From NCBI RefSeq assembly GCF_024171865.1, contig NZ_JAMTCN010000001.1:186001-250000 (forward strand): 64,000 bases of DNA. The letters are read 5' to 3'. Shown here piece after piece: positions 1 to 64,000 of the stretch. A program made the position numbers and the translations under genes. The notes under the pieces are model-generated. The model saw nothing but the letters and a program-made list of their open reading frames with translations, did not search any database and was not told the origin of the DNA. The stretch's first letter is position 1. Each line of letters begins with the position of its first letter. This DNA is from Prauserella aidingensis (GTDB lineage: Bacteria; Actinomycetota; Actinomycetes; Mycobacteriales; Pseudonocardiaceae).

Positions 1-429
1 GTTGCGGATGCCGTCGAGGTCGGCGTCGGTGATCGTCCTGCCCTCGTCGCGGACCTTCCGCACCAGCGCGACCGCGGCCATGATCTGGCCCGGCTGGCAG
101 TAGCCGCACTGGACGACGTCCCGCTCGAGCCACGCCTCCTGCATCGGGTGCAGGCCGTGCGGCCCGCGGGCGTCCTCGGCGGTCTGCGCAGGCAGACCCT
201 CGATGGTGGTCACCTCGTCGTCGGCGGACAGCTCGCCGACCGGTACGGCGCACGGGTTGAACGCCTTGCCGTTGATGTGCGACGTGCACGCCTTGCAGAC
301 GTTGATGCCGCAGCCGTACTTCGGGCCGGTGACGCCGAGCAGGTCGCGCAGCACCCACAGCACACGCACGTCGTCTTCGACGTCGACCGTCACCCGCTCA
401 CCGTTGACGACGAAAGTCTGTTCAGGCAT
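1..429 (-). CDS. (2Fe-2S)-binding subunit of a molybdenum hydroxylase (partial, 3' end cut)
   Basis: Small iron-sulfur subunit that passes electrons from the molybdopterin subunit encoded immediately upstream. The 143 visible residues start MPEQTFVVNG and show a plant-ferredoxin type cluster (YGCGINVCKAC with a later Cys in FNPC) and the start of the second cluster typical of this family (QCGYCQPGQ). The gene runs off the left edge of the window, so the last Cys pair is not seen. It starts 45 bp after the stop of the large subunit on the same strand, so the two are one transcript. Matches the alpha subunit of isoquinoline 1-oxidoreductase/aldehyde oxidase type enzymes; the substrate cannot be read from sequence. 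Confidence 0.9.
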   Translation of the reverse strand, partial: MPEQTFVVNGERVTVDVEDDVRVLWVLRDLLGVTGPKYGCGINVCKACTSHINGKAFNPCAVPVGELSADDEVTTIEGLPAQTAEDARGPHGLHPMQEAWLERDVVQCGYCQPGQIMAAVALVRKVRDEGRTITDADLDGIRN

Positions 430-474
430 CTGGGGTCTCCGTGTTTCCCATCGGTACTGGAAGGAAGGTGGTGG

Positions 475-2778
475 TCAGTAGGTGTGGTCGAGACCGTCGG
501 TCGGCGACTGCGGCACAGGCGGGCTGTACGGCTTAGGCTCGAACGACAACGTCCGGTGGTTGATCGGGAACTCCGTCGGCATCGCGGCGGTGGCGCGGGC
601 GTAGGCGCACGCGGCCGCGGCGGCCGACGCGGCGACGCCCGCCTCGCCGACCCCGCCCGGCGGTTCGGTGGATTCGAGCACGACGACGTCGAGTTCGGGC
701 GGGGTGTTCCACTGCCGGGTGTAGAAGTAGTTGTCCCAGCTGGCTTCCTGGAAGTGGCCGTCGCGCAGATGGAGGCTGCTGGTCAGGGTCATCGCGATGC
801 CGTCGTTGACGCAGCCCTGCATCTGCGCCTCGACCCCGCGCGGGTTGATCACCCTGCCGCAGTCGATCACCATCGTCGCCTTCGTGACGCGCGGTCCGGT
901 CACGGCGTTGCGGACCTTGCGGCCCACCGTCTCCGGGCGGCAGTCGATCTCCATGATGCAGGCGGTGACGCCCTTGTACTCGACGTGCACGCCGATGCCC
1001 TGCGCCATGCCTTCCGGCAGCTCCTTGCCCCACTCGGCCTTCTCGGCCGCCGTCTCGAGCGCGGTGCGGAGTCGGCCGTTGCGCAGGTGCGCGAGCCGGA
1101 ACTCGAGCGGGTCGGTGCCCATGCGCTGCGCGAGCTGGTCGACGATCAGTTCGTTCGCCGTGCGGACGTCGGGGGAGTAGATGTTGCGCATCGAACTGGT
1201 GTTGAACCGCGTGTCGGTCTCGACCAGCGACTGGCCGACGGCGCCGAAGTCGTACGGCAGGATCGTCGTCAGCTGGAAGATCACCTGGGCGAACGGCATG
1301 TTGCCCAGGCCCGCGGGCAGGTCGGCCGCCTTGGCGGTGATGATGTCGCCGAGACCGTGCCGGAAGTCGGTCTCGATACTGGTGTGCGCCTGCTGGAAGC
1401 CGAGCACGGTGTCACCCGCGTAGCAGGCGCGGATCCGGGATGTGGCGAGCGGGTGGGTCCGGCCGACCCGGGCGTCGTCGGCGCGGTGCCACATGAGTTT
1501 GACGGGCACGCCCATGGCCTGGCTGATCCGCGCCGCTTCGATCGCCGGTTCGTCGAACAGCCGCCTGCCGAACGAGCCGCCACCCTGGACCACGTGGACC
1601 GTCACGTTGTTGAGGGGAATGCCGACGGCCTCGGCGATGCGGCCCTGGGCGACGTTCGGGTTCTTCAGGCTCGCCCAGATCTCGGCGCGGCCGTCGCGCA
1701 CGTCGGCGACCGCACTGTTGGTGTCCATGGCGGAGTTGCTGCGGAACCAGAACGTGAAATCGCCCGAGACGGTCTCGCCCGCGGGAAGTTCGGGCGCGGG
1801 TGCCTCGGCGGCGCGGACACCGGCGAGCGCGTCCTCGTCGGACATGCCGGCGACCGGCCCGTCGTTCCAGGACACGTCGAGCGCGCGGACCGCGTCGATG
1901 CACTGGCCGAACGTCGAGGCCCGCACCGCGACGCCGGTCGGGACGATGGCCACGTGCGTGACCCCCGGCATGTTGCGGACCTCGTCCGCGTTGTTCACCG
2001 CGTTCGGCGTGCCGTTGAGCGTCGGGGCTCGGCACACCATGGTCGGCAGCGCGTCGGCGACGTCGAGGTCGGTGGCGAACTGCTTGGTTCCGGTCACGGC
2101 GTCGAGCGCGTCGATGCGGTTGACCGGCGTCCCGACGATGCCGTGGGAGTTCTCGTCCTTGAGTTCCACCTCGACCGTTTCGGGCTGCTCGTTCGCCGCG
2201 AGGGCGGAGAGCCTGCCGTAATCCACGCGCCTGCCGTCCGGCGCCACGATGTGACCGAGGTGCGAGGTCAGCTTGTTCGCGCTGTCGCCGAGCACGGTCG
2301 CCGCGGCCTGCAGCAGTGCGCCCTTCGCGACCGCGGCGGCCACGCGGATCGGCGTGTACATCGCGTGGATCGTGTTCGACCCGCCGGTGATCTGGTTGAA
2401 CAGCAACTCGGGCCTGGCGGGCGCCAGCGTCACGTGGACCTTGTCGACGGGCAGGTCGAGCTCTTCGGCGATGAGCATCGCGGCAGCCGTCGTGATGCCC
2501 TGGCCGACCTCGGTGCGGGGCAGTTCGAACGAGGCCGTGCCGTCGTCGTTGATCGTGACGGTGATCAGCTGCGACGTCGGGGCGGCGGCGAGGGTGAGCA
2601 GGTCGCTGAGATCGGCGATCTCCGCGGGCTGGGGGAGGGTCGGCAGTTCGCCGGCGTCGGCCGTGGCGCCCCGGCCGACCATTCCGAGATCGGCGGCGGC
2701 GACGACGGTCGCACCGCCGAGCAGATACCCGATGAACTTGCGTCGGTTGACCGTGTGCGGGCCGTCCGTGGTGGTCAC
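475..2778 (-). CDS. Molybdopterin-binding large subunit, isoquinoline 1-oxidoreductase beta type
   Basis: Catalytic subunit (767 aa) of an exported or membrane-facing xanthine-dehydrogenase-family hydroxylase. GTG start chosen because AAAGGAG lies upstream at good spacing and the product then begins with a twin-arginine signal (NRRKFIGYLLGG). The family loop GGGSFGRR around the middle and the C-terminal GGVGEAG containing the catalytic Glu are present. The same-strand neighbour is its 2Fe-2S partner; a TetR gene diverges on the other side across a double palindrome, suggesting ligand-controlled expression. IorB-type enzymes hydroxylate N-heterocycles or aldehydes and often pass electrons to cytochromes; the actual substrate is unknown. 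Confidence 0.9.
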   Translation of the reverse strand: MTTTDGPHTVNRRKFIGYLLGGATVVAAADLGMVGRGATADAGELPTLPQPAEIADLSDLLTLAAAPTSQLITVTINDDGTASFELPRTEVGQGITTAAAMLIAEELDLPVDKVHVTLAPARPELLFNQITGGSNTIHAMYTPIRVAAAVAKGALLQAAATVLGDSANKLTSHLGHIVAPDGRRVDYGRLSALAANEQPETVEVELKDENSHGIVGTPVNRIDALDAVTGTKQFATDLDVADALPTMVCRAPTLNGTPNAVNNADEVRNMPGVTHVAIVPTGVAVRASTFGQCIDAVRALDVSWNDGPVAGMSDEDALAGVRAAEAPAPELPAGETVSGDFTFWFRSNSAMDTNSAVADVRDGRAEIWASLKNPNVAQGRIAEAVGIPLNNVTVHVVQGGGSFGRRLFDEPAIEAARISQAMGVPVKLMWHRADDARVGRTHPLATSRIRACYAGDTVLGFQQAHTSIETDFRHGLGDIITAKAADLPAGLGNMPFAQVIFQLTTILPYDFGAVGQSLVETDTRFNTSSMRNIYSPDVRTANELIVDQLAQRMGTDPLEFRLAHLRNGRLRTALETAAEKAEWGKELPEGMAQGIGVHVEYKGVTACIMEIDCRPETVGRKVRNAVTGPRVTKATMVIDCGRVINPRGVEAQMQGCVNDGIAMTLTSSLHLRDGHFQEASWDNYFYTRQWNTPPELDVVVLESTEPPGGVGEAGVAASAAAAACAYARATAAMPTEFPINHRTLSFEPKPYSPPVPQSPTDGLDHTY

Positions 2779-2874
2779 GAGGCACGCTCCTTTGCGTGGT
2801 TTCGTGCGGCGGAGCGGTGGGTACGGGAACCGGACGCGGCGCGTGTCGGGCGCCGTCCCGTGATCCACCGTTCG

Positions 2875-2918
2875 TGGTACGCCTGTGTACCGGAGCGGGA
2901 CGGTACACAGGCGTACCA
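2875..2918. promoter_or_regulatory. Double palindromic operator between molybdenum hydroxylase and TetR gene
   Basis: Two 17-bp arms (2875-2891 and 2902-2918) are perfect reverse complements separated by 10 bp, and each arm is itself a palindrome of form GGTAC-N6-GTACC. It sits in the divergent intergenic space, about 40 bp before the TetR reading frame. Paired palindromes of this size are typical of TetR-family operators, so autoregulation and control of the hydroxylase by the adjacent regulator is the likely reading (inference). Confidence 0.7.
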
Positions 2919-2956
2919 TCGAGGGGCAATGACCGTCATCCGTTAGGGGACATGAA

Positions 2957-3682
2957 CTGTCGTCCAGCAGCGCGGCCCCCGGCGACGCGGCCGCAGTCAA
3001 CGCGCCCGCACCGGGATCCGCGACATCGACCTCCGCGACGCCGACCTCTGCGACGCCGACCTCCGCGGCCACCGACGGGGCGCGGGGAACCCGCGGCGCC
3101 GGTGAGCGGCGCTCCGGTCCCGCGGACTTCCGCAGGCGGCTCCTCGACGGACTGGCGGCCGAGCTCGCGGACGGCAGTTACCGCAGTGCCACGGTCGCCG
3201 GCATCGTGCGCCGCGCCCGGACGTCGCGCCGCACCTTCTACCAGCACTTCGCCGACCGCGACGAGTGTTTCGTGACGCTCATGGCCGAGACCACGGGCGA
3301 GATGGTCCGCCACGTCGCCGAGGCCGTCGACGAGACCGCGCCGTGGTCCGAGCAGGTGCGCAGCGCCGTCGAAGCGTGGTTCACCTATGCCGAGGCCGAA
3401 CCTGCGATCGTCGTCAGCTGGATCAGGGACGTGCCCGCGCTCGGAGACAAGGCGCGCCAGCTGCAGCGGATGCAGCTCGACGGATTCGTGACGCTGGCGC
3501 AGCGGCTCGGGCAGCGTGCGCAGCTCCGCGGCGCGGGCACGCCCGTGCCGCGGGAGAGTGTGATCATCCTGCTCGGCGGGCTGCGGGAACTCGTGGCGAC
3601 CACCGTCGAGGACAGCGGGAGCCTCGACGCCGTGGTCGACTCCGCCGTCCACGCGGCCGTGTCGTTGCTGACTCCCCGGTGA
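2957..3682 (+). CDS. TetR/AcrR-family transcriptional regulator (start uncertain)
   Basis: Repressor with an N-terminal helix-turn-helix: residues from FRRRLLDGLAAELA through TSRRTFYQHFADRDE match the TetR DNA-binding helices, followed by an all-helical ligand domain to LLTPR. The frame is open from 2933 but contains no ATG, GTG or TTG before the HTH. The only plausible start is CTG at 2957, six bases after AGGGGA. An ATG at 2952 with the same ribosome-binding site is in another frame. The predicted N-terminus is a Ser/Ala/Thr/Pro-rich tail partly encoded by a 15-bp tandem repeat. Divergent from the molybdenum hydroxylase, which it probably controls. Confidence 0.78.
   Translation: MSSSSAAPGDAAAVNAPAPGSATSTSATPTSATPTSAATDGARGTRGAGERRSGPADFRRRLLDGLAAELADGSYRSATVAGIVRRARTSRRTFYQHFADRDECFVTLMAETTGEMVRHVAEAVDETAPWSEQVRSAVEAWFTYAEAEPAIVVSWIRDVPALGDKARQLQRMQLDGFVTLAQRLGQRAQLRGAGTPVPRESVIILLGGLRELVATTVEDSGSLDAVVDSAVHAAVSLLTPR
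3021..3065 (+). repeat. 15-bp tandem repeat, three copies, in the TetR N-terminal tail
   Basis: Three copies of a unit close to CGACGCCGACCTCCG. Unit length is a multiple of three, so copy-number change would lengthen or shorten the Thr/Ser/Ala tail of the regulator without a frameshift. Confidence 0.7.
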
Positions 3683-3790
3683 CGCCTCGTCGCGCCGGCG
3701 GCACGATGACGGCCGGAGGCGGCACGACGACGTCCGCACCATGACGCCCGTCAGGGGACACCCCGCGACGCAGACGACGAGAGGATCCGC

Positions 3791-4963
3791 ATGCCCGGCA
3801 CACAGACACCGCTCGGCCTGTTCGGCACCGAGGACCTGATCGGCGAGGACGACAGGGCCATCCGCGACACGGTGCGGGCGTTCACCGCGGATCGGATCCG
3901 CCCGCACCTGGCGGACTGGTTCGACGAGGCGTCGATCCCGGCGCGCGAGCTGGCCCGTGAACTCGGCGACCTGGGTGTGCTGGGGATGCACCTGGAGGGC
4001 TACGGCTGCGCGGGCACCACCGCCACCGCCTACGGACTGGCGTGCATGGAGCTCGAGGCGGCCGATTCGGGTCTGCGGAGCCTCGTGTCGGTGCAGGGGT
4101 CGCTGGCCATGTTCGCGATCCGGCGCTGGGGCTCGGAGGAGCAGAAGCAGGAGTGGCTGCCGCGCATGGCCGCGGGGGAGGCGATCGGCTGCTTCGGCCT
4201 CACCGAGCCGGACTTCGGGTCCAACCCGGGCGACATGCGCACGTACGCGCGGCGCGACGGGGACGACTGGGTGCTCAACGGCACCAAGATGTGGATCACC
4301 AATGGTTCGGTGGCCGACGTCGCCGTCGTGTGGGCCCAGACCGAGGACAAGATCCGCGGCTTCGTCGTCCCCACGGATTCGCCAGGGTTCTCCGCTCCGG
4401 AGATCACGAAGAAGCTGTCGCTGCGCGCCTCGGTGACCAGCGAGCTCGTGCTCGACGACGTCCGGCTTCCCGCGTCGGCGATGCTGCCCGAGGCGCGCGG
4501 GCTGTCGGGGCCGCTGTCGTGCCTGAACGAGGCCCGCTACGGGATCGTGTTCGGCGCGCTCGGCGCGGCCAGGGACTGTCTCGAGACGGCGATCGCCTAC
4601 GCGCAGGAACGCGACATCTTCGGCAAGCCCCTGGCCTCGTACCAGGCCACGCAGCTGAAACTCGCCGACATGAGCCTCGAACTCGGCAAGGGCATGCTGC
4701 TGGCGCTGCACCTCGGCAGGCTCAAGGACGCGGGAACGCTCACGTCCGAGCAGGTCAGCACCGGCAAGCTGAACAACGTGCGCGAGGCGATCGCCATCGC
4801 GCGCGAATGCCGAACGATCCTCGGCGCCAACGGCATCAGCCTCGAATATCCCGTGCTGCGGCACGCCAACAACCTCGAATCGGTTCTGACCTACGAAGGC
4901 ACCTCGGAGGTGCACCAGCTCGTCATCGGACAGACGCTGACGGGGCAGTCGGCCTTCCGGTGA
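3791..4963 (+). CDS. gcdH: Acyl-CoA dehydrogenase, glutaryl-CoA dehydrogenase type
   Basis: FAD enzyme (390 aa) of the acyl-CoA dehydrogenase superfamily, most like the glutaryl-CoA branch, which oxidises and decarboxylates glutaryl-CoA to crotonyl-CoA in lysine, tryptophan and benzoate breakdown. The FAD/substrate signature CFGLTEPDFGSNPG lies near residue 140 and the catalytic Glu is in LTYEGTSEVHQLVIGQ (about residue 369). Start ATG has AGGATCC upstream. It stands alone between a TetR gene and the riboswitch region, with about 110 bp to the upstream gene. Assignment to gcdH rather than another short-chain acyl-CoA dehydrogenase is by motif resemblance. Confidence 0.82.
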   Translation: MPGTQTPLGLFGTEDLIGEDDRAIRDTVRAFTADRIRPHLADWFDEASIPARELARELGDLGVLGMHLEGYGCAGTTATAYGLACMELEAADSGLRSLVSVQGSLAMFAIRRWGSEEQKQEWLPRMAAGEAIGCFGLTEPDFGSNPGDMRTYARRDGDDWVLNGTKMWITNGSVADVAVVWAQTEDKIRGFVVPTDSPGFSAPEITKKLSLRASVTSELVLDDVRLPASAMLPEARGLSGPLSCLNEARYGIVFGALGAARDCLETAIAYAQERDIFGKPLASYQATQLKLADMSLELGKGMLLALHLGRLKDAGTLTSEQVSTGKLNNVREAIAIARECRTILGANGISLEYPVLRHANNLESVLTYEGTSEVHQLVIGQTLTGQSAFR

Positions 4964-5105
4964 CGAGGCGGGCCCGCGGGTGAGCCGGAACCGCGTGTGA
5001 GCGAGGTCTCGACCATCGCAGGCGCCGCAGGCGGGCGCCGGTCGGCGGGGCGCGCCGCGGGCCGGGCGGTGCCGGCGGTCCACGCGGCGGTGGCCCGAGC
5101 GGGGA

Positions 5106-5111
5106 TAGGGT
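5106..5111 (+). promoter_or_regulatory. Putative -10 element for the riboswitch transcript
   Basis: TAGGGT lies just before the first riboswitch helix. The same hexamer precedes several other starts in this window at a fixed distance, so transcription probably begins near 5118. Confidence 0.45.
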
Positions 5112-5316
5112 GGCGGTGCTGGTGGTTCACCCGCGCGGCCCGACCGGGCCCACGGGTGAGGCAAGAGGGAACCCGGTGCGAATCCGGGACTGCCCCGCAG
5201 CGGTGAGCGGGAACGACCGCCGTCAACGGCACTGGACCGTGAGTCCGGGAAGCGACGGCCAGTAGGAACCCCCGGCCACGGCCGGGATCGCCCGCGAGTC
5301 CGAAGACCTGCCACCG
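5112..5316 (+). ncRNA. Cobalamin (B12) riboswitch
   Basis: Contains the conserved core of the AdoCbl riboswitch: GGTGCGAATCCGGGACTG followed by CCCCGCAGCGGTGAGCGGG, and the B12 box AGTCCGAAGACCTGCCA at about 5298-5314. Ends in a stem closing GGTGCTGGT with CCACCGGC. It lies 140 bp before a MetE-like gene on the same strand; B12 riboswitches classically switch off B12-independent methionine synthase when cobalamin is available. A 10-bp GC stem (5318-5341) directly after the aptamer may be part of the expression platform; no T-tract follows it. Confidence 0.93.
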
Positions 5317-5317
5317 G

Positions 5318-5341
5318 CGCGCGCACCACCCGGTGCGCGCG
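5318..5341 (+). other. Hairpin immediately 3' of the riboswitch aptamer
   Basis: GCGCGCACC (5319-5327) pairs with GGTGCGCGC (5332-5340) around a four-base loop, extended by one C-G pair. Candidate expression-platform element; lack of a U-run argues against a simple intrinsic terminator. Confidence 0.4.
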
Positions 5342-5456
5342 GGTCCGAGGTCTCGCGGGTGGACCGGGCGGACGGGCCGGGCGGCTGCCCGGCCGGACTG
5401 CGCAGCTCCCTCGAGACCGTCGGCGCCCGTGTCGACGAGCTCGCGAGGAGAGAGCA

Positions 5457-7556
5457 TTGACCGGCAGTATCGGTTCCACCGTCCTGGGATATCCCCGCAT
5501 CGGCCCCGGCAGGCAGTTGCCGCGGGCACTCGAACGCTACTGGACCCACCGCACCGGCGAGTCCGAACTCCGCGCCGTCGCCCGGGAACTGCGGGCTCGC
5601 ACGTGGCGGGAGTTGTCCGCCGCGGGGCTCGACTCCGTGCCGGGCGGTACGTTCTCGTACTACGACCACGTGCTCGACACCGCCGTGATGGCGGGCGCGG
5701 TGCCGGACCGGTTCCGCGCACTGGGACTCGGCCCGCTGGACACCTACTTCGCCATGGCGCGAGGGACCGACGCGGTGGCGCCGCTGGCCACGGCACCGTG
5801 GTTCGGCACGCGGTACCACCACGTCGTGCCGGAGATCGGCCCCGAGACCCCGCTCACGGTCGCCGACAACACGCCGGTGCGGGACTTCCTCGAGGCGCTA
5901 CGGCTGGGTGTGACCACCCGTCCGGTGCTGCTCGGCCCCGTGACGTTCCTGCTGTCGTGTGCCCCGGCACCGGGTTCGCCCGCGGGGTTTCGCCCCCTGG
6001 ACCGACTCGGTGACCTGCTCGGCGTCTACGCCGTGATGCTCCGCGAACTGCACGCGGCCGGAGCGGAGTGGGTGCAGCTCGACGAACCCGCGTTCGCCAC
6101 CGACCGGACCGGGGCCGAGTGCGACGCGTTGCGCGACGCCTACGACGTCCTCGGCGCGCGGGACCGCAGGCCCGCGATGCTGACCGCCGTGCCGTACGGC
6201 GACCCCCGCGAGGCGTTCGGCGCACTGGCCGCCACCCCGGTCGAGGGCATCGCGGTCGACCTCGTCTCGGAGACGTCCACGGCGAACACGGTCGTCGGCA
6301 CACCGGGACTGTCGGACAAGACGCTCGTCGCCGGCCTGGTCGACGGGCGCAACGTGTGGCGCACCGACCTCGACACGGCGTTGGTCACGGCGGCCACACT
6401 GCTCGGCTCGGCACGGGAGGTCGCGGTGGGCACGTCCTGTTCGCTGCTGCACGTGCCCCACGACGTGGACCTGGAGCCGGCGTTGGACCCGCAGGTCGCG
6501 CCGTTGCTCGCGTTCGCCCGACAGAAGGTGCGGGAGGTCGTGACCCTCGGTGCGGCCCTACGCCGCGGTCCGGACGTCGTGGCACGGGAGTTGACCCGCG
6601 GACGCGAGGTCCTCGCCGCGCGACGGGCGTCACCGCCGACCGACCGCGGTGTGCGGGCCCGGCTGGCCACGTTGCGGCCCGCGCATCTGCGGCGGCCCGC
6701 GTACGCCACCCGGCGGGCCGCACAGGAGCGGACCGGACGGTCACCGGAGGAGCCGATCGACCCGCTGCTCGATACGGTCCACGAGTGGGCCGGCACGGGC
6801 GTGATCGACGACGAACGCTACCGGGAGCGGATGCGTGCGGGGGTGGAGGACGTCGTGCGCCTGCAGGAGGCGCTCGGGCCGCAGGCCGCGGAGCTCGCCG
6901 CGCCGTCGGTGGCCGAGCGGCGCGACGACGGACTCGTGCGCTTCGTCGCGGGTCTGTTGGAGGGCGTGGTGTCGACCCGGCACGGCTGGGTGCAGCACGG
7001 CGGCGCCCACTGTGTCCGGCCGCCGATCGTGGTGGGGGACGTGAGCAGGCCGGCCCCGATGACGGTCGAGTGGGTCACCGGGGCCCAGCGGCTCACCACC
7101 TCCGCGGTGAAGGCCGTGCTGCCCGGACCTGCGACGATGCTCGCCTGCGCGTTCCCGCGCGACGACGTCCCCGCGGTCGACACGGCGGCGCAGCTGGCAC
7201 TCGCCCTGCGCGACGAGGTGCGAGACCTCGAGGCGGCGGGGATCCGCGAGATCCAGGTGGACGAGCGCGCGTGGTGGCGGCGACTGCCGCTGCGGGAACG
7301 CGCCCGGCGCGACCATCTGACGTGGGCCGCCGAGGCGTACCGCGTGGCGACCTCGGGCGTGGCTGTGTCGACGCGGATCCGCACGGACCTGGGCGATACG
7401 GGTCTCGACGAGACGCTCGAGGCGACCGCCGCGCTCGACGCCGACGTGACGAGCGGCGCCGGGACGGCAGGCGTGACCCGCACCCACGCCGACGTTCTGG
7501 AGATGTGGCGCAACGCCGTGTCGGACCCGGAGTCGGCGGACCGGCCGTCGTCGTAG
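5457..7556 (+). CDS. metE: MetE-like protein, catalytic residues lost (degenerate B12-independent methionine synthase)
   Basis: 699-aa homologue of cobalamin-independent methionine synthase. TTG start with GAGGAGAGA upstream. The N-terminal barrel is well kept (GYPRIG, SYYDHVLDTA, LDTYFAMARG, VVDGRNVWRTDLD-like LVDGRNVWRTDLD, SCSLLHVP). The C-terminal barrel keeps CVRPPIVVGDVSRP and IQVDE but the TIGS(Y/F)PQT loop reads EEPIDPLLDT, the HGEPERND segment reads AAPSVAERRDD, and the zinc motif HTH(L/M)CY reads STRIRTDLG, with neither His nor Cys. The final segment carrying the third zinc Cys (NPDCGLKTR) is absent, so the protein is about 50-60 residues short. Frame is intact throughout. Under a B12 riboswitch; cannot be a normal MetE by known chemistry. 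Confidence 0.85.
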   Translation: MTGSIGSTVLGYPRIGPGRQLPRALERYWTHRTGESELRAVARELRARTWRELSAAGLDSVPGGTFSYYDHVLDTAVMAGAVPDRFRALGLGPLDTYFAMARGTDAVAPLATAPWFGTRYHHVVPEIGPETPLTVADNTPVRDFLEALRLGVTTRPVLLGPVTFLLSCAPAPGSPAGFRPLDRLGDLLGVYAVMLRELHAAGAEWVQLDEPAFATDRTGAECDALRDAYDVLGARDRRPAMLTAVPYGDPREAFGALAATPVEGIAVDLVSETSTANTVVGTPGLSDKTLVAGLVDGRNVWRTDLDTALVTAATLLGSAREVAVGTSCSLLHVPHDVDLEPALDPQVAPLLAFARQKVREVVTLGAALRRGPDVVARELTRGREVLAARRASPPTDRGVRARLATLRPAHLRRPAYATRRAAQERTGRSPEEPIDPLLDTVHEWAGTGVIDDERYRERMRAGVEDVVRLQEALGPQAAELAAPSVAERRDDGLVRFVAGLLEGVVSTRHGWVQHGGAHCVRPPIVVGDVSRPAPMTVEWVTGAQRLTTSAVKAVLPGPATMLACAFPRDDVPAVDTAAQLALALRDEVRDLEAAGIREIQVDERAWWRRLPLRERARRDHLTWAAEAYRVATSGVAVSTRIRTDLGDTGLDETLEATAALDADVTSGAGTAGVTRTHADVLEMWRNAVSDPESADRPSS

Positions 7557-7629
7557 CCCGGGCGGGCGTCCGGTTGCCGGCCTCGCGTGGGTGGCCGGAC
7601 GTCCGCCGCTGCGGCCGTGTCCTCGGCCG

Positions 7630-8946
7630 TCAGCCGGGCGTGCTGCGGCGTGCGGTCGCCACGGTGGTGAGCACCGCGGCGAGCGCGAGCGCGACGACGA
7701 TGCCCTGCACGGCCGGGATACCCACGTCGAGCAACGAGCCGCCCAGCGCCACCAGGGTGCCCCCGAGGTAGGCGAGCACGCCCGGCCACACGACGAGCGG
7801 CACGTCGTCGACCGCGGTACCGGGATCGCGCCGCTTCCACGAGAAGAGGAACGTGCCGATCAGTACCCCGCCCAGCGGCGGGACGAACACGCCGAGCAGC
7901 GTGAGGAACGACGTGATCGCCTCGTCGATTCCGGTCAAGGCCATGACGATGCCGACGGCGACGCCGCCCACGATGAACGGCCGCTTGTCGGGTTTGCCGA
8001 ACAGTTCCGCACCCGCGACGCCGAACGCGTACGCGGTGTTGTCGTTGGTGGTCCAGAGGTTCGCGATGATGAGCAGCACCGCCAGGCCGGTCGAGCCCAG
8101 CCCGAGGAGCACGTTCGCGAAGTCCGGTTCGCCGTACCCGATGGCCCCGAGCCCGCCGAAGGCGAGGAGTCCGAACTGGACCAGCAGCATCGTCGCGGCG
8201 GTCATCGCGAATGCGAGCGTGCTGCCGGGGGCGAACCGCGTCCAGTTGCCGATCTGTGAGCCACCGCTGACGAACGTGCCGATCATCATCGTCAGCGCCG
8301 CGCCCGCGCTCATCGCACCCGTGCCCTCGTAGGCGAGCACCGCGTCCCATCCGCCCGCTTCGTCGACCGCGGAGACCGCGATCCACAGGCACAGCGCCGT
8401 CATGAGCGGCACCGACAGCCACGACAGCAGTTCGATGCCGCGGAATCCGGTGTAGGCCGTCACGGCCATCGCGATGCCGCCGACGAGCACGAGCGGCCAC
8501 GTCACCGACAGGCCGAACGCGCCACCGAGCAGTGTCGCGAGTACCCCGACCGTGATGCCGTACCACCCGACCTGCGTGCCGCCGAGGAGCATGGACGCCC
8601 ACTTGCCGCCGATCCGGCCCAGCGCGAGCCGCGCCAGCAGGACGGTCGTCAGGCCCGTGCGGGCGGCGGCGAGGCCGAGGGTCGCGATGTAGCAGGCGAG
8701 CACGAGCGCGGACACGAGCGCGAGCACGACGAACGTCGAGAACGGGAACGCTCCCGCCACCTGGCCGCCCGTCGCCATCGTCGGCGTGAAGAACCCGAAA
8801 CCGGCGATCACCACCGCCAGCGAGGCGACGCCCTTCCTGGCGTGGGCGGGGACTCGCCCGAGCGGGTGGTCGCGGTCGACCGGCGTCGCGGTGGCCGGGG
8901 CCGGGTCCGCAGCGCCGGGTTCGGGCGGTGTCTGAGACGTCGTCAC
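7630..8946 (-). CDS. codB: Cytosine/purine permease (NCS1 family, CodB-like)
   Basis: 438-residue polytopic membrane protein with about 12 hydrophobic segments after a short Pro/Ala-rich cytoplasmic N-terminus. Family features include FFTPTMATGG in the first helix, GGKWASMLLGGTQVGWYG, and IANLWTTNDNTAYAFG. NCS1 transporters import nucleobases or related compounds with a cation. GTG start preceded by GAGAGGTG. No deaminase gene lies beside it, so the substrate is not fixed. It converges on the metE-like gene with about 75 bp between stops. Confidence 0.88.
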   Translation of the reverse strand: MTTSQTPPEPGAADPAPATATPVDRDHPLGRVPAHARKGVASLAVVIAGFGFFTPTMATGGQVAGAFPFSTFVVLALVSALVLACYIATLGLAAARTGLTTVLLARLALGRIGGKWASMLLGGTQVGWYGITVGVLATLLGGAFGLSVTWPLVLVGGIAMAVTAYTGFRGIELLSWLSVPLMTALCLWIAVSAVDEAGGWDAVLAYEGTGAMSAGAALTMMIGTFVSGGSQIGNWTRFAPGSTLAFAMTAATMLLVQFGLLAFGGLGAIGYGEPDFANVLLGLGSTGLAVLLIIANLWTTNDNTAYAFGVAGAELFGKPDKRPFIVGGVAVGIVMALTGIDEAITSFLTLLGVFVPPLGGVLIGTFLFSWKRRDPGTAVDDVPLVVWPGVLAYLGGTLVALGGSLLDVGIPAVQGIVVALALAAVLTTVATARRSTPG

Positions 8947-9101
8947 GGAGCACCTCTCGGGAGGGGACGGGGAGAGGGGAGCGCCACTCCACGGCGACGG
9001 GGAGGGTACGTGCGCCGGAGGCGGACGTTAACCCGAGAGCGTAACCGCCGTGTTTCCGGCGTCGGGCAGTGCTGTTGCGGGTCCGCTCGTCTCGGCACCG
9101 G

Positions 9102-9139
9102 GTCCGTGCTCGGTCGTTCGGGGGTGACCGAGCACGGAC
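9102..9139. terminator. 14-bp perfect hairpin downstream of the muramidase gene
   Basis: GTCCGTGCTCGGTC (9102-9115) and its exact complement at 9126-9139 around a 10-base loop. No T-run. Acts most likely with the stronger hairpin next to it to end the muramidase transcript on the minus strand. Confidence 0.5.
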
Positions 9140-9144
9140 GTACG

Positions 9145-9189
9145 CCGGTGCCCGGCCCTGCGCCTGTCGGGCGCGGGGCCGGGCACCGG
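9145..9189. terminator. Strong GC hairpin terminator downstream of the muramidase gene
   Basis: CCGGTGCCCGGCCC (9145-9158) pairs perfectly with 9176-9189; a T-G wobble and five more pairs extend the stem to about 20 bp with loop TGTCG. It lies 26 bp past the muramidase stop. Confidence 0.7.
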
Positions 9190-9215
9190 GGGAGCGGGGA
9201 GTGCGGGTGCCGGCC

Positions 9216-10667
9216 TCAGCGCCGCGAACGGGCGGGCGCGCGGGTGAGCGTCAGCACGATCAGGCCCAGCACGATCAACGCCGCGGCGAACACGATCATC
9301 CGGGGCAGGTCCTGCGCCGCGCCGGTCTCGGCGAGCTCGTCCGGACCACCGTCCTGTGCGGTCACGTCGCCGCCCGACTTCTGCTGCGGCTGCTGGTGCG
9401 GTTGCGGCGACTGCTGCGGAGCCTGTTCGGCGGCCCGCTTCGGCTCCTCGTGCACCGCGAGCCGGTCGGTGCCGTCCGATTCGGACGCGGCGTCGTCTCC
9501 GGATGCGGCCTCGTTCTCGGATGCCGGGTCGTTCTCGGTGCCGTCCTGGCCGCCGCCGTCGCCGTTGCCCGCGACGGCATTCGGCTGGTGCGTGGCCGTG
9601 CCGTCGTCCCCGGCCTCGGCATCGTCGGTGTCGTTGCCGCGTCCCTGGTCGCCTCCGTCGTCCTCGGCCTGCGGATCGGCCGGCTCCTCGCGGCCCGCCG
9701 AGTCGTCCTCGGCCGGGGCGTTCGGGCTGTCGGCCTGCTCCGACTCGGGAGTGGACGGTTCCGGGGCCGCGTCGGACTCGGGTTGCGGCGAGGGCTTCGG
9801 GCTGGGCTCCGGTTTCGGAGACGGTTCGGGTTCGGGCTCCGGTTCGGGCTCCGGCTTGGGCTCCGGCTCCGGCTCCGGTTTCGGTTCGGGCTCGGGCTCG
9901 GGCTCGGGCGAACGGTCCGCTTCGCCGGCCGCGAGCCGCTTGAGCTGGTCCATCGAGCCGTTGAACGTGTTCTGGTCGCCGGGCATCGGACCGTGGTCGT
10001 TGTACTGCCAGATCGTGTAGTGCCCCCAGCCGTTGGGCAGCTCGCCGACGCGCTCGTTGTAGCGGGCGATGAACAGCGGATGGTCGCTGCCGAAGCGGCC
10101 GGTGTTGCCTGTGCAGGTCTTCCACCAGCTCGTGGTCGTGTAGATCATCGGCCACCGGCCGGTCTTGGCGTGGATCCGCTCGGAGAAGTTCTCGATCCAC
10201 CGGACCATGCTGCCGTGCGACCGGCCGTAGCAGGGGTCGCTGCCGTACGGGTTGTACTCCATGTCCAACAGTGGCGGCAGCGTCTTGCCGTCGGCCGACC
10301 AGCCGCCGCCGTTGGCGACGAAGTAGTCGGCCTGGGGCGCGGCGGCACCGACGTCCGGGCGCGCGAAGTGGTAGGCGCCGCGGATCATGCCGACGTCGTA
10401 GGCGCCGTTGTACTGCTGGGCGAAGTACGGGTTGATGAACCCGGTTCCTTCGGTGGCCTTGATGTAGGCGAACCGCGCGCCGGTGTTCCACGCGTGCTTC
10501 CAGTTCACGTTCTGCTGGTGCCCCGAGACGTCGATCCCGGGCACGCTCTCGGGCGCGGCGGCGGCCCGCGAGCCGCTCAGCAGCGTCAGGGAACCGAGCA
10601 GCATCGCCCCCAGCGCGGCCAGGGTCAACGAGATCCGCGAGGCGGTGCGCAGGCCGTTCGCCGGCAT
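9216..10667 (-). CDS. Secreted GH25 muramidase with Pro/Glu stalk and LAETG wall anchor
   Basis: 483-aa peptidoglycan hydrolase. A Sec signal peptide ends near residue 38 (SRAAAAPE). The GH25 lysozyme domain spans about 43-245 with catalytic acids Asp46 (GIDVSGH) and the D-x-E pair Asp135/Glu137 (LLDMEYN). A long linker follows, first EP/KP repeats then an acidic Ser/Gln-rich stretch, and the C-terminus is LAETG (445-449), a hydrophobic helix and an Arg-rich tail. That is a cell-wall sorting signal; LAxTG is the motif preferred by class E sortases of high-GC actinobacteria. ATG start with GGAGGAACACG upstream. No sortase gene is in the window. Confidence 0.92.
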
Positions 10668-11025
10668 CGTGTTCCTCCCACGCCGCGCGCGGGCGGGCCC
10701 GGGCGCGGTATTCGGTTCGGACCGCTCTCGACATACGCGCGGCCCTGGTCTGCACAAGCGCCCCCAGGATCGGTTCACCTGGTGCCGGTGTAAACATGTG
10801 GGTCGGGTGTGGCGCATGTGACTTCTGAGGTTTACGCAGGTCAGGTGACATCCGGCGACGTCGCAGTGCAGCCGAAGTCACCTCCGTGGGGGACGCCTAC
10901 GAGGGGATGGTCTGTCGTCTCGTCGGCGGTACGGGCCGGGCCGTTCCGCGGGACGGTTCTGACGGATTCGTGACATCCGGACCGGCGTGGGCGCATCGCC
11001 GGGCGGGCGCTCCTACGGTGGCGGC
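10668..11025. promoter_or_regulatory. Divergent intergenic region, no gene seen
   Basis: 358 bp between the muramidase and the epimerase start. It holds GTAAAC (10790) and its complement GTTTAC (10830) plus two CATGTG repeats (10795, 10815), which could be a regulator site for the muramidase, and TACGGT at 11014-11019 as a -10 box six bases before the epimerase ATG. I see no gene. Confidence 0.4.
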
Positions 11026-12105
11026 ATGCGTGTTCTCATCACCGGTGGCGCAGGCTTCGTCGGATCGCACGTGGCGGACGTCCTGACCGAGCGTGGCCAC
11101 GAGGTCCGGCTGCTCGACGCGCTCGTCGACACGGCCCACGGCGGTGACGAGCCGCCCGCCTGGGTGCGCGGGTACGACACGATGCTGGGCGACGTGCGCT
11201 CGGCAGAGGTGCTCGACTCCGTGTTGTCCGATGTGGATGTCGTGTGCCACCAGGCCGCCGTCGTCGGGCACGGGCTCGATCCGTCGGACGCGCCCCGCTA
11301 CACCGGGCACAACGACCACGGCACCGCGGTCCTGCTGGCCGCGATGTACCGGGCCGGGGTTCGGCGGCTGGTGCTGGCGTCGTCGATGGTGGTCTACGGC
11401 GAGGGCCGGTACCGCTGTCCGGACCACGGCCCGACGCCGCCGGGGCCGCGGGACGCCGAGGCGGTCGCCGCGGGCCGGTTCGAACCGCCGTGCCCCCGAT
11501 GCGGCGCCGACCTCGCACCCCTGCTCGTGCCGGAGGACGCCGCGCTGGACCCGCGCAGCGTGTACGCGGCGTCCAAGGTGGCGCAGGAACACCTCGCGAG
11601 CGCGTGGGCCCGGCAGACCGGCGGCGACGTGTGGGCGTTGCGGTACCACAACGTGTACGGCCCCAGGATGCCGCGCGACACCCCGTACGCGGGCGTGGCG
11701 TCGCTGTTCCGGTCCTGGCTCGAACGGGGCGAGGCTCCCGTGGTGCTGGAGGACGGCGCGCAGCGGCGGGACTTCGTCCACGTGCGGGACGTGGCGCTCG
11801 CCAACGCGCTCGCGGTGGAACGGCCGGCCGCGGCGGGCCTCACCCCGGTGAACGTGTGTTCCGGCGAACCGCACACGGTGGGCGAGCTCGCGGCGGAGCT
11901 TGCTCACGTCATGGGCGGTCCGGAGCCGCGGATCGCGGGCGGGGCGCGGCCCGGCGACGTGCGGCACGTCGTCGCGGACCCGGCGCGGGCGGAGGAACTG
12001 CTCGGCTTCGCCGCGGCCGTGTCGTTCGCGTCCGGCGTGGCGGCGTTCGCCACGGATCCGCTCCGCGCGCCGGCGGACCTTGGCCGGTCCGCGCCGCGGC
12101 GGTGA
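11026..12105 (+). CDS. NAD-dependent epimerase/dehydratase with Cys/His insert
   Basis: 359-aa extended short-chain dehydrogenase. The NAD-binding GGAGFVGSHV is at 7-16, the active-site Ser near 119-120 (LASSMVVYG) and the YxxxK pair Tyr180/Lys184. Between them lies an insert with C-P-D-H (131-134) and C-P-R-C (156-159), which looks like a small zinc knuckle and is not part of the standard fold. Likely a nucleotide-sugar 4-epimerase or dehydratase acting on the sugar used by the glycosyltransferases downstream. ATG six bases after TACGGT suggests leaderless initiation. Confidence 0.85.
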   Translation: MRVLITGGAGFVGSHVADVLTERGHEVRLLDALVDTAHGGDEPPAWVRGYDTMLGDVRSAEVLDSVLSDVDVVCHQAAVVGHGLDPSDAPRYTGHNDHGTAVLLAAMYRAGVRRLVLASSMVVYGEGRYRCPDHGPTPPGPRDAEAVAAGRFEPPCPRCGADLAPLLVPEDAALDPRSVYAASKVAQEHLASAWARQTGGDVWALRYHNVYGPRMPRDTPYAGVASLFRSWLERGEAPVVLEDGAQRRDFVHVRDVALANALAVERPAAAGLTPVNVCSGEPHTVGELAAELAHVMGGPEPRIAGGARPGDVRHVVADPARAEELLGFAAAVSFASGVAAFATDPLRAPADLGRSAPRR

Positions 12106-12116
12106 GCGGGTGCGGC

Positions 12117-13058
12117 TCAGGTCGCGAGCGGCAGCCGGATCTCGAACCGGCAGCCCGGACCGTGGTTGCGTACGTCGATGCGGCCGGAGTGTGCTTCCAC
12201 CAGCCCCTTCGCGATGGCGAGCCCGAGTCCGGCTCCTGCGGGCTGGTCCCCGGACTCCGGCGTGCGCGCGGTGGTGCCGCGGTAGGCCACGTCGAACACC
12301 TTCGGCAGGTCGGCTTCGGTGATGCCGCCGCAGGCGTCGTCGATGGCCAGCACGCCGTGCCTCTCGTCGACACCGGCGTGCACGACGACGGTGCCGTCGT
12401 GCGGGGTGTGGCGGATGGCGTTGGACAGCAGGTTGCGCACGACACGGCCCAGTTCGGAATCGCTGCCGAGCACGACCGGCCAGACCGGCGCGTCGGTGTG
12501 GACCCGGATCCGTTTCCGCCGGGCGACCGGCCCCTCCGCGGCGAGTGCGTCCCCGACGACGTCGTGCAGCGGTACCGCCGCGAACGTGAGCCGGAGCGCG
12601 CCTGCCGTGATCCGGGACAGTTCGAACAGGTCGTCGACCATGCCGGACAGTGGGCTGCGCAGGTCGTGACTGATCCACGCCACCAGCTCGCGGCGCGACT
12701 CCTCCGCGGCGCGTTCCCGGCGGCGGGCCTCGCGTTCCCACACGCTGCGCCGGGCGATGAGGCGTCCGAACAGGACGGCCAGGGGCACGGTCACCAGCGC
12801 CACCAACAGGCAGACGAGCCACATCGTGGCGAGGGTGGCGTCGAACATGAAGCCGCTGACGCCGAGCACACCCGCGAACATGGCCGACACCGGGATCAGC
12901 ACCAGCACGGTCATCGTCGTCGCCAGCGCGCGGCGGCGCACGGCGCGGAGCACGAGCGCGCCCGCGAGGACCACGGGAACCACCAGCGCGAGCGCCACCG
13001 GCAGGATGTGGAGCGCGTGCTCCAGCATCGCCGCGAAGGACTCGTCCGCCGTGATCAT
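12117..13058 (-). CDS. Sensor histidine kinase with shortened DHp domain
   Basis: 313-aa membrane histidine kinase. Two N-terminal helical hairpins (about 15-40 and 45-100) give several membrane segments with almost no outer loop, then a linker, the phospho-acceptor His131 in WISHDLRSPL, and a C-terminal HATPase domain with N box (LLSNAIRH), DACGGI and GAGLGLAIAKGLV. Only seven residues separate the H box from MVDDLFELSRI, which normally sits some 35-40 residues further on at the end of the second DHp helix, so most of the dimerisation bundle is missing in frame. Its ATG overlaps the response-regulator stop by 4 bp; the pair is co-translated. Confidence 0.9.
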   Translation of the reverse strand: MITADESFAAMLEHALHILPVALALVVPVVLAGALVLRAVRRRALATTMTVLVLIPVSAMFAGVLGVSGFMFDATLATMWLVCLLVALVTVPLAVLFGRLIARRSVWEREARRRERAAEESRRELVAWISHDLRSPLSGMVDDLFELSRITAGALRLTFAAVPLHDVVGDALAAEGPVARRKRIRVHTDAPVWPVVLGSDSELGRVVRNLLSNAIRHTPHDGTVVVHAGVDERHGVLAIDDACGGITEADLPKVFDVAYRGTTARTPESGDQPAGAGLGLAIAKGLVEAHSGRIDVRNHGPGCRFEIRLPLAT

Positions 13059-13810
13059 GCGCCGAGGCCCGCGTCGTAGCGGTAGCCGACGCCCCACACG
13101 GTGGCGATCCGGGCGGGTTCGGCGGGGACCCGCTCGATCTTCTCCCGCAGCCGTCGCACGTGGACGGTCACAGTCGACTGATCGCCGAAGTCCCAGCCCC
13201 ACACCCGTTCCAGGAGCTGCTGCCTGGTGAACGCGGTGCCCGGGTGGGTGAGGAAGAACCACAGCAGGTCGAACTCCCGCGTGGTCAGCGCGAGCCCGGT
13301 GCCGCGCAGCGTGGCGGTGCGGGCGGCCGGGTCGAGCGTCAGCGGTCCGTCGGTGACCACGGACGCGGACCCGTCGGCGTCGGCCTGCGGCGCCGCCCGC
13401 CGCAGCACCGACGCCACGCGCAGCGCGAGCTCGCGCGGGCTGAACGGCTTCGTCACGTAGTCGTCCGCGCCGAGTTGCAGCCCCGCGATGCGGTTCTCCT
13501 CCTCGCCGAGAGCGGTGAGCATGACGACGGGCACGTCGGAGGCCTCGCCGCCCGCGCGGATGCGGCGGCACACCTCGAGCCCGTCGAGGTCCGGCAGCAT
13601 CAGGTCGAGCACGACGAGGTCGGCAGGCCGCTCCCGGTGGGCTCGCAGCGCCTCGCTCCCCGTGCCCACCTGAGTGACGGTGTAACCGGCCAGTTCGAGA
13701 TACCGGCGAACCACGTCGCGGACGGTCTCGTCGTCGTCGACCACGAGCACCGTGCCCGCGGCCCCTGCCGGCGAACCGGCGTCTGCCGGGCAGCTCCTGG
13801 TGGTGGTCAT
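13055..13810 (-). CDS. OmpR/PhoB-type response regulator
   Basis: 251-aa two-component regulator. Receiver domain has VLVVDDDETVR, phospho-acceptor Asp in VLDLMLPDLDG, the T in MLTALG and Lys in YVTKPFSPREL. The winged-helix output domain ends TVTVHVRRLREKIE...WGVGYRYD. ATG start preceded by GAGGAG. Partner kinase overlaps downstream. Placement beside the envelope glycosyl genes suggests it controls them; a direct repeat upstream of the GT2 gene is a candidate target. Confidence 0.94.
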   Translation of the reverse strand: MTTTRSCPADAGSPAGAAGTVLVVDDDETVRDVVRRYLELAGYTVTQVGTGSEALRAHRERPADLVVLDLMLPDLDGLEVCRRIRAGGEASDVPVVMLTALGEEENRIAGLQLGADDYVTKPFSPRELALRVASVLRRAAPQADADGSASVVTDGPLTLDPAARTATLRGTGLALTTREFDLLWFFLTHPGTAFTRQQLLERVWGWDFGDQSTVTVHVRRLREKIERVPAEPARIATVWGVGYRYDAGLGA

Positions 13811-13842
13811 GGCACTCCTCGGTCGGGTCACGCGCGGCGGCG

Positions 13843-15213
13843 TCACCAGTTCGTCAGGAACAGATGATTCACCGCGAGTGCGGTCGCGGCCTGCACCGTC
13901 AGCCACCAGCGTGCGCTGCGCGCCGGGAGGAACGCCGCGGCGGCGAGCAGCCAGACGGCGAAGGGCAGCCAGATCCGTTCGACCTCGGCCTTGGACAGCC
14001 CCGACAGGTCGGCCACCACCACGGTCACGACCGCGCCGGCGACCACGGCGACGAGCCGGGGTGCGGTGCGCACGGCACCCGCGGCCCGGCGGAGCGCCGG
14101 TCCGACCGCGGGTCCGGTGGCGAGCGCGAGACAGCCCAGGTTGGCCCACACCCAGAACGAGTACGGCCGGTCCGCGGCGATGCCCTCGTAGTACCGGTCG
14201 ACGACGGCATGGTAGCCGTCCAGCCACCAGAATCCGGCGAGCGCGAACACCCCGACGACGGCGAGCGCGGCGGCCACGGCCAGGCCGAGCGCCCGCCACG
14301 CGCGGGTCGCGACCACGACGGCCAGTGCGACGGCCCCCAGGGTGATCAGCCCGTACGAGAGGAAGATGCCGAAACCGAGGATCGCGCCCGCGGGCACGGC
14401 CCACGCCGTGTGGCGCACCGCGGCGAGCGCCAGCAGCGCGATTCCGGTGGCGGTCGCACCGGCGAACAGGGCATCGGCCGACACCCCGAGCCACACCGCG
14501 CCGGGCAGCAGCACCAGGAGGGGGAGGGCGACGCGGGCGCGGTCGGGATGGCCGAGCAGCGATACCGTCGCGGGGACGGCCACCGCCACGAGCGCACCCG
14601 CCAGCACGCACACGGTGGACGCGGCGACACCGCCGCCGAGTCCGATGCGGTCGAGCCAGACGAACACCAGTGTGGCGCCGGGTGGGTGCCCTGCCACGTG
14701 CACCGTCCACGAGTCCGGTTGGCCGTGGGCGATGCGGTCGGTGAACCCGGCGAGCATCGCGGGGATGTCGGTGATTCCGGGGACTTCGGCGAGGTACTCG
14801 GTGCCGGGCGTGAGCCGCTTCGCGAAGCCCGTCCGCCAGCCGTCCACGAGCGCGAGCGACGTGATCCAGCCGACCGATACGACGTACCCGAGCAGCAGCG
14901 CTCGCCGCCACGGCAGCCTGGCGGCGAGCGAGGGGCCGTAGAGGACGGCGAGGAGCGCCAGCAGGACGGCGGGGATCGTGCCCGGTCCGGTGTGCACGTA
15001 CGGCGTGCCGATGATCGGCCACTCGCCGAAGTTCTCCGGCGCGCCCTTGAACGAGCTCGGTCCGAGCTGCCGTGCCGGGTTCCACCAGAGCGTGCCCACT
15101 ACCGACACCCCGACCAGCGCGACGACGGCCGCGGCGGCGACGAGGTCGGCGGGTGGCACGGCCCGGCTCCGAGTGGGGGAGCCGGGCCCCTCGGCACGCG
15201 GGTCGGCGGTCAT
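13843..15213 (-). CDS. Polytopic membrane protein, probable lipid-linked glycosyltransferase
   Basis: 456-aa protein with about 11-12 transmembrane segments. An N-terminal outer loop holds GPSSFKGAPENFGEWP and a second conserved-looking loop HVAGHPPGATLVFVWLDRIG lies before the long run of helices; FWWLDGYHAVVDRYYEG is another charged loop. The layout resembles GT-C type glycosyltransferases that use polyprenyl-phosphate sugars at the outer face, but no firm family motif can be named. It is divergent from the GT2 gene by 155 bp and next to the two-component system. Confidence 0.7.
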   Translation of the reverse strand: MTADPRAEGPGSPTRSRAVPPADLVAAAAVVALVGVSVVGTLWWNPARQLGPSSFKGAPENFGEWPIIGTPYVHTGPGTIPAVLLALLAVLYGPSLAARLPWRRALLLGYVVSVGWITSLALVDGWRTGFAKRLTPGTEYLAEVPGITDIPAMLAGFTDRIAHGQPDSWTVHVAGHPPGATLVFVWLDRIGLGGGVAASTVCVLAGALVAVAVPATVSLLGHPDRARVALPLLVLLPGAVWLGVSADALFAGATATGIALLALAAVRHTAWAVPAGAILGFGIFLSYGLITLGAVALAVVVATRAWRALGLAVAAALAVVGVFALAGFWWLDGYHAVVDRYYEGIAADRPYSFWVWANLGCLALATGPAVGPALRRAAGAVRTAPRLVAVVAGAVVTVVVADLSGLSKAEVERIWLPFAVWLLAAAAFLPARSARWWLTVQAATALAVNHLFLTNW

Positions 15214-15266
15214 CGCCGTCGAATCTAACGGTGCGGACGCGGGCGGCCCAGTCGGCGTGGCGGGAC

Positions 15267-15320
15267 GTCAGGACTTCGTAAGACGTCGGTCCGGCCGTGG
15301 ACACGTCAGCCTTTCGTAAG
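15267..15320. promoter_or_regulatory. Direct repeats GTCAG-N3-TTCGTAAG upstream of GT2
   Basis: Two 16-bp sites (15267-15282 and 15305-15320) share GTCAG and TTCGTAAG at the same spacing. They lie in the divergent region just before the TAGCGT -10 box (15356-15361). Direct repeats are the usual target shape of OmpR-type regulators, and such a regulator is encoded 1.5 kb away. The 38-bp distance is longer than usual for a tandem dimer site. Confidence 0.4.
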
Positions 15321-15368
15321 CCGCCGCGTGGTTCTCACATGCCGCCCGGGCGGCCTAGCGTCGCAGAG

Positions 15369-16100
15369 GTGGACGACGACAGAGGTGAGACCGGCGCGCG
15401 GGGCCCGGCCGGCCCCGCGGACGCCGGCGACGGAGGTGACCGGCGCGGCGACCGGTCCGGGACCGTGGACGTGGTGCTGCCGTGCCTGAACGAGGCTGCG
15501 GCGTTGCCGCAGGTGCTGGCCCGCCTGCCTGCCGGCTACCGCGCGCTCGTGGTGGACAACGGCTCCACCGACGACTCGGCGTCGGTGGCCCGCGACCACG
15601 GCGCGACCGTCGTCACCGAGACCCGGCCCGGCTACGGCGCGGCTGTCCACACCGGACTTCTGGCGGCATCGGCGGACATCGTGTGCGTGATGGACGCCGA
15701 CGGCTCGCTGGACGCCGCGCGGTTGCCCGACCTGGTGGCAGACGTGGCTCCCGACCGGCTGGTCGTGGGAGCACGACGACCGGTGACCGCGGCGGCCTGG
15801 CCCTGGCACGCGCGCGCGGGCAACCGGCTGATCGCCGCGGTGCTCCGGCGGCGCGGCGTGCCCGTCACCGACCTCGGCGCGGTCCGCGCGGCGCACCGGG
15901 AACCGCTGCTCGGGCTCGACGTGCGGGACCGGGCGTTCGGCTACCCGCTCGAGGTGCTGTTGCGCGCCGCGGAGGCGGGCTGGACGGTGGTGGAGCGGCC
16001 GGTCGACTACCACGAACGGGCCGCGGGGACCCGCAGCAAGGTGACGGGGTCGGTGCGCGGCACCTGGCGCGCGGTCCGCGACATGGCGAGGGTGCTGTGA
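15369..16100 (+). CDS. Glycosyltransferase family 2 (DPM1-like)
   Basis: 243-aa GT-A enzyme without membrane segments. The nucleotide-sugar site is seen in VDVVLPCLNEAAALP, DNGSTDDS and the metal-binding VMDADGSLD. Proteins of this type transfer a sugar from NDP to polyprenyl phosphate, which a membrane enzyme such as the divergent neighbour could then use. GTG at 15369 chosen because TAGCGT lies seven bases upstream, a leaderless arrangement repeated in this window; upstream GTG 15297 and ATG 15339 are possible but would overlap promoter elements. The stop overlaps the next start by 4 bp. Confidence 0.85.
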   Translation: MDDDRGETGARGPAGPADAGDGGDRRGDRSGTVDVVLPCLNEAAALPQVLARLPAGYRALVVDNGSTDDSASVARDHGATVVTETRPGYGAAVHTGLLAASADIVCVMDADGSLDAARLPDLVADVAPDRLVVGARRPVTAAAWPWHARAGNRLIAAVLRRRGVPVTDLGAVRAAHREPLLGLDVRDRAFGYPLEVLLRAAEAGWTVVERPVDYHERAAGTRSKVTGSVRGTWRAVRDMARVL

Positions 16101-16783
16101 GCGGCGGGGTCGTGCTCGTCGTCGCGAAAGCGCCGGTCGCGGGCGCGGCGAAGACGCGGCTCGCGACGTCCGCCGGTGCCGTCGCCGCGGCGCGCGTGGC
16201 GGCGGCGTCGTTGCTGGACACGCTCGACGCGGCGGTGCGCACCCCGGCCGCGACGACCGCTGTCGCGTTCACCGGAGATCTCGACGCCGCGGAGGAGCGC
16301 GCCGAGCTGACGGAGCTGTTGGACCGGTGCGAGGTCTTCGGCCAGCGCGGCTCCGGGTTCGCCGAACGGCTTGCGGCGGCCCACGCCGACGTGGCCGAGC
16401 GGCACGCGGGCGCGCCGGTGGTGCAGATCGGGATGGACAGCCCGCAGGTCACCCCGGCCCTGCTCGCCTCGGCGCTGTCACGGTTGGACGCCGCAGGTGC
16501 CGCGCTCGGCCCCGCGGCGGACGGTGGGTGGTGGGCGCTCGCGCTGCGGGATCCCCGGCACGCCGCTGTCCTCGTCGACGTCCCGATGTCCACGGCGGAC
16601 ACGGCGCGGGCCACCCGCGCGGCACTGGCCGGCCGCGGTCTCGACGTGGCGTCCCTGCCCATGATGTCCGATGTGGATACCGTCGACGACGCCCGCGCGG
16701 TCGCACGCACGGCGCCGGACGGCCGCTTCGCGCGTGCCGTGGCGGCCGAACTCGGAGTGCCACCGGGGGACGGGACACGGTGA
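16097..16783 (+). CDS. DUF2064 (TIGR04282-family) glycosyltransferase-like protein
   Basis: 228-aa protein with the nucleotidyl/glycosyl-transferase-like fold of DUF2064: N-terminal VVAKAPVAGAAKTRLA, central VQIGMDSPQVTP and GPAADGGWWALAL. Members occur beside GT2 enzymes and are thought to act on nucleotide sugars or related substrates; the reaction is not established. GTG start overlaps the GT2 stop (GTGA) and its own stop overlaps the methyltransferase start in the same way, so all three are translationally coupled. Confidence 0.88.
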   Translation: MSGGVVLVVAKAPVAGAAKTRLATSAGAVAAARVAAASLLDTLDAAVRTPAATTAVAFTGDLDAAEERAELTELLDRCEVFGQRGSGFAERLAAAHADVAERHAGAPVVQIGMDSPQVTPALLASALSRLDAAGAALGPAADGGWWALALRDPRHAAVLVDVPMSTADTARATRAALAGRGLDVASLPMMSDVDTVDDARAVARTAPDGRFARAVAAELGVPPGDGTR

Positions 16784-17493
16784 ACGGATTCGAGACCGGA
16801 CTGCTGGGCGGACGGGCGTGGTTCGACGTGGCCGACGGCACCCGCATCCCGCTGCCCGCCGAACGCTGGCACGCGACGACGGCAGGCGGCGACGAACTGT
16901 TGCTCGCCGGGTGCTCGGGGCCGACCGTCGACGTGGGCTGCGGTCCGGGCCGGCTGAGTGCGGCGCTCGGCGACCTGGGTGTTCCGGTTCTGGGTGTGGA
17001 CTCGTCCCCGGTGGCCGTCGAGCTGGCCCGGCGCCGCGGCGCGCCCGTCGTGCAGCGCAACGTCTTCGAGCGGCTGCCCGGCGAGGGCCGATGGCGGCAC
17101 GCACTGTTGGCGGACGGCAACATCGGGATCGGCGGCGACCCGGTCGTCCTGCTGCGCCGGGTCGGGCGGCTACTGGCACCCGGCGGCAGCGTGCTCGTCG
17201 AGCTCGACCCACCCGGCGGTGGAGTGCGCCGCGGCCGCGCGCGGATCGCCACGGGAGGCGCCGCGCCCGGAGCGTGGTTCGACTGGGCCTGGGTCGCGGC
17301 CGACGCCGCGCCCGAGGTCGCGTCCGAGGCGAGCCTGCACCTGGACTGGGTGGTCGGCCACGCCGGCAGATGGTTCGCCGAACTGCGGAAACCCCGCCGG
17401 GATCGGCGGTGGGCGAGGAGTGTGGGACACGACCGGACACCTGACCGCCACGGGAATCCGGACTCCGACGGGGGAGTGGGCGCCCCGGCGTGA
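16780..17493 (+). CDS. Class I SAM-dependent methyltransferase
   Basis: 237-aa Rossmann methyltransferase. SAM motif I is VDVGCGPGRLS, the acidic end of strand two is VLGVDSS, and LLAPGGSVLVELDPPGGG follows. The C-terminal part includes a WFDWAW segment and ends in a basic, charged tail. Last of three overlapping genes with GT2 and DUF2064, so it probably modifies the same glycolipid or sugar intermediate. Substrate unknown. Confidence 0.85.
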   Translation: MNGFETGLLGGRAWFDVADGTRIPLPAERWHATTAGGDELLLAGCSGPTVDVGCGPGRLSAALGDLGVPVLGVDSSPVAVELARRRGAPVVQRNVFERLPGEGRWRHALLADGNIGIGGDPVVLLRRVGRLLAPGGSVLVELDPPGGGVRRGRARIATGGAAPGAWFDWAWVAADAAPEVASEASLHLDWVVGHAGRWFAELRKPRRDRRWARSVGHDRTPDRHGNPDSDGGVGAPA

Positions 17494-17509
17494 GGCGCCG
17501 GCGCGGCGC

Positions 17510-17766
17510 TGACGAGGCGGCCGATCGGGATGAGGGTGCCATCCAGGATTACAGGGTCCCACCGTCGCCGGCGGACTTCCCGTCACGCCGTGCGCAGCGT
17601 CGGGGCGCGGCGCGCGAGAAGGTCAACGGCCTCGTGCACGTAGGGCCAACAGGTCGTGGTCGACACCCCGAAACCCGCCGCGACCTCCGCGAACGGCTTG
17701 CCGTTACGCAGATTCACCAGCACCAGCACCAGCACCAGCACCAGCACCAGCACCAGCACCAGCACC
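17510..17766 (-). pseudogene. Decayed IS5-type (HTH_Tnp_4/DDE_Tnp_4) transposase remnant
   Basis: Minus-strand frames contain two pieces of one transposase in different frames. LRNGKPFAEVAAGFGVSTTT through EAVDLLARRAPTLR (17583-17714) is the N-terminal helix-turn-helix region, and DPVILDGTLIPIGR (about 17515-17560) is the segment with the first catalytic Asp. A frameshift and stop separate them and the rest is gone. The region just upstream has turned into a hexanucleotide repeat. No terminal inverted repeats are evident. Confidence 0.75.
17715..17766 (+). repeat. CACCAG hexanucleotide repeat, eight full copies
   Basis: Eight perfect tandem CACCAG units and a partial ninth. On the minus strand they read as Leu-Val repeats fused to the transposase HTH. 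Likely replication slippage of an original Leu/Val-rich codon run. Confidence 0.95.
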
Positions 17767-17967
17767 TGCTCCGGGGGATCCAGCGCCCGCGACGGCGACC
17801 CCGGACCCCGACGGTGTGCCCTGATCAGGCGTGACACGAAAACCAGGTCGCTTCCGACAACGGCAGCGCGGCACGGTACCCGGCCGCGCACGAAAACCCT
17901 GACACCCCAACGCGTGCCGGCCGGGATGAGAACGCTCCACTGTCTCACCCTATCGTGTGTCGAGTAT

Positions 17968-17983
17968 TCGACCACAAGTTCGA
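17968..17983 (+). promoter_or_regulatory. SOS-box-like LexA site abutting the -10 box of the DUF222 gene
   Basis: TCGACCACAAGTTCGA matches the actinobacterial SOS consensus TCGAAC-N4-GTTCGA at 11 of 12 fixed positions. TAGTAT (17984-17989) follows directly and the GTG start lies seven bases after it, so bound LexA would cover the promoter. Members of the related 13E12 family in mycobacteria are known to be DNA-damage inducible. Confidence 0.65.
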
Positions 17984-17996
17984 TAGTATCGGTGTT

Positions 17997-19199
17997 GTGG
18001 ATGACATGGGGGACGGCGTTGGAGCCATGATCGAGCGGGTGCGGGAGGTCCGTGCCCGGCGCGCGCGGCTCGATGCCGAGGAACTGACACTGCTGGCCGA
18101 CATTGCGGCGGTGGTGGGTGATGACCGGGGGTTGGCGGAGGAGTTGACGCCGGTGCTGCGGGTCTCGACCCGTGAGGTGGAGCGGCGTATCGACGCTGGC
18201 CGGTCGGTGGCGGGGCGGATGCCGTGGTTGCTGGCTGCGATGCGGGCCGGTGAGGTGGAGTCGTATGGGGCCAGGCGGGTGTTGGCGGTGGTCGGCCCGC
18301 TCGACGACGACGCCGCCCGGACGGTGGACGCGTTGCTGGCGGAAAGGCTGGCCGATGCGCCGGAGACGGCGTGGCAGCCGGGGAACCTGGCCCAGCGGGC
18401 GCGCCGGTTGGTGGAGAAGGTCGACCCCGACGGGCAGGCCGAGCGTGCGCGGCGAGCCCGGGCGGAACGGAAGCTCGAACTCGCCCCCGGCGAGCATGTG
18501 ATGTCGTCACTCGAAGCGCAGCTGCCGGCGGAGGTGGCGAGTGCGTGCTACTCCCGTGTGGATGCGATGGCGCGGTCGCTGCGCCGCAGCGGCGACGGCC
18601 GCACCCTGGACCAGCTGCGGGCGGACGTGACCGCCGACCTGCTCCTGGGACGCGACCCGGGCGTGGCGCCGTCGGAGGCGGCGGCCACGGTGTACCTGCA
18701 CGTGCCGGTCGATGCGGCTCTGACGATCTCCGACCAGGGGTGCGAGCTGGACGGGTACGGGCCCATCCCGGCCGCGGTTGCGCGGGAGATCATGACCAAC
18801 TCCCGCAGCGTCTGGCGGGCCGTGTTGTGTGATCCGGGCACCGGCGAACCGGTCGACCGGGGACGCACCCGGCGACGACCCAGCGCGACACCCGAGCACG
18901 TCACGCACCGAGGTGTGGCGCCCCGACCCGCGACACCCCGGCACGCGACACCCCGGCACGTGACGGCCACTCGCGCCGCGATGACGACAGGCGACGGTCC
19001 ACCGCGGCGACCTCGGACACGGCGACGCCCCCGCCCGGCGTGGAGCGGTAGGCGGCGTCGTCCTGCCGTATGGGCCGGACGACGGCGACCCGGCGTCCGG
19101 CCCATACGCAGCGCAGTCCGGACGCTTGCCGTTCCCGGCGCCGTCGCCGTGAACATCGATCGCCGGCGCGGTTGCGTTCGAGTGCGCTCACACCTCTAG
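17997..19199 (+). CDS. DUF222 (13E12-like) protein that has lost its HNH nuclease domain
   Basis: The first 300 or so residues are a typical DUF222 domain (RARRARLDAEELTLLADIAAV, LAAMRAGEVESYGARRVLAVV, RSVWRAVLCDPGTGEPVDRGRTRRRP). In complete members GRTRYRPP leads into the HNH nuclease with CRFPGC and LDHxxPW motifs; here the frame runs instead into low-complexity Thr/Pro/His/Arg sequence with no Cys pairs or HNH residues. A 15-bp hairpin (19067-19108) lies inside the tail, showing the last 60 or so codons are not original coding sequence. GTG start set by TAGTAT seven bases upstream. Adjacent to a decayed transposase, so damage by insertion is plausible. Confidence 0.75.
   Translation: MDDMGDGVGAMIERVREVRARRARLDAEELTLLADIAAVVGDDRGLAEELTPVLRVSTREVERRIDAGRSVAGRMPWLLAAMRAGEVESYGARRVLAVVGPLDDDAARTVDALLAERLADAPETAWQPGNLAQRARRLVEKVDPDGQAERARRARAERKLELAPGEHVMSSLEAQLPAEVASACYSRVDAMARSLRRSGDGRTLDQLRADVTADLLLGRDPGVAPSEAAATVYLHVPVDAALTISDQGCELDGYGPIPAAVAREIMTNSRSVWRAVLCDPGTGEPVDRGRTRRRPSATPEHVTHRGVAPRPATPRHATPRHVTATRAAMTTGDGPPRRPRTRRRPRPAWSGRRRRPAVWAGRRRPGVRPIRSAVRTLAVPGAVAVNIDRRRGCVRVRSHL
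19067..19108. terminator. 15-bp perfect hairpin at the end of the DUF222 gene
   Basis: CGTATGGGCCGGACG (19067-19081) and its exact complement at 19094-19108 with a 12-base loop. Probably the former terminator of the intact DUF222 gene; now inside its open frame. Confidence 0.6.
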
Positions 19200-19202
19200 C
19201 GT
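19172..19202 (+). promoter_or_regulatory. MerR-type promoter with 19-bp spacer
   Basis: TTGCGT (19172-19177) and TAGCGT (19197-19202) are separated by exactly 19 bp, the overlong spacing characteristic of MerR-regulated promoters, with an imperfect dyad GAGTG/CGCTC in the spacer. The MerR ATG follows eight bases later. Confidence 0.55.
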
Positions 19203-19210
19203 CCTCGTTC

Positions 19211-19675
19211 ATGGAACCGGACGAGACGTTGCGCGAAGCACTTCGGCTGGCGGTGGATCCGCCGGGCGGGGTCTCGGTCGAAGCGTTGCGTGAGCTCGCT
19301 CGTGACGACGACTCGACCGACTGGGACATCGCGACCACGGCTGCGCACCTCGGCGTGAATCCTCACACGCTGCGCTACTACGAGCGCATCGGCCTGGTCC
19401 GCGTGCCTCGCGACGGTGCCGGCCGTCGTCGCTACGACGCCGCCGCGATTCGCCGTCTCGTGTTCCTGGTACGGATGCGGACCTCCGGTATGCCGATCAG
19501 CGACCTGCGCCACTACGTGGACCTCGCCGACGCGGATCGGGACACGGTGTCCGAACGCATGGACATGTTGCTGGAGCACCGCGACACCCTGCGCACCCAG
19601 ATCGCGCAGCTTCAACTCGCCCTCGCCGCCACCGAGTACAAGATCGCCACCTATCAGGAAGGTCCCCGGCCATGA
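19211..19675 (+). CDS. MerR-family transcriptional regulator
   Basis: 154-aa regulator. About 40 N-terminal residues precede the MerR helix-turn-helix (IATTAAHLGVNPHTLRYYERIGLV then RRRYDAAAIRRLVFLVRMRTSGMPISDLR) and a long coiled-coil dimerisation helix ends the protein. No Cys for metal sensing is seen. Overlaps the next gene by ATGA. Probably self-regulates through the 19-bp spacer promoter in front of it and responds to a small organic molecule or redox state handled by its partner. Confidence 0.92.
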   Translation: MEPDETLREALRLAVDPPGGVSVEALRELARDDDSTDWDIATTAAHLGVNPHTLRYYERIGLVRVPRDGAGRRRYDAAAIRRLVFLVRMRTSGMPISDLRHYVDLADADRDTVSERMDMLLEHRDTLRTQIAQLQLALAATEYKIATYQEGPRP

Positions 19676-20103
19676 CGGACACCTCCGCTCGCCACCACGA
19701 CATCGACAGCACCGAGCAGCTCGCTCGTCGCCGTCACGGCCAGGCGGTGCTGTCGCGGATCGACGGCCACGCCGGTGAGGCGGTGATCGACTCACTCGCC
19801 GACATCAATCCCGCGCTCGGACACCACATCGCGGCGTTCGGATTCGGCGACGTCTACGACCGTCCGGGCCTGGATCCGCGAAGTCGCCAACTCGTCACCC
19901 TCGGCACCTTGATCGCGCTCGGTGGTTGCGAGCCGCAGCTCAAGGTCCACATCGGTGCGGCACTGAACGTGGGCCTCAGCCGGGAAGAAATCACCGAGGC
20001 CATCCTGCACGCCGCCTGCTACTGCGGATTCCCCCGCGCCGTGAACGCCACCTTCGCGGCGCGTGAGGTCTTCACCGAGCGCGACACCGCTGCCGCCGAC
20101 TGA
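19672..20103 (+). CDS. Carboxymuconolactone decarboxylase family protein
   Basis: 143-aa all-helical CMD-fold protein. RSRQLVTLGTLIALGGCEPQLKVHIGAALNVGL and HAACYCGFPRAVNA match the PcaC-like branch, where the conserved His and Glu take part in decarboxylation or proton relay; there is no AhpD-type CxxC with adjacent His. Translationally coupled to the MerR gene. MerR plus CMD pairs are common in bacteria and usually form a small stress-response unit; real substrate unknown. Confidence 0.9.
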   Translation: MTDTSARHHDIDSTEQLARRRHGQAVLSRIDGHAGEAVIDSLADINPALGHHIAAFGFGDVYDRPGLDPRSRQLVTLGTLIALGGCEPQLKVHIGAALNVGLSREEITEAILHAACYCGFPRAVNATFAAREVFTERDTAAAD

Positions 20104-20259
20104 CACCCGGCGGGTTCGCGGGTGAGGTCGCCGGAGGGGTGGCGAAACGGCCGTCCGATGTCGCATTCTCGATCGTCGCCGCGCCCCGCCCGCAGGGCGA
20201 GGTGCGGCGACGCCGGCAGGCGACCGCCTCCCCGGCACGGTTCGAACAACGGAGTTCAC

Positions 20260-21705
20260 ATGGAACCGCAGTCCCCACTGCAGGGGGCCGCACCGGCCGG
20301 TGACCGCCGGCAGGCCCCGCGGAAGTTGACCGCCGGCGAACGGAAGGTGCTGGCCAGCACCCTCGCCGGCACCTCCATCGAATGGTTCGACTTCTTCATC
20401 TACGCCCAGGCCGCCAGCCTCGTGCTCGCGCCGCTGTTCTTCGGCCCGCTCAGCGAGGACTCGCCGGGGCTCGCGGCGGTCGTGTCGCTGGCGACGATCG
20501 GGATCAGCTTCCTGTTCCGCCCGCTCGGCGCGATCGTCGCCGGCCGCTACGGTGACCGGCTGGGCAGGAAGAAGATGCTGGTGCTGACGCTCGTCACGAT
20601 GGGCGGAGCGACGTCGCTGATCGGCCTGCTGCCGACCTACTCCGAGATCGGCGTCGCGGCGCCCGTCCTGCTGATGCTGCTGCGGATCCTGCAGGGATTC
20701 TCCGCGGGCGGGGAGTGGGGCGGCGCCGCCCTGATGTCGGTCGAGCACGCACCCGTCCACCGGCGTGGGACGTTCGGCGCCTACCCGCAGATCGGTGTGC
20801 CCATCGGCCTGATCCTCGCCACCGGGATGCTGTGGGCCATCACCGCCGTGACCACCCCGGAGCAGTTCGAGACCTGGGGCTGGCGGATCCCGTTCCTGTT
20901 CTCGGTGGTGCTGGTCGTGGTCGGCTACCTGATCCGGCGGGCCGTCGAGGAGAGTCCCGTGTTCCAGGAGATGCTGGAACGGCGGAAGGAGTCGTCCGCA
21001 CCGCTGCGCGATCTGATGCGCCGCAACAAACGCGAGGTGCTGCTGACCGCGCTCATCTTCGTGGGCAACAACGCGGCCGGCTACCTCGTCATCGCGTACT
21101 TCCTCAGCTACGGCACCAGCGTGCTCGGGCTGGAACGGTCCGCGATCCTGACGGTGATCGTGATCGCCTCCGTCGCGTGGCTGGCGTCCACGCTGTGGGG
21201 CGGCATGCTGTCCGACCGCATCGGCCGGGTGCGGACGTTCCAGTTCGGGTACGCGTTCATGTTCCTGTGGATGCTGCCGATGTTCCTGCTGGTCGACACC
21301 GGTGACCTGGTGCTGTTCGGTGCCGGGATCGTGATCCTGGCCCTGGGGTTGGGCTTCTCGTACGGGCCGATGTCCGCGCTGTACGCCGAGATGTTCCCGG
21401 TCAGCGTGCGCTACTCGGGCGTGTCGATCGGGTACGCGCTCGGCGCGATCCTCGGCGGGGCGTTCGCACCCACGATCGCCGAGTTGCTCGTGCAGGGCAC
21501 CGGCTGGGGCGGCTCGGTGGGCCTGTACATCATGCTGCTCGCCGTCATCTCCGGCGGCGCGGTGTCGCTCGTCGCCGAGCCCAAGGGCGTCGATCTCGGC
21601 GTGGGAGCAGCCGACCGGGGCTCGGCGGACCGGGACGCAGGCGGCCGGGACTCGACCGACCGGGGCTCGGGCGGACAGGATGCCGCCGATCGGACGGGTG
21701 CCTGA
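20260..21705 (+). CDS. MFS transporter, metabolite:proton symporter (MHS) family
   Basis: 481-aa transporter with 12 predicted transmembrane segments. Features of the MHS branch: STLAGTSIEWFDFFIYAQAA in helix one, RPLGAIVAGRYGDRLGRKKM in loop 2-3, QGFSAGGEWGGAALM in helix four and SDRIGRVRTF in loop 8-9. These take up carboxylates such as shikimate, citrate or alpha-ketoglutarate. ATG with GGAG upstream chosen over upstream starts. The C-terminal 35 residues are a repetitive Asp/Arg/Gly tail (DRGSADRDAGGRDSTD) with no known role. Confidence 0.9.
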   Translation: MEPQSPLQGAAPAGDRRQAPRKLTAGERKVLASTLAGTSIEWFDFFIYAQAASLVLAPLFFGPLSEDSPGLAAVVSLATIGISFLFRPLGAIVAGRYGDRLGRKKMLVLTLVTMGGATSLIGLLPTYSEIGVAAPVLLMLLRILQGFSAGGEWGGAALMSVEHAPVHRRGTFGAYPQIGVPIGLILATGMLWAITAVTTPEQFETWGWRIPFLFSVVLVVVGYLIRRAVEESPVFQEMLERRKESSAPLRDLMRRNKREVLLTALIFVGNNAAGYLVIAYFLSYGTSVLGLERSAILTVIVIASVAWLASTLWGGMLSDRIGRVRTFQFGYAFMFLWMLPMFLLVDTGDLVLFGAGIVILALGLGFSYGPMSALYAEMFPVSVRYSGVSIGYALGAILGGAFAPTIAELLVQGTGWGGSVGLYIMLLAVISGGAVSLVAEPKGVDLGVGAADRGSADRDAGGRDSTDRGSGGQDAADRTGA

Positions 21706-21725
21706 CGCCGGTTCCGTGCCCTGAC

Positions 21726-21771
21726 CCCGTGTCCCCGTCCGGTGGCCGTGCCGGCCGGACGGGGACACGGG
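21726..21771. terminator. Bidirectional hairpin terminator
   Basis: CCCGTGTCCCCGTCCGG (21726-21742) pairs perfectly over 17 bp with 21755-21771. It lies between the convergent MFS and YeeE genes. Confidence 0.8.
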
Positions 21772-21780
21772 TCGCTCCGG

Positions 21781-23052
21781 TCAGCAGACGCCGTCGGTAC
21801 GGCGCGGAACGCCGAGGCCGAACAGCGGCCGGAGCTTGATGCCGACCCACGTGCCGAACAGGGCGAACGCGCCCCACAGCCAGCCGTGGAGGCTGCCGGT
21901 CGAGATGCCGCCGAGGTAGGCGCCGATGTTGCAGCCCGCGGCGAGGCGGGCGCCGAGCCCCATCAGGATGCCGCCGAGGACGGCGGCGACGGCGGTGCGC
22001 CACGGAATCTCGGAGCGGATCTTCCACGCGCCCGCCGCGGCGGAGGCCACTGCCGCGCCGAGGATGATGCCCACGTTGGTGAGCGTGGTCTTCTCCGTCC
22101 ACACCGAACTGTCGAGCATCTCGGCGAACCGCGGCTGTTGCCAGAAGTCCCAGGTCTCCGGGTGCAGGCCGATCAGCTGCAGCAGTTTGGCTCCCCACAG
22201 CGCGAACGCCGTCGTCACGCCCCAGATGCCGCCGGAGACGAGCATCACGGCGCCGGCGAGGACGCCGAGCACGACCGCGCCGACCAGCATCGGCCAGGAG
22301 CCGCGGAACACCCGGGCGATGCCGGTCGCGGTGGGTGGGGCCCCGACGGGCGGCGGATTGCGGCGGGCCTGCACGATCCGGGTCGCCACGACGATGAGCA
22401 GCAGTACGGCGATCGTGATCGCCCACGAGCCGAACCAGCCGACGTGGTCGGACAGCAGCACCCCTGGCACCGCTGGCCAGCCGTCGAGCACCGGGAAGGC
22501 GAACGTGTACAGCACCGAGCCGATGACGAAACCGCCGAGCGTGAGCACGATCGTCGACTGGCCGGAGCCGACGGCGAACAGCGTGCCCGAGGCGCACGCC
22601 CCGCCCAGTTGCATGCCGATCGCGAACAGGGTCGCGCCCACGAACAGTGCGATACCGATCGGGCCGGCGCTCGCCTCCGGGGTGGTGCCGAACAGGCCGG
22701 TGCCCGTGCCGATCACGAGCGCGATGAGCGTGGCCGCCGTGCCGAGCAGCAACGTGTGGGCACGCAGCCCCTCGCCGTTGCCGACACCGATCAGCTGCCG
22801 CCACGCGGAGGTGAAGCCGAACCGGGAGTGGAAGAGCCCGACGCCGAGGAAGAGGCCGATGACGAGCAGTGCGCCGAACTGCGCCCCGTGCACCGCCCAG
22901 ACGTACCAGGCGAGGGCGACGGCCCCGATCCCGGCGATGACGAGCGGTGCCACGCGCACGGGCTCCTCCGGCTGCCGGCGGGGCGCCGTTCCGGAGGTCG
23001 GTGACGTGGTCAGGAAGTTCCGCACGCTGGTCGGGTCGGTGTCGGTGGACAC
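21781..23052 (-). CDS. YeeE/YedE-family sulfur transport membrane protein
   Basis: 423-aa membrane protein with about nine to ten hydrophobic segments. The two family repeats with conserved Cys are clear: GMQLGGACASGTLFAVGSG and GLGARLAAGCNIGAYLGGI. In TsuA/YeeE these Cys residues relay thiosulfate across the membrane. GTG start with CAGGAG upstream. Same strand and just downstream of a BisC-type molybdoenzyme (262 bp), so a role in sulfur-compound uptake linked to that enzyme is possible. No TusA-like partner gene is adjacent. Confidence 0.9.
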   Translation of the reverse strand: MSTDTDPTSVRNFLTTSPTSGTAPRRQPEEPVRVAPLVIAGIGAVALAWYVWAVHGAQFGALLVIGLFLGVGLFHSRFGFTSAWRQLIGVGNGEGLRAHTLLLGTAATLIALVIGTGTGLFGTTPEASAGPIGIALFVGATLFAIGMQLGGACASGTLFAVGSGQSTIVLTLGGFVIGSVLYTFAFPVLDGWPAVPGVLLSDHVGWFGSWAITIAVLLLIVVATRIVQARRNPPPVGAPPTATGIARVFRGSWPMLVGAVVLGVLAGAVMLVSGGIWGVTTAFALWGAKLLQLIGLHPETWDFWQQPRFAEMLDSSVWTEKTTLTNVGIILGAAVASAAAGAWKIRSEIPWRTAVAAVLGGILMGLGARLAAGCNIGAYLGGISTGSLHGWLWGAFALFGTWVGIKLRPLFGLGVPRRTDGVC

Positions 23053-23314
23053 GGTTGCTCCTGCTTCGCTGAGGTGGCGTGCTCGGCGGTGATCCGCAGT
23101 GGAATCCCGGGACGCCGGTGGGTGGGTCGCAGGCCCGCGACGATGCGGCGGCGGTCGAGTCCGCGGTGGACGACCACGCGGCGTTCCGGCGGCGGGATAC
23201 CGCCGCGGCGGGCGCCTGCACAAGCCAGCGTACGTCCGCGCGCCGCTCGGACGAACCGTGTCCACGATCCGGGACGCGCGGGACACGACCGCGGCGGGTG
23301 GGCCGCGAGCGGCG

Positions 23315-25711
23315 TCACACCGGCCGGTCGCCCTCGCCCGACACCGGGTCCGCCTCGACGATCTCGGGCGGATCGAACGCGCGGACGGCGGGTACGTCGG
23401 CGCCCGCGGGTTCGATCTCGACGAGGGTCGTGCCGGACGTCGGTCCCTGTGCCAGCCGGGACGTGCCGGTGTCGCGCGTGAGCGCGTTGGGGTTGCCGTG
23501 CCGGCAGACGCCGTCGTCGTCGGGGTCGTACCAGGCGCCCGTCGCCAGGACCGCCACGCCCGGTCGCACCGCGTCGGTGAGTCGTGCCCCGGCCAGGCAG
23601 GCTCCGCGGTCGTTGTGGATCCGCACCACGTCGCCGTTCTCGATGCCGCGGCGCCGCGCGTCGTCGGGGTGCAGGTCGACGGGTTCGCGTCCGCCGACCT
23701 TCGAGTCGCGGCTGGCCCGGCCGCCGTCGTACTGCGAGTGCAGGCGGGTCTTCGGCTGGTTCGACACCAGATGCAGACCGTGCCGTTCGGCCGCCGCGGT
23801 CCCCAGCCGTTCGTAGGGCTCGAGCCACACGGGCATGCCGGGGCAGTCCGGATAGCCGAACGCGGCGACCGTCTCGCTGACCAGCTCGATCCGGCCCGAG
23901 GGGGTGGCGAGGGGAGCGGCGTCGGGGTCGGCTCGCAGGGCGGCGAACGCCCCGCCCTCGTGAGCCATGTCCTTCTCCGGCAGCTCCGCCGACCCGGTGT
24001 GCCAGAACTCGTCGAACCCCGGGAGTTCGACACCGGACTCGCGGAGGCGGGTGCGCGTGCGGTCGTACAGCTCGCGGACCCACTGCCCTTCGGAGCGGCC
24101 CTCGGTGAATCGCTCGCCGAAGCCGAGTCGGTCGGCGAGTGCGGCGAACACCGCGTGGTCGGTGCGCACGCCGGCGGGCGGCGGCACCGCACGGTGCACG
24201 GCCGTGATCGTCGAGTCGGCCGAACCGAGGGCGAGGTCGTCCCGCTCGAGCGTCGTGGCGACCGGGAAGACGATGTCCGCGCGCCGGGCGGTGGCGTTCC
24301 ACCACGACTCGTGGACGACCACCGTCTCGGGACGTTGCCACGCCCGCTCGAGTCTGCCGAGGTCCTGGTGGTGGTGGAACGGGTTGCCGCCCGCCCAGTA
24401 GACGAGCCGCGTGTCGGGCAGCGTGATGCGGTCGCCGTCGTAGTCGATCGTCTCGCCGGGGGAGAGCAGCATGTCCGCGATGCGCGCCACCGGGATGCGG
24501 CCCACGGCGCCGCCCGGCACCTGTGGCAGCGCCGCGATCCGCCGGTGCCCGCGGGTGCCGTGCTCGGCGATGCCCAGCCCGCCCGCGGGCCCACCGCCCG
24601 GCAGGCCGCACGACCCGGACAGCGCCGCCAGTGCGATCCCCGCCCAGTACGGCTGTTCGCCGTGATCGTGCCGCTGGATCGACCAGGCGAGGTTGATCAC
24701 CGTGCGGTGGGCGGCGATGTCCCTGGCGAGGGCCCGGATGTCGTCGGCCGCCACCCCGGTGATCCGCTCCGCCCACTCGGGGTCCTTCGCCACCCCACGG
24801 GGAACGTCCGCGTGCTCCGGCGTTCCGGTGCCGTCCGTCGCCGGACGGTCGTGGCCGAGTACGTGGGCGCGGAACCGGTCGAAGCCGGTGCAGCAGCGGG
24901 TCGCGAAGTCGGTGTCGGCGAGCCCTTCGGTGATCAGGACGTGGGCGAGCGCGAGCATCAGCGCCGCGTCGGTTCCGGGCCGCAACGGCAGCCATCGTGC
25001 GCCGAGCTCGGCCGCGGCGTCGTCGCGGACGGGGGAGACGTTGATGAACCGCACCCCGGAACGGGCCGCCGCCCGTTGCCACGACGTCTGCGTGTGCCTG
25101 CTCGGCCCGCCCGGCACCATCTGCGCGTTCTTCGCGGCCAGCCCGCCGAAGGAGACGACCAGTCCGGCGTGCTCGGTGATCTCCCGCCACGACGGACCCC
25201 GCTCGTGGAGGCTGGTCGGACCGCCGCCGATCACGTGCGGCAACACGACTTCCATCGCGGCGAAGCTGTAGGTGTTGACCGAGCCGGTGTAGCCGCCCGC
25301 CATCCCGAGGAATCGGTGGATCTGGCTCTGTGCATGGTGGAACCGTCCCGCGCTGCCCCAGCCGTACGAGCCGCCGTAGATCGCCGCGGGTCCGTGGCGT
25401 TCCCGGACCCTGGTGAGTTCGCCCGCGGCGAGGTCGAGCGCGCGCTCCCAGCTCACGGCGACGAACCGGTCGCGTCCCCGCACCGAATCGCGGTCGCCGC
25501 GGAGCCACCCCTCGCGGACCATCGGCCGCGTGATCCGGTACGGCGCGTGGTTCACCTCGCCGACACCGGCACCGATCGGCGACGGATCGGGGTCGCCGGG
25601 GTGCGGTTCCAGCGCGACGACCGTGCCGCCCGAGGACAGGACGTCGTAACGGCCCCAGTGGAACGTCGTCGGGGTGCGGGTGGGCCGTCCCGCGGAGCTG
25701 TCGCCACTCAC
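23315..25711 (-). CDS. Molybdopterin oxidoreductase, biotin/DMSO/TMAO reductase (BisC/TorA) family
   Basis: About 798 aa. N-terminal HWGRYDV, then YGGSYGWGSAGRFHHA whose Ser ligates molybdenum in this family, YSFAA, GGNPFHHHQD and a C-terminal molydopterin-binding domain with NQPKTRLHSQYDGG and HNDRGAC. There is no N-terminal 4Fe-4S Cys motif and no Tat signal, so it is most like cytoplasmic biotin sulfoxide or methionine sulfoxide reductases. GTG at 25711 is the first plausible start; upstream sequence is Arg-rich and unlikely coding. Lies upstream of the YeeE gene. Confidence 0.88.
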   Translation of the reverse strand: MSGDSSAGRPTRTPTTFHWGRYDVLSSGGTVVALEPHPGDPDPSPIGAGVGEVNHAPYRITRPMVREGWLRGDRDSVRGRDRFVAVSWERALDLAAGELTRVRERHGPAAIYGGSYGWGSAGRFHHAQSQIHRFLGMAGGYTGSVNTYSFAAMEVVLPHVIGGGPTSLHERGPSWREITEHAGLVVSFGGLAAKNAQMVPGGPSRHTQTSWQRAAARSGVRFINVSPVRDDAAAELGARWLPLRPGTDAALMLALAHVLITEGLADTDFATRCCTGFDRFRAHVLGHDRPATDGTGTPEHADVPRGVAKDPEWAERITGVAADDIRALARDIAAHRTVINLAWSIQRHDHGEQPYWAGIALAALSGSCGLPGGGPAGGLGIAEHGTRGHRRIAALPQVPGGAVGRIPVARIADMLLSPGETIDYDGDRITLPDTRLVYWAGGNPFHHHQDLGRLERAWQRPETVVVHESWWNATARRADIVFPVATTLERDDLALGSADSTITAVHRAVPPPAGVRTDHAVFAALADRLGFGERFTEGRSEGQWVRELYDRTRTRLRESGVELPGFDEFWHTGSAELPEKDMAHEGGAFAALRADPDAAPLATPSGRIELVSETVAAFGYPDCPGMPVWLEPYERLGTAAAERHGLHLVSNQPKTRLHSQYDGGRASRDSKVGGREPVDLHPDDARRRGIENGDVVRIHNDRGACLAGARLTDAVRPGVAVLATGAWYDPDDDGVCRHGNPNALTRDTGTSRLAQGPTSGTTLVEIEPAGADVPAVRAFDPPEIVEADPVSGEGDRPV

Positions 25712-25932
25712 GCTCGTGACGGTACGCGCGCGCCGTCCGGCCGACGCGCGTGTGGTGTCCCGGCGTGCCCGCGGTGTGGGACGGAGGCGAGCGCCGCGTC
25801 GCCGTCGTCGCACCGCCGGTGATCGCACTGCCGAGGCCGGTGGTCGCGAGTAATCTCCGGTTGAGCGGACGTGATCGTGTTCACGCCGACCGGGGAGTCG
25901 CCGGCGGTGCACACCCGAGGGGAGCGCAGTTC

Positions 25933-26823
25933 ATGGCAACGATCGTGGCAGGCATCGACGGGTCGGCATCGGCGATGCACGCGGCGGTGTGGGCGGCCAG
26001 GGAGGCGTCGCGGCGCGGTGACACGGTGCGCCTCGTCCACGCCTACGTCGTCCCGACTGGTGCGTATCCGGTGTTCGTGGCGTCGGCGTCGAAGGTGCGC
26101 GAGGGCGTCGAACAGCAGGCCCAGACCGCTCTCGACGTCGCACGGACGGAGATCGCGCAGGCGGTGCCCGGTGTCGAGGTCGAGGCACAGCGGACCGAGG
26201 GGCAACCCGGCCACGTGCTGACCGGGGAATCGCGCGGTGCGAGGTGTGTGGTGATCGGGTCGCGCGGTCTCGGCGGGTTCACCGGCATGCTGGTCGGATC
26301 GGTGGCGGTGAGCCTCGCGGCGCACGCCCACAGTCACGTCGTCGTCGTGCGGGGCAAGCACCACGACGACCCGCCGCCCATGGACGGGCCGGTGGTCGTG
26401 GGCGTCGACGGGTCGGAGCACGCGGCGCAGTCGCTGGCGTACGCCTTCGACGCGGCGCAGCAGCGGGAGGCACCGCTCGTCGCCGTGCACACGTGGAACG
26501 ACGTGATCGCCTCGGACGGGCCGTACGCGTACCCGTTCCCGACCGACCTCTCGGAGGTCGAGGACGCGGGGCGGAAACTCCTCGACGAGACACTCGCGTC
26601 GTGGCGGGAACGCTACCCCGACGTCGAGGTGCGCGAGGTGCTCGAACCGGGACGGCCGGTGCGCGCCCTGCTGCAGCACGCCGAGGACGCACAGCTCGTG
26701 GTCGTCGGCACCCGTGGACACGGCGGATTCGCGGGCATGCTGCTCGGGTCCACGAGCCAGGCGCTCGTGATCCACGCACCGTGCCCGGTGGTCGTGACCC
26801 GGCCGGAGGGGTCGGGAGCCTGA
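25933..26823 (+). CDS. Universal stress protein, two tandem USP domains
   Basis: 296 aa. Each half has the ATP-binding signature: VAGIDGSASA with VIGSRGLGGFTGMLVGSVAVSLAAHA, and VVVGVDGSEHA with VVGTRGHGGFAGMLLGSTSQALVIHAPCPVVV. Both G-2x-G-9x-G(S/T) motifs are intact, so both halves should bind ATP. ATG with GAGGGGAGCGCAG upstream. First of a set with an Acg-type nitroreductase and another USP, a grouping that in mycobacteria belongs to the DosR dormancy response. Confidence 0.94.
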   Translation: MATIVAGIDGSASAMHAAVWAAREASRRGDTVRLVHAYVVPTGAYPVFVASASKVREGVEQQAQTALDVARTEIAQAVPGVEVEAQRTEGQPGHVLTGESRGARCVVIGSRGLGGFTGMLVGSVAVSLAAHAHSHVVVVRGKHHDDPPPMDGPVVVGVDGSEHAAQSLAYAFDAAQQREAPLVAVHTWNDVIASDGPYAYPFPTDLSEVEDAGRKLLDETLASWRERYPDVEVREVLEPGRPVRALLQHAEDAQLVVVGTRGHGGFAGMLLGSTSQALVIHAPCPVVVTRPEGSGA

Positions 26824-26827
26824 TCCG

Positions 26828-27811
26828 ATGGGAGCCCGCGACGCGACGACCGGTCCCGCGGACATCGCCGTGCGCGCGGGCATCCGTGCCCCGTCGCAGC
26901 ACAACACGCAGCCGTGGCGGTTCCGCGTGTTCGGTGACGGTGTCGAGGTGCTGCGGGACCCGGACCGGGTGCTCGAACACGGTGACGACGACGGTCGCGG
27001 CGCGGACCTGGCGTGCGGCGCGGTGCTGTGCAACATGCGGGTGGCGCTCGCCGCGGCCGGGTACGGCTGCGGCGTCGACGTGCTGCCGGACGGACGGCGC
27101 CCCGAACTGGCGGGCGTCGTCCGGTTCACCGGACCGGCGAAACCCGGGCCCGAGGACGTCGCGCTCGGCGCCGCCGTCGGACGCCGCGCCACCAACCGCA
27201 GGCCGTTCGCCGACCGGCCCGTCCCGCCGTCGCTGCGGCATCGGCTCGCCGCCGCGGCCGAGAGTGAGGGTGCCCGCCTCGTGGTGCTGTCCCCGGCCGA
27301 GCTCGACACGTTCGCCGCGTTGCTGCGCCGCGCCGACCACGTGCTCGCCCGCGATGCCGAGTACCGCGCCGAGCTGGCGGAGTGGACGCACGACGGGGAC
27401 CGGCCGGACGGCGTGCCCGCGTCGGCGGGCGGGCCGAGGCCGGAACCGGGCACGCTGCTGGCCATGCGCGACTTCGGTGCCGCTCGCCGGGTCGCCGAGG
27501 AGCCCCCGACGGCGGAGCGGGCGTTCGAACGCGACCCGTGCGTCGCGGTGCTGACCAGTACCGGCGACACCCGCAGACACCGGATCGCCGCGGGTGTCGC
27601 ACTGGAACGGGTGCTGCTCGTGGCCACCTCGCGCGGGCTGAGCGCGTCGTTCCTGCCGCAGCCCCTGGAGGTCGAGTCCACCCGGCTCGAGCTCGCGACC
27701 GCGCTGGGAGGCCGTGGGCACCCGCAGACCGCGTTGCGCCTCGGCTACGGATATCCGGGCGCGACGACCCCGCGGCGGTCGGTGGAGGACGTGACCAGCT
27801 ACGCCGGATGA
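26828..27811 (+). CDS. Nitroreductase-fold protein, Acg (Rv2032) type
   Basis: 327-aa protein with two nitroreductase-like halves. The N-terminal half has RAPSQHNTQPWRFRV, the FMN-site-like motif of the family, and GRRATNRRPFADRPVP; the C-terminal half has RIAAGVALERVLLVATSRGL and PQTALRLGYGYP. Acg proteins bind FMN and are induced in hypoxia in mycobacteria, possibly storing flavin; they do not show ordinary nitroreductase activity. It begins four bases after the upstream USP stop and is followed by another USP, so the three are co-transcribed. Confidence 0.88.
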   Translation: MGARDATTGPADIAVRAGIRAPSQHNTQPWRFRVFGDGVEVLRDPDRVLEHGDDDGRGADLACGAVLCNMRVALAAAGYGCGVDVLPDGRRPELAGVVRFTGPAKPGPEDVALGAAVGRRATNRRPFADRPVPPSLRHRLAAAAESEGARLVVLSPAELDTFAALLRRADHVLARDAEYRAELAEWTHDGDRPDGVPASAGGPRPEPGTLLAMRDFGAARRVAEEPPTAERAFERDPCVAVLTSTGDTRRHRIAAGVALERVLLVATSRGLSASFLPQPLEVESTRLELATALGGRGHPQTALRLGYGYPGATTPRRSVEDVTSYAG

Positions 27812-27848
27812 CGAGTGGCGTCCGGTGGCGTCGGAAGGAGCCTCAGGT

Positions 27849-28745
27849 ATGGACACCGAAAACCCAGCGCTGCGGGACGGCCCGGTGGTGGTCGGGACCG
27901 ACGGATCCGACGGCGCGATGCGCGCACTGGACTGGGCCGCCGACATGGCGGCGGTGAGCAACCGGCCGCTGCGGATCGTGCACGCGTTCACCTACGTGCA
28001 GGGCTTCTACGGCGGGGATCTTCCCGCGAGCCCCGAGGTGTACCGGGCGATGGAGGACGAGGGACGGAAATTCCTCGAGGACGCGCGGTCCCGGGTGACG
28101 GCGAGGGCACCCGAGCTCGCCGTCGAGACGGACATGCCGTTGCAGGGGTCGGTGCCGATGCTCGTGGACGAGTCCGAGCGGGCGAGCGTGCTGGTGGTCG
28201 GCACCTCCGGCCGCGGTGGCTTCACGGGCATGCTGGTCGGGTCGACGTCGGTGTCGCTGACCGCGCACGCGCAGTGTCCCGTGGTGGTCGTGCGGGGTGC
28301 CGGTACCGGGATGGCGCGTGAGGGTCCGGTGGTCGTCGGCGTCGACGGCAGCGGTGTCAGCACGGCCGCCGTGAATACGGCGTTCCAGGTGGCGTCGCTG
28401 CTCGGTGCCCCGCTGGTCGCCGTGCACGCCTGGGCGGACGTCGAGTACGAGTCGGGTTTGCCCGAGATGGCCGAGGGGGCGTCGCAGGAGCAGTCCGAGC
28501 AGGTGGTGCTGTCCGAGGCACTGGCGGGCATGTCGGAGCGCTGTCCGGACGTGCGGGTCGAGCGGGTCGTGGTCCCGGGCAAGCCGCGGCAGCAGCTGCT
28601 CGACCGTGCTCAGGGCGCTCGCCTGCTGGTCGCGGGCAGCCGCGGGCGCGGCGGATTCCGCGGGATGCTCCTGGGGTCGACGAGTCAGACGCTGATCCAC
28701 CACGCCGCCTGCCCGGTCATGATCGTCCGGCCGCACCGGGACTGA
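27849..28745 (+). CDS. Universal stress protein, two tandem USP domains
   Basis: 298 aa. Domain one VVVGTDGSDGAM with VVGTSGRGGFTGMLVGSTSVSLTAHA; domain two VVVGVDGSGVS with VAGSRGRGGFRGMLLGSTSQTLIHHAACPVMIV. Both ATP-binding glycine motifs are complete. ATG preceded by GAAGGAG. Paralogous to the USP at 25933 and in the same operon; the pair may be an old duplication around the Acg-type gene. Confidence 0.94.
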   Translation: MDTENPALRDGPVVVGTDGSDGAMRALDWAADMAAVSNRPLRIVHAFTYVQGFYGGDLPASPEVYRAMEDEGRKFLEDARSRVTARAPELAVETDMPLQGSVPMLVDESERASVLVVGTSGRGGFTGMLVGSTSVSLTAHAQCPVVVVRGAGTGMAREGPVVVGVDGSGVSTAAVNTAFQVASLLGAPLVAVHAWADVEYESGLPEMAEGASQEQSEQVVLSEALAGMSERCPDVRVERVVVPGKPRQQLLDRAQGARLLVAGSRGRGGFRGMLLGSTSQTLIHHAACPVMIVRPHRD

Positions 28746-28779
28746 CGCGGGGACCGACGCGGGGACCGACGCGGGGACC
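28744..28779 (+). repeat. 12-bp tandem repeat, three perfect copies
   Basis: GACGCGGGGACC repeated three times starting inside the stop codon of the universal stress protein gene. No hairpin potential. Confidence 0.9.
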
Positions 28780-28809
28780 GGCCGGGCGAGCGGCCACGCG
28801 GCGCCGACG

Positions 28810-29085
28810 TCACACCGGGCGAGGCCGGGGTTCGAGGGGCTGCGGCGGGTGCGTGAACTCGACCACGCGGTCGTGGCGCACCCACGTCGGCTCGATGTCG
28901 TCGGCGGCGCCGTCCGGGCGGGTGGGCAGCCAGACGACGGCGGTGTAGGGATCGGGCACGGGCGGTGCGACGACGTGCCCCTGAACGCACTGCCGCGGCG
29001 CTGTGGTGGTCTGCGGCGCTGTGGCGGTCCCCGGCAGGTAGGTGACGCGGTCTCCGATGCCGATGTCGTCCGCACGTTCGATCAT
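28810..29085 (-). CDS. DUF1918 domain protein
   Basis: 91-aa small protein. GDRVTYLPG near the N-terminus, RQCVQGHVV and the C-terminal TWVRHDRVVEFTHPP match DUF1918, an SH3-like barrel family common in actinobacteria and often encoded beside universal stress or dormancy genes. ATG with AAGGGAG upstream. Converges on the USP/Acg operon. Function unknown. Confidence 0.82.
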   Translation of the reverse strand: MIERADDIGIGDRVTYLPGTATAPQTTTAPRQCVQGHVVAPPVPDPYTAVVWLPTRPDGAADDIEPTWVRHDRVVEFTHPPQPLEPRPRPV

Positions 29086-29464
29086 GGCGACTCCCTTCGC
29101 GCGCTTCTCGTTCCGGGGCCGCGGCGCCTGCGGTCGACGCGACCGGACGTGCCGGTCGACACCACCGGTCCCGGTGCCCCTGCTGCTTCCGGGTCCTGAT
29201 GTCCGTCGCCTGCTCGCCCGCGCGGGCGGGTGCGCGGCCCTCGGTGTGCACGTTTTCCCCGCACGGCAAGCTACACCCGGAACCCGGGTGCGGCACCGCT
29301 CGCGAGCGGCCGTTGTGCGTGGTCGACCCGGTGGTCGAGGGCCGAGTTGCGGACCGTCGAGCGGATCGTCGCCGGTGTTCGGTAGTCCACAGTGGACACC
29401 GTGACGCCTACCCGGCGGTCGGTGATATACGTCACACACATAGGGTTTGGTGCGTGACGGCCGC
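29086..29464. promoter_or_regulatory. Divergent intergenic region, no gene seen
   Basis: 379 bp between DUF1918 and the AEC transporter. It contains the 13-bp palindrome GTCCACAGTGGAC (29385-29397), a partial dyad GTGATATACGTCAC (29422-29435) and TAGGGT (29441-29446) as a -10 box for the transporter. No gene seen. Confidence 0.4.
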
Positions 29465-30394
29465 ATGAACGGAGTGCTCGAAGGATTCCTGGTCATCGGA
29501 TTCGTGGTCGCGGTCGGATACGTCCTCGGCCGCACCGGTGCGCTGGGCGGATCGGCCATGCAGGTGCTCTCGCGCACCGCCTTCTTCGTCGGCAGTCCGG
29601 CGCTGCTGTTCGGCACGCTCGCCCGCACCGACGTCGGATCCGTCTTCTCGACGGCGCTGCTGGTCACCGGCGTCACCAGCACGCTCGCGTGCGCGCTGTA
29701 CCTGCCGTTCGGCCTGATGCGGCGCAGGGCGGCCGGTGAGCTCACCGTCGGCTCGATGGCCAGCGGCTACGTCAACGCCGGCAATCTCGGCATCCCGATC
29801 GCGACGTACGTGCTGCACGGCGTCGCCGACGTGGCGCCGGTGCTGCTGTTCCAACTCGCGGTGCTCACCCCGGTGTTCACCTCGGTGCTCGACGTGTTGT
29901 CCGAGCGTGCGGGCGGTGGCAGCCCGAACTGGCTGCGGGCCTTCAGCGCGCCACTGCGCAACCCGCTCGCGCTCGCGAGTGCGGCCGGTATCGCCTGCTC
30001 GGCGACGGGCTTCCTGCCGCCGGAGGCGGTGATGGACCCGATCGATCTGCTCGGCGACCTGGCGGTGCCTGCGATGCTGCTGGCGTTCGGCATCTCGCTG
30101 CACGCCTCGACCCTGCCCGGCCGGGACCGGGACCTGCGTCCCTCCCTGATCACGGTCGTGGCGCTGAAGAACCTGGTGCACCCCCTGCTGGCGTGGGGGC
30201 TCGCCACCGCGGTCGGTGCGGACGAGCACGCGCTGCTCGCGGCCGTGGTGTGCGCCGCACTGCCCACGGCCCAGAACGTCTTCGGTTACGCCGTGCGGTT
30301 CGATCAGGGCGTGCAACTGGCGCGCGACGCGGCGCTGATGACGACCATCGTCTCGCTGCCGATGCTGTTCGGCGTCGTCGCGCTCGTCGGGTGA
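29465..30394 (+). CDS. AEC (auxin efflux carrier) family transporter
   Basis: 309-aa membrane protein with ten hydrophobic segments arranged as two inverted halves. Conserved positions include GGSAMQVLSRTAFFVGSPALLF, GYVNAGNLGIPIATYVL (the NxGN(L/T)G crossover) and AALPTAQNVFGYAVRF. AEC proteins move organic acids such as malate or malonate. ATG at 29465 preferred; in-frame GTG 29450 would be too close to the -10 box. Neighbours do not indicate a substrate. Confidence 0.9.
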   Translation: MNGVLEGFLVIGFVVAVGYVLGRTGALGGSAMQVLSRTAFFVGSPALLFGTLARTDVGSVFSTALLVTGVTSTLACALYLPFGLMRRRAAGELTVGSMASGYVNAGNLGIPIATYVLHGVADVAPVLLFQLAVLTPVFTSVLDVLSERAGGGSPNWLRAFSAPLRNPLALASAAGIACSATGFLPPEAVMDPIDLLGDLAVPAMLLAFGISLHASTLPGRDRDLRPSLITVVALKNLVHPLLAWGLATAVGADEHALLAAVVCAALPTAQNVFGYAVRFDQGVQLARDAALMTTIVSLPMLFGVVALVG

Positions 30395-30504
30395 CCGGCA
30401 CCCGCCTGCCGTGACCCCCGGCCGGGCAGTACGAAGCGCCGCGACGACGCAGCCGTGGTACAAGTGAGGCTCCGACAGGCACAGGGTTCGGCGACGGAGG
30501 GCAC

Positions 30505-30828
30505 ATGGAACTGGTGATCACGGTCGACCGAAGCGACGATGCCTTGTTCGTGCGCGCGAAGGGCGAGGTCGACCTGGGGACGGTGGCCCAGCTCGACTCG
30601 GCGCTCGACGCCGCGTGCGACGAGGTCTCGCCCCCGATGGCCGTGGTGGCCGATCTCAGCGGGGTCACGTTCCTGGCATCGTCCGGGCTGAGCGCCCTCG
30701 TCCGGGCTCACGAACGCTGCACGGCCGCAGGAACGCCGTTGCGCGTGCTCGTCGGCAACCGCGCCGTGCTGCGCGGATTCGAGGTCACCGGTCTGGACAA
30801 GGTCCTCGACCTGCGCGAGAGCGAATAG
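30505..30828 (+). CDS. STAS-domain anti-sigma factor antagonist
   Basis: 107 aa, one STAS domain. VRAKGEVDLGTVAQLDSAL and VVADLSGVTFLASSGLSALVRAHERC contain the Ser that anti-sigma kinases phosphorylate (LASSGLSAL). Acts by binding an RsbW-like kinase and releasing a sigma factor. No kinase or sigma gene is next to it, so it is an orphan. ATG with CGGAGGGCAC upstream. Confidence 0.93.
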   Translation: MELVITVDRSDDALFVRAKGEVDLGTVAQLDSALDAACDEVSPPMAVVADLSGVTFLASSGLSALVRAHERCTAAGTPLRVLVGNRAVLRGFEVTGLDKVLDLRESE

Positions 30829-30854
30829 CTCGCGCGACGCATAGGGTGTCGGCC

Positions 30855-31475
30855 ATGGCGATCTACTACGACGTACATCAGGACAATCCCCAGCCGCGGT
30901 CGATCGGCAAGGTCGTCGACCTGCTCCGCTCCGGCGGGCTGATCGCCTACCCCACCGATTCGTGCTTCGCGCTCGGTACCTCGCTGGACAACCGCGAGGG
31001 GCTCGATCGGATCCGGAGCATCCGCAAGCTCGACGACAAGCACCACTTCACACTGGTGTGCCAGGACTTCTCCCAATTGGGACAGTTCGTCCACGTCGAC
31101 AACAGCGTCTTCCGCGCCATCAAGTCCGCGACCCCCGGTCAGTACACGTTCATCCTCCCCGCGACGAAGGAAGTGCCGCGGCGGTTGCTGCACCCGAAGA
31201 AGAAGACCGTCGGCGTGCGCATTCCCGACCACGTCACGACCCAGGCGCTGCTGGAGGGACTCGGCGAGCCGCTGGTGTCCAGCACGCTGCTGCTGCCGGG
31301 CGAGGACGAGCCCATGACCCAGGGGTGGGAGATCAAGGAGGCGCTCGACCACGTGCTGGACGCGGTGATCGACTCCGGTGACTGCGGGGTCGAACCGACG
31401 ACGGTCGTCGACTTCTCGGGCGACGAGCCGGAGATCGTCCGCGTCGGCGCGGGCGACCCGTCACGGTTCGAGTAG
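30855..31475 (+). CDS. YciO/YrdC/Sua5-family protein (L-threonylcarbamoyladenylate synthase-like)
   Basis: 206-aa YrdC-fold protein. GGLIAYPTDSCFALGTSLDN, KHHFTLVCQDFSQL, TPGQYTFILPATKEVPRRL and KTVGVRIPDH are the nucleotide/threonine-site motifs. The KKKTVGVRIPDH and the missing C-terminal Sua5 domain place it in the YciO branch, which is related to the t6A enzyme but whose cellular role is less certain. ATG lies seven bases after TAGGGT (30842-30847), a leaderless arrangement. Confidence 0.88.
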   Translation: MAIYYDVHQDNPQPRSIGKVVDLLRSGGLIAYPTDSCFALGTSLDNREGLDRIRSIRKLDDKHHFTLVCQDFSQLGQFVHVDNSVFRAIKSATPGQYTFILPATKEVPRRLLHPKKKTVGVRIPDHVTTQALLEGLGEPLVSSTLLLPGEDEPMTQGWEIKEALDHVLDAVIDSGDCGVEPTTVVDFSGDEPEIVRVGAGDPSRFE

Positions 31476-31504
31476 ACCGCACGCCCTCGGGGGCCGCGGG
31501 CGGC

Positions 31505-31522
31505 ACCGGGTGCTCACCCGGT
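31505..31522. terminator. Short hairpin between convergent genes
   Basis: ACCGGGT and ACCCGGT with a four-base loop, 30 bp after the YciO-type stop. Weak candidate terminator. Confidence 0.35.
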
Positions 31523-31564
31523 CGAGCGCTCGCACGGTGTCGTCGGTCGTACGGGACGGAGTCG

Positions 31565-32740
31565 TCATACGGGAGCGTCGAGCACGCACCGGGTGCGGCT
31601 GTAGATGCTCGGCATGCACTTGTTGCAGTGGATGCACAGCGAGCGGTGCCGCGGTTCGGCCTGCAGCCGGTTCGGCAGGTCCGGTTCGCGGAGCAGGGCC
31701 CTCGCCATGGCGACGAACGCGAACCCGCTGCGCATCGCCAGCTCCATCGTGTCACGATCGGTGATCCCGCCGAGCAGGACGAGCGGCAGGTCGAGGGCGT
31801 CCCGGAACCGGAGTGCACGGTCGAGCAGGTAGGCGTCGCGATAGGGGTAGCGGCGCAGGAACGCCGGGCCGGCCAGGCGCAGCCCGGTCCGCAACGGCCG
31901 GCCGAAGGCCCCGGCGAACTCCTGGACGGGCGCGTCGCCGGTGAACAGGTACATCGGGTTCAGCAGCGAGCTTCCCGCGGTCAGCGTGAGGGCGTCGAGC
32001 GCGCCGTCGGCTTCGAGCCATCGCGCCACCCGCAGGCCGGCGTCGGGCCGGAGTCCGCCCGGTACACCGTCGTCCATGTTGAGCTTGGCGGTGACGGCGA
32101 TGCGCCCGCCGACGGCCTCACGCACCGCGGTGGCGGTCTCCCGTGCCAGCCGGGCACGCCGCTCCGGTGACCCGCCGTAGCCGTCGGAGCGGCGGTTCAG
32201 CAGCGGGCTGAGCAGCGAGCTGATCAGGTAGTTGTGTCCGAAGTGCAGTTCGACGGCGTCGAACCCGGCGGCGACGGCCACGCGTGCTGCGTCGGCGTGC
32301 GCGGTCACGATGCGCGCCAGGTCGGCCTCGGTCGCCCGGCGCATCATGCGCATGCTCAGCGGGCTCGGCAGCGCGTGGGGCGCGAGCGCGGGACGGCGGT
32401 TGGACGCGCCGTTGGCGACCGGCCCGGCATGGCCGAGTTGGGCGGCGACGGCGGCGCCTTCGGCGTGCACCGCGTCGGTGAGCCGGTGCAGATCCTCCAC
32501 CGCCTCGGGGCGCATGAGGATCTGGTGACGGTCGGTGCGCCCCTCCGGTGCGACCGCGCAGTAGGCGACGGTGGTCATGCCCACGCCGCCGCGGGCCACC
32601 TCGACGTGGAAGTCGACGAGCTCGTCGGTGACCGCACCGTCCGGGGTGCGGCCTTCGAACGTCGCGGCCTTGACGATGCGGTTCCGCAGGGTAGCGGGTC
32701 CGAGCGTGGTGGGGTCGAAGACGTCGGGAACGGCGGGCAC
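31565..32740 (-). CDS. NADH:flavin oxidoreductase, Old Yellow Enzyme family
   Basis: 391-aa FMN-binding TIM barrel. RNRIVKAATFEGRTPDG, AAQLGHAGP, GFDAVELHFGHNYLISSLLSP (His-x-x-Asn acid/base pair) and RRSDGYGGSPERRARL are family hallmarks. The C-terminus CIHCNKCMPSIYSRTRC holds Cys residues like those that bind 4Fe-4S in the long OYE class, but the large C-terminal NAD domain of that class is absent. GTG with GGGAGGATCC upstream. The TetR gene starts 20 bp upstream on the same strand and likely controls it. Confidence 0.9.
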   Translation of the reverse strand: MPAVPDVFDPTTLGPATLRNRIVKAATFEGRTPDGAVTDELVDFHVEVARGGVGMTTVAYCAVAPEGRTDRHQILMRPEAVEDLHRLTDAVHAEGAAVAAQLGHAGPVANGASNRRPALAPHALPSPLSMRMMRRATEADLARIVTAHADAARVAVAAGFDAVELHFGHNYLISSLLSPLLNRRSDGYGGSPERRARLARETATAVREAVGGRIAVTAKLNMDDGVPGGLRPDAGLRVARWLEADGALDALTLTAGSSLLNPMYLFTGDAPVQEFAGAFGRPLRTGLRLAGPAFLRRYPYRDAYLLDRALRFRDALDLPLVLLGGITDRDTMELAMRSGFAFVAMARALLREPDLPNRLQAEPRHRSLCIHCNKCMPSIYSRTRCVLDAPV

Positions 32741-32760
32741 GGATCCTCCCGGTGGTGAGG

Positions 32761-33393
32761 TCACGGCGGCGGTGCCGACAGCCCCGCGACGGCGAACGCC
32801 CGCAGGGAGCGGAAGGCGCTGCGGCCGGGAGGGTCGGCGGGGCCGGTCGCGGACAGGGTGTGCAGGATGAGGTCGAACGCGAGCAGCAACCGGCGTGCGG
32901 CCTCGGCGCCGCCGAGCCCGGGTACCGCACCGCGCAGGAGCGCGATCCACGGCCGGAGTCCGAACCAGCCGGAGGTGAAGCCGACGTCGCGGCGCGTGAG
33001 CACCACGCGCGCCAGCAGTCGCAGCTGAAGGCGCCCGGCTTCGGTACGGGTGAGTTCGCCGAGCGGCGTCAACACGACGTCGACGAGTTCGGCCACGGCG
33101 GGGTCGTCGCCCGCGCGGCGGCGTGCCGTGAGCCGGGCGAGGCCGTCGTGCCAGTGGGGAGCCAGGCGGCGTTCGAGGAGCGCGCCGATCAGGGCATCCT
33201 TCGAGCCGAAGTGGTAGTGGACCGCCGCGGGGTTCATACCCGCGGCGGCGTTGATGGCCCGGATGGAGACCTCGTCGATGTCGCGGGCGAGCAACAGGGA
33301 CTCGGCCGCGTCGAGCAGGCGGTCACGGGTTCCCGGCCGCCCCACGGCCGCGGTCGGTGGGGGAGAGTCCGAGGAGGTCGCCGTCGTTGGCAT
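32761..33393 (-). CDS. TetR-family transcriptional regulator
   Basis: 210 aa. The helix-turn-helix is TRDRLLDAAESLLLARDIDEVSIRAINAAAGMNPAAVHYHFGSKDALIGALLERR. The remaining helical domain ends in AFAVAGLSAPPP. ATG follows TACTGG by four bases, so it may be translated from a leaderless message. It precedes the OYE-family gene by 20 bp in the same direction, suggesting autoregulated operon control. Confidence 0.92.
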   Translation of the reverse strand: MPTTATSSDSPPPTAAVGRPGTRDRLLDAAESLLLARDIDEVSIRAINAAAGMNPAAVHYHFGSKDALIGALLERRLAPHWHDGLARLTARRRAGDDPAVAELVDVVLTPLGELTRTEAGRLQLRLLARVVLTRRDVGFTSGWFGLRPWIALLRGAVPGLGGAEAARRLLLAFDLILHTLSATGPADPPGRSAFRSLRAFAVAGLSAPPP

Positions 33394-33542
33394 GCGGCCA
33401 GTAGAGCGCACCGGAGCCGACGCCTCAAGAGCCGTTTCAATCAGTGATGGGTTCGCCGGCGCGGGGGCCGAGCGGAGCGGGTGGCGCGGTGCCCTCCGCC
33501 GAAGGCTCGCCGGGGAGCCGGGCGAGGACTACCGTCACGGTC

Positions 33543-33815
33543 ATGTGCCGGAACATCACCACCCTGCGGGGACTCGAACCGTCGGCGACGGCCGAGGAGA
33601 TCGAGGCGGCGGCGCGGCAGTACGTGCGGAAGGTCAGCGGCGTGCAGAGCGTGTCCGACGCGACCCGGGAACCGTTCGAACAGGCCGTCGCCGAGGTCAC
33701 CGCCACGACCACGCGGCTGCTGGCGCAGCTGCCCGAACGGCGGCAGCCGCCGCGGACCGTGCCACCCCTGCGTCGTCCCGAGGTCCGGGCCGGGGAAACG
33801 GCGAAACTGACCTGA
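33543..33815 (+). CDS. DUF2277 family protein
   Basis: 90-aa protein beginning MCRNITTLRGLEPSATAEEI, the strongly conserved start of DUF2277, followed by ARQYVRKVSG and a predicted helix. Family function unknown. ATG lies seven bases after TACCGT (33530-33535). Convergent with the P450 gene, with 37 bp between stops. Confidence 0.88.
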   Translation: MCRNITTLRGLEPSATAEEIEAAARQYVRKVSGVQSVSDATREPFEQAVAEVTATTTRLLAQLPERRQPPRTVPPLRRPEVRAGETAKLT

Positions 33816-33852
33816 CGGGCGCCTGCGCGCGGCCTGTACCCGGAGCGCGGGA

Positions 33853-36171
33853 TCAGAGGCCGAGCGTGAGCGAGCCGCCGCAGGCCCGGGAGCAGCAGGT
33901 CATCATTCGCGCGCCCGCGGAGCGTTCGGCCCGGGTGAGCACGACGTCGCGGTGGTCGACCTCGCCGTCGAGCACCGGCGCCTCACAGGTGCCGCAGAGG
34001 CCTTCCTCGCAATCGCTGGGCACGTCGATGTTGGCGGCGCGCAGAGCGGCGAGCACGGTCCGGTCGGGGGCGACCCGGACGGTGAGCCCGGAATCGGCGA
34101 GGGTGACGTCGAAGGCGCGCTCGACGGCCGGGTCGAGTTCGCGGCCCGCCGTGGTGAAGTGCTCGACACGGAGAGCGTCCTCGGGCCAGTGCGCGCTCGC
34201 CGTGTCGAGTGCCGACAGGAGCCGCTGCGGGCCGCACGCGTAGATCCGCGTGCCGTCGGCGGGTTCGGCGAGGAGCGCGTCGACGTCCAGTCGGGTACCG
34301 GCGTCGGAGACGTGCTCGTGCAGTCGGGATCCGTGGTCGCGGCGCACGCGGTCGAGCAGTGCCATCGTGTCGGCGGAGCGGCCGCAGTAGTGCAGCTCGT
34401 AGGTGCCGCCCGCGGCGCGGACGGCGTCGGCCATCGCCAGGATCGGCGTGATGCCGATGCCGCCCGCGACGAAGACGTGGTGGCGGGTGTCGGCGTCGAG
34501 GCGGAAATGGTTGCGCGGTCCGCGCACGGCCACCGGCGTCCCCGGCCGCAGCCGGTCGTGGACGTACCGCGACCCGCCGCGGCCGTCCTGCTCGCGCAGC
34601 ACGGCGATGCGGTACCGGCTGCGGTCGGCCGGGTCGCCGCACAGCGAGTACTGCCGCGACACCTCCCCGAGTTCCAGTTCGATGTGCGCTCCGGGTGACC
34701 ACGAGGGCAGTGGCGCACCGTCGCGCGCGGCGAGGGTGAGCTCGACGACGTCGCGGGCCACCGGGTCGACCCGCTCCACGGTGAGTGTGCGGCTGAGCGC
34801 GCGCGTCGTGGGCTCACCGATGTGTACCGGCTGCCGGGTGTCCAGCAGGCCCGGATCACCGCGCTCGGGGTTGGCGGCGGGATCCCACTGCACCCACAGG
34901 TGTTCCGGGCCCCGGAACGACGTGTTCGGGACGTAGGCGAACCGCTGCCCGGGCATCAGGTCGAGGTGCGGCAGCCTGCGGGTCAGCTCCTCCAGGAACA
35001 CCTGCAGTTCCATCCGGGCGAGGTTCTTGCCCATGCACTGGTGGCTGCCGTAGCCGAACGTCAGGTGCTCGGTCGCGTTGTCCCTGCGGATGTCGACGGT
35101 GTCCGGGTCCTCGAAGTGCCGTTCGTCGCGGTTGGCCGAGGAGTTGACGATCAGCAGCTTCGACCCCGCGGGGATCGGCACGCCGCCGACCGTGGTGTCG
35201 GCGGTGACGAGCCTGCGCCATGCGGCCACCGATCCGGAATGGCGCAGGCATTCCTCGACGGCGTTCGGGATGAGGCCGGGGTCGGCGCAGAGCTCCTCCC
35301 AGACCGTGCGGTTCTCCAGCAGGAGTTTGATGGCGTTGGCCGCGGCGTTGGCGGTCGTCTCGTGGGCCGCGACGATGCCGGCCATCATCATCGAATGGAG
35401 GTAGGAGTCGGTGATGATGTCCGGGTACTCCCGCTGCTTGCGGATGCTGTAGGGCATCCAGCCCTCGCCGGAAGGGTCGCGCCGGAGCTTCTCCACGACC
35501 GTGCCCGCGAACTGCCAGAACCTGCCGACGTTCTCGGCGACCGTGAGCTGCTCCTCCGGTGAGGGCCTGCCCCAGGTGTTCACGGTGTGGGCGATCGAAT
35601 ACGTGCGCAGCGTCGCCATGTCCTCCTCGGGGACGCCGAGGAAGTGCAGCGCGACGGTGAGCGGGACCTCCCAGAGCATCTCGTCGACGAGGTCGGCCGT
35701 GCCGGCGTCGACGAACCGGTCGACGTACTCGCGCGTGAGCCTGCGGACCATGGGCTCGTGGTGGGCGAGCCGGTCGGGCGTGAACGGATCCATGAGCGCG
35801 CGCCTGCGTGGCATGTGCTCGGGCTCGTCCTCGTTGACCAGGGTGCGGTTCATCGCGTAGCCGTAGCGTTCGAGCGTCGCGGTCGCATCGTCGGAGACGG
35901 GCGTGATCTTCTCGAGCGCGATGGAGGGCGAGAACGTGATGTTGTCGCGGAAGACCGCCTTCACGTCGTCGTAGCGCGTCACGACCCAGTAGCCGAGTGA
36001 GGGGCTGTAGAACACCGGCTCGCCGTCACGGGACCAGCGCACGGCCTCCGGCGGATCGGCCTGGTACGCGTCGCCGAACGGGTCGAACGCCGCCGCGTTC
36101 GCGCTGACGGGACATCCGGTGACGGGATCGGCGGGGCGGGTGTGGTCGACCGGACACGACTCCGTGCTCAT
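33853..36171 (-). CDS. Self-sufficient cytochrome P450 fused to FMN/2Fe-2S reductase (CYP116B type)
   Basis: 772-aa natural fusion that carries electrons from NAD(P)H to its own heme. P450 domain 25-430: I-helix AGIVAAHETTANA, ExxR near 307 (EECLR), heme loop FGYGSHQCMGKN with Cys379. Then a phthalate-dioxygenase-reductase domain: FMN site RQYSL (about 506-510), nucleotide site GGIGITPILAM (570-580), and a C-terminal plant-type 2Fe-2S cluster with Cys721, Cys726, Cys729 and Cys759 or 760. Same architecture as P450RhF. ATG with GGGAGGG upstream. An IclR gene lies immediately upstream on the same strand. Substrate unknown; relatives hydroxylate or dealkylate aromatics and alkanes. Confidence 0.95.
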   Translation of the reverse strand: MSTESCPVDHTRPADPVTGCPVSANAAAFDPFGDAYQADPPEAVRWSRDGEPVFYSPSLGYWVVTRYDDVKAVFRDNITFSPSIALEKITPVSDDATATLERYGYAMNRTLVNEDEPEHMPRRRALMDPFTPDRLAHHEPMVRRLTREYVDRFVDAGTADLVDEMLWEVPLTVALHFLGVPEEDMATLRTYSIAHTVNTWGRPSPEEQLTVAENVGRFWQFAGTVVEKLRRDPSGEGWMPYSIRKQREYPDIITDSYLHSMMMAGIVAAHETTANAAANAIKLLLENRTVWEELCADPGLIPNAVEECLRHSGSVAAWRRLVTADTTVGGVPIPAGSKLLIVNSSANRDERHFEDPDTVDIRRDNATEHLTFGYGSHQCMGKNLARMELQVFLEELTRRLPHLDLMPGQRFAYVPNTSFRGPEHLWVQWDPAANPERGDPGLLDTRQPVHIGEPTTRALSRTLTVERVDPVARDVVELTLAARDGAPLPSWSPGAHIELELGEVSRQYSLCGDPADRSRYRIAVLREQDGRGGSRYVHDRLRPGTPVAVRGPRNHFRLDADTRHHVFVAGGIGITPILAMADAVRAAGGTYELHYCGRSADTMALLDRVRRDHGSRLHEHVSDAGTRLDVDALLAEPADGTRIYACGPQRLLSALDTASAHWPEDALRVEHFTTAGRELDPAVERAFDVTLADSGLTVRVAPDRTVLAALRAANIDVPSDCEEGLCGTCEAPVLDGEVDHRDVVLTRAERSAGARMMTCCSRACGGSLTLGL

Positions 36172-36246
36172 CGGCGCCCTCCCTGGCGGCTGCGGCCCGA
36201 CGCGTGGCGGTACCAGACACGCCGGGCCACGACCTGCGGTGTTGCC

Positions 36247-36278
36247 AATAGCGCACAGGTCGGATCGAATAGCGAACA
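36247..36278 (-). promoter_or_regulatory. 21-bp-spaced direct repeats upstream of the P450 gene
   Basis: AATAGCGCACA (36247-36257) and AATAGCGAACA (36268-36278) differ at one base and start 21 bp apart, two helical turns on the same face. They lie 76-107 bp before the P450 start, between it and the IclR gene. Candidate activator or IclR site. Confidence 0.45.
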
Positions 36279-36330
36279 CCCTGGAAGGTAAGCGGGGTCA
36301 CAGTGGACGTCAAGGTCGGACCGTTCCGGC

Positions 36331-37014
36331 TCAGGCGGTGAGGAGCGCTTCGAGGCGCCGGGCGGTGCCGACGACTGCCCCGGCGGCACGGTCGGTGTCG
36401 AGGCCTTCGATCGCCACCACGCCGACCGACCGTTCGGCGTGCCCGACCGCGTGCCTGCCCTCGGGCACGCCGATACCCGCAGCGACACCGACGGCGCCGT
36501 GTTCGAGTTCGCCCCGGGTGAGGCTGTAGCCGTCCCGGCGGGCGCGGACCACGGCGTCACCGTCGTCGGGCCGTTCGGGACGCTGGGCGAGGATCGCGAT
36601 ACCCGCGGCCCCCTTCGACAGCGGGTGCCTGCTGCCGACCCGGTAGCCGACGGTGAGGAGCTGCGCGTCCGGCTCGGCGACCTGGAGCGCGACGCAGTCG
36701 CCGCCCTCGGCCGCGGACAGGAACGCCGTCGCGCGCGTCTCGTTGGCCAGTTCCTGCAGCAGTGGCCGGACGTCGTGGTGCAACTGCGGTTCGAAGCGGG
36801 CGGCCAGCACGGACACTCCGACGGCCAGCCGGAGCTTGCCGTCGTCGGTGCGTGCGATGAGCTGGTGGTCCTCGAGCGTGGACACGATGCGGTAGCAGAT
36901 CGCGCGGTGCACCTCGAGCCTGTGTGCGAGTTCGGCGACCGACATGCCGCTCGGCGCCTGGGAGATCACGTCCAGCGCGCGCAGGCCCCGGTCGAGCGTC
37001 TGCAGCGTGCTCAT
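36331..37014 (-). CDS. IclR-family transcriptional regulator
   Basis: 227-aa regulator. N-terminal winged helix (LDRGLRALDVISQAPSGMSVAELAHRLEVHRAICYRIVSTLEDHQLI) and an effector domain with RATAFLSAAEGGDCVALQV, RVGSRHPLSKGAAGIAILA. At 227 residues it is shorter than the usual 250-260. ATG preceded by AAGGGACACGCG. Encoded just upstream of the fused P450 on the same strand with 159 bp between, so it likely senses an aromatic or related acid and controls the P450. Confidence 0.92.
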   Translation of the reverse strand: MSTLQTLDRGLRALDVISQAPSGMSVAELAHRLEVHRAICYRIVSTLEDHQLIARTDDGKLRLAVGVSVLAARFEPQLHHDVRPLLQELANETRATAFLSAAEGGDCVALQVAEPDAQLLTVGYRVGSRHPLSKGAAGIAILAQRPERPDDGDAVVRARRDGYSLTRGELEHGAVGVAAGIGVPEGRHAVGHAERSVGVVAIEGLDTDRAAGAVVGTARRLEALLTA

Positions 37015-37136
37015 CGCGTGTCCCTTCGTCGATGCCCGTGCGTTCCGGTGCGGTGGTGCCCGAGCGTAACGGCGCCGGGGCCTAGGGTGGACGGCGCAGC
37101 AGGGGGTACGGCACGTTCCGACGTCGGGGGAGCAGT

Positions 37137-37958
37137 ATGACGGTACCGTCCACACCGGACGGCGAGTTCCGGCAGCGGCTACGCGCGGACTGCGGGCAGT
37201 GTTACGGGATCTGTTGTGTGGCACCGGGTTTCGTCGCCTCGGCCGATTTCGCGATCACCAAGCCCGCGGAGACGCCGTGCCCGAACGTCCGGGACGACTC
37301 GTGGTGCGGTGTGCACGACACGCTGCGCGAGCGCGGCTTCCCCGGCTGCACCGTCTACGACTGCTTCGGGGCGGGCCAGGCCGTCGCGGCGAGGGCGGGC
37401 GGGGACTGGCGTGGCGACCCCGCCAGGGCGCGGCGGATGTTCGACGCCTATCCCGTGCTGCGCGACCTGCACGAACTCCTCTACTACCTGCACGAGGCGC
37501 GGGGCCTGTCCGCGGCCGCGGAGGTTCACGGCGAGCTGGACGTGGCGATCGTCGCGACGGAACGTCTCGCCGCACGCGACCTCGACGAGCTGGCCGGCAC
37601 GTCCCTCTCCGAGCACTGGACCACGGCGAACGGCGCGCTGACGCGGGCGAGCGAGCTGGTCAGGGCGGGCGAGGCCGGTCGTGAGCTACGAGGCGGCGAC
37701 CTCGTGGGTGCGAAGCTCGCGCGGGCGAATCTGCGCGGGGCCAACCTGCGGGGCGCGATGCTGCTGGGTGCCGACCTGCGGGGCGCGGACCTCACGTCGG
37801 CCGACGTGACCGGTGCCGATCTGCGCGGGGCCGAGCTCTCCGGTGCCGACCTGGTCGACACGCTGTTCCTGACGCAGCCGCAGCTGGACGCCGCGCGCGG
37901 GGACGCCGCCACCCGGTTGCCCGGCTGGGCGAGCACCCCCGCGCACTGGCCGCGCTGA
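37137..37958 (+). CDS. Pentapeptide-repeat protein with N-terminal Cys cluster
   Basis: 273 aa. The N-terminal 80 residues hold many Cys: CGQCYGICC, then CPNV, CGVHD, CTVYDC, a pattern similar to YkgJ-type metal-binding domains. After a helical middle part, residues about 180-250 are pentapeptide repeats ([45 protein letters not shown]), which form a right-handed beta helix. ATG with GGGGGAGC upstream. Role unknown; the fused metal site suggests a sensor or scaffold rather than a topoisomerase mimic. Confidence 0.88.
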
Positions 37959-37979
37959 GTTCCCGGCGCGGCCGGACGG

Positions 37980-38441
37980 TCAGAGCACGTGCGCGGCCGA
38001 CGCCGCCTCCTGGGCGGGGGCGTCCGCGTCCGCGGCGGCCGCCGCCAGCCTCCGTGGCAGGTCGGACATCGCCGCGAACCCCGGCGGGTCCAGGTGACTC
38101 GGCATCGCGCCGTCGAGCACGCGGCGGGCGAACCGGGCGACCCGTTCCGGCTCGGGAACCGGGTCGCTGCCACCGAGGTAGGACACCATGAGCAGGTCCT
38201 CACCGGAGTGGGTCTCGATCGCCACGCCCCAGCCGTGGCGTTCGTCCCAGATGAGGGCGACGTCGCGGTCCGGGAAGGTGGGCAGGTGTCCGTCGACCGC
38301 GATGTAGGCGCCCACGGGCGTGGCCGAGGCGTCGCACGTGTACTGCGCCGGGGAGTCGCCGTCGGGGGAGAGTGCGGCGGCCACCGCGGAGACGTACGCG
38401 TGCAGTGCGGGTTCCGTCGAGTGCCAACCGTAGATGTCCAC
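37980..38441 (-). CDS. DUF6292-like hypothetical protein
   Basis: 153 aa. Contains YVSAVAAAL, AYIAVDGHLPTFPDRDVALIWDERHGWGVAIETHSGEDLLMVSYLGG and PEPERVARFARRVLDG, which resemble the DUF6292 family of actinobacteria. GTG start with GAGGTGATC upstream; an in-frame stop lies just before it. No enzyme motif. Convergent with the pentapeptide-repeat gene, 21 bp apart. Confidence 0.75.
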   Translation of the reverse strand: MDIYGWHSTEPALHAYVSAVAAALSPDGDSPAQYTCDASATPVGAYIAVDGHLPTFPDRDVALIWDERHGWGVAIETHSGEDLLMVSYLGGSDPVPEPERVARFARRVLDGAMPSHLDPPGFAAMSDLPRRLAAAAADADAPAQEAASAAHVL

Positions 38442-38606
38442 TGATGATCACCTCGATTCGTCGTGCCGACGCGAGGGCGCCGGCGGTTCACACTCCGGGT
38501 GCGCCTCGAGCGTCGCCGCCCGGCCGGGGCCCGCGCTGCGCACGGGCGCGGCGCGGGCAGGGCGCATGCAATCGCGCGGTGAGGTCGGGCGGTGAGGAGG
38601 CGCCGT

Positions 38607-38939
38607 TCACGTATCGGCGGAGGCGCCGTCGGGTGGCTCTTCGAGCCGCCTGCGCAGCGCCGCGATCTCCCTGCGGGCCTCGTCGAGTTCGTATTCGAGC
38701 GCGAGGATGCGCTGGGCGGCGTTGAGGTTCATGCCCTCGTCGAACAGCGCTCGCATCCGACTCGCCTGACCGAGCTGGTGGCGGGAGTAGCGCCGGTGCC
38801 CGCCGCCGGACCGTTCGGGGGACACGACGCCCGCGGTGTCGAGGCTCCGCAGGAACGGCTGCTCGACGCCGAGAATGTCGGCCGCCTGCCCGGTGGTGAA
38901 CGTGGGCCGGTGTTCGTCGTCCAGATCGTTCAGGGTCAT
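38607..38939 (-). CDS. MerR-family regulator, HspR-like
   Basis: 110 aa. HTH TFTTGQAADILGVEQPFLRSLDTAGVVSPERSGGGHRRYSRHQL followed by a coiled coil (YELDEARREIAALRRRLEE). The FLRSL and SxGGHRRYSR features match HspR-type MerR proteins that repress chaperone genes, but no dnaK operon is here. Divergent from the monooxygenase gene with 260 bp between. Confidence 0.88.
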   Translation of the reverse strand: MTLNDLDDEHRPTFTTGQAADILGVEQPFLRSLDTAGVVSPERSGGGHRRYSRHQLGQASRMRALFDEGMNLNAAQRILALEYELDEARREIAALRRRLEEPPDGASADT

Positions 38940-39047
38940 GCGTTCTCGCTCCGGAAAACCTGTCTCACCGTGATCCGATCGCCTCTCCCGCGGTTCGGCG
39001 TGATGGGCGCCGTCATTCGGCTGCTACAGCAAATTTTTAGTGGGTAG

Positions 39048-39062
39048 TTGAGGTTTCGTCAA
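39048..39062. promoter_or_regulatory. Short inverted repeat TTGA-N7-TCAA in an AT-rich patch
   Basis: Lies between the HspR-like gene and the monooxygenase in an unusually AT-rich stretch (39030-39062). Could be the MerR site, though it does not match the HAIR consensus spacing. Confidence 0.3.
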
Positions 39063-39199
39063 GTGTCTGATGCGAGGTCGTCGAGTGTCGTGCGGCCGTT
39101 CGGGCACTGCGGGCGATGGCGTCGTGATCACGTCGTCGGTAGCGTCGGGCCCGGTCGGGTGACGACGGGGTCGCCCCGATGCGGAGGAGGGCGGGGGTT

Positions 39200-40747
39200 A
39201 TGCCCGTCGAAGACGTCGAGCCCGCCGAACACGTCGACGTCCTCATCGTGGGAGCAGGCCTGACCGGTGTCGGTGCGGCCTGCCGGCTGCGGCAGCGCCA
39301 CCCGGACCGCACGGTGGCGGTACTCGAGGCACGGGGCGCGATCGGCGGCACGTGGGACCTGTTTCGCTATCCCGGCGTGCGCTCCGATTCGGACATGTTC
39401 ACGCTCGGCTACGGTTTCCGCCCGTGGCGCCGCGCCGAGGCGATCGCCGACGGCCCGTCGATCCGCGAGTACATCCGCGACACCGCCCGCGCGTTCGGCA
39501 TCGATGGGCTCGTCCGGTTCCACCACCGGGTCGACTCCGCGTCCTGGTCGAGCGACCGGGCACTGTGGACGGTGACCGCGCACCGGTCCGACACCGGGGA
39601 GCAGGTCACGCTGACGTGCTCGTTCCTGCACGTCTGTTCCGGCTACTACCGCTACGACGAGGGGTACACGCCGCAGCTGCCCGGCGTGGACCGGTTCGAG
39701 GGCACGCTCGTGCACCCGCAGCACTGGCCCGAGGACCTGGACCATCGCGGCCGCCGGGTCGTGGTGATCGGCAGCGGCGCCACCGCCGTGACACTCGTCC
39801 CGGCCCTGGCTCCCGGCGTCGCTCACGTGACGATGCTGCAGCGCTCGCCGAGTTACGTCATGGCGCTGCCCTCGGTCGACCCGCTCGCCCGGTTGATGAA
39901 CCGCGTGCTGCCCGACCGCGTGACGTTCCCCGTCGTGCGGTGGAAGAACGCGCTGAGCATGGGCCTGTTCTTCCGCCTCAGTCGCCGCGCCCCCGGACTC
40001 GTGCGCAGACTGCTCGAACGGGGCGCGCGGTCGGCGTTGCCCGAGGGATTCGACGTCGACCGGCACTTCTCACCGGACTACCGGCCGTGGGACCAGCGGC
40101 TGTGTTTCGTCCCGGACGGTGACCTGTTCCGAACGCTGCGCCGCGGGGACGCCACGGTCGTCACCGACACCATCGACACGTTCACGCCCGACGGCATCCG
40201 GCTCGCGTCCGGCGCGGAACTGGCCGCGGACATCGTCGTCACGGCGACGGGGCTGAACCTGCTCGCGATCGGCGGTATCGCGCTGGACGTCGACGGCGAT
40301 CCGGTCGACGTCGGCAAGGCCGTGACGTACAAGGGCATGATGCTCGACGGCGTGCCGAACTTCGCGATGACGATCGGCTACACGAACGCCTCGTGGACGC
40401 TGAAGGCCGACCTCGTCGCCGAGTACGTGTGCAGGCTGCTCACCCACCTCGACGCCCACGGCCTCGACACCGCCACGCCGGTGCTGCCGCCCGGTGACCG
40501 GCCTGCCGAACCGCTGATCGACCTGCAGGCGGGCTACGTGCTGCGCAGCATCGATCGGATGCCGAAGCAGGGACACGCGACTCCCTGGCGGCTGCACCAG
40601 AACTATCTCCGCGACGTGCTGCACCTGCGCCACGGCAGCGTGACCGAGGACATGGACTTCGGCGTCGGGGCAGGCAGGCGTCAGTCGCCGTCCGGTCGCG
40701 GTTCCGCGGCCGGCGGTTCCGAGCGAGGAGGGGGAGCGGAGCGGTAG
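39200..40747 (+). CDS. Flavin-containing Baeyer-Villiger type monooxygenase (EthA-like)
   Basis: 515 aa. FAD site GAGLTGVGAACRL (residues about 17-29), the BVMO fingerprint FEGTLVHPQHWP (FxGxxxHxxxWP) and the NADPH site VVIGSGATAV are all present, along with GTWDLFRYPGVRSDSDM. Close in motif to mycobacterial EthA, which oxidises ketones and thioamides. ATG 39200 chosen (GGAGG and GCGGGGG upstream); ATG 39179 is also possible. The 3' end overlaps the convergent CoA-transferase gene by 67 bp; the C-terminal tail in that overlap is low complexity. Confidence 0.9.
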   Translation: MPVEDVEPAEHVDVLIVGAGLTGVGAACRLRQRHPDRTVAVLEARGAIGGTWDLFRYPGVRSDSDMFTLGYGFRPWRRAEAIADGPSIREYIRDTARAFGIDGLVRFHHRVDSASWSSDRALWTVTAHRSDTGEQVTLTCSFLHVCSGYYRYDEGYTPQLPGVDRFEGTLVHPQHWPEDLDHRGRRVVVIGSGATAVTLVPALAPGVAHVTMLQRSPSYVMALPSVDPLARLMNRVLPDRVTFPVVRWKNALSMGLFFRLSRRAPGLVRRLLERGARSALPEGFDVDRHFSPDYRPWDQRLCFVPDGDLFRTLRRGDATVVTDTIDTFTPDGIRLASGAELAADIVVTATGLNLLAIGGIALDVDGDPVDVGKAVTYKGMMLDGVPNFAMTIGYTNASWTLKADLVAEYVCRLLTHLDAHGLDTATPVLPPGDRPAEPLIDLQAGYVLRSIDRMPKQGHATPWRLHQNYLRDVLHLRHGSVTEDMDFGVGAGRRQSPSGRGSAAGGSERGGGAER

Positions 40748-41826
40748 GTCGGCGGCGTCGCCGACAGGCCGATCGGGTTGCGGGGCAGCCGTACCTCCGT
40801 GCCGTCGTCGCGCGGAATGCCGACGACCGGGTCGAGTCCGAGTTCGGTGGCGAGGCGGAACGCGCCCGCCACGTCGTTGACCACGCCCGCGGGCACGCGC
40901 GACTCGGTGAGCAGATCCGCCCACGCGCGGGCGTCGCGCGCCTTCAGCAGCCGGACGAGGTGTTCGCGCAGCTCCTCCCCGTGGTCGACGCGTGCGCTGT
41001 TCGTGGCGAACCGGGCGTCGGTGCCGAGCCCCGGTTCGCCCAGCCGGTCGCACAGTGCCCGGAACTGGCGGTCGTTGCCCACGGCCAGGACGAGCTCCCC
41101 CTCGCCGCAGGGCAGCACCTCGTACGGCGCGACGCTGGGGTGCGCGTTGCCCATCCGCTGTGGCACGACCCCGCCCGAGGTGTAGGCCGAACTCTGATTC
41201 ACCAGGGCCGCGAGGAGCGACGAGAGCAGGTTCACCTCCACGCGCTGTCCCTCACCGGTCGCGTCGCGGTGACGCAGCGCGGCGAGCATGCCCACCGTGG
41301 CGAACTGTCCGGACAGGACGTCGACGAGCGCGACGCCGACCTTCTGCGGCTGGCCGTCGGGCTGCCCCGTGACGCTCATCAGGCCGCCGAGCGCCTGGAT
41401 CAGCAGGTCGTACCCGGGCAGCTCCGCGCCGGCGCCCGAGCCGAATCCGGTGATGGAACAGTAGATCAGCCCCGGGTTCCGTGCCCGCAGGTCCTCGTAG
41501 CCGAGGCCGAGTTCGGACATCAGCCCGGGGCGGAAGTTCTCGACCACCACGTCCGCGCCGGCGGCGAGCTCCGCGGCACGGGCGATGCCCTCGTCGGTAC
41601 GCAGATCCAGCGTCACCGAATCCTTGTTCCGGTTCACCGACTGGTAGTAGGTCGCCTCGCCGCGGTCGTCGTACGGCGGTCCCCACGCGCGGGTGTCGTC
41701 GCCGGTGCCGGGGCGCTCCACCTTGACGACGGTGGCGCCGAGGTCGGCCAGCAGCATCGTGGCGAACGGCCCGGCGAGTACCCGGGAGAAATCGACGATG
41801 CGCAGGTCACCGAGGGAGGAGGACAT
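40681..41826 (-). CDS. CaiB/BaiF family CoA transferase
   Basis: 381-aa class III CoA transferase. LRIVDFSRVLAGPFATMLLADLGATVVKVERPGTGD, SVNRNKDSVTLDLR, VVENFRPG and the catalytic Asp in VGVALVDVLSGQFA are present, with GEGQRVEVNLL following. Moves CoA between acyl groups, for instance in dicarboxylate or aromatic acid metabolism. ATG at 41826. The C-terminal 67 bp overlap the monooxygenase gene on the other strand. A glutaryl-CoA dehydrogenase is far upstream and not clearly linked. Confidence 0.9.
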   Translation of the reverse strand: MSSSLGDLRIVDFSRVLAGPFATMLLADLGATVVKVERPGTGDDTRAWGPPYDDRGEATYYQSVNRNKDSVTLDLRTDEGIARAAELAAGADVVVENFRPGLMSELGLGYEDLRARNPGLIYCSITGFGSGAGAELPGYDLLIQALGGLMSVTGQPDGQPQKVGVALVDVLSGQFATVGMLAALRHRDATGEGQRVEVNLLSSLLAALVNQSSAYTSGGVVPQRMGNAHPSVAPYEVLPCGEGELVLAVGNDRQFRALCDRLGEPGLGTDARFATNSARVDHGEELREHLVRLLKARDARAWADLLTESRVPAGVVNDVAGAFRLATELGLDPVVGIPRDDGTEVRLPRNPIGLSATPPTYRSAPPPRSEPPAAEPRPDGD

Positions 41827-41880
41827 GGGTGGAACGCTCCTTCACGGGAACGGCCGGACGGTGCCTGATCCTCGCCGTGG

Positions 41881-41922
41881 CGGGACCGGGATGGCGGGAC
41901 CGGGATGGCGGGACCGGGATGG
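41881..41922 (+). repeat. 14-bp tandem repeat, three perfect copies
   Basis: CGGGACCGGGATGG repeated three times in the gap between the CoA transferase start and the symporter stop. Confidence 0.9.
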
Positions 41923-41957
41923 CGGGGCGGGCTGCGGTAGTACCGGTGGGCCGTGGG

Positions 41958-42935
41958 TCAGGCGCCGGTGTGCTCGTCGGGTGCCGAGGCCGGCGTCGAC
42001 GTGGGCCGCCGCGCCCAGAAGGTCGCCAGCAGCGCACCCGACAGGTTGTGCCACACCGAGAACAGCGCGCCGGGCAGGGCGGCAGCCGCGGTGAAATGGG
42101 TCGTCGCGAGGCTCGACGCGAGGCCCGAGTTCTGCATGCCGACTTCGACGCTGACCGCGCGCCGCGCCGATTCGTCCAGCCCGGCCAGCCTCGCCGCCCC
42201 GTAGCCGAGCGCCAGCCCCGCGGAGTTGTGGGCGACGACGGCGAGCATGAGCAGCGCTCCGCTCTCGGCGATCGTGCCGGAGTTGGCCCCGACGACCGCC
42301 GTCACGACGAGCGCGACGCCGAGAACCGACACCAACGGCAGGTACGGCAGTACGCGCTGGACGTACCGGTCGGCGAGCGCCCTGATGACGAGGCCCGCCA
42401 CCACCGGCAGCAGCACGACCTGCGCGATGGACACGAACAGGTCGCCGAACCCTACGGGCAGATCGGATCCGGCGAGCAGCAGCACGAGCAACGGGGTGAG
42501 CAGCGGCGCCAACAGCGTGGACACCGATGTCAGCGTCACGGAGAGCGCGACGTCGCCCTTGGCGAGGTAGACGACGACGTTCGAGGCGGTGCCGCCGGGC
42601 GCGGAGCCGACCAGCACCATGCCGACGAGCAGTGCGCCGGACAGCCCGAACAGCTGGCCGATTCCCCACGCGGTGAGCGGCATGATCAAGAACTGCGCGA
42701 TGAGACCGAACAGCACGGCGAGCGGACGCCGTGCGACGAGGGCGAAGTCGGCCCCGCGCAGCGTGAGGCCCATACCGAACATGATCACGCCGAGCAGCAG
42801 CGGTACGTGGTCGACGAGCGCCGACGCCTGGTCCGGAGCGAGCATCCCGATCGCCACTCCGAGTACGACGAGAAGCGCGAACCACCGGCTCGCCGCCTCC
42901 GCCAGCCTGCGCACTACACCGTGTCGCTGCGCCAT
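41958..42935 (-). CDS. Bile acid:sodium symporter-like (BASS/ASBT) transporter
   Basis: 325-aa membrane protein with nine to ten hydrophobic segments. IMFGMGLTLRGADF, VGSAPGGTASNVVVYLAKGDVALSVTLTSVSTLLAP (sodium-site region) and SVEVGMQNSGLASSLA (crossover motif with E and Q) are typical. Imports organic anions with sodium; bacterial members take up pantoate, pyruvate or sterol acids. ATG with AGGAGG upstream. Lies upstream of the CoA transferase on the same strand, which could activate the imported acid. Confidence 0.9.
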   Translation of the reverse strand: MAQRHGVVRRLAEAASRWFALLVVLGVAIGMLAPDQASALVDHVPLLLGVIMFGMGLTLRGADFALVARRPLAVLFGLIAQFLIMPLTAWGIGQLFGLSGALLVGMVLVGSAPGGTASNVVVYLAKGDVALSVTLTSVSTLLAPLLTPLLVLLLAGSDLPVGFGDLFVSIAQVVLLPVVAGLVIRALADRYVQRVLPYLPLVSVLGVALVVTAVVGANSGTIAESGALLMLAVVAHNSAGLALGYGAARLAGLDESARRAVSVEVGMQNSGLASSLATTHFTAAAALPGALFSVWHNLSGALLATFWARRPTSTPASAPDEHTGA

Positions 42936-43079
42936 GATCGCCTCCTGCTCGTGATCCGCAGGAACTGTAGGCGACCGTGCCGCCGCACGGGAGTAGGGAC
43001 GTGACGGTGGTGTCGCGCGACACGCGTCCACTGCGAGGTGCGTCGCGATCCGGCAGGCCGTGAGCCGGTGGTGACCGGG

Positions 43080-43135
43080 AACGGTGATGACTGCGCTCGG
43101 TGATGACTGCGAGCGGTGGTGACAGGGCTCGGTGG
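43080..43135 (+). repeat. Imperfect GGTGATGACTGCG/GGTGGTGAC repeats
   Basis: Four to five imperfect repeats of GGTGATGACTGCG and GGTGGTGAC lie between the divergent symporter and FAD oxidoreductase genes. Confidence 0.45.
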
Positions 43136-43181
43136 TGACGACACGCAGCGGACCGGGGCCGTGGTGCGGTATGCAGGGCAG

Positions 43182-44774
43182 GTGCAGATTCCCACCGACA
43201 CGGTCGATGCCGTGGTCGTCGGGGCGGGCCCGAACGGACTGGTCGCGGCCAACCTGCTCGCCGACGCGGGCTGGGAGGTGCTCGTCCTGGAGGCGACGCC
43301 GACTCCCGGCGGCGCCGTGCGCAGCGCCGAGGCTGTCGAACCGGGCTTCGTGACCGACCTGTTCAGTGCGTTCTACCCGATGGCGGCGGCCTCGCCCGTG
43401 CTCGCCGGACTCGGGCTGGAACGGTACGGACTGCGCTGGCGTCACGCGCCCGCGGCGTTGGCGCACGTGCTGCCGGACGACCGGGTCGCCCTCGTGTCCC
43501 GCGACCCGGAGGAGACGGCGGCGTCGTTCGAGGCGTTCGCGCCGGGCGACGGCGCGGCCTGGGAGGAGGAGGCTGCGTTGTGGCGGCGGATCCGCGACCC
43601 GTTGCTGGACGCGTTGCTGTCCCCGTTCCCGCCGTTGCGCGCGGCCGGGCGGCTGGCGCGGGCGGCGGGCTCCGCGGACGGCACACGGCTCGCGCGGATG
43701 GTGGCGATGCCGGTGACGGCGTGGGCGGGGGAGCGGTTCCGCGGTGCGGGCGCCCCGGCGGTGCACGCGGGGAACGCGCTGCACACCGATCTGGGACCGG
43801 CGCAGGCGGGTAGTGCGGTGTTCGGCTGGTTGTTGTCGATGCTCGCGCAGGATGTGGGGTTCCCGGTGCCGGAAGGCGGGTCCGGCGCCTTGACTGCGGC
43901 GTTGACGCGGCGACTCACGGCGCGGGGTGGCCGCATCGAGTGCGGCAGGCCCGTGACGAGGGTCCTCACGGCCGGCGGTCGTGCCATGGGGGTGCTCGCC
44001 GACACCCCCGTGCGGGCACGGCGGGCGGTGCTGGCGGCCGTGCCCGCACCGCTGCTGTACGGCCGCATGCTCGACGAGCGGATCCTGCCCCCTCGCCTCC
44101 GTGGCGACCTCCGCCGGTTCGACTGGGACGCCGCCACGGTCAAGGTCAACTGGACGTTGTCCGGGCCGATCCCGTGGGCCGCTCCCGAGGCGGCACGCGC
44201 GGGCACGGTGCATCTCGGTGGGGACGTCGCCGGCCTCGCCCGGTACGGCCTCGACGTCGAGTTGGGCACCGTTCCCGGCGATCCGATGCTCGTCCTCGGT
44301 CAGATGGCGGTGGCCGATCCGTCGCGGGCCCCGGACGGCTGCGAATCGGCGTGGGCTTACACGCACGTGCCGCGCGGCCTGGACTGGGACGGCGACCGGC
44401 TGCGCCGGTTCACCGACCGGATGGAGGCGCTGCTCGAACGGCACGCGCCCGGGTTCGGGGCGCGCGTCCGCGGCAGGCTGGTGCAGGGTCCGCACGAGCT
44501 GGAGCGGGCGAACCCTGCCTTGGTCGACGGTGCCGTGGGAGGCGGGAGCGCGGCGATGCATCAGCAGCTGGTGTTCCGGCCCGTGCCGGGTCTCGGCCGG
44601 GCGGACACCCCGGTGGATCGGCTGTTCCTGGCGGGGGCGTCGGCGCATCCCGGCGGAGCCGTGCACGGTGGCCCGGGGGCCAACGCGGCGCGGGCGGCGC
44701 TGGCGCGCGCCGGTGTGGGCGGGGGTGTCTACGCCGCCGCGGTCGGCGGGCTGCACCGGCTGGTGTACTCCTGA
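43182..44774 (+). CDS. NAD(P)/FAD-dependent oxidoreductase, phytoene desaturase-like
   Basis: 530 aa. FAD Rossmann site VVVGAGPNGLVAANLLADAGWEVLVLEA at the N-terminus, then GGAVRSAE and a C-terminal LFLAGASAHPGGAVHGGPGANAARAAL flavin-contact motif. Belongs to the amine oxidase/CrtI-like group often called phytoene dehydrogenase-related; no carotenoid genes are near, so carotenoid work is unlikely. GTG 43182 is preferred because it sits just before the FAD strand and follows TATGCA by six bases. Confidence 0.85.
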   Translation: MQIPTDTVDAVVVGAGPNGLVAANLLADAGWEVLVLEATPTPGGAVRSAEAVEPGFVTDLFSAFYPMAAASPVLAGLGLERYGLRWRHAPAALAHVLPDDRVALVSRDPEETAASFEAFAPGDGAAWEEEAALWRRIRDPLLDALLSPFPPLRAAGRLARAAGSADGTRLARMVAMPVTAWAGERFRGAGAPAVHAGNALHTDLGPAQAGSAVFGWLLSMLAQDVGFPVPEGGSGALTAALTRRLTARGGRIECGRPVTRVLTAGGRAMGVLADTPVRARRAVLAAVPAPLLYGRMLDERILPPRLRGDLRRFDWDAATVKVNWTLSGPIPWAAPEAARAGTVHLGGDVAGLARYGLDVELGTVPGDPMLVLGQMAVADPSRAPDGCESAWAYTHVPRGLDWDGDRLRRFTDRMEALLERHAPGFGARVRGRLVQGPHELERANPALVDGAVGGGSAAMHQQLVFRPVPGLGRADTPVDRLFLAGASAHPGGAVHGGPGANAARAALARAGVGGGVYAAAVGGLHRLVYS

Positions 44775-44828
44775 GACGTCATCCGGGCACCGCGTCACCC
44801 GGGGCGGGGCAGCGGCGCAGGGCCTCAC

Positions 44829-45974
44829 TTACTCGGGCAGGTCACGGATCGTCTCGTCGGCGACCGTGCGCACGGCGTGACGGATGCCGTGGGCGGCGGC
44901 GCGGCGCTGCCGCTGCGCCCCTGACCCGTCGGTGACCACGTGCCGGGCCAGTGAGTCGGCGAGGTCGGCGTCGCCGGAACGCTCCAGCGCGGGACGTACG
45001 TGGTCGAGCAGCTCGTCGACGAGCTCGACGGCGGGGCGCGCCCGTCCCGTCCACGGGTCGACGCCGCGCCCGCCGAGGCCGTACCGGGCCGCCGACCACA
45101 CGGCCGCGGGAAGCAGGTCGTCGAGCGGGTCGCCGGGCGCCGTGCCCGCATCCGTGGACCCGACGAGGGCCGTGTCGACGAGGGCTCGGCACAGCAGGGC
45201 CTGCAGCAGCGCCTCGTCGGGGGTGGTCGCGGTGTCGGCCACGCGGATCTCGACGGTCGGCAGCACGGGGGAGGGGCGGGCGAGCCAGAACGTCGTGTAC
45301 TGGGCTCCCAGCGCCCCCGCCGTGACGAGCCGGTCGACGAGGGCGTCGTGCTCGGCGACATCGTCGAAGCGGGGCGGGATGCCTGCGGTGGGGAACCGGG
45401 AGTGCTGGATCGTCCGCCAGCTGGCGTAGCCGGTGTCGTGCCCGCGCTCGTACGGCGAGTTGGCCGACAACGCCAGCAGTGTCGGCAGCCACGCGCGCAG
45501 GCCGTTCACGGCGACGACCGCGGCCTCGCGATCGGGCACACCGACGTGGACGTGACATCCGCAGCCCTCGTAGTCGCCGATCAGACCGCGGTAGAGGCCG
45601 TCGAGCTCGGTGTACTGCGGGTCGCCGCCGAGCGGGACGGCCGGGCTCGGGACCGCAGGCGTGCCCGAGGCGACGAGGGCGAGACCTTCGGCCCGCGCCG
45701 CCTCGGCGAGCCCGCGTCTGCCGGTGATCAGTTGCCGGTGCAGTGCGGTGGCCGTGGTGCAGACCCCGGTCGCCGCCTCCACCTGACTGGCCCGGAGCTC
45801 GCCGTGCCAGGCCGGGTCGCGGACCTCGTCGTCGGTCAGCCCGGGGCCGCCGAGATCGGTCGGCGACTCCGGAAGGCGCGCGAGGACGTCGTCGGCAGCG
45901 GGAACGGTCTGCCAGGTCTCGGGGTCGGCGAGCAGGAACTCCTCTTCGACCCCGACGGTGCGTGGGGCGGACAC
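44829..45974 (-). CDS. GCS2 (YbdK) family carboxylate-amine ligase / glutamate-cysteine ligase 2
   Basis: 381 aa. VGVEEEFLLAD at the N-terminus, the CGCHVHVGVPDRE loop, SANSPYERGHDTGYASWR and PTVEIRVADT are the metal and ATP motifs of the glutamine-synthetase-like GCS2 fold. Annotated members make gamma-glutamyl bonds, with weak glutamate-cysteine ligase activity. No ergothioneine genes are next to it, so EgtA function is not supported by context. GTG start with GAAGGG upstream. The enoyl-CoA hydratase stop is 20 bp upstream on the same strand. Confidence 0.9.
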   Translation of the reverse strand: MSAPRTVGVEEEFLLADPETWQTVPAADDVLARLPESPTDLGGPGLTDDEVRDPAWHGELRASQVEAATGVCTTATALHRQLITGRRGLAEAARAEGLALVASGTPAVPSPAVPLGGDPQYTELDGLYRGLIGDYEGCGCHVHVGVPDREAAVVAVNGLRAWLPTLLALSANSPYERGHDTGYASWRTIQHSRFPTAGIPPRFDDVAEHDALVDRLVTAGALGAQYTTFWLARPSPVLPTVEIRVADTATTPDEALLQALLCRALVDTALVGSTDAGTAPGDPLDDLLPAAVWSAARYGLGGRGVDPWTGRARPAVELVDELLDHVRPALERSGDADLADSLARHVVTDGSGAQRQRRAAAHGIRHAVRTVADETIRDLPE

Positions 45975-45994
45975 TCGGTGGGGCCCTTCTCCGA

Positions 45995-46783
45995 TCAGCG
46001 CCCGGTGAACCGGGCAGGGCGGCGCTCGACGAAACTCTGCAGGCCTTCGGCGGCGTCCTCACTGGCGAGGATGTCCGGCAGTAGTTCGCGCAGGTGGTCG
46101 GCGGCGGCGCGTTCGTTCTCGAGTCGTTGCGCGACGCGGGCGTTGGCCAACGTGCCCTGCACCCCCAGCGGCGCCTGTTCACCGATGAGGCGCGCGATCT
46201 CCGTGGCCCGTTCCAGCTGGGCACCGGGCGCGACGACCTCCTGGAGGAGGCCGATCCGGTGGGCCTCCTCGGCGCCGAACTCCTCGCCGGTGAGCAGGAA
46301 CCGCATCGCGTTGCCCCAGCCGAGCTGGGTGGTCGCGCGTACCGTCGCGCCGCCGAACGGGATGATACCCCGGCCGATCTCCAGCTGCCGGAAGCGCACG
46401 TCGTCGGCGCCGACGACGATGTCGCAGGCGAGGGCCAGCTCGATCGACAAGGTGAACGAGATGCCCTGGACGGCCAGGACGACCGGCTTGGGGACGGGCG
46501 GCTTCCACAGGGCGAAGGGGTCGTAGGACCCGCCGCCGGACAACGCCTCCGGTCCTTCGTCCTGTACCGCCGGCCAGACGTCGGCGAGGTCGAGTCCGGC
46601 GCTGAAGTGGTCCCCGTGGCCGTACAGGACCCCGACGCGCGCCTCGGGGTCCTCGGCGAGCCGGTCGTAGGCGAGGCCGACCTCCTCGATGGTGCGGCGG
46701 TCCCACGCGTTGCGCTTTTCGGGACGGTTCACGCCGATGAGCAGTACGTGGCCGTCGCGGTCGACGGTGACGCGGGGAGACAT
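45995..46783 (-). CDS. Enoyl-CoA hydratase/isomerase family protein
   Basis: 262-aa crotonase-fold protein. NRPEKRNAWDRRTIEEV, the oxyanion-hole segment HFSAGLDLAD and VQGISFTLSIELALACDIVVGADD are seen. The first catalytic Glu position of classical hydratases (GAxxGxGxE region) reads GISFTLSIELAL, and the second GRGIIPFGGAT; hydratase activity is therefore not certain and another crotonase reaction is possible. ATG with GGAGGACC upstream. A TGTATA palindrome lies about 100 bp upstream. Confidence 0.9.
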   Translation of the reverse strand: MSPRVTVDRDGHVLLIGVNRPEKRNAWDRRTIEEVGLAYDRLAEDPEARVGVLYGHGDHFSAGLDLADVWPAVQDEGPEALSGGGSYDPFALWKPPVPKPVVLAVQGISFTLSIELALACDIVVGADDVRFRQLEIGRGIIPFGGATVRATTQLGWGNAMRFLLTGEEFGAEEAHRIGLLQEVVAPGAQLERATEIARLIGEQAPLGVQGTLANARVAQRLENERAAADHLRELLPDILASEDAAEGLQSFVERRPARFTGR

Positions 46784-46880
46784 GGAAGTGCTGGTCCTCC
46801 TCGACTCGGGGAAGGCGCTCGGGAACCTCGGGAACACGGCGCTCGGTGATCACCGGGCAGCGTGCCACACCCCTGTTGAG

Positions 46881-46898
46881 TGTATAACAACCTATACA
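46881..46898. promoter_or_regulatory. Palindrome TGTATA-N6-TATACA upstream of the enoyl-CoA hydratase
   Basis: Perfect six-base arms (46881-46886, 46893-46898) in an AT-rich patch that stands out from the GC-rich background, in the 176-bp gap between cysC and the hydratase. Shape fits a TetR or GntR operator covering the hydratase promoter. Confidence 0.55.
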
Positions 46899-46959
46899 GC
46901 GAGGCGTTTGGCATCGATCATCGGTCCCTCACCTCACCAATGCCGCCGCCCGAAAAAGC

Positions 46960-47571
46960 TCAGGACACGACGGGGTTCTCCGAGTTCGCGGTGTCGTCGA
47001 CGTACTCGACGACACCCGCCTCGTGCAGCATCTCGAGGATCCGATCGGCGGCGGTCTCCGGAGAGCCCTCGGTGGTGTCGATCCGAAGGTCGGGCGTCTC
47101 GGGGTCCTCGTAGACGTCGTCGACGCCGGTCAAGCCCTTGACCTCACCCGCGGCCGCGCGCGCGTACAGCCCCTTCGGGTCCCGGCGGGCGCACTCCTGC
47201 AGCGGGGTGCTCACGTAGACCTCGAAGAACGCCGAACCGCGCTCCGCGTGGTGCGCACGCACGGCAGCCCGCGTCTCGGAGTACGGGGCGATGACCGGCA
47301 CGAGGGTCAGCACGCGGTGGCGCGTCAGCAGCTCGGCGATGAATCCGACACGCTGGCCCTGCTTGTCCCGGTCCTCGCGGCTGAAGCCGAGGTCGCTCGA
47401 GATCGTGCGGCGGATCTCGTCGCCGTCGAGCACCTCCACCTCCGCGCCGGTGCTTTCGCCCGCGACGAGCGTGGCGACGGCGCCGGCCACCGTCGACTTG
47501 CCCGCACCGGACAACCCGGTCAACCAGACGGTCGCGCCGCGGGTGAGGCGAAGGGACCGGTCCGCAGTCAT
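46960..47571 (-). CDS. cysC: Adenylylsulfate kinase (APS kinase)
   Basis: 203 aa. Walker A GLSGAGKST (residues 19-27), LDGDEIRRTISSDLGFSREDRDKQGQRVGFIAELL, PVIAPYSETRAAVR and FFEVYVSTPLQECARRDPKGLYARA are the APS kinase signature. Makes PAPS from APS and ATP. ATG with GGAGGAGC upstream. Divergent from a PAPS-dependent sulfotransferase gene across 128 bp; no sulfate-adenylyltransferase is in the window, so this CysC appears dedicated to sulfation rather than assimilation. Confidence 0.95.
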   Translation of the reverse strand: MTADRSLRLTRGATVWLTGLSGAGKSTVAGAVATLVAGESTGAEVEVLDGDEIRRTISSDLGFSREDRDKQGQRVGFIAELLTRHRVLTLVPVIAPYSETRAAVRAHHAERGSAFFEVYVSTPLQECARRDPKGLYARAAAGEVKGLTGVDDVYEDPETPDLRIDTTEGSPETAADRILEMLHEAGVVEYVDDTANSENPVVS

Positions 47572-47699
47572 AAAAAGCTCCTCCAGGAAACCGTTACCGA
47601 CCTGTGGCGTGCACGAGACAACATCATCCGTGCGGAAAGAAAACTCGCCGTGAAGGCCACAGCAAACCATCCGATGTGAGCGAGTACGCTCCCGGGGCC

Positions 47700-48884
47700 A
47701 TGACCCCCGCAACACAGCGTGTGTACCTGCACATCGGGCTACCCAAGACAGGAACGACATCGCTGCAGGAACTGCTGTGGCACAACCAGGACGCCCTCAC
47801 CTCAGCCGGCGTGTCGTTCCCCGGGTACGACCTCGGCGCGCATCATCGGGCCGTCGCCGACGTGCACCCCGGTCGTTACGGCGGCTGGAAGGAGAAGCGC
47901 ACGCCCGGATCGTGGAACTGGCTGGTGGAGCAGGCCAGGGCGTTCGACGGTGCGACGCTGATCTCCTCGGAGCTGCTGGCGCCCGCGAGTCCTGAGGAGG
48001 CCGAACAGGTCGTCTCCTCGCTGTCGTTCGCCGAGGTGCACATCGTGTGCACGGTGCGCGACCTGGCACGGCAGATCCCGTCGGTGTGGCAGGAGAACGT
48101 GAAGACCCGGCAGAGCACGTCCTACCCCGACCTGCTCGCCTCGCTGCGCAGCGGCGAGCTCGACGACACCGCGAGGTTGTTCTGGGACTACCAGGACCTG
48201 CCGCGGGTGCTCGAGACGTGGAGCGCCGGGGTCCCCGCCGACCGCGTGCACGTGGTGACGGTGCCGCCCCGTGGTGGCAGGCCCGACGTGCTGTGGGAGC
48301 GGTTCGCCGGGCTGCTCGGACTGGACCCTGCGGCCTACGAGACGGACATTCCGCACTACGGTAACTTCTCCCTCGGCTACCCGGAGACGGAGTTCCTCCG
48401 CCGGATCAACGCGTCGCTTCCGGACCGCTTCCCGTGGCTCCAGTACGCCCGCAGGGTCAAGGACGACTTCGCCGCACACACCCTCAGCGGGCGCAGCGGC
48501 CGCGGCAGCATCCCGCTGCCGAAGCAGGACCAGGACTGGGTGCGGGAAACCGCGGAGCGCTACATCGAGCAGGTCCGTGAGGCCGGGTACCACGTCGTCG
48601 GTGACCTGGAGGACCTGCGGCCCGCCGCACCCCGCGGTGACGAGCCCGCCACCGCCGACGACCTGACGCCCGGCGAGGCGGAGATCGGCGAGATCGCGAT
48701 GGAGTCGGTCACGGATCTGCTCCGTCACCCGGCCGGGTCGCGTCGCATGATGAAGCGCAAGCCGCCGCAGCAGGCCAAGGCGCTGCGGCTGCGGCAGTTC
48801 GTGATGCGGATGTCGGATCAGTATCCCCAGGTCATGGCGGCCCGCCGGGCGTACTGGCGTGCGCGCGCCAAGCTCGGGCGCTGA
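47700..48884 (+). CDS. Sulfotransferase family protein
   Basis: 394 aa. The PAPS 5'-phosphosulfate loop HIGLPKTGTTSLQELLWHN is at the N-terminus and a 3'-phosphate strand VHIVCTVRDLARQIPSVWQE follows at about 115-135. The C-terminal 60 residues are basic (RRMMKRKPPQQAKALRLRQF). ATG lies nine bases after TACGCT; in-frame GTG 47679 is an alternative. Divergent from cysC, which supplies its donor. Likely sulfates a glycolipid, peptide or secondary metabolite; acceptor unknown. Confidence 0.88.
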   Translation: MTPATQRVYLHIGLPKTGTTSLQELLWHNQDALTSAGVSFPGYDLGAHHRAVADVHPGRYGGWKEKRTPGSWNWLVEQARAFDGATLISSELLAPASPEEAEQVVSSLSFAEVHIVCTVRDLARQIPSVWQENVKTRQSTSYPDLLASLRSGELDDTARLFWDYQDLPRVLETWSAGVPADRVHVVTVPPRGGRPDVLWERFAGLLGLDPAAYETDIPHYGNFSLGYPETEFLRRINASLPDRFPWLQYARRVKDDFAAHTLSGRSGRGSIPLPKQDQDWVRETAERYIEQVREAGYHVVGDLEDLRPAAPRGDEPATADDLTPGEAEIGEIAMESVTDLLRHPAGSRRMMKRKPPQQAKALRLRQFVMRMSDQYPQVMAARRAYWRARAKLGR

Positions 48885-48951
48885 CCTGGGTGCGACACCC
48901 CGACACCCCGACGGCCCGCGGCGGGTGCCGGTGGGCGGGATGGAGTACGCG

Positions 48952-49704
48952 ATGAGCCGAGTGGAACTCACCGGGGCCGACGGCCGGTGGACCCTCACCC
49001 TGACCGACCCCGACCGGCGCAACTGTCTCGACGACGTGACGTGCCGCGAACTCGGCGAGGCGATCGACACGGTCGCGGCCGCCGAGGACGTGCGCACGCT
49101 CGTCGTGGTGGGACAGGGGAAGGCCTTCTGCGCGGGTGCGGATCTGCCCGCGCTGTTCGGGGACGCCTCGGAACGGGCGGTCGGCGAGCTGCGCAGGCAT
49201 CTGCACTCGGTGTACGACAGTTTCCTGCGGCTGCGGCGGTTGGAGATCCCGACGGTCGCGGCCGTGCAGGGCGCCGCCGTGGGCGCCGGTCTGAACCTCG
49301 CCATGGCGTGCGACATCCGCATCGCCGGGCCGCACGCGTCGTTCGCTGCGACGTTCTCGCGGATCGGGCTCCACCCGGGCGGCGGGTGCACGTGGTTCCT
49401 CGTCGACGCGCTCGGGCCGCAACGGGCGATGGCGCTGTTGCTGGACGGCGGATCGTTGGACGGCCGCGCGGCCGTCGAGCAGGGTCTGGCGTTGGAGCTG
49501 GCCGAGGAGCCGCTCGGCAGGGCCCACGAACTGGCGGACCGGTGGGCCGGGCACGATCCGGCGTTGACGCGGGACATCAAGACGGCGGTCGGTATCGCCG
49601 CGAGCGGCGACTTCGACGCCACGCTCGAGTTCGAGGCGTGGGCCCAGGCCTCCAGTGCGACGGGGCCGAAGATCCGCGAGGTCGTGGAGCGGTTCCGGAA
49701 GTGA
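48952..49704 (+). CDS. Enoyl-CoA hydratase/isomerase family protein
   Basis: 250-aa crotonase-fold protein. DPDRRNCLDDVTCRELGEAI, oxyanion-hole AFCAGADLPALFG and VQGAAVGAGLNLAMACDIRIAG are present. Catalytic Glu positions of hydratases read NLAMACD and RIGLHPGGGCTWFL, so one Glu is replaced; assignment to hydration is not secure. ATG 48952 chosen near the start of homology; ATG 48940 also in frame. Follows the sulfotransferase by 67 bp in the same direction. Confidence 0.9.
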   Translation: MSRVELTGADGRWTLTLTDPDRRNCLDDVTCRELGEAIDTVAAAEDVRTLVVVGQGKAFCAGADLPALFGDASERAVGELRRHLHSVYDSFLRLRRLEIPTVAAVQGAAVGAGLNLAMACDIRIAGPHASFAATFSRIGLHPGGGCTWFLVDALGPQRAMALLLDGGSLDGRAAVEQGLALELAEEPLGRAHELADRWAGHDPALTRDIKTAVGIAASGDFDATLEFEAWAQASSATGPKIREVVERFRK

Positions 49705-49714
49705 CGCGCCGGCG

Positions 49715-49942
49715 TCAGGCCACGACGCCCTGCGTGGCCAGCAGGTCCCGGGTGCGGCGGCGACGGCGCAGCCACACCTTGCGGGTGCCGTCGGAGTAGA
49801 GCCGCACGTTGGACAGTTCCCAGCCGGTGAACTCGGCCTGGATGGCCAGCTGCACGGATGCGGTCACGCGGGAGACACCGGGCGGGAGCTGGACCCGCTG
49901 GTACTCCCAATCGTCGTCGACCACCGCTTCCGCACTCGTCAT
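49715..49942 (-). CDS. DUF5703 family protein
   Basis: 75-aa protein. DDDWEYQRVQLPPGVSR, EFTGWELSNVRLYSDGTRKVWLRRRRRTRD match the small DUF5703 family of actinobacteria. ATG overlaps the lipoprotein stop by 4 bp (ATGA), so it is translated with it. Function unknown. Confidence 0.85.
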   Translation of the reverse strand: MTSAEAVVDDDWEYQRVQLPPGVSRVTASVQLAIQAEFTGWELSNVRLYSDGTRKVWLRRRRRTRDLLATQGVVA

Positions 49943-51018
49943 GGCGTGATCACCTGGATACCTTCCTCGGCTGCCGAACCGATGACGACCTGCGACGTCT
50001 GCTCATCGACGGTAACGGAATCGGGCTGGCGAACGGTGGGTAGCCGGAACTTTTCCTCCGGTTGTCCGCCGCGTACGTCGTAGCCGACGACCTCGTTGCG
50101 TTCGGTGAGCGTGACCCACGCGACGTGGCGTTTCGCGTCGTAGGCGACGCCGTAGGCCCCGCCGGGCACGGGCTGTCGCTGGCGCAGCAGCAGGGGGTCG
50201 GTGTCGAAGGCGAGCAGGGCGCCGTTGCGGGCGTCGGTGACGAGTACGCGGCCGTACTCGTCGGTCGTGGCGTCGGCTGCGCCCTGGCCCGCGCGCAGCC
50301 CCTCGCCGATCGTGTGGTCGGCGAGGTCCAGCGAGAACACGGCGGTGCGGAGCTGGTCGAGCACGACCGCGCCGCCGCCTGCGACGAGGACGTCGTCGGC
50401 GCTGTAGAGGTCGTCGCGAACGGTGCGGACGGGGGAGTCGTCGGCGTCGAGGACCTGGACGGCCTTGGCGTCGCGGAGCGCGACGAGGGTGCGGTCGCCG
50501 TCGGCGGCCACGCCGGTGGGAACGCCGTCGACCTCGACGACCTCGGCCGTGCCGGTGGCGACGTCGATCCGGGCGAAGGCCTTCGCGTCCGGCATGGTGG
50601 CCACGATCGTGCCGTCGACGGTGCGCAGGCTGCCGGCTTCGCCCGGCAACCGCACCGTGCGTGGTGCGGCTCCGGGATCGTCGAGGTCGTGGAGGTGCAC
50701 GGCGTCCTCGCCCGCGAGCGCGGCCGCGAGCGTGCCGTCCGTGGCGGCCAGGTCGGTGACGTCGCCGCCTGCGGGGACGACCCGGCCTGCCGGGTCCTCG
50801 GTCGTCGCGGGTGACGGTGCGGCGCTCGCCCGTTCGGGATTCTCGACGACCTGGAGTTGGTCGCCGCCTGCGCCCGTGTCGGAACATCCGGTCAGCACCA
50901 GTGCGGACGTGATCGCGAGGGCGGCCAGACTGCGGGTCCGTACCGGTCCGCGGCGCCGGGACGTGCGGGATGACGACGAGCGGGATGACGACGTGCGGAG
51001 TGCGGACGGCGCGGTCAC
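49939..51018 (-). CDS. Lipoprotein with beta-propeller-like repeats
   Basis: 359 aa. A Ser/Arg-rich N-terminus leads into a signal peptide with lipobox LVLTGC (about residue 47). The rest is repetitive beta structure with VTDLAATDGTLAAALAG, VPTGVAADGDRTLVALRD, GVAYDAKRHVAWVTLTERNEVVGYDV, as in YncE or NHL-type propellers. Exposed on the outer face of the membrane; role unknown. GTG overlaps the aldo/keto reductase stop (GTGA) and its stop overlaps the DUF5703 start. Confidence 0.82.
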   Translation of the reverse strand: MTAPSALRTSSSRSSSSRTSRRRGPVRTRSLAALAITSALVLTGCSDTGAGGDQLQVVENPERASAAPSPATTEDPAGRVVPAGGDVTDLAATDGTLAAALAGEDAVHLHDLDDPGAAPRTVRLPGEAGSLRTVDGTIVATMPDAKAFARIDVATGTAEVVEVDGVPTGVAADGDRTLVALRDAKAVQVLDADDSPVRTVRDDLYSADDVLVAGGGAVVLDQLRTAVFSLDLADHTIGEGLRAGQGAADATTDEYGRVLVTDARNGALLAFDTDPLLLRQRQPVPGGAYGVAYDAKRHVAWVTLTERNEVVGYDVRGGQPEEKFRLPTVRQPDSVTVDEQTSQVVIGSAAEEGIQVITP

Positions 51019-52010
51019 GGGGAGTCCTCGTTGCGGTCGGTGGAGTCGGCCGTTCGTGTCGGAGCGGTGCCGCCGTCGGGTTTGCTGACGTCGTCGAGGG
51101 CGCCGCGGATGGCGTCCGGCAGGGTCAGTTCCTCGGCGGCGAGTGAGCCGGCGAGCTGGGTGGCGTCGCGGGCTCCGACGACGGGGGCGACGACGCCCGG
51201 CCGGTCGCGGACCCAGGCCAGGGCGACGGCCAGGGGCGAGGTGCCGAGTCCCTCGGCCGCCGTGGCGACGGCCTCGACGATGCGGCTCGCCCGGTCGGTG
51301 CGGTGGTGGTCGACGTAGCCGCCGTAGGCCGGGTCGGCGCCGCGGGAGTCGGCGGGGGTGCCCGAGCGGTACTTGCCCGTCAGCACGCCGCGTCCGAGGG
51401 GTGCCCACGGCAGCAGGCCGATATCGTGATGGCCCGCCGCGGGCACGATCTCCCGTTCCGGGGTGCGTTCGAGCAGCGAGTACTCGCTCTGGGTGGAGAC
51501 GATCCGGGTGGTGCGCATGCCGCACGCCGCGGTGGCCAGTTGCCATCCGGCGTAGTTGGAGACGCCGACGTAGCGGACCTTGCCGCTGGTGACGGCGTGG
51601 TCGAGCGCGGAGAGGGTCTCCTCGATCGGCACGGCCGGGTCCCAGGCGTGCACCTGCCACAGGTCGATGTGGTCGACGCCGAGGCGCCGCAGCGAGCCGT
51701 CGAGCGCGGCCAGCAGCGACCCGCGGGACGCGCCACCGCCGAAGGGGCCGGCCTCGCGGCGGGCCGCGGCCTTCGTGGCGAGCACGATGTCTTCCCGGGG
51801 GACGAGGTCGGCCAGCAGGGAGCCGAGGATCCGTTCGCTCTCGCCGTCACCGTAGACGTCGGCCGTGTCGACGAGCGTGCCTCCCGCGTCGACGAAGGCC
51901 ACGAGCTGGTTGGCGGCTTCTTCGGTGTCGGTGCCGGTGCCCCATGACAACGTGCCGAGGCCCATGCGGGACACCTGCGCGCCCGAAGCGCCGAGCGGGC
52001 GACATTCCAT
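51015..52010 (-). CDS. Aldo/keto reductase
   Basis: 331-aa TIM barrel oxidoreductase. Catalytic tetrad positions are visible: Asp and Tyr in VDTADVYGDGESE, Lys in LATKAA, His in WQVHAWDP. NADPH-site residues follow near the C-terminus (PVVGARDATQLAGS). First gene of an overlapping three-gene operon with a lipoprotein and DUF5703. Substrate unknown. Confidence 0.93.
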   Translation of the reverse strand: MECRPLGASGAQVSRMGLGTLSWGTGTDTEEAANQLVAFVDAGGTLVDTADVYGDGESERILGSLLADLVPREDIVLATKAAARREAGPFGGGASRGSLLAALDGSLRRLGVDHIDLWQVHAWDPAVPIEETLSALDHAVTSGKVRYVGVSNYAGWQLATAACGMRTTRIVSTQSEYSLLERTPEREIVPAAGHHDIGLLPWAPLGRGVLTGKYRSGTPADSRGADPAYGGYVDHHRTDRASRIVEAVATAAEGLGTSPLAVALAWVRDRPGVVAPVVGARDATQLAGSLAAEELTLPDAIRGALDDVSKPDGGTAPTRTADSTDRNEDSP

Positions 52011-52096
52011 GACTGCCCAGCGTAGTCATCACCCGTCCGGGAGATTGACCAAGGCACCATCGGCGGCATGTCCCGCCACCGATAGTGTCGCTGCCC

Positions 52097-53143
52097 GTGC
52101 GACTGGGATTGAATCTCGGCTACTGGGGCGCCGGGAACGACGCGAGCAACTTGACCTTGGCCAAACATGCCGACGAGCTCGGCTTCTCCGTCGTGTGGGC
52201 GGCGGAGGCGTACGGCTCGGATGCGCCGACGGTGCTGTCGTGGATCGCCGCGCAGACGTCGAACATCGACGTCGGGAGTGCGGTGCTGCAGATCCCCGCG
52301 CGGACGCCGGCCACGACGGCGATGACGGCGGCGACGCTCGACTCGCTGTCGGGCGGCCGGTTCCGCCTGGGACTCGGGGTATCCGGCCCGCAGGTGTCGG
52401 AGGGCTGGCACGGTGTCCGGTTCACGTCGCCGCTGGGCCGCACGCGCGAGTACATGGACATCGTGCGGGCTGCGCTGCGCCGCGAGAAGGTCTCGTACGA
52501 GGGTGAGCACTTCCGGCTTCCGCTGCCGGACGGTCCCGGCAAGGCGCTGCGGCTGACCGTGCACCCGGTGCGTGAGCACATCCCGATGTACCTCGCCGCG
52601 ATCGGCCCGAAGAACGTCGAGCTGACCGGTGAGCTCGCCGACGGCTGGCTCCCGGTGTTCTTCTCGCCCGAACACGCGGGCGACCAGCTGGCGCAGTTGC
52701 GCACCGGTGCGGAGAAGTCGGGTCGAGACCTGTCGTCGTTCGACATCGCGCCGACCGTGCCGCTCGTGCCGGGTGACGACTGGCGGGAGTGCGCCGACTC
52801 GGTGCGGGCGTACGCGGCGCTGTACCTCGGCGGCATGGGCAGCAAGGACAAGAACTTCTACAACCGGCTCGCGGTGCGGATGGGCTTCGAGGCCGAGGCC
52901 GCCGAGGTGCAGGAGAAGTTCCTCGCGAAGGATCACGCGGGGGCGATGGCCGCGGTGCCTGCTGAGTTCCTCGACGCGACGTCGCTGCTGGGGCCGAAGG
53001 AGCGGATCGCCGAGCGGCTGGCGGCGTTCGCGGAGGCCGGTGCGACGACGGTGAGCCTGTCGCCGTTCGTGGCGCCCGAGCAGGGCTTCGACGCACTGCG
53101 CACGGCCGTCGACGCGCTCGAGTTGGCGGGGGTGGCCGGCTGA
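52097..53143 (+). CDS. F420-dependent LLM-class oxidoreductase
   Basis: 348-aa luciferase-like monooxygenase-fold protein. [53 protein letters not shown] and [24 protein letters not shown] are F420-type features. GTG 52097 lies eight bases after TAGTGT (52083-52088), suggesting leaderless initiation; GTG 52085 would fall inside that box. Its stop overlaps the uppP start (TGATG), so the two are coupled. Confidence 0.9.
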
Positions 53144-53982
53144 TGGGGTGGTTCGAGGCTCTCGTCCTGGGCATCGTCCAGGGGTTGACGGAGTTCCTGC
53201 CGATCTCGTCGAGCGCGCACCTGCGCGTGACGGCGGCGTTCGCGGGCTGGGGCGACCCGGGTGCGGCGTTCACCGCGGTCACACAGATCGGCACCGAACT
53301 GGCGGTCCTGCTGTTCTTCGGGAAGAAGATCATCAGCATTCTGAAGAACTGGTTCTTCTCGATCTACCGGCCCGAGTACCGGCGTGACCCGGACGCCCGC
53401 ATGGGCTGGCTGATCATCGTCGGGTCGATCCCGATCGGTGTGCTGGGATTGCTGTTCCAGGAACAGATCGAGCACGTGTTCCGTGACCTGCGGCTCATCG
53501 CCACGACGCTGATCGTGTTCGGCATCTTCCTGCTGCTGGCCGACCGGATGGGCAGGCAGGACCGCGATCTGGACCAGCTGACCGTCAAGCACGGTCTGAC
53601 GTACGGGTTCTTCCAGGCGCTCGCGCTGGTGCCCGGCGTGTCGCGGTCGGGCGGCACGATCACCGGTGGCCGCCTGATGGGCTACAGCCGGTCGGCGGCC
53701 GCGGAGTACTCGTTCCTGCTCGCGGTGCCCGCGGTGCTGGCGTCCGGTTTCTACAAGCTCGCCGACATCGGTGACGGCGAGGGACCGGCGTGGGGTCCGA
53801 CGATCCTGGCGACGGTCGTGGCGTTCGCCGTCGGTTACGCGGTCGTCGCGTGGCTGATGTCGTACATCAAGCGGCACTCGTTCCTGCCGTTCGTGATCTA
53901 CCGGGTGGCGCTGGGCCTGCTGCTGTACGTGCTGGTGTTCACCGGTGTCCTCGACCCGAACGCCGGACCGGTGGAGAGCTGA
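53143..53982 (+). CDS. uppP: Undecaprenyl-diphosphatase
   Basis: 279-aa integral membrane enzyme. The two catalytic motifs are clear: [15 protein letters not shown] near the N-terminus and [13 protein letters not shown] in the second half. Dephosphorylates undecaprenyl pyrophosphate so the carrier lipid can be reused for peptidoglycan, and gives bacitracin tolerance. About eight transmembrane segments. ATG overlaps the stop of the LLM gene. Confidence 0.97.
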
Positions 53983-54015
53983 TCGACACGCGGGTGTCGG
54001 CGTAGGGTGACGGGC

Positions 54016-54741
54016 GTGGGAACCGTCATTCTGCTGCGGCACGGCCGGTCGACGGCGAACGGCTCGGGTGTGCTCGCCGGACGTATGCCGAAGGTCGGCC
54101 TGGACGACACTGGGCGCGGGCAGGCGCAACGGTTGGTGGATCGCCTCGCCGACGTGCCGTTGGCCGCGCTCGTGTCGTCGCCGCTGCTGCGGTGCAAGCA
54201 GACGCTCGAGCCGCTCGCCAAGGCGCGCGGGCTCACGCGGGTGACCGAGTCACGGTTATCCGAAGTGGACTACGGCGACTGGACCGGCCGGGAGCTGAAG
54301 ACCCTCGCGAAGGAGCCGCTGTGGCGGGTCGTGCAGGCGCATCCGTCGGCTGCGGTGTTCCCCGGTGGGGAGGGACTCGCGGGGGTGCAGGCGCGGGCGG
54401 TTGCGGCCGTGCGGGAGCACGACGCGCGGCTCACCGCCGAACACGGTGAGCACGTCGTGTGGGCGCTGTGCAGCCACGGCGACGTGATCAAGGCGATCCT
54501 CGCCGACGCGCTCGGCCAGCATCTCGACGGTTTCCAGCGCATCGTCGTCGACCCGGGTTCGCTGTCGGTCGTGCGCTACAGCGAGACGCGGCCGTTCGTG
54601 CTGCGCATCAACGACAACGCGGGGGACCTGTCCGGAGTCGTGCCCCCGAAACCCGCCAAGCGTGGCCGCAGGCGCCGGAAGGGCGCCGACTCCTCCGACG
54701 CCGTTCCCGGTGGGACCACTGGACGAAAGGACAACGCGTGA
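54016..54741 (+). CDS. Histidine phosphatase family protein (MSMEG_4193 type)
   Basis: 241 aa. Phosphatase motif LLRHGRSTANGSG, second His region SHGDVIKAILADALG, and LSEVDYGDWTGRELK match TIGR03848-type actinobacterial proteins of the phosphoglycerate-mutase superfamily. A basic C-terminal tail follows (RGRRRRKGADSSD). GTG at 54016 lies seven bases after TAGGGT (54003-54008). Stop overlaps the M3 peptidase start (GTGA). Confidence 0.9.
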   Translation: MGTVILLRHGRSTANGSGVLAGRMPKVGLDDTGRGQAQRLVDRLADVPLAALVSSPLLRCKQTLEPLAKARGLTRVTESRLSEVDYGDWTGRELKTLAKEPLWRVVQAHPSAAVFPGGEGLAGVQARAVAAVREHDARLTAEHGEHVVWALCSHGDVIKAILADALGQHLDGFQRIVVDPGSLSVVRYSETRPFVLRINDNAGDLSGVVPPKPAKRGRRRRKGADSSDAVPGGTTGRKDNA

Positions 54742-56783
54742 CCGACAACCCGCTGCTGGCGCCGAGCGACCTGCCGTACGGGCTGCCGCTGTTCGACCGC
54801 ATCTCCGACGAGCATTTCCTGCCCGCCTTCGAGACGGCGCTGGCCGAGCACCGGGCGGAGATCGCGGCGATCGTGGACGATCCGGAACCGCCGTCGTTCG
54901 AGAACACGATCGTCGCGCTCGAGTGTTCGGGGCAGCTGCTGCACCGGGTGTCGCAGATACTGTTCAACCTGACCGCTGCGGATGCCAACGACGCGCGCCG
55001 GGCGGTGCAGACCGAGATCGCTCCGCGGCTGGCGGCGCACTCGGACGCGGTCCATCTCGACGCGGCGCTGTTCGCCCGTGTCGACGCGGTGCACGCCCGG
55101 CGGGACGAGCTCGACCTCACGCCCGAACAGGACTGGCTGCTGCACCGCACCCACGTCGCATTCACCCGTGCCGGCGCGGGCCTGCCCGAGGACAAGCAGG
55201 CCCGGCTGCGGGAACTCAACGAGGAGCTGTCCCGGCTCGAGACCCGGTTCCAGGACAACCTCCTCGCCGACACCAACGAGCTGGCCGTGCTGGTGTCCAC
55301 ACGCGACGAGCTGGCGGGGCTGTCCGACGACGCGGTCACCGCGGCCGCCGAAGCGGCCACCGCGCGCGGCGAGGACGGCAAGTACCTGCTCACGCTCGGG
55401 CTGCCGTCCGCCCAGCCGGTGCTGGCGTCGTTGGAGAACCGCGACCTGCGCAAGCGCGTGTTCACCGCGTCGGTCTCGCGCGGGGGACGGGGTAACGAAC
55501 ACGACAACAAGGAGATCCTGGCCACGATCGCCCGGTTGCGGGCCGAACGTGCCGCGGTGCTCGGGTACCCGAATCACGCCGCGTACGCCATCGAGGACCA
55601 GACCGCCGGGTCGGCCGAGGCCGCGGTGTCCATGCTGGAACGGTTGGCGCCCGCCGCCGTCGCCAACGCGAACGCCGAGGCCGCCGAACTGCAGGAGGAC
55701 CTGGCCGCCGACGGCGTCGAGGGCGAGCTGCAGCCGTGGGACTGGGCCTACTACGCCGAGCGGGTCCGCAAGCGCAGGTTCGACATCGACGACGCCGCGT
55801 TGCGGCCCTACTTCGAGCTGGAGCGGGTGCTCGTCGACGGCGTGTTCCATGCGGCGGGCAAGCTGTACGGGCTCACGTTCGCCGAACGGTCGGACCTGGC
55901 CGGCTACCACCCCGATGTGCGGGTGTGGGAGGTGTTCGACGCCGACGGCGGCCCGCTCGGGCTGTACCTGGGTGACTTCTTCACACGCGACGCCAAGCGG
56001 GGCGGGGCGTGGATGAACAACCTCGTCGAGCAGTCGCGCCTGCTGGGGCAGCGTCCGGTGGTGGTGAACAACCTGAACATCACCAAGCCCGCCGACGGCG
56101 AGCCCGCGCTGCTCACCTACGACGAGGTGACCACGCTGTTCCACGAGTTCGGGCACGCCCTGCACGGGTTGGTGTCCGATGTGGAGTACCAGTCGCTGGA
56201 GGGCACGAACGTGCCGCGCGACTTCGTCGAGTTCCCGTCGCAGGTCAACGAGATGTGGGCGCTGTGGCCGGAGGTGCTCGCCAACTACGCGCGGCACCAT
56301 CGCACCGGCGAGCCGTTGCCGCAGGAGACGGCGGCGAAGCTGGAGGAGGCGAGCCGCTACGGCGAGGGTTTCCGCACCACGGAGTATCTCGCGGCGTCGT
56401 TGCTGGACCTCGCGTGGCACACCATCGGGCCGGACGCCGAGGTGGACGACGTCGACCGGTTCGAGGCCGAGGCGCTGCAGAAGGCCGGTGTCGCGCTCGC
56501 GACGGTCCCGCCGCGGTACCGCAGCACCTACTTCGCGCACGTGTTCAGCAATGCCTACGCGGCCGGGTACTACTCGTACATCTGGTCCGAGGTCCTGGAC
56601 GCCGAGTCGGTGGAGTGGTTCCGGGAGAACGGAGGACTGGCGCGGGAGAACGGCGACCGCTTCCGTGCGGAGCTGCTCGCCAAGGGCGGCAGCGTGGACG
56701 TGATGGAGGCGTTCCGCGCCTTCCGCGGCCGTGACCCGCAGCTGCAGCCGTTGCTCGAACGCCGCGGGCTCACCGCTGCGTGA
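54738..56783 (+). CDS. M3 family metallopeptidase (oligopeptidase A/Dcp type)
   Basis: 681-aa cytosolic zinc peptidase. Zinc site HEFGHALHG (about residue 472) with the third ligand Glu in EFPSQVNEMW. The N-terminal half is the typical long helical region. Degrades short peptides. GTG start overlaps the phosphatase stop; they are coupled. A strong hairpin follows the stop. Confidence 0.95.
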   Translation: MTDNPLLAPSDLPYGLPLFDRISDEHFLPAFETALAEHRAEIAAIVDDPEPPSFENTIVALECSGQLLHRVSQILFNLTAADANDARRAVQTEIAPRLAAHSDAVHLDAALFARVDAVHARRDELDLTPEQDWLLHRTHVAFTRAGAGLPEDKQARLRELNEELSRLETRFQDNLLADTNELAVLVSTRDELAGLSDDAVTAAAEAATARGEDGKYLLTLGLPSAQPVLASLENRDLRKRVFTASVSRGGRGNEHDNKEILATIARLRAERAAVLGYPNHAAYAIEDQTAGSAEAAVSMLERLAPAAVANANAEAAELQEDLAADGVEGELQPWDWAYYAERVRKRRFDIDDAALRPYFELERVLVDGVFHAAGKLYGLTFAERSDLAGYHPDVRVWEVFDADGGPLGLYLGDFFTRDAKRGGAWMNNLVEQSRLLGQRPVVVNNLNITKPADGEPALLTYDEVTTLFHEFGHALHGLVSDVEYQSLEGTNVPRDFVEFPSQVNEMWALWPEVLANYARHHRTGEPLPQETAAKLEEASRYGEGFRTTEYLAASLLDLAWHTIGPDAEVDDVDRFEAEALQKAGVALATVPPRYRSTYFAHVFSNAYAAGYYSYIWSEVLDAESVEWFRENGGLARENGDRFRAELLAKGGSVDVMEAFRAFRGRDPQLQPLLERRGLTAA

Positions 56784-56793
56784 CGAGCCGTCG

Positions 56794-56826
56794 ACCGGCC
56801 CGGACACGGCGGGTGTCCGGGCCGGT
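56794..56826. terminator. Bidirectional hairpin terminator
   Basis: ACCGGCCCGGACAC (56794-56807) pairs perfectly with 56813-56826 around a five-base loop, between the convergent M3 peptidase and lipoprotein genes. Confidence 0.8.
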
Positions 56827-56846
56827 GCCGCGGCTGCGGTCCGGCC

Positions 56847-57518
56847 TCACTTGGTCCAGACGACCGGGTTGTCCTCGTAGTCGGGGGCGTCGGTGAAGTG
56901 GGCTTCCGTCACGTCGCCGCGGGCCGAACCCTCGATGGTGCAGCTCTCGTACGAGGCACCCTGCTCGTTGAACTCCGACGGCGCGGACTCGCTCTCGCAC
57001 TGGTCCACACCGCCGATCACGGTGAGCATGGCTCCGGTCGAGTCGCCGCCCGCGAGCCGGCCGTCGAGGTCGACCCTCGAGTACTTCAGGTCGTCGCCGC
57101 CGACGTTCTCGACCGTGAAGCTGATGTAGTGGGGCGTGATGCGTGAGTCGACCGACGATCCGTCGCTCTTCTTCGGCAGGTCGGAGGCCGAGCCCTTCTC
57201 GATACCGGTCACCGTGATGGCGATGGTGCCCTTCGTGTCGTCGGTGTACTCGAACGGCACGACGGCACGCTCGCCGACTTTCAGCTCCGTGCCGGGGGCG
57301 GTGACGTCGTCGTCGATCGGCAGGGCGCTCACGTCGCCACCGTCGCCACCGTCGTCGTCCGGTGCTTCCGACGATTCGGCGGGCGCTGCGCTGCTCGTCG
57401 CCGTGGAGTCCTGCTCCTGCGGCTCGGCGGCGCCCTCTTCCTCGCCGCCGCAGGCCGACAGGGCCAGGCCGATGGTCGCGACAACTGCCGCCGATGCGGC
57501 GATACGTCCGTTGCGCAC
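56847..57518 (-). CDS. Predicted lipoprotein with immunoglobulin-like domain
   Basis: 223 aa. Signal peptide with lipobox ALSAC (Cys near residue 23), then a long Glu/Ser/Asp-rich linker (GEEEGAAEPQEQDSTATSS) and a beta-rich C-terminal part (ELKVGERAVVPFEYTDDTKGTIAITVTGIEKG, HYISFTVENVGGDDLKYSRVDLDG) resembling DUF4352-type domains. Two Cys (DQCESE, SYESCTIEG) could form a disulfide. GTG with GTGAGG upstream. Function unknown. Confidence 0.8.
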   Translation of the reverse strand: MRNGRIAASAAVVATIGLALSACGGEEEGAAEPQEQDSTATSSAAPAESSEAPDDDGGDGGDVSALPIDDDVTAPGTELKVGERAVVPFEYTDDTKGTIAITVTGIEKGSASDLPKKSDGSSVDSRITPHYISFTVENVGGDDLKYSRVDLDGRLAGGDSTGAMLTVIGGVDQCESESAPSEFNEQGASYESCTIEGSARGDVTEAHFTDAPDYEDNPVVWTK

Positions 57519-57728
57519 GGTTACCTCACTCTGCGTCGTCAGTGCTGCCGCCATGGCAGCGTCTGAAGAAACGACGCATCCGGCATGTCCGGCGTTCCCG
57601 GCACACCGAAACGTGACCGCGCGCACGTTGCGTGATCACCGCGGTGTGTCGGACCGCGTGAGCGAGTCGCGGTGTCCCGTGCCGGCGAGGCAGCGGGCCC
57701 CGACCACGACGCGGGTACCGACCACGAC

Positions 57729-57774
57729 GAGGGGCCGCCGGAACCCGTCGCGTCGACGGTTCCGACGGCCCCTC
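57729..57774 (-). terminator. Hairpin terminator after malate dehydrogenase
   Basis: GAGGGGCCG (57729-57737) pairs with CGGCCCCTC (57766-57774) and the inner CCGGAACC with GGTTCCG, giving a long stem just past the mdh stop. Confidence 0.7.
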
Positions 57775-57791
57775 GGCTGCGGGAAACGGCC

Positions 57792-58802
<1,011 letters not shown>

Positions 58803-58827
58803 TCATTCAGTGCTTGTACTCGGGATG

Positions 58828-60945
58828 CTATCCGCCGGTTTCGGCTCTCGGTGGGTGCGTCGCCTCACCTGTACCGATTGAGCCGGGCCCGGGTGTGACG
58901 CCGAACGCTTTGCCGAGTGCGCCGGCGGCCTCGTCGAGTTTCGCGAAGCTCGCGAGCAGGACCCGCGTCGCCGGTTCGTCGTCCGGCCGGACCCCGTCGT
59001 CGCCGGGTGGTGGTACGACGTGGCCCGCCGAGCCGGGGGAGCGGACCGCGGTGAGCAACGTGTCGATGTTGCCGATGAGCCTCGTCGTGACGGCGTCCAG
59101 CCTGCCGTCCAGCGCGAGCAGTCCCGGCCGGGCGCGGGCGGCGATGTGTCGTGCCCGGAACGCGACGGCGTCGAGGGTGTCCACGACGTACCAGCCGTAG
59201 TCGCGGCGCGCCGCACGCAGGCTGATCGGGTGCGTGAGCGGTTCCACGACGCTGCGAACCTGTTCGACGTCGCGGTCGAGCGTGCGCGAGAGCTCGATAA
59301 CGTTCACGTTGTCCACACCGGCCAGCAGGTCGCGGGTCCGGGCCACGTACTCCCGCAGGTCCTCCAGCGCGGTACCGACGTCGTCGAGCATGACGGCCCT
59401 GGTCCGGACCGGCAGGATCACCACCGCCGCCAGCACACCGGCGGCCGCGCCGACGGCCGTCTCCGCGAGTCGGACGCCGAGCACCTCGATGCTGAACGTC
59501 CCGAGCAGGCTGTAGAGCAGGCCGAGCATGGTCGTGATGAAGAACGTCATCGCGATCTGCGAGGCCCTGGCGAAGAACACCATGCCGAACACGCACAGGA
59601 GGATCAGCGCGATCGTCGCGGGCACGTTCTCGGCCACGACGAGGGCGCACAGCGCACCGGCGAAGATGCCGACGACCGTGCCGACGACGCGGCGGGCGCT
59701 CTTGACCAGCGTCGCGCCCGCGCTCGACGCGCCGAGGAAGACGACGAACACGGTCAGCACCGCCCAGTACCACCGCTGGTGCGACACCAGGTCGCCACCG
59801 ACGACGGCCAGGCCGCCGCCGAGTACCGCCTGGATCGCGCTGCGAGTGCGGTTGTCGTAGGCCAGCACCGGCGTGCGTTCGGACTCCTCGTCCTCCGGCG
59901 GTTCCGGCTCGGCCGAGAAGTCGCGCTCGGCGATGCGCTGGGCGTTCAGGTCGGCGAGCGCGAGTTCGGCGATGGCGCGGCGCACGTCGTCGCCCGGTTC
60001 GGCACGGTCGCCGAGCCTGCTGCCGCTGACGAGCAGCTCGCTGAACTCGGCGGTGTCGCTGATGACCGGGAGTTCACGCGGATCACGTTCGATGAGGGAG
60101 CGGAACCGGTGCAGCCGCGCGACCAGGTCGTCACGGACCGGCTCGTCGAGCTGGTCCGCGCACGCCCTGCGGGTGGTCATCGCGAGCCACTGCGCCGCCA
60201 GCTCGACCTCGAGCGCCCGCCGCCGCAGCAACGCGGCTGCCTGCGGATCGTCGAAAACGTCGCCGATGGTGTCCTCGATCAGCAGGACGGCCTCGTGCAG
60301 CCGGTCACCCGCGCGGCGGAGCTGTTTGTCGGTGCGCTGCGTGCCGCCCGCGGCGAGGTGGTTCGCGGCGGCCGACACGCTGGCGCTCAACCGGGTGCGG
60401 AACGACCGGCGCACGGCCAGCAGCTCGCGGCCTGCCCTGCGCGGCAGCAGCACGAACCGCACGATGGCGTTCGCTCCCAGTCCGACGGCGAGCGCCACCA
60501 GCAACATCGGCACCTGCTCGACGCGGGTCTGCAGGAACATCGCGAAGAAGAACAGGAAGAACGGTGCCGACCCGAGCGCGATACCGCGGGGGCCGAACCG
60601 CTGTGCGTAGACCGCGACGAAGATCAGGAGCACGAAGACGACACCGTCGAGCGGCGGCACGGCCTGCCCGAGGCTCGCGGACGTCACCGCGAGCGAACCG
60701 ACGACGAACACGAGTCCGAGGGACACCGCCTGCCCGGCGGGCTCGGGATCGCTGATCGTGAACGCGGCCATCAGTGCGCCGACCGCACCGATGAGCACGA
60801 CGGGCAACGGCGGTCCGAGCACGGCGAGGACGGACACCGCGATGCCGATGCCGAGCACCGCCGACAGTGCGCGGCGGCTCCGGCTCCACCCGGGGTCCGA
60901 GGCGCGGAGCCGATCGACGGCGGTTTCCAGGGCACGGCCGATCAT
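58828..60945 (-). CDS. FUSC-family membrane transporter
   Basis: 705 aa with two blocks of hydrophobic segments (about 25-165 and 395-560) separated and followed by soluble helical regions, the duplicated architecture of FUSC/AaeB-type aromatic-acid exporters. The second block includes HQRWYWAVLTVFVVFLGASSAGATLVKSARRVVGTVVG. ATG 60945 chosen at the start of homology; the frame is open for 144 further bases upstream but that part is Arg/Pro-rich. Lies upstream of mdh on the same strand, gap 46 bp. Confidence 0.88.
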   Translation of the reverse strand: MIGRALETAVDRLRASDPGWSRSRRALSAVLGIGIAVSVLAVLGPPLPVVLIGAVGALMAAFTISDPEPAGQAVSLGLVFVVGSLAVTSASLGQAVPPLDGVVFVLLIFVAVYAQRFGPRGIALGSAPFFLFFFAMFLQTRVEQVPMLLVALAVGLGANAIVRFVLLPRRAGRELLAVRRSFRTRLSASVSAAANHLAAGGTQRTDKQLRRAGDRLHEAVLLIEDTIGDVFDDPQAAALLRRRALEVELAAQWLAMTTRRACADQLDEPVRDDLVARLHRFRSLIERDPRELPVISDTAEFSELLVSGSRLGDRAEPGDDVRRAIAELALADLNAQRIAERDFSAEPEPPEDEESERTPVLAYDNRTRSAIQAVLGGGLAVVGGDLVSHQRWYWAVLTVFVVFLGASSAGATLVKSARRVVGTVVGIFAGALCALVVAENVPATIALILLCVFGMVFFARASQIAMTFFITTMLGLLYSLLGTFSIEVLGVRLAETAVGAAAGVLAAVVILPVRTRAVMLDDVGTALEDLREYVARTRDLLAGVDNVNVIELSRTLDRDVEQVRSVVEPLTHPISLRAARRDYGWYVVDTLDAVAFRARHIAARARPGLLALDGRLDAVTTRLIGNIDTLLTAVRSPGSAGHVVPPPGDDGVRPDDEPATRVLLASFAKLDEAAGALGKAFGVTPGPGSIGTGEATHPPRAETGG

Positions 60946-61163
60946 CGGTGCGACCCCGAGCGTTCGGATCCCGCGGCGGGTCGTCCGCCTCCCCGGCGCG
61001 CGTCGCTGCGTCGCGTCCGGCGGGAACGGGTGTGGGCCACGTCCCCCACCGTAGTCCGCGGGTCGATCACCGCCCGGGGACGCCGCCATGGCCCCGGGCG
61101 AACGTCCCCTGATGGAGTACGCCGCCGAGTCGCGGGAACGTCGGGCGAGCCTTACCGTCAGGC

Positions 61164-61661
61164 ATGGTGAGCAGCTACTACGGATCCGACGGGTACGAGT
61201 CCCACGGCGGGTACGGCGACCACCGCCACGCCGCGTCGGCGAGACCGCACGTGAACGCCGGCACGCTGTGGGCGGGCGGCGCGGCGACCGCGCTCGTCGC
61301 CGCGCTGGTCGGAGTGGTCGCGACCCTGGTCGTCACGGGCGTCTTCGACATTCCCGTGATCGCCCCGGCGAACGCCGAGGGGGCGGTCGACTACATCGGA
61401 GCGGTGTGGCTGGCGGGATTCGGTGTCGTCGGCTCGGTGCTGGCGACCGCGCTGGCCCACCTGCTGTTGCTGGTCGCGCCGCGGCCGATGGCGTTCCTCG
61501 GCTGGATCGTCGGCCTGGTGACGGTCGTGTTCGCCGTGTGGCCGTTCACGATCGCCGTGGAGATCGAGGTGCAGGTCGCCAGTGCGCTGGTGTACGTCGT
61601 GATGGGCATCGCCATCGGTTCGCTCGTCACCGGCATGGCGACCAAAGCCCTCGACGACTGA
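61164..61661 (+). CDS. DUF6069 family membrane protein
   Basis: 165 aa. A Tyr/Gly/His-rich N-terminus (SSYYGSDGYESHGGYGDHRH) is followed by four hydrophobic segments (AATALVAALVGVVATLVV, IGAVWLAGFGVVGSVLATALAHLLLL, GWIVGLVTVVFAVWPF, VYVVMGIAIGSLVTGMA). This matches DUF6069. ATG five bases after TACCGT (61153-61158), so leaderless. Divergent from the FUSC gene. Function unknown. Confidence 0.85.
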   Translation: MVSSYYGSDGYESHGGYGDHRHAASARPHVNAGTLWAGGAATALVAALVGVVATLVVTGVFDIPVIAPANAEGAVDYIGAVWLAGFGVVGSVLATALAHLLLLVAPRPMAFLGWIVGLVTVVFAVWPFTIAVEIEVQVASALVYVVMGIAIGSLVTGMATKALDD

Positions 61662-61704
61662 CGCCCGCCCCGAGAGACCGGAACCGGTCCCCGGGAGCGG
61701 GCGT
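61661..61704. terminator. Hairpin between convergent DUF6069 and M55 genes
   Basis: ACGCCCGC (61661-61668) pairs with GCGGGCGT (61697-61704); an inner ACCGG/CCGGT pair strengthens the stem. Confidence 0.5.
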
Positions 61705-61766
61705 CGCAAGTGGGCGTCGACTCCGGCAGGCGTGTGGCCCGACCCCCGGAGTGGCTCGGCGGCCCG

Positions 61767-62642
61767 TCAGCCGTACGTGCCCTGCACCGCGCTGTCGGCG
61801 ATCGAGGTGACGACCTTGAACGCCTTCATCGCCTCGGTCATCGTCGCCGCCTCGAACGCGACCCGCCGCAGCCCGGTCTCCGCCACGGTCGGCACGACCG
61901 CGGCGGCCTGCGCGAGGTGGCCGGCGTCGAACTCGATCTCGATCCGGTGCGCGCCGACGGCCGGGGCGCCGCTGCCCGCGCGGCCCATCGATCGTTCGGC
62001 GGCGTCGGCGATCCTCGCGGCGGTGACCGACGGCGGATCGCACACCGCCGCGTACCGGCTGACGCATTCCTTGACCACGACGTGCTCGGCGTCGGGGGCG
62101 TACTCGGCCGCGTCGGCGCACGCCCGGTCGTCGCCGGTGACGACCAGGACCGGCACGCCGTACTCGGCCGCCAGCGTGGCGTTGAGTCTGCCCTCGCTCG
62201 CGGGTGCGTCGTCGAGCCACACGCCCGTGATGTGTGCGGGCAGGTACGTGTGCGACAGCACGCCCTCGCACCCGGAGCCCGCGTGGTAACCGAGCAGCAC
62301 CGCTCCGTCCACTCCGGAGTCGATTCCCTCCATCATGGACAGCGGCTTGTGCCTGCCGGTCAACAGCCGCGCGCGGGTGTCGAGGTCTTCCAGCAGGAGG
62401 TTGCGCTGGGACAGGTGCGCCTCGTTGACGAGGACGCCCGCGGCCGCGCCTGAGCACAGCCCGGCGACGGCCGCGTTCACATCACCGGTGAAGAGCCTGC
62501 GGAACCGCTGCCACTGTTCGGTTCCGGGTACGACGTCGTCGGTCCAGGTGACGCCGGTGACGCCTTCCATGTCGGCGGAGATCAGGATTCTCGGCCCCGA
62601 GTCGGGGCGGCCGGCTTCGCTGTCGGGCGCAGGCTGTGTCAT
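61767..62642 (-). CDS. M55 family D-aminopeptidase (DppA-like)
   Basis: 291-aa zinc peptidase. ILISADMEGVTGVT (metal ligands Asp and Glu), VNEAHLSQRNLL (His), LGYHAGSG (His) and ASEGRLNATLAAEYGVPV are the DppA signature. Cleaves D-amino-acid peptides such as D-Ala-D-Ala derived from the wall. ATG at 62642 with no neighbouring dipeptide transporter, although an ABC solute-binding protein begins 800 bp away on the other strand. Confidence 0.93.
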   Translation of the reverse strand: MTQPAPDSEAGRPDSGPRILISADMEGVTGVTWTDDVVPGTEQWQRFRRLFTGDVNAAVAGLCSGAAAGVLVNEAHLSQRNLLLEDLDTRARLLTGRHKPLSMMEGIDSGVDGAVLLGYHAGSGCEGVLSHTYLPAHITGVWLDDAPASEGRLNATLAAEYGVPVLVVTGDDRACADAAEYAPDAEHVVVKECVSRYAAVCDPPSVTAARIADAAERSMGRAGSGAPAVGAHRIEIEFDAGHLAQAAAVVPTVAETGLRRVAFEAATMTEAMKAFKVVTSIADSAVQGTYG

Positions 62643-62727
62643 GGGCCCAGGCTACGACGACGAGACGTGCGAAAGGATCATGCCGCCGACGGTGTCGGAT
62701 TCGACCGGATTCGTCGTACGATGGGAT

Positions 62728-63123
62728 ATGGCCGCGGGTGCGCTGGTGCACGCCGCGATCTTCGTGGTGCCGACGATCGCGGTTCTGCTCATCGTGCTGA
62801 CACCGGGTGTCGCACGCCGCGTCGTACACCGCGCCGCACTGCGCCGTCGGGCGGCCGGAGGGCCCGTGCCGCGCCACCGCGCCGTCGAAGTGGTGGCCGC
62901 CGAGCTGCGCCGCGCGCACCGCACCCTGGAGAACCTGCCCGGTGACGCGTCCGGGTTCCACCGGGACGAAGCCTGCGCCCGCTACGACGCCTTGCTGATC
63001 GAGGCCTGCACGATCGCGGACATTCCGTGCGACCGTCTCCACGATGCGGCCGGGCTCGATCGCGACATCGCCCGCCTCGAACTGGAGGACGCGCTGATCC
63101 GGCGCGGTCTCGCGCCGCACTAG
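62728..63123 (+). CDS. Small membrane-anchored protein of unknown function
   Basis: 131 aa. One N-terminal transmembrane helix (ALVHAAIFVVPTIAVLLIVL), a basic juxtamembrane stretch, then soluble helices with ARYDALLIEACTIADIP and LDRDIARLELEDALIRRGL. Similar small proteins are common in actinobacteria but have no assigned role. ATG five bases after TACGAT (62717-62722). The frame is open further upstream but that lies antisense to the M55 gene. Confidence 0.7.
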   Translation: MAAGALVHAAIFVVPTIAVLLIVLTPGVARRVVHRAALRRRAAGGPVPRHRAVEVVAAELRRAHRTLENLPGDASGFHRDEACARYDALLIEACTIADIPCDRLHDAAGLDRDIARLELEDALIRRGLAPH

Positions 63124-63423
63124 GCGCTCGGCGCCCTTGCTACGGCGCCGCACCCTTCCACAGTTCCGCGTCGCCGTCCTGCCACCCCGTCCGACCTCCC
63201 GATCGGCACGGCGGGCGTTCCTACTTCCGTCTGTTTTCGGTGGGCAACCCGTGTGGAAATCGTTGACAGCACGTTCGCGGGGGTGGTTACTTTTTCCGCT
63301 TCGGGTCATCTGCTCACTCGAGAACATCCCCGACGCCGACCCCCAGAACGCCAGCCCCAGGACATCCAGCCCCGAGACATCCAGCCCCGACCGGACCGGG
63401 CCCCACGACATCGAGGTGCAACC
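63124..63423 (+). promoter_or_regulatory. Intergenic region with promoter for the solute-binding protein gene
   Basis: 300 bp without a gene. TTGACA (63263-63268) and GTTACT (63286-63291) with a 17-bp spacer form the best consensus promoter in the window. It is followed by a long 5' leader that ends in a 15-bp repeat. Confidence 0.55.
63346..63390 (+). repeat. 15-bp tandem repeat, two perfect copies and one partial
   Basis: GACATCCAGCCCCGA at 63361-63375 and 63376-63390, with a diverged copy before them, in the leader of the ABC solute-binding protein gene. Confidence 0.85.
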
Positions 63424-64000
63424 GTGCGAATCGTTCGACCCCGGCGCGGCAGAGCCGTACTCGCCGCTCTCCTGACGCCGCTACTGGTCGCGGGGCCGTT
63501 GGCGCCCACGGCCGCCGCGCAGGAGTCCGACGACGGCGACAGCTCTGTGCTGCGCGTCGCGCTGGTACAGGAGATCGACCACCTCAATCCGTTCACCGCG
63601 AGCTTCTCCTCCAGCGCGATGATCGGCCGGATGACGTGGGAGTTCATGACTCCGCCTTCGGCCGACGACGCCACGCCGACGGAGGGCGTGGCGTCCGAGT
63701 GGGAGTCGTCCGAGGACGGCCTGACGTGGACCTACACGATCAACCCCGACGTGACGTGGTCGGACGGTGAGGACGTCACCTCGGAGGACGTGAAGTTCAC
63801 GTTCGAGAAGATCATGAACGATCCGGTCGCCGCGGAGGCCAACGGCAGCTATGTCGAGAACTTCGAGAAGGTCACCGCGCCCGACGAGGACACCGTCAAG
63901 GTCCGGACCTCCGAACCGCAGGCCAGCATGACGGCCCTCGACATCCCGATCGTTCCCGAGCACATCTGGTCCGACGTCGAGGACTTCTCCGACCCGAAGA
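63424..64000 (+). CDS. ABC transporter substrate-binding protein, family 5 (partial, 3' end cut)
   Basis: First 192 residues of a solute-binding protein. Sec signal peptide (VRIVRPRRGRAVLAALLTPL to AAAQ), then LRVALVQEIDHLNPFTASFSSSAMIGRMTWEFM, LTWTYTINPDVTWSDGEDVTSEDVKFTFEKIM, which is the family-5 peptide/nickel-binding fold. There is no lipobox Cys, unusual for a Gram-positive binding protein; a C-terminal anchor beyond the edge is possible. GTG start. The rest, and presumably the permeases, lie outside the window. Confidence 0.92.
   Translation, partial: MRIVRPRRGRAVLAALLTPLLVAGPLAPTAAAQESDDGDSSVLRVALVQEIDHLNPFTASFSSSAMIGRMTWEFMTPPSADDATPTEGVASEWESSEDGLTWTYTINPDVTWSDGEDVTSEDVKFTFEKIMNDPVAAEANGSYVENFEKVTAPDEDTVKVRTSEPQASMTALDIPIVPEHIWSDVEDFSDPK

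Follow-up and report, generated by a model that had tools for sequence, protein, structure and literature searches.

Genes under riboswitch control are usually assumed to serve the metabolism of the sensed vitamin directly. For MetE, the cobalamin-independent methionine synthase, the zinc ligands and the residues S433, E484 and D599 are named in the available text of PMC7857596, and the folate contacts and a candidate proton donor are given in that of PMC539065. According to the same portion of PMC539065, the sites of MetE's own N-terminal barrel were obliterated during evolution, and the accessible part of PMC7857596 reports MesB-like proteins of Chloroflexales in which FSHG, YCDQ or YREQ replace the zinc ligands. 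Among the matches listed in our literature search, there was no description of a two-domain MetE that is zinc-less in this way, and none concerned a methionine synthase of Prauserella. Here we describe such a gene in a stretch of 64,000 nucleotides from Prauserella aidingensis, the whole of which is called the window.

A two-domain MetE homologue and its lost sites

An earlier note on this DNA had proposed an intact frame of 699 codons for the gene, and this is borne out, with AGGAG at 5446-5450 preceding the TTG start. The gene and its parts are as follows.

5457-7556, + strand: putative MetE-derived pseudoenzyme, 699 codons with a TTG start; three relatives have this frame open as well
5475-6656 (boundary approximate), + strand: N-terminal (beta-alpha)8 barrel that retains its fold and conserved core; most 10-residue blocks have pLDDT of at least 90
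5787-5822, + strand: folate-facing part of the N-barrel, eroded; most of the working MetE that were read have EMTKWFDTNYHY here, the window ATAPWFGTRYHH
6741-6767, + strand: place of the lost IGS(F/Y)PQT homocysteine loop and first C-barrel strand; alignment gap, residues 429-437 with pLDDT below 50
6882-6932 (limits approximate), + strand: replaced DVLVHGEPERND segment, second C-barrel strand, from alignments; residues 479-484 with pLDDT below 50
7374-7397, + strand: region of the former HTH(L/M)CY zinc motif, now RIRTDLGD; RIRT[DQ]LGD in all four genomes with this form
7455-7553, + strand: short divergent C-terminal tail; pLDDT below 50 from residue 669

The product, a two-domain MetE homologue of 699 residues, matches PF08267 with 318 bits and PF01717 with 186 bits, the latter match ending at model position 238 of 324. 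Against the curated whole-protein MetE models it reaches 561 bits for TIGR01371 (cut-off 929.95) and 629 bits for NF003556 (cut-off 541). Both Pfam domains, the two-barrel fold and syntenic orthology to an intact metE are present, which makes the protein a MetE by descent. The core methionine synthases MesA-MesD consist of a single catalytic barrel with a zinc site and without the N-domain, and the protein falls outside them because its N-domain is present and its zinc site absent. The same genome encodes two short MetE-like (Meth_synt_2) proteins, at C16:55881-56852 (L002) and C34:45685-46236 (L003); the second scores above the NCBIfam NF005085 cut-off and the first has no NCBIfam match at E 0.01.

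A site-by-site comparison with E. coli MetE (from NC_000913) bears out the earlier claim that every zinc ligand is gone: H641, C643, E665 and C726 are aligned with D, G, A and an absent position. All four genomes with this degenerate form have D or Q, then G, A and absence at these places, leaving none of the four ligands. Also lost are K20, K117, G432, S433, R515, W561, E605 and H694; we take K20, K117, R515, W561, E605 and the IGS loop to be contacts of the folate tail, the pterin or homocysteine, on our own conversion of T. maritima to E. coli numbering. D599, C516, R17 and the CVRPP hairpin are retained. Within the homocysteine-binding trio, S433 is absent, D599 is kept, and E484 lies in an ambiguously aligned stretch, opposite E or Q in one alignment and A in another. 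About 60 residues are missing from the end of MetE, and the tail at 7455-7553 has no PDCGLK and no DIHSP counterpart, the segments of the proton-donor His and the last zinc Cys being missing. The remnants CVRPPI, GDVSRP and IQVDE that had been pointed out earlier are found in the protein, and the IGS(Y/F)PQT homocysteine loop, reported lost, falls in a gap of the alignments.

At a level of 95% or above, 68 intact MetE share 267 conserved columns. Of these, all four degenerate proteins keep 150; the N-part accounts for 88 (of 99) and the C-part for 62 (of 168). The eroded segment at 5787-5822 holds six of the 11 lost N-barrel columns (E. coli 114, 116, 117, 120, 122 and 125). The folate-side barrel had been described as well kept, which holds for its conserved columns but not for its folate contacts, and because these contacts are gone as well the loss is broader than zinc. 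Judged from the alignments, the protein is a descendant of MetE in which the known catalytic sites are lost. By known MetE chemistry it could not work, in agreement with the earlier view that activation of homocysteine through zinc is no longer possible, and it would probably lack catalysis.

It might be supposed that folate or homocysteine is still bound, buffered or sensed, as D599, C516, R17 and the CVRPP hairpin stay in place. However, the tail, pterin and homocysteine contacts listed above, IGS loop included, are replaced (contacts as described in the available text of PMC539065 and PMC7857596). The 11 lost N-barrel columns include the lysines that contact the tail and the pterin, which speaks against the folate-binding protein that the earlier note had offered as one role, and we regard any such binder or sensor as improbable.

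An AlphaFold2 model (pLDDT 85.5, pTM 0.88) has a confident N-barrel; it was made from an alignment of 41 rows, 38 of them intact MetE, and is pulled towards the MetE fold for that reason. The 29 best Foldseek matches are all MetE, with a TM of 0.87 to Candida MetE. In our reading of the C-part, strands 3-6 and the long hairpin stay and strands 1, 2, 7 and 8 are missing or unmodelled, so that about half a barrel is predicted and no closed catalytic barrel seems left. This half-barrel may expose hydrophobic edges, which would favour association with a partner or with itself. Its hairpin region carries H509-x4-H514-x4-C519, common to the four proteins.

Origin in the genus and selection after the loss

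The degenerate form occurs in four of the seven genomes of the genus (the window genome, G003, G005 and G002), at a single syntenic locus; of the named relatives, Prauserella isguenensis is nearest at 92%, followed by P. halophila at 78%. An assembly or sequencing error is ruled out by its presence in the three other genomes, which share the losses and contradict the idea that the zinc motifs might reappear in a corrected sequence. G004 carries an older, less truncated degenerate form, with HTHLRA in the zinc motif, His for the terminal Cys and a full-length end, and this copy is likewise without the homocysteine loop and the adjoining segment. At the same locus G006 has an intact, zinc-competent MetE. 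An additional intact MetE lies at another locus in G002 and G004, and G001 has that one only. Genes for an xdh-like protein and a TetR protein adjoin the locus copy in all five relatives; within the stretches fetched, an acyl-CoA dehydrogenase gene is also found nearby in G003, G005 and G002, and a permease gene in G005, G006 and G004. At 9216-10817 (- strand) the window encodes what reads from its sequence as a secreted, lysozyme-like protein with a long Glu-Pro/Lys-Pro repeat linker; it has homologues in G003, G005, G002 and G004, over part of the length only in three of them.

A tree of the locus copies made by a quick method, (G006 intact,(G004 degenerate,((window,G003),(G005,G002)))), has SH-aLRT values of 99-100 and a long stem (0.55) followed by short crown branches; the placement of G004 is less sure because its protein has an unusual amino-acid composition. 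The zinc, homocysteine and folate sites thus appear to have been lost in the line leading to the five copies, from a working metE in place. The G004 copy (L092 / L093) retains H641, with D for E665 and H for C726, and might therefore hold a metal with three ligands. This older form, together with the two short Meth_synt_2 proteins of the window genome, one of them above its family cut-off, could be taken to favour a cryptic methionine synthase in which other residues, or a partner such as one of those short proteins, supply the zinc ligands. Such an enzyme is very improbable in our judgment, since the window form has no ligand of the four and neither homocysteine loop nor proton-donor segment, and MetH is present in all seven genomes.

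In a sample of the order, a profile of the four proteins finds the form (E at most 1e-262) in 4 of 397 genomes, all of this genus; across 249 genomes of the family the four score at least 1480 bits, and the next best, at 885, is the intact G006 protein. Family-wide homologues were gathered by profile searches, and 84 distinct loci were read for zinc motifs, about 70 other listed loci, mostly mid-scoring, being left out. Both motifs are present in 75 of those read, five are the cases from this genus and four are split or cut (the second half matches separately in L168, L171 and L172, and only the first half is found in L170). In a set of 80 loci, HTHxCY occurs in 77 and is absent from L004, L005 and L054. 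The metE frame of Nocardia crassostreae NBRC 100342 (L054) ends early, and the metE in two matching parts (L168) belongs to the family genome G055, which has another copy with both zinc motifs. Since the searches met the form in a single genus, it spans little evolutionary depth, and the invariance of a residue across four sequences carries little information.

Conservation among the relatives, which the earlier note had suggested checking by dN/dS, is seen, and neutral decay is not. In a pairwise codon model, the six pairs of degenerate genes have dN/dS values of 0.075, 0.075, 0.092, 0.112, 0.114 and 0.115, with likelihood ratios of 241-362 against dN/dS = 1. Three pairs of intact MetE from the genus give 0.059-0.071. 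Controls from the same genomes give 0.041 and 0.047 for metH (two pairs; G005 and G002 are 95.5% identical in this protein), 0.015-0.025 for the acyl-CoA dehydrogenase and 0.045-0.086 for TetR (three pairs each). Six pairs with dS above 2, joining degenerate, G006 and second-locus copies, were excluded, and dN/dS at kept columns was not used because it is low by construction. Constraint falls short of that on an ordinary enzyme, the values lying somewhat above those of working MetE and, mostly, of metH and the two neighbour genes. Simulated neutral evolution produced means of 7-16 stops at 0.25-1.0 changes per site, and none of 300 runs was stop-free at any of three divergences; the four genes contain no stops, are 698-705 codons long and differ in length by whole codons, mostly in the linker.

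All four proteins have lost 64 of the columns that working MetE conserves. There dN/dS is 0.12 for the sister pairs (likelihood ratio 40.5) and 0.11 for the window-G005 pair (26.4), which means that the replacement residues are in turn conserved. The distribution of constraint differs as well. The C-part is tighter in three pairs of working MetE (0.04-0.05, against 0.08-0.10 for the N-part; 60 of 60 and 59 of 60 bootstraps in two of the pairs), whereas the two degenerate sister pairs have 0.05-0.06 in the N-part and 0.09-0.10 in the C-part. The N-part is tighter in all six degenerate pairs, one cross pair being nearly equal (0.101 N, 0.108 C), and the shift is clear in one sister pair (0 of 60 bootstraps reversed) and weak in the other (7 of 60). 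Codon comparison shows that, since the loss, purifying selection on the four genes has been nearly as strong as that on working MetE; lost catalytic residues and selection after their loss, the two marks of a pseudoenzyme, are both found.

A slowly decaying pseudogene whose frame is open by chance could draw on redundancy, with MetH in every genome and an intact MetE elsewhere in G002 and G004, and on the gathering of length differences in the linker. It is hard to reconcile with dN/dS of about 0.1 at likelihood ratios above 240, with open frames where 7-16 stops are expected, and with a leader and start region that are kept. We consider it, like the early stage of decay that had been entertained before, improbable. 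A stronger alternative, and the main rival to a binding or regulatory role, is a new reaction: after its remodelling, and perhaps with the gain of a metal site, the C-terminal half-barrel would catalyse a different B12-linked conversion. Renewed constraint at the replaced active-site columns (0.11-0.12), the long stem with its short crown branches and the shared H509-x4-H514-x4-C519 argue for such an enzyme, but strands 1, 2, 7 and 8 are gone or unmodelled, no closed TIM-barrel pocket seems left, and in each of the six pairs constraint is looser in the C-part than in the N-part. We hold a new enzyme to be doubtful, though a serious candidate.

The cobalamin riboswitch and the B12 setting

The leader of the gene contains the following features.

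5106-5329, + strand: cobalamin riboswitch aptamer RF00174, 82.8 bits against a gathering threshold of 31.5, full model 1-189
5352-5357, + strand: CTCGCG, a possible anti-Shine-Dalgarno arm; exact complement of CGCGAG at 5442-5447, beside AGGAG at 5446-5450
5442-5450, + strand: Shine-Dalgarno region CGCGAGGAG, which overlaps the arm that may sequester it; unchanged across six leaders

The riboswitch that had been reported ahead of the gene thus looks intact. It is the sole Rfam match at gathering score within the 64 kb window, and the gene starts 127 bases downstream of its end. RF00174 also matches 5′ of the gene in all five relatives at the locus (74.0-82.3 bits), in G006 partially, over model positions 45-169 only. 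Pairing of CTCGCG with CGCGAG might sequester the Shine-Dalgarno region; the CTCGCG arm is identical in five of six aligned leaders, and G002 has a single C-to-T change with which a G-U pair is still possible. A scan for promoters and terminators found none. Mean column identity over the six leaders is 82%, and the aptamer core and Shine-Dalgarno region are largely invariant. Such conservation could mean that selection acts on the leader RNA, or on an overlapping gene, with the protein incidental; this is the least credible of the explanations weighed here, since constraint falls on amino acids over 699 codons and varies by domain and site class.

Because the gene is retained behind an intact-looking B12 riboswitch, the B12-linked role proposed earlier is likely. 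The old riboswitch is kept on the mRNA, and we infer that synthesis of the protein would take place chiefly under B12 scarcity. A look elsewhere in the genome, also suggested earlier, found MetH, which is present in all seven genomes of the genus, and no working MetE in the window genome, G003 or G005 (drafts, 99-100% complete). A second full MetH above the family cut-off occurs in two of the seven (G004:C36:1260-4787 and G005:C5:1608-5135), and CbiC of B12 synthesis is found in all seven, in two pieces in G006. As each of the three genomes without a working MetE has a single MetE-like gene and no second MetE was found, a partner or inhibitor of working MetE is ruled out there.

In G001, G002 and G004, the other intact metE is adjoined by a gene for the alpha subunit of class Ia ribonucleotide reductase with its own riboswitch. 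This arrangement of riboswitch, class Ia alpha gene, riboswitch and intact metE, a 'B12-independent island', lies at L108 3032-9976 in G001, at L107 in G004 and at L109 in G002; the beta subunit of the reductase was checked in G001. Synteny of the island by its downstream neighbour yielded only distant homologues outside G001. The class Ia reductase was not found in the window genome, G003 or G005, which along with G006 show a distant match only (25-26%); in the window genome this match is the B12-dependent class II enzyme.

A proposed role and known systems

On balance we lean towards a selected pseudoenzyme that arose from a working metE, is made in B12 scarcity and binds a partner rather than making methionine. 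The sites would have been dismantled in the line to the five Prauserella-type copies, and renewed purifying selection would have followed on a protein whose N-terminal barrel is complete and whose catalytic barrel is reduced to about half. Riboswitch-driven synthesis, mainly when B12 is scarce, would supply a protein that binds a protein or small-molecule partner non-catalytically through its conserved N-barrel and exposed half-barrel. Such binding would help a cell that depends on B12, through MetH and, in the window genome, also a class II ribonucleotide reductase, to pass through a B12 shortage. The protein probably has a new job when B12 is short; binding as that job, and the nature of the partner, are our best guess and are offered as a proposal. 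More tentatively, and with less confidence than we place in the selected pseudoenzyme as such, the new role in B12 shortage may be owed to selection on a dead methionine synthase, whose ruined catalytic barrel would have acquired a new surface or metal site (such as H509/H514/C519 of the hairpin region), in a cell without a working MetE or a B12-independent ribonucleotide reductase.

The switch and the protein have thus outlasted the chemistry, and the intact orthologue, an intermediate and the end form are found within one genus, so that the change of an enzyme into something else can be traced and tested here. Because the product passes the NF003556 cut-off, automatic annotation could call such genomes B12-independent for methionine, which they probably are not.

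Among known systems, the trypanosome prozyme, a dead paralogue of AdoMet decarboxylase, is likewise catalytically dead yet in use, but the available text of PMC6221367 has it forming an active complex with a living paralogue, and three genomes here show no living MetE. The MesB-like proteins of Chloroflexales, as covered by the accessible part of PMC7857596, are also members of the MetE superfamily without zinc ligands. They are core proteins of another family without the N-domain, whereas the window gene has two domains, a traced intact orthologue and measured selection. MetE itself (E. coli, T. maritima, Candida, Arabidopsis) has in common with the window protein the two barrels (TM 0.87) and the N-barrel core; the fungal and plant structures matched by Foldseek are 36-38% identical to it, and the intact metE of the same genus also has a B12 riboswitch in front. 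Unlike MetE, the window protein is without zinc ligands, homocysteine loop, pterin-stacking Trp and proton-donor His, and its C-barrel is truncated. The N-barrel of MetE, on the portion of the literature available, is a further parallel, as a duplicated barrel whose fold outlived the obliteration of its zinc and homocysteine sites. In the window gene the loss extends to the site of the other barrel, the catalytic one.
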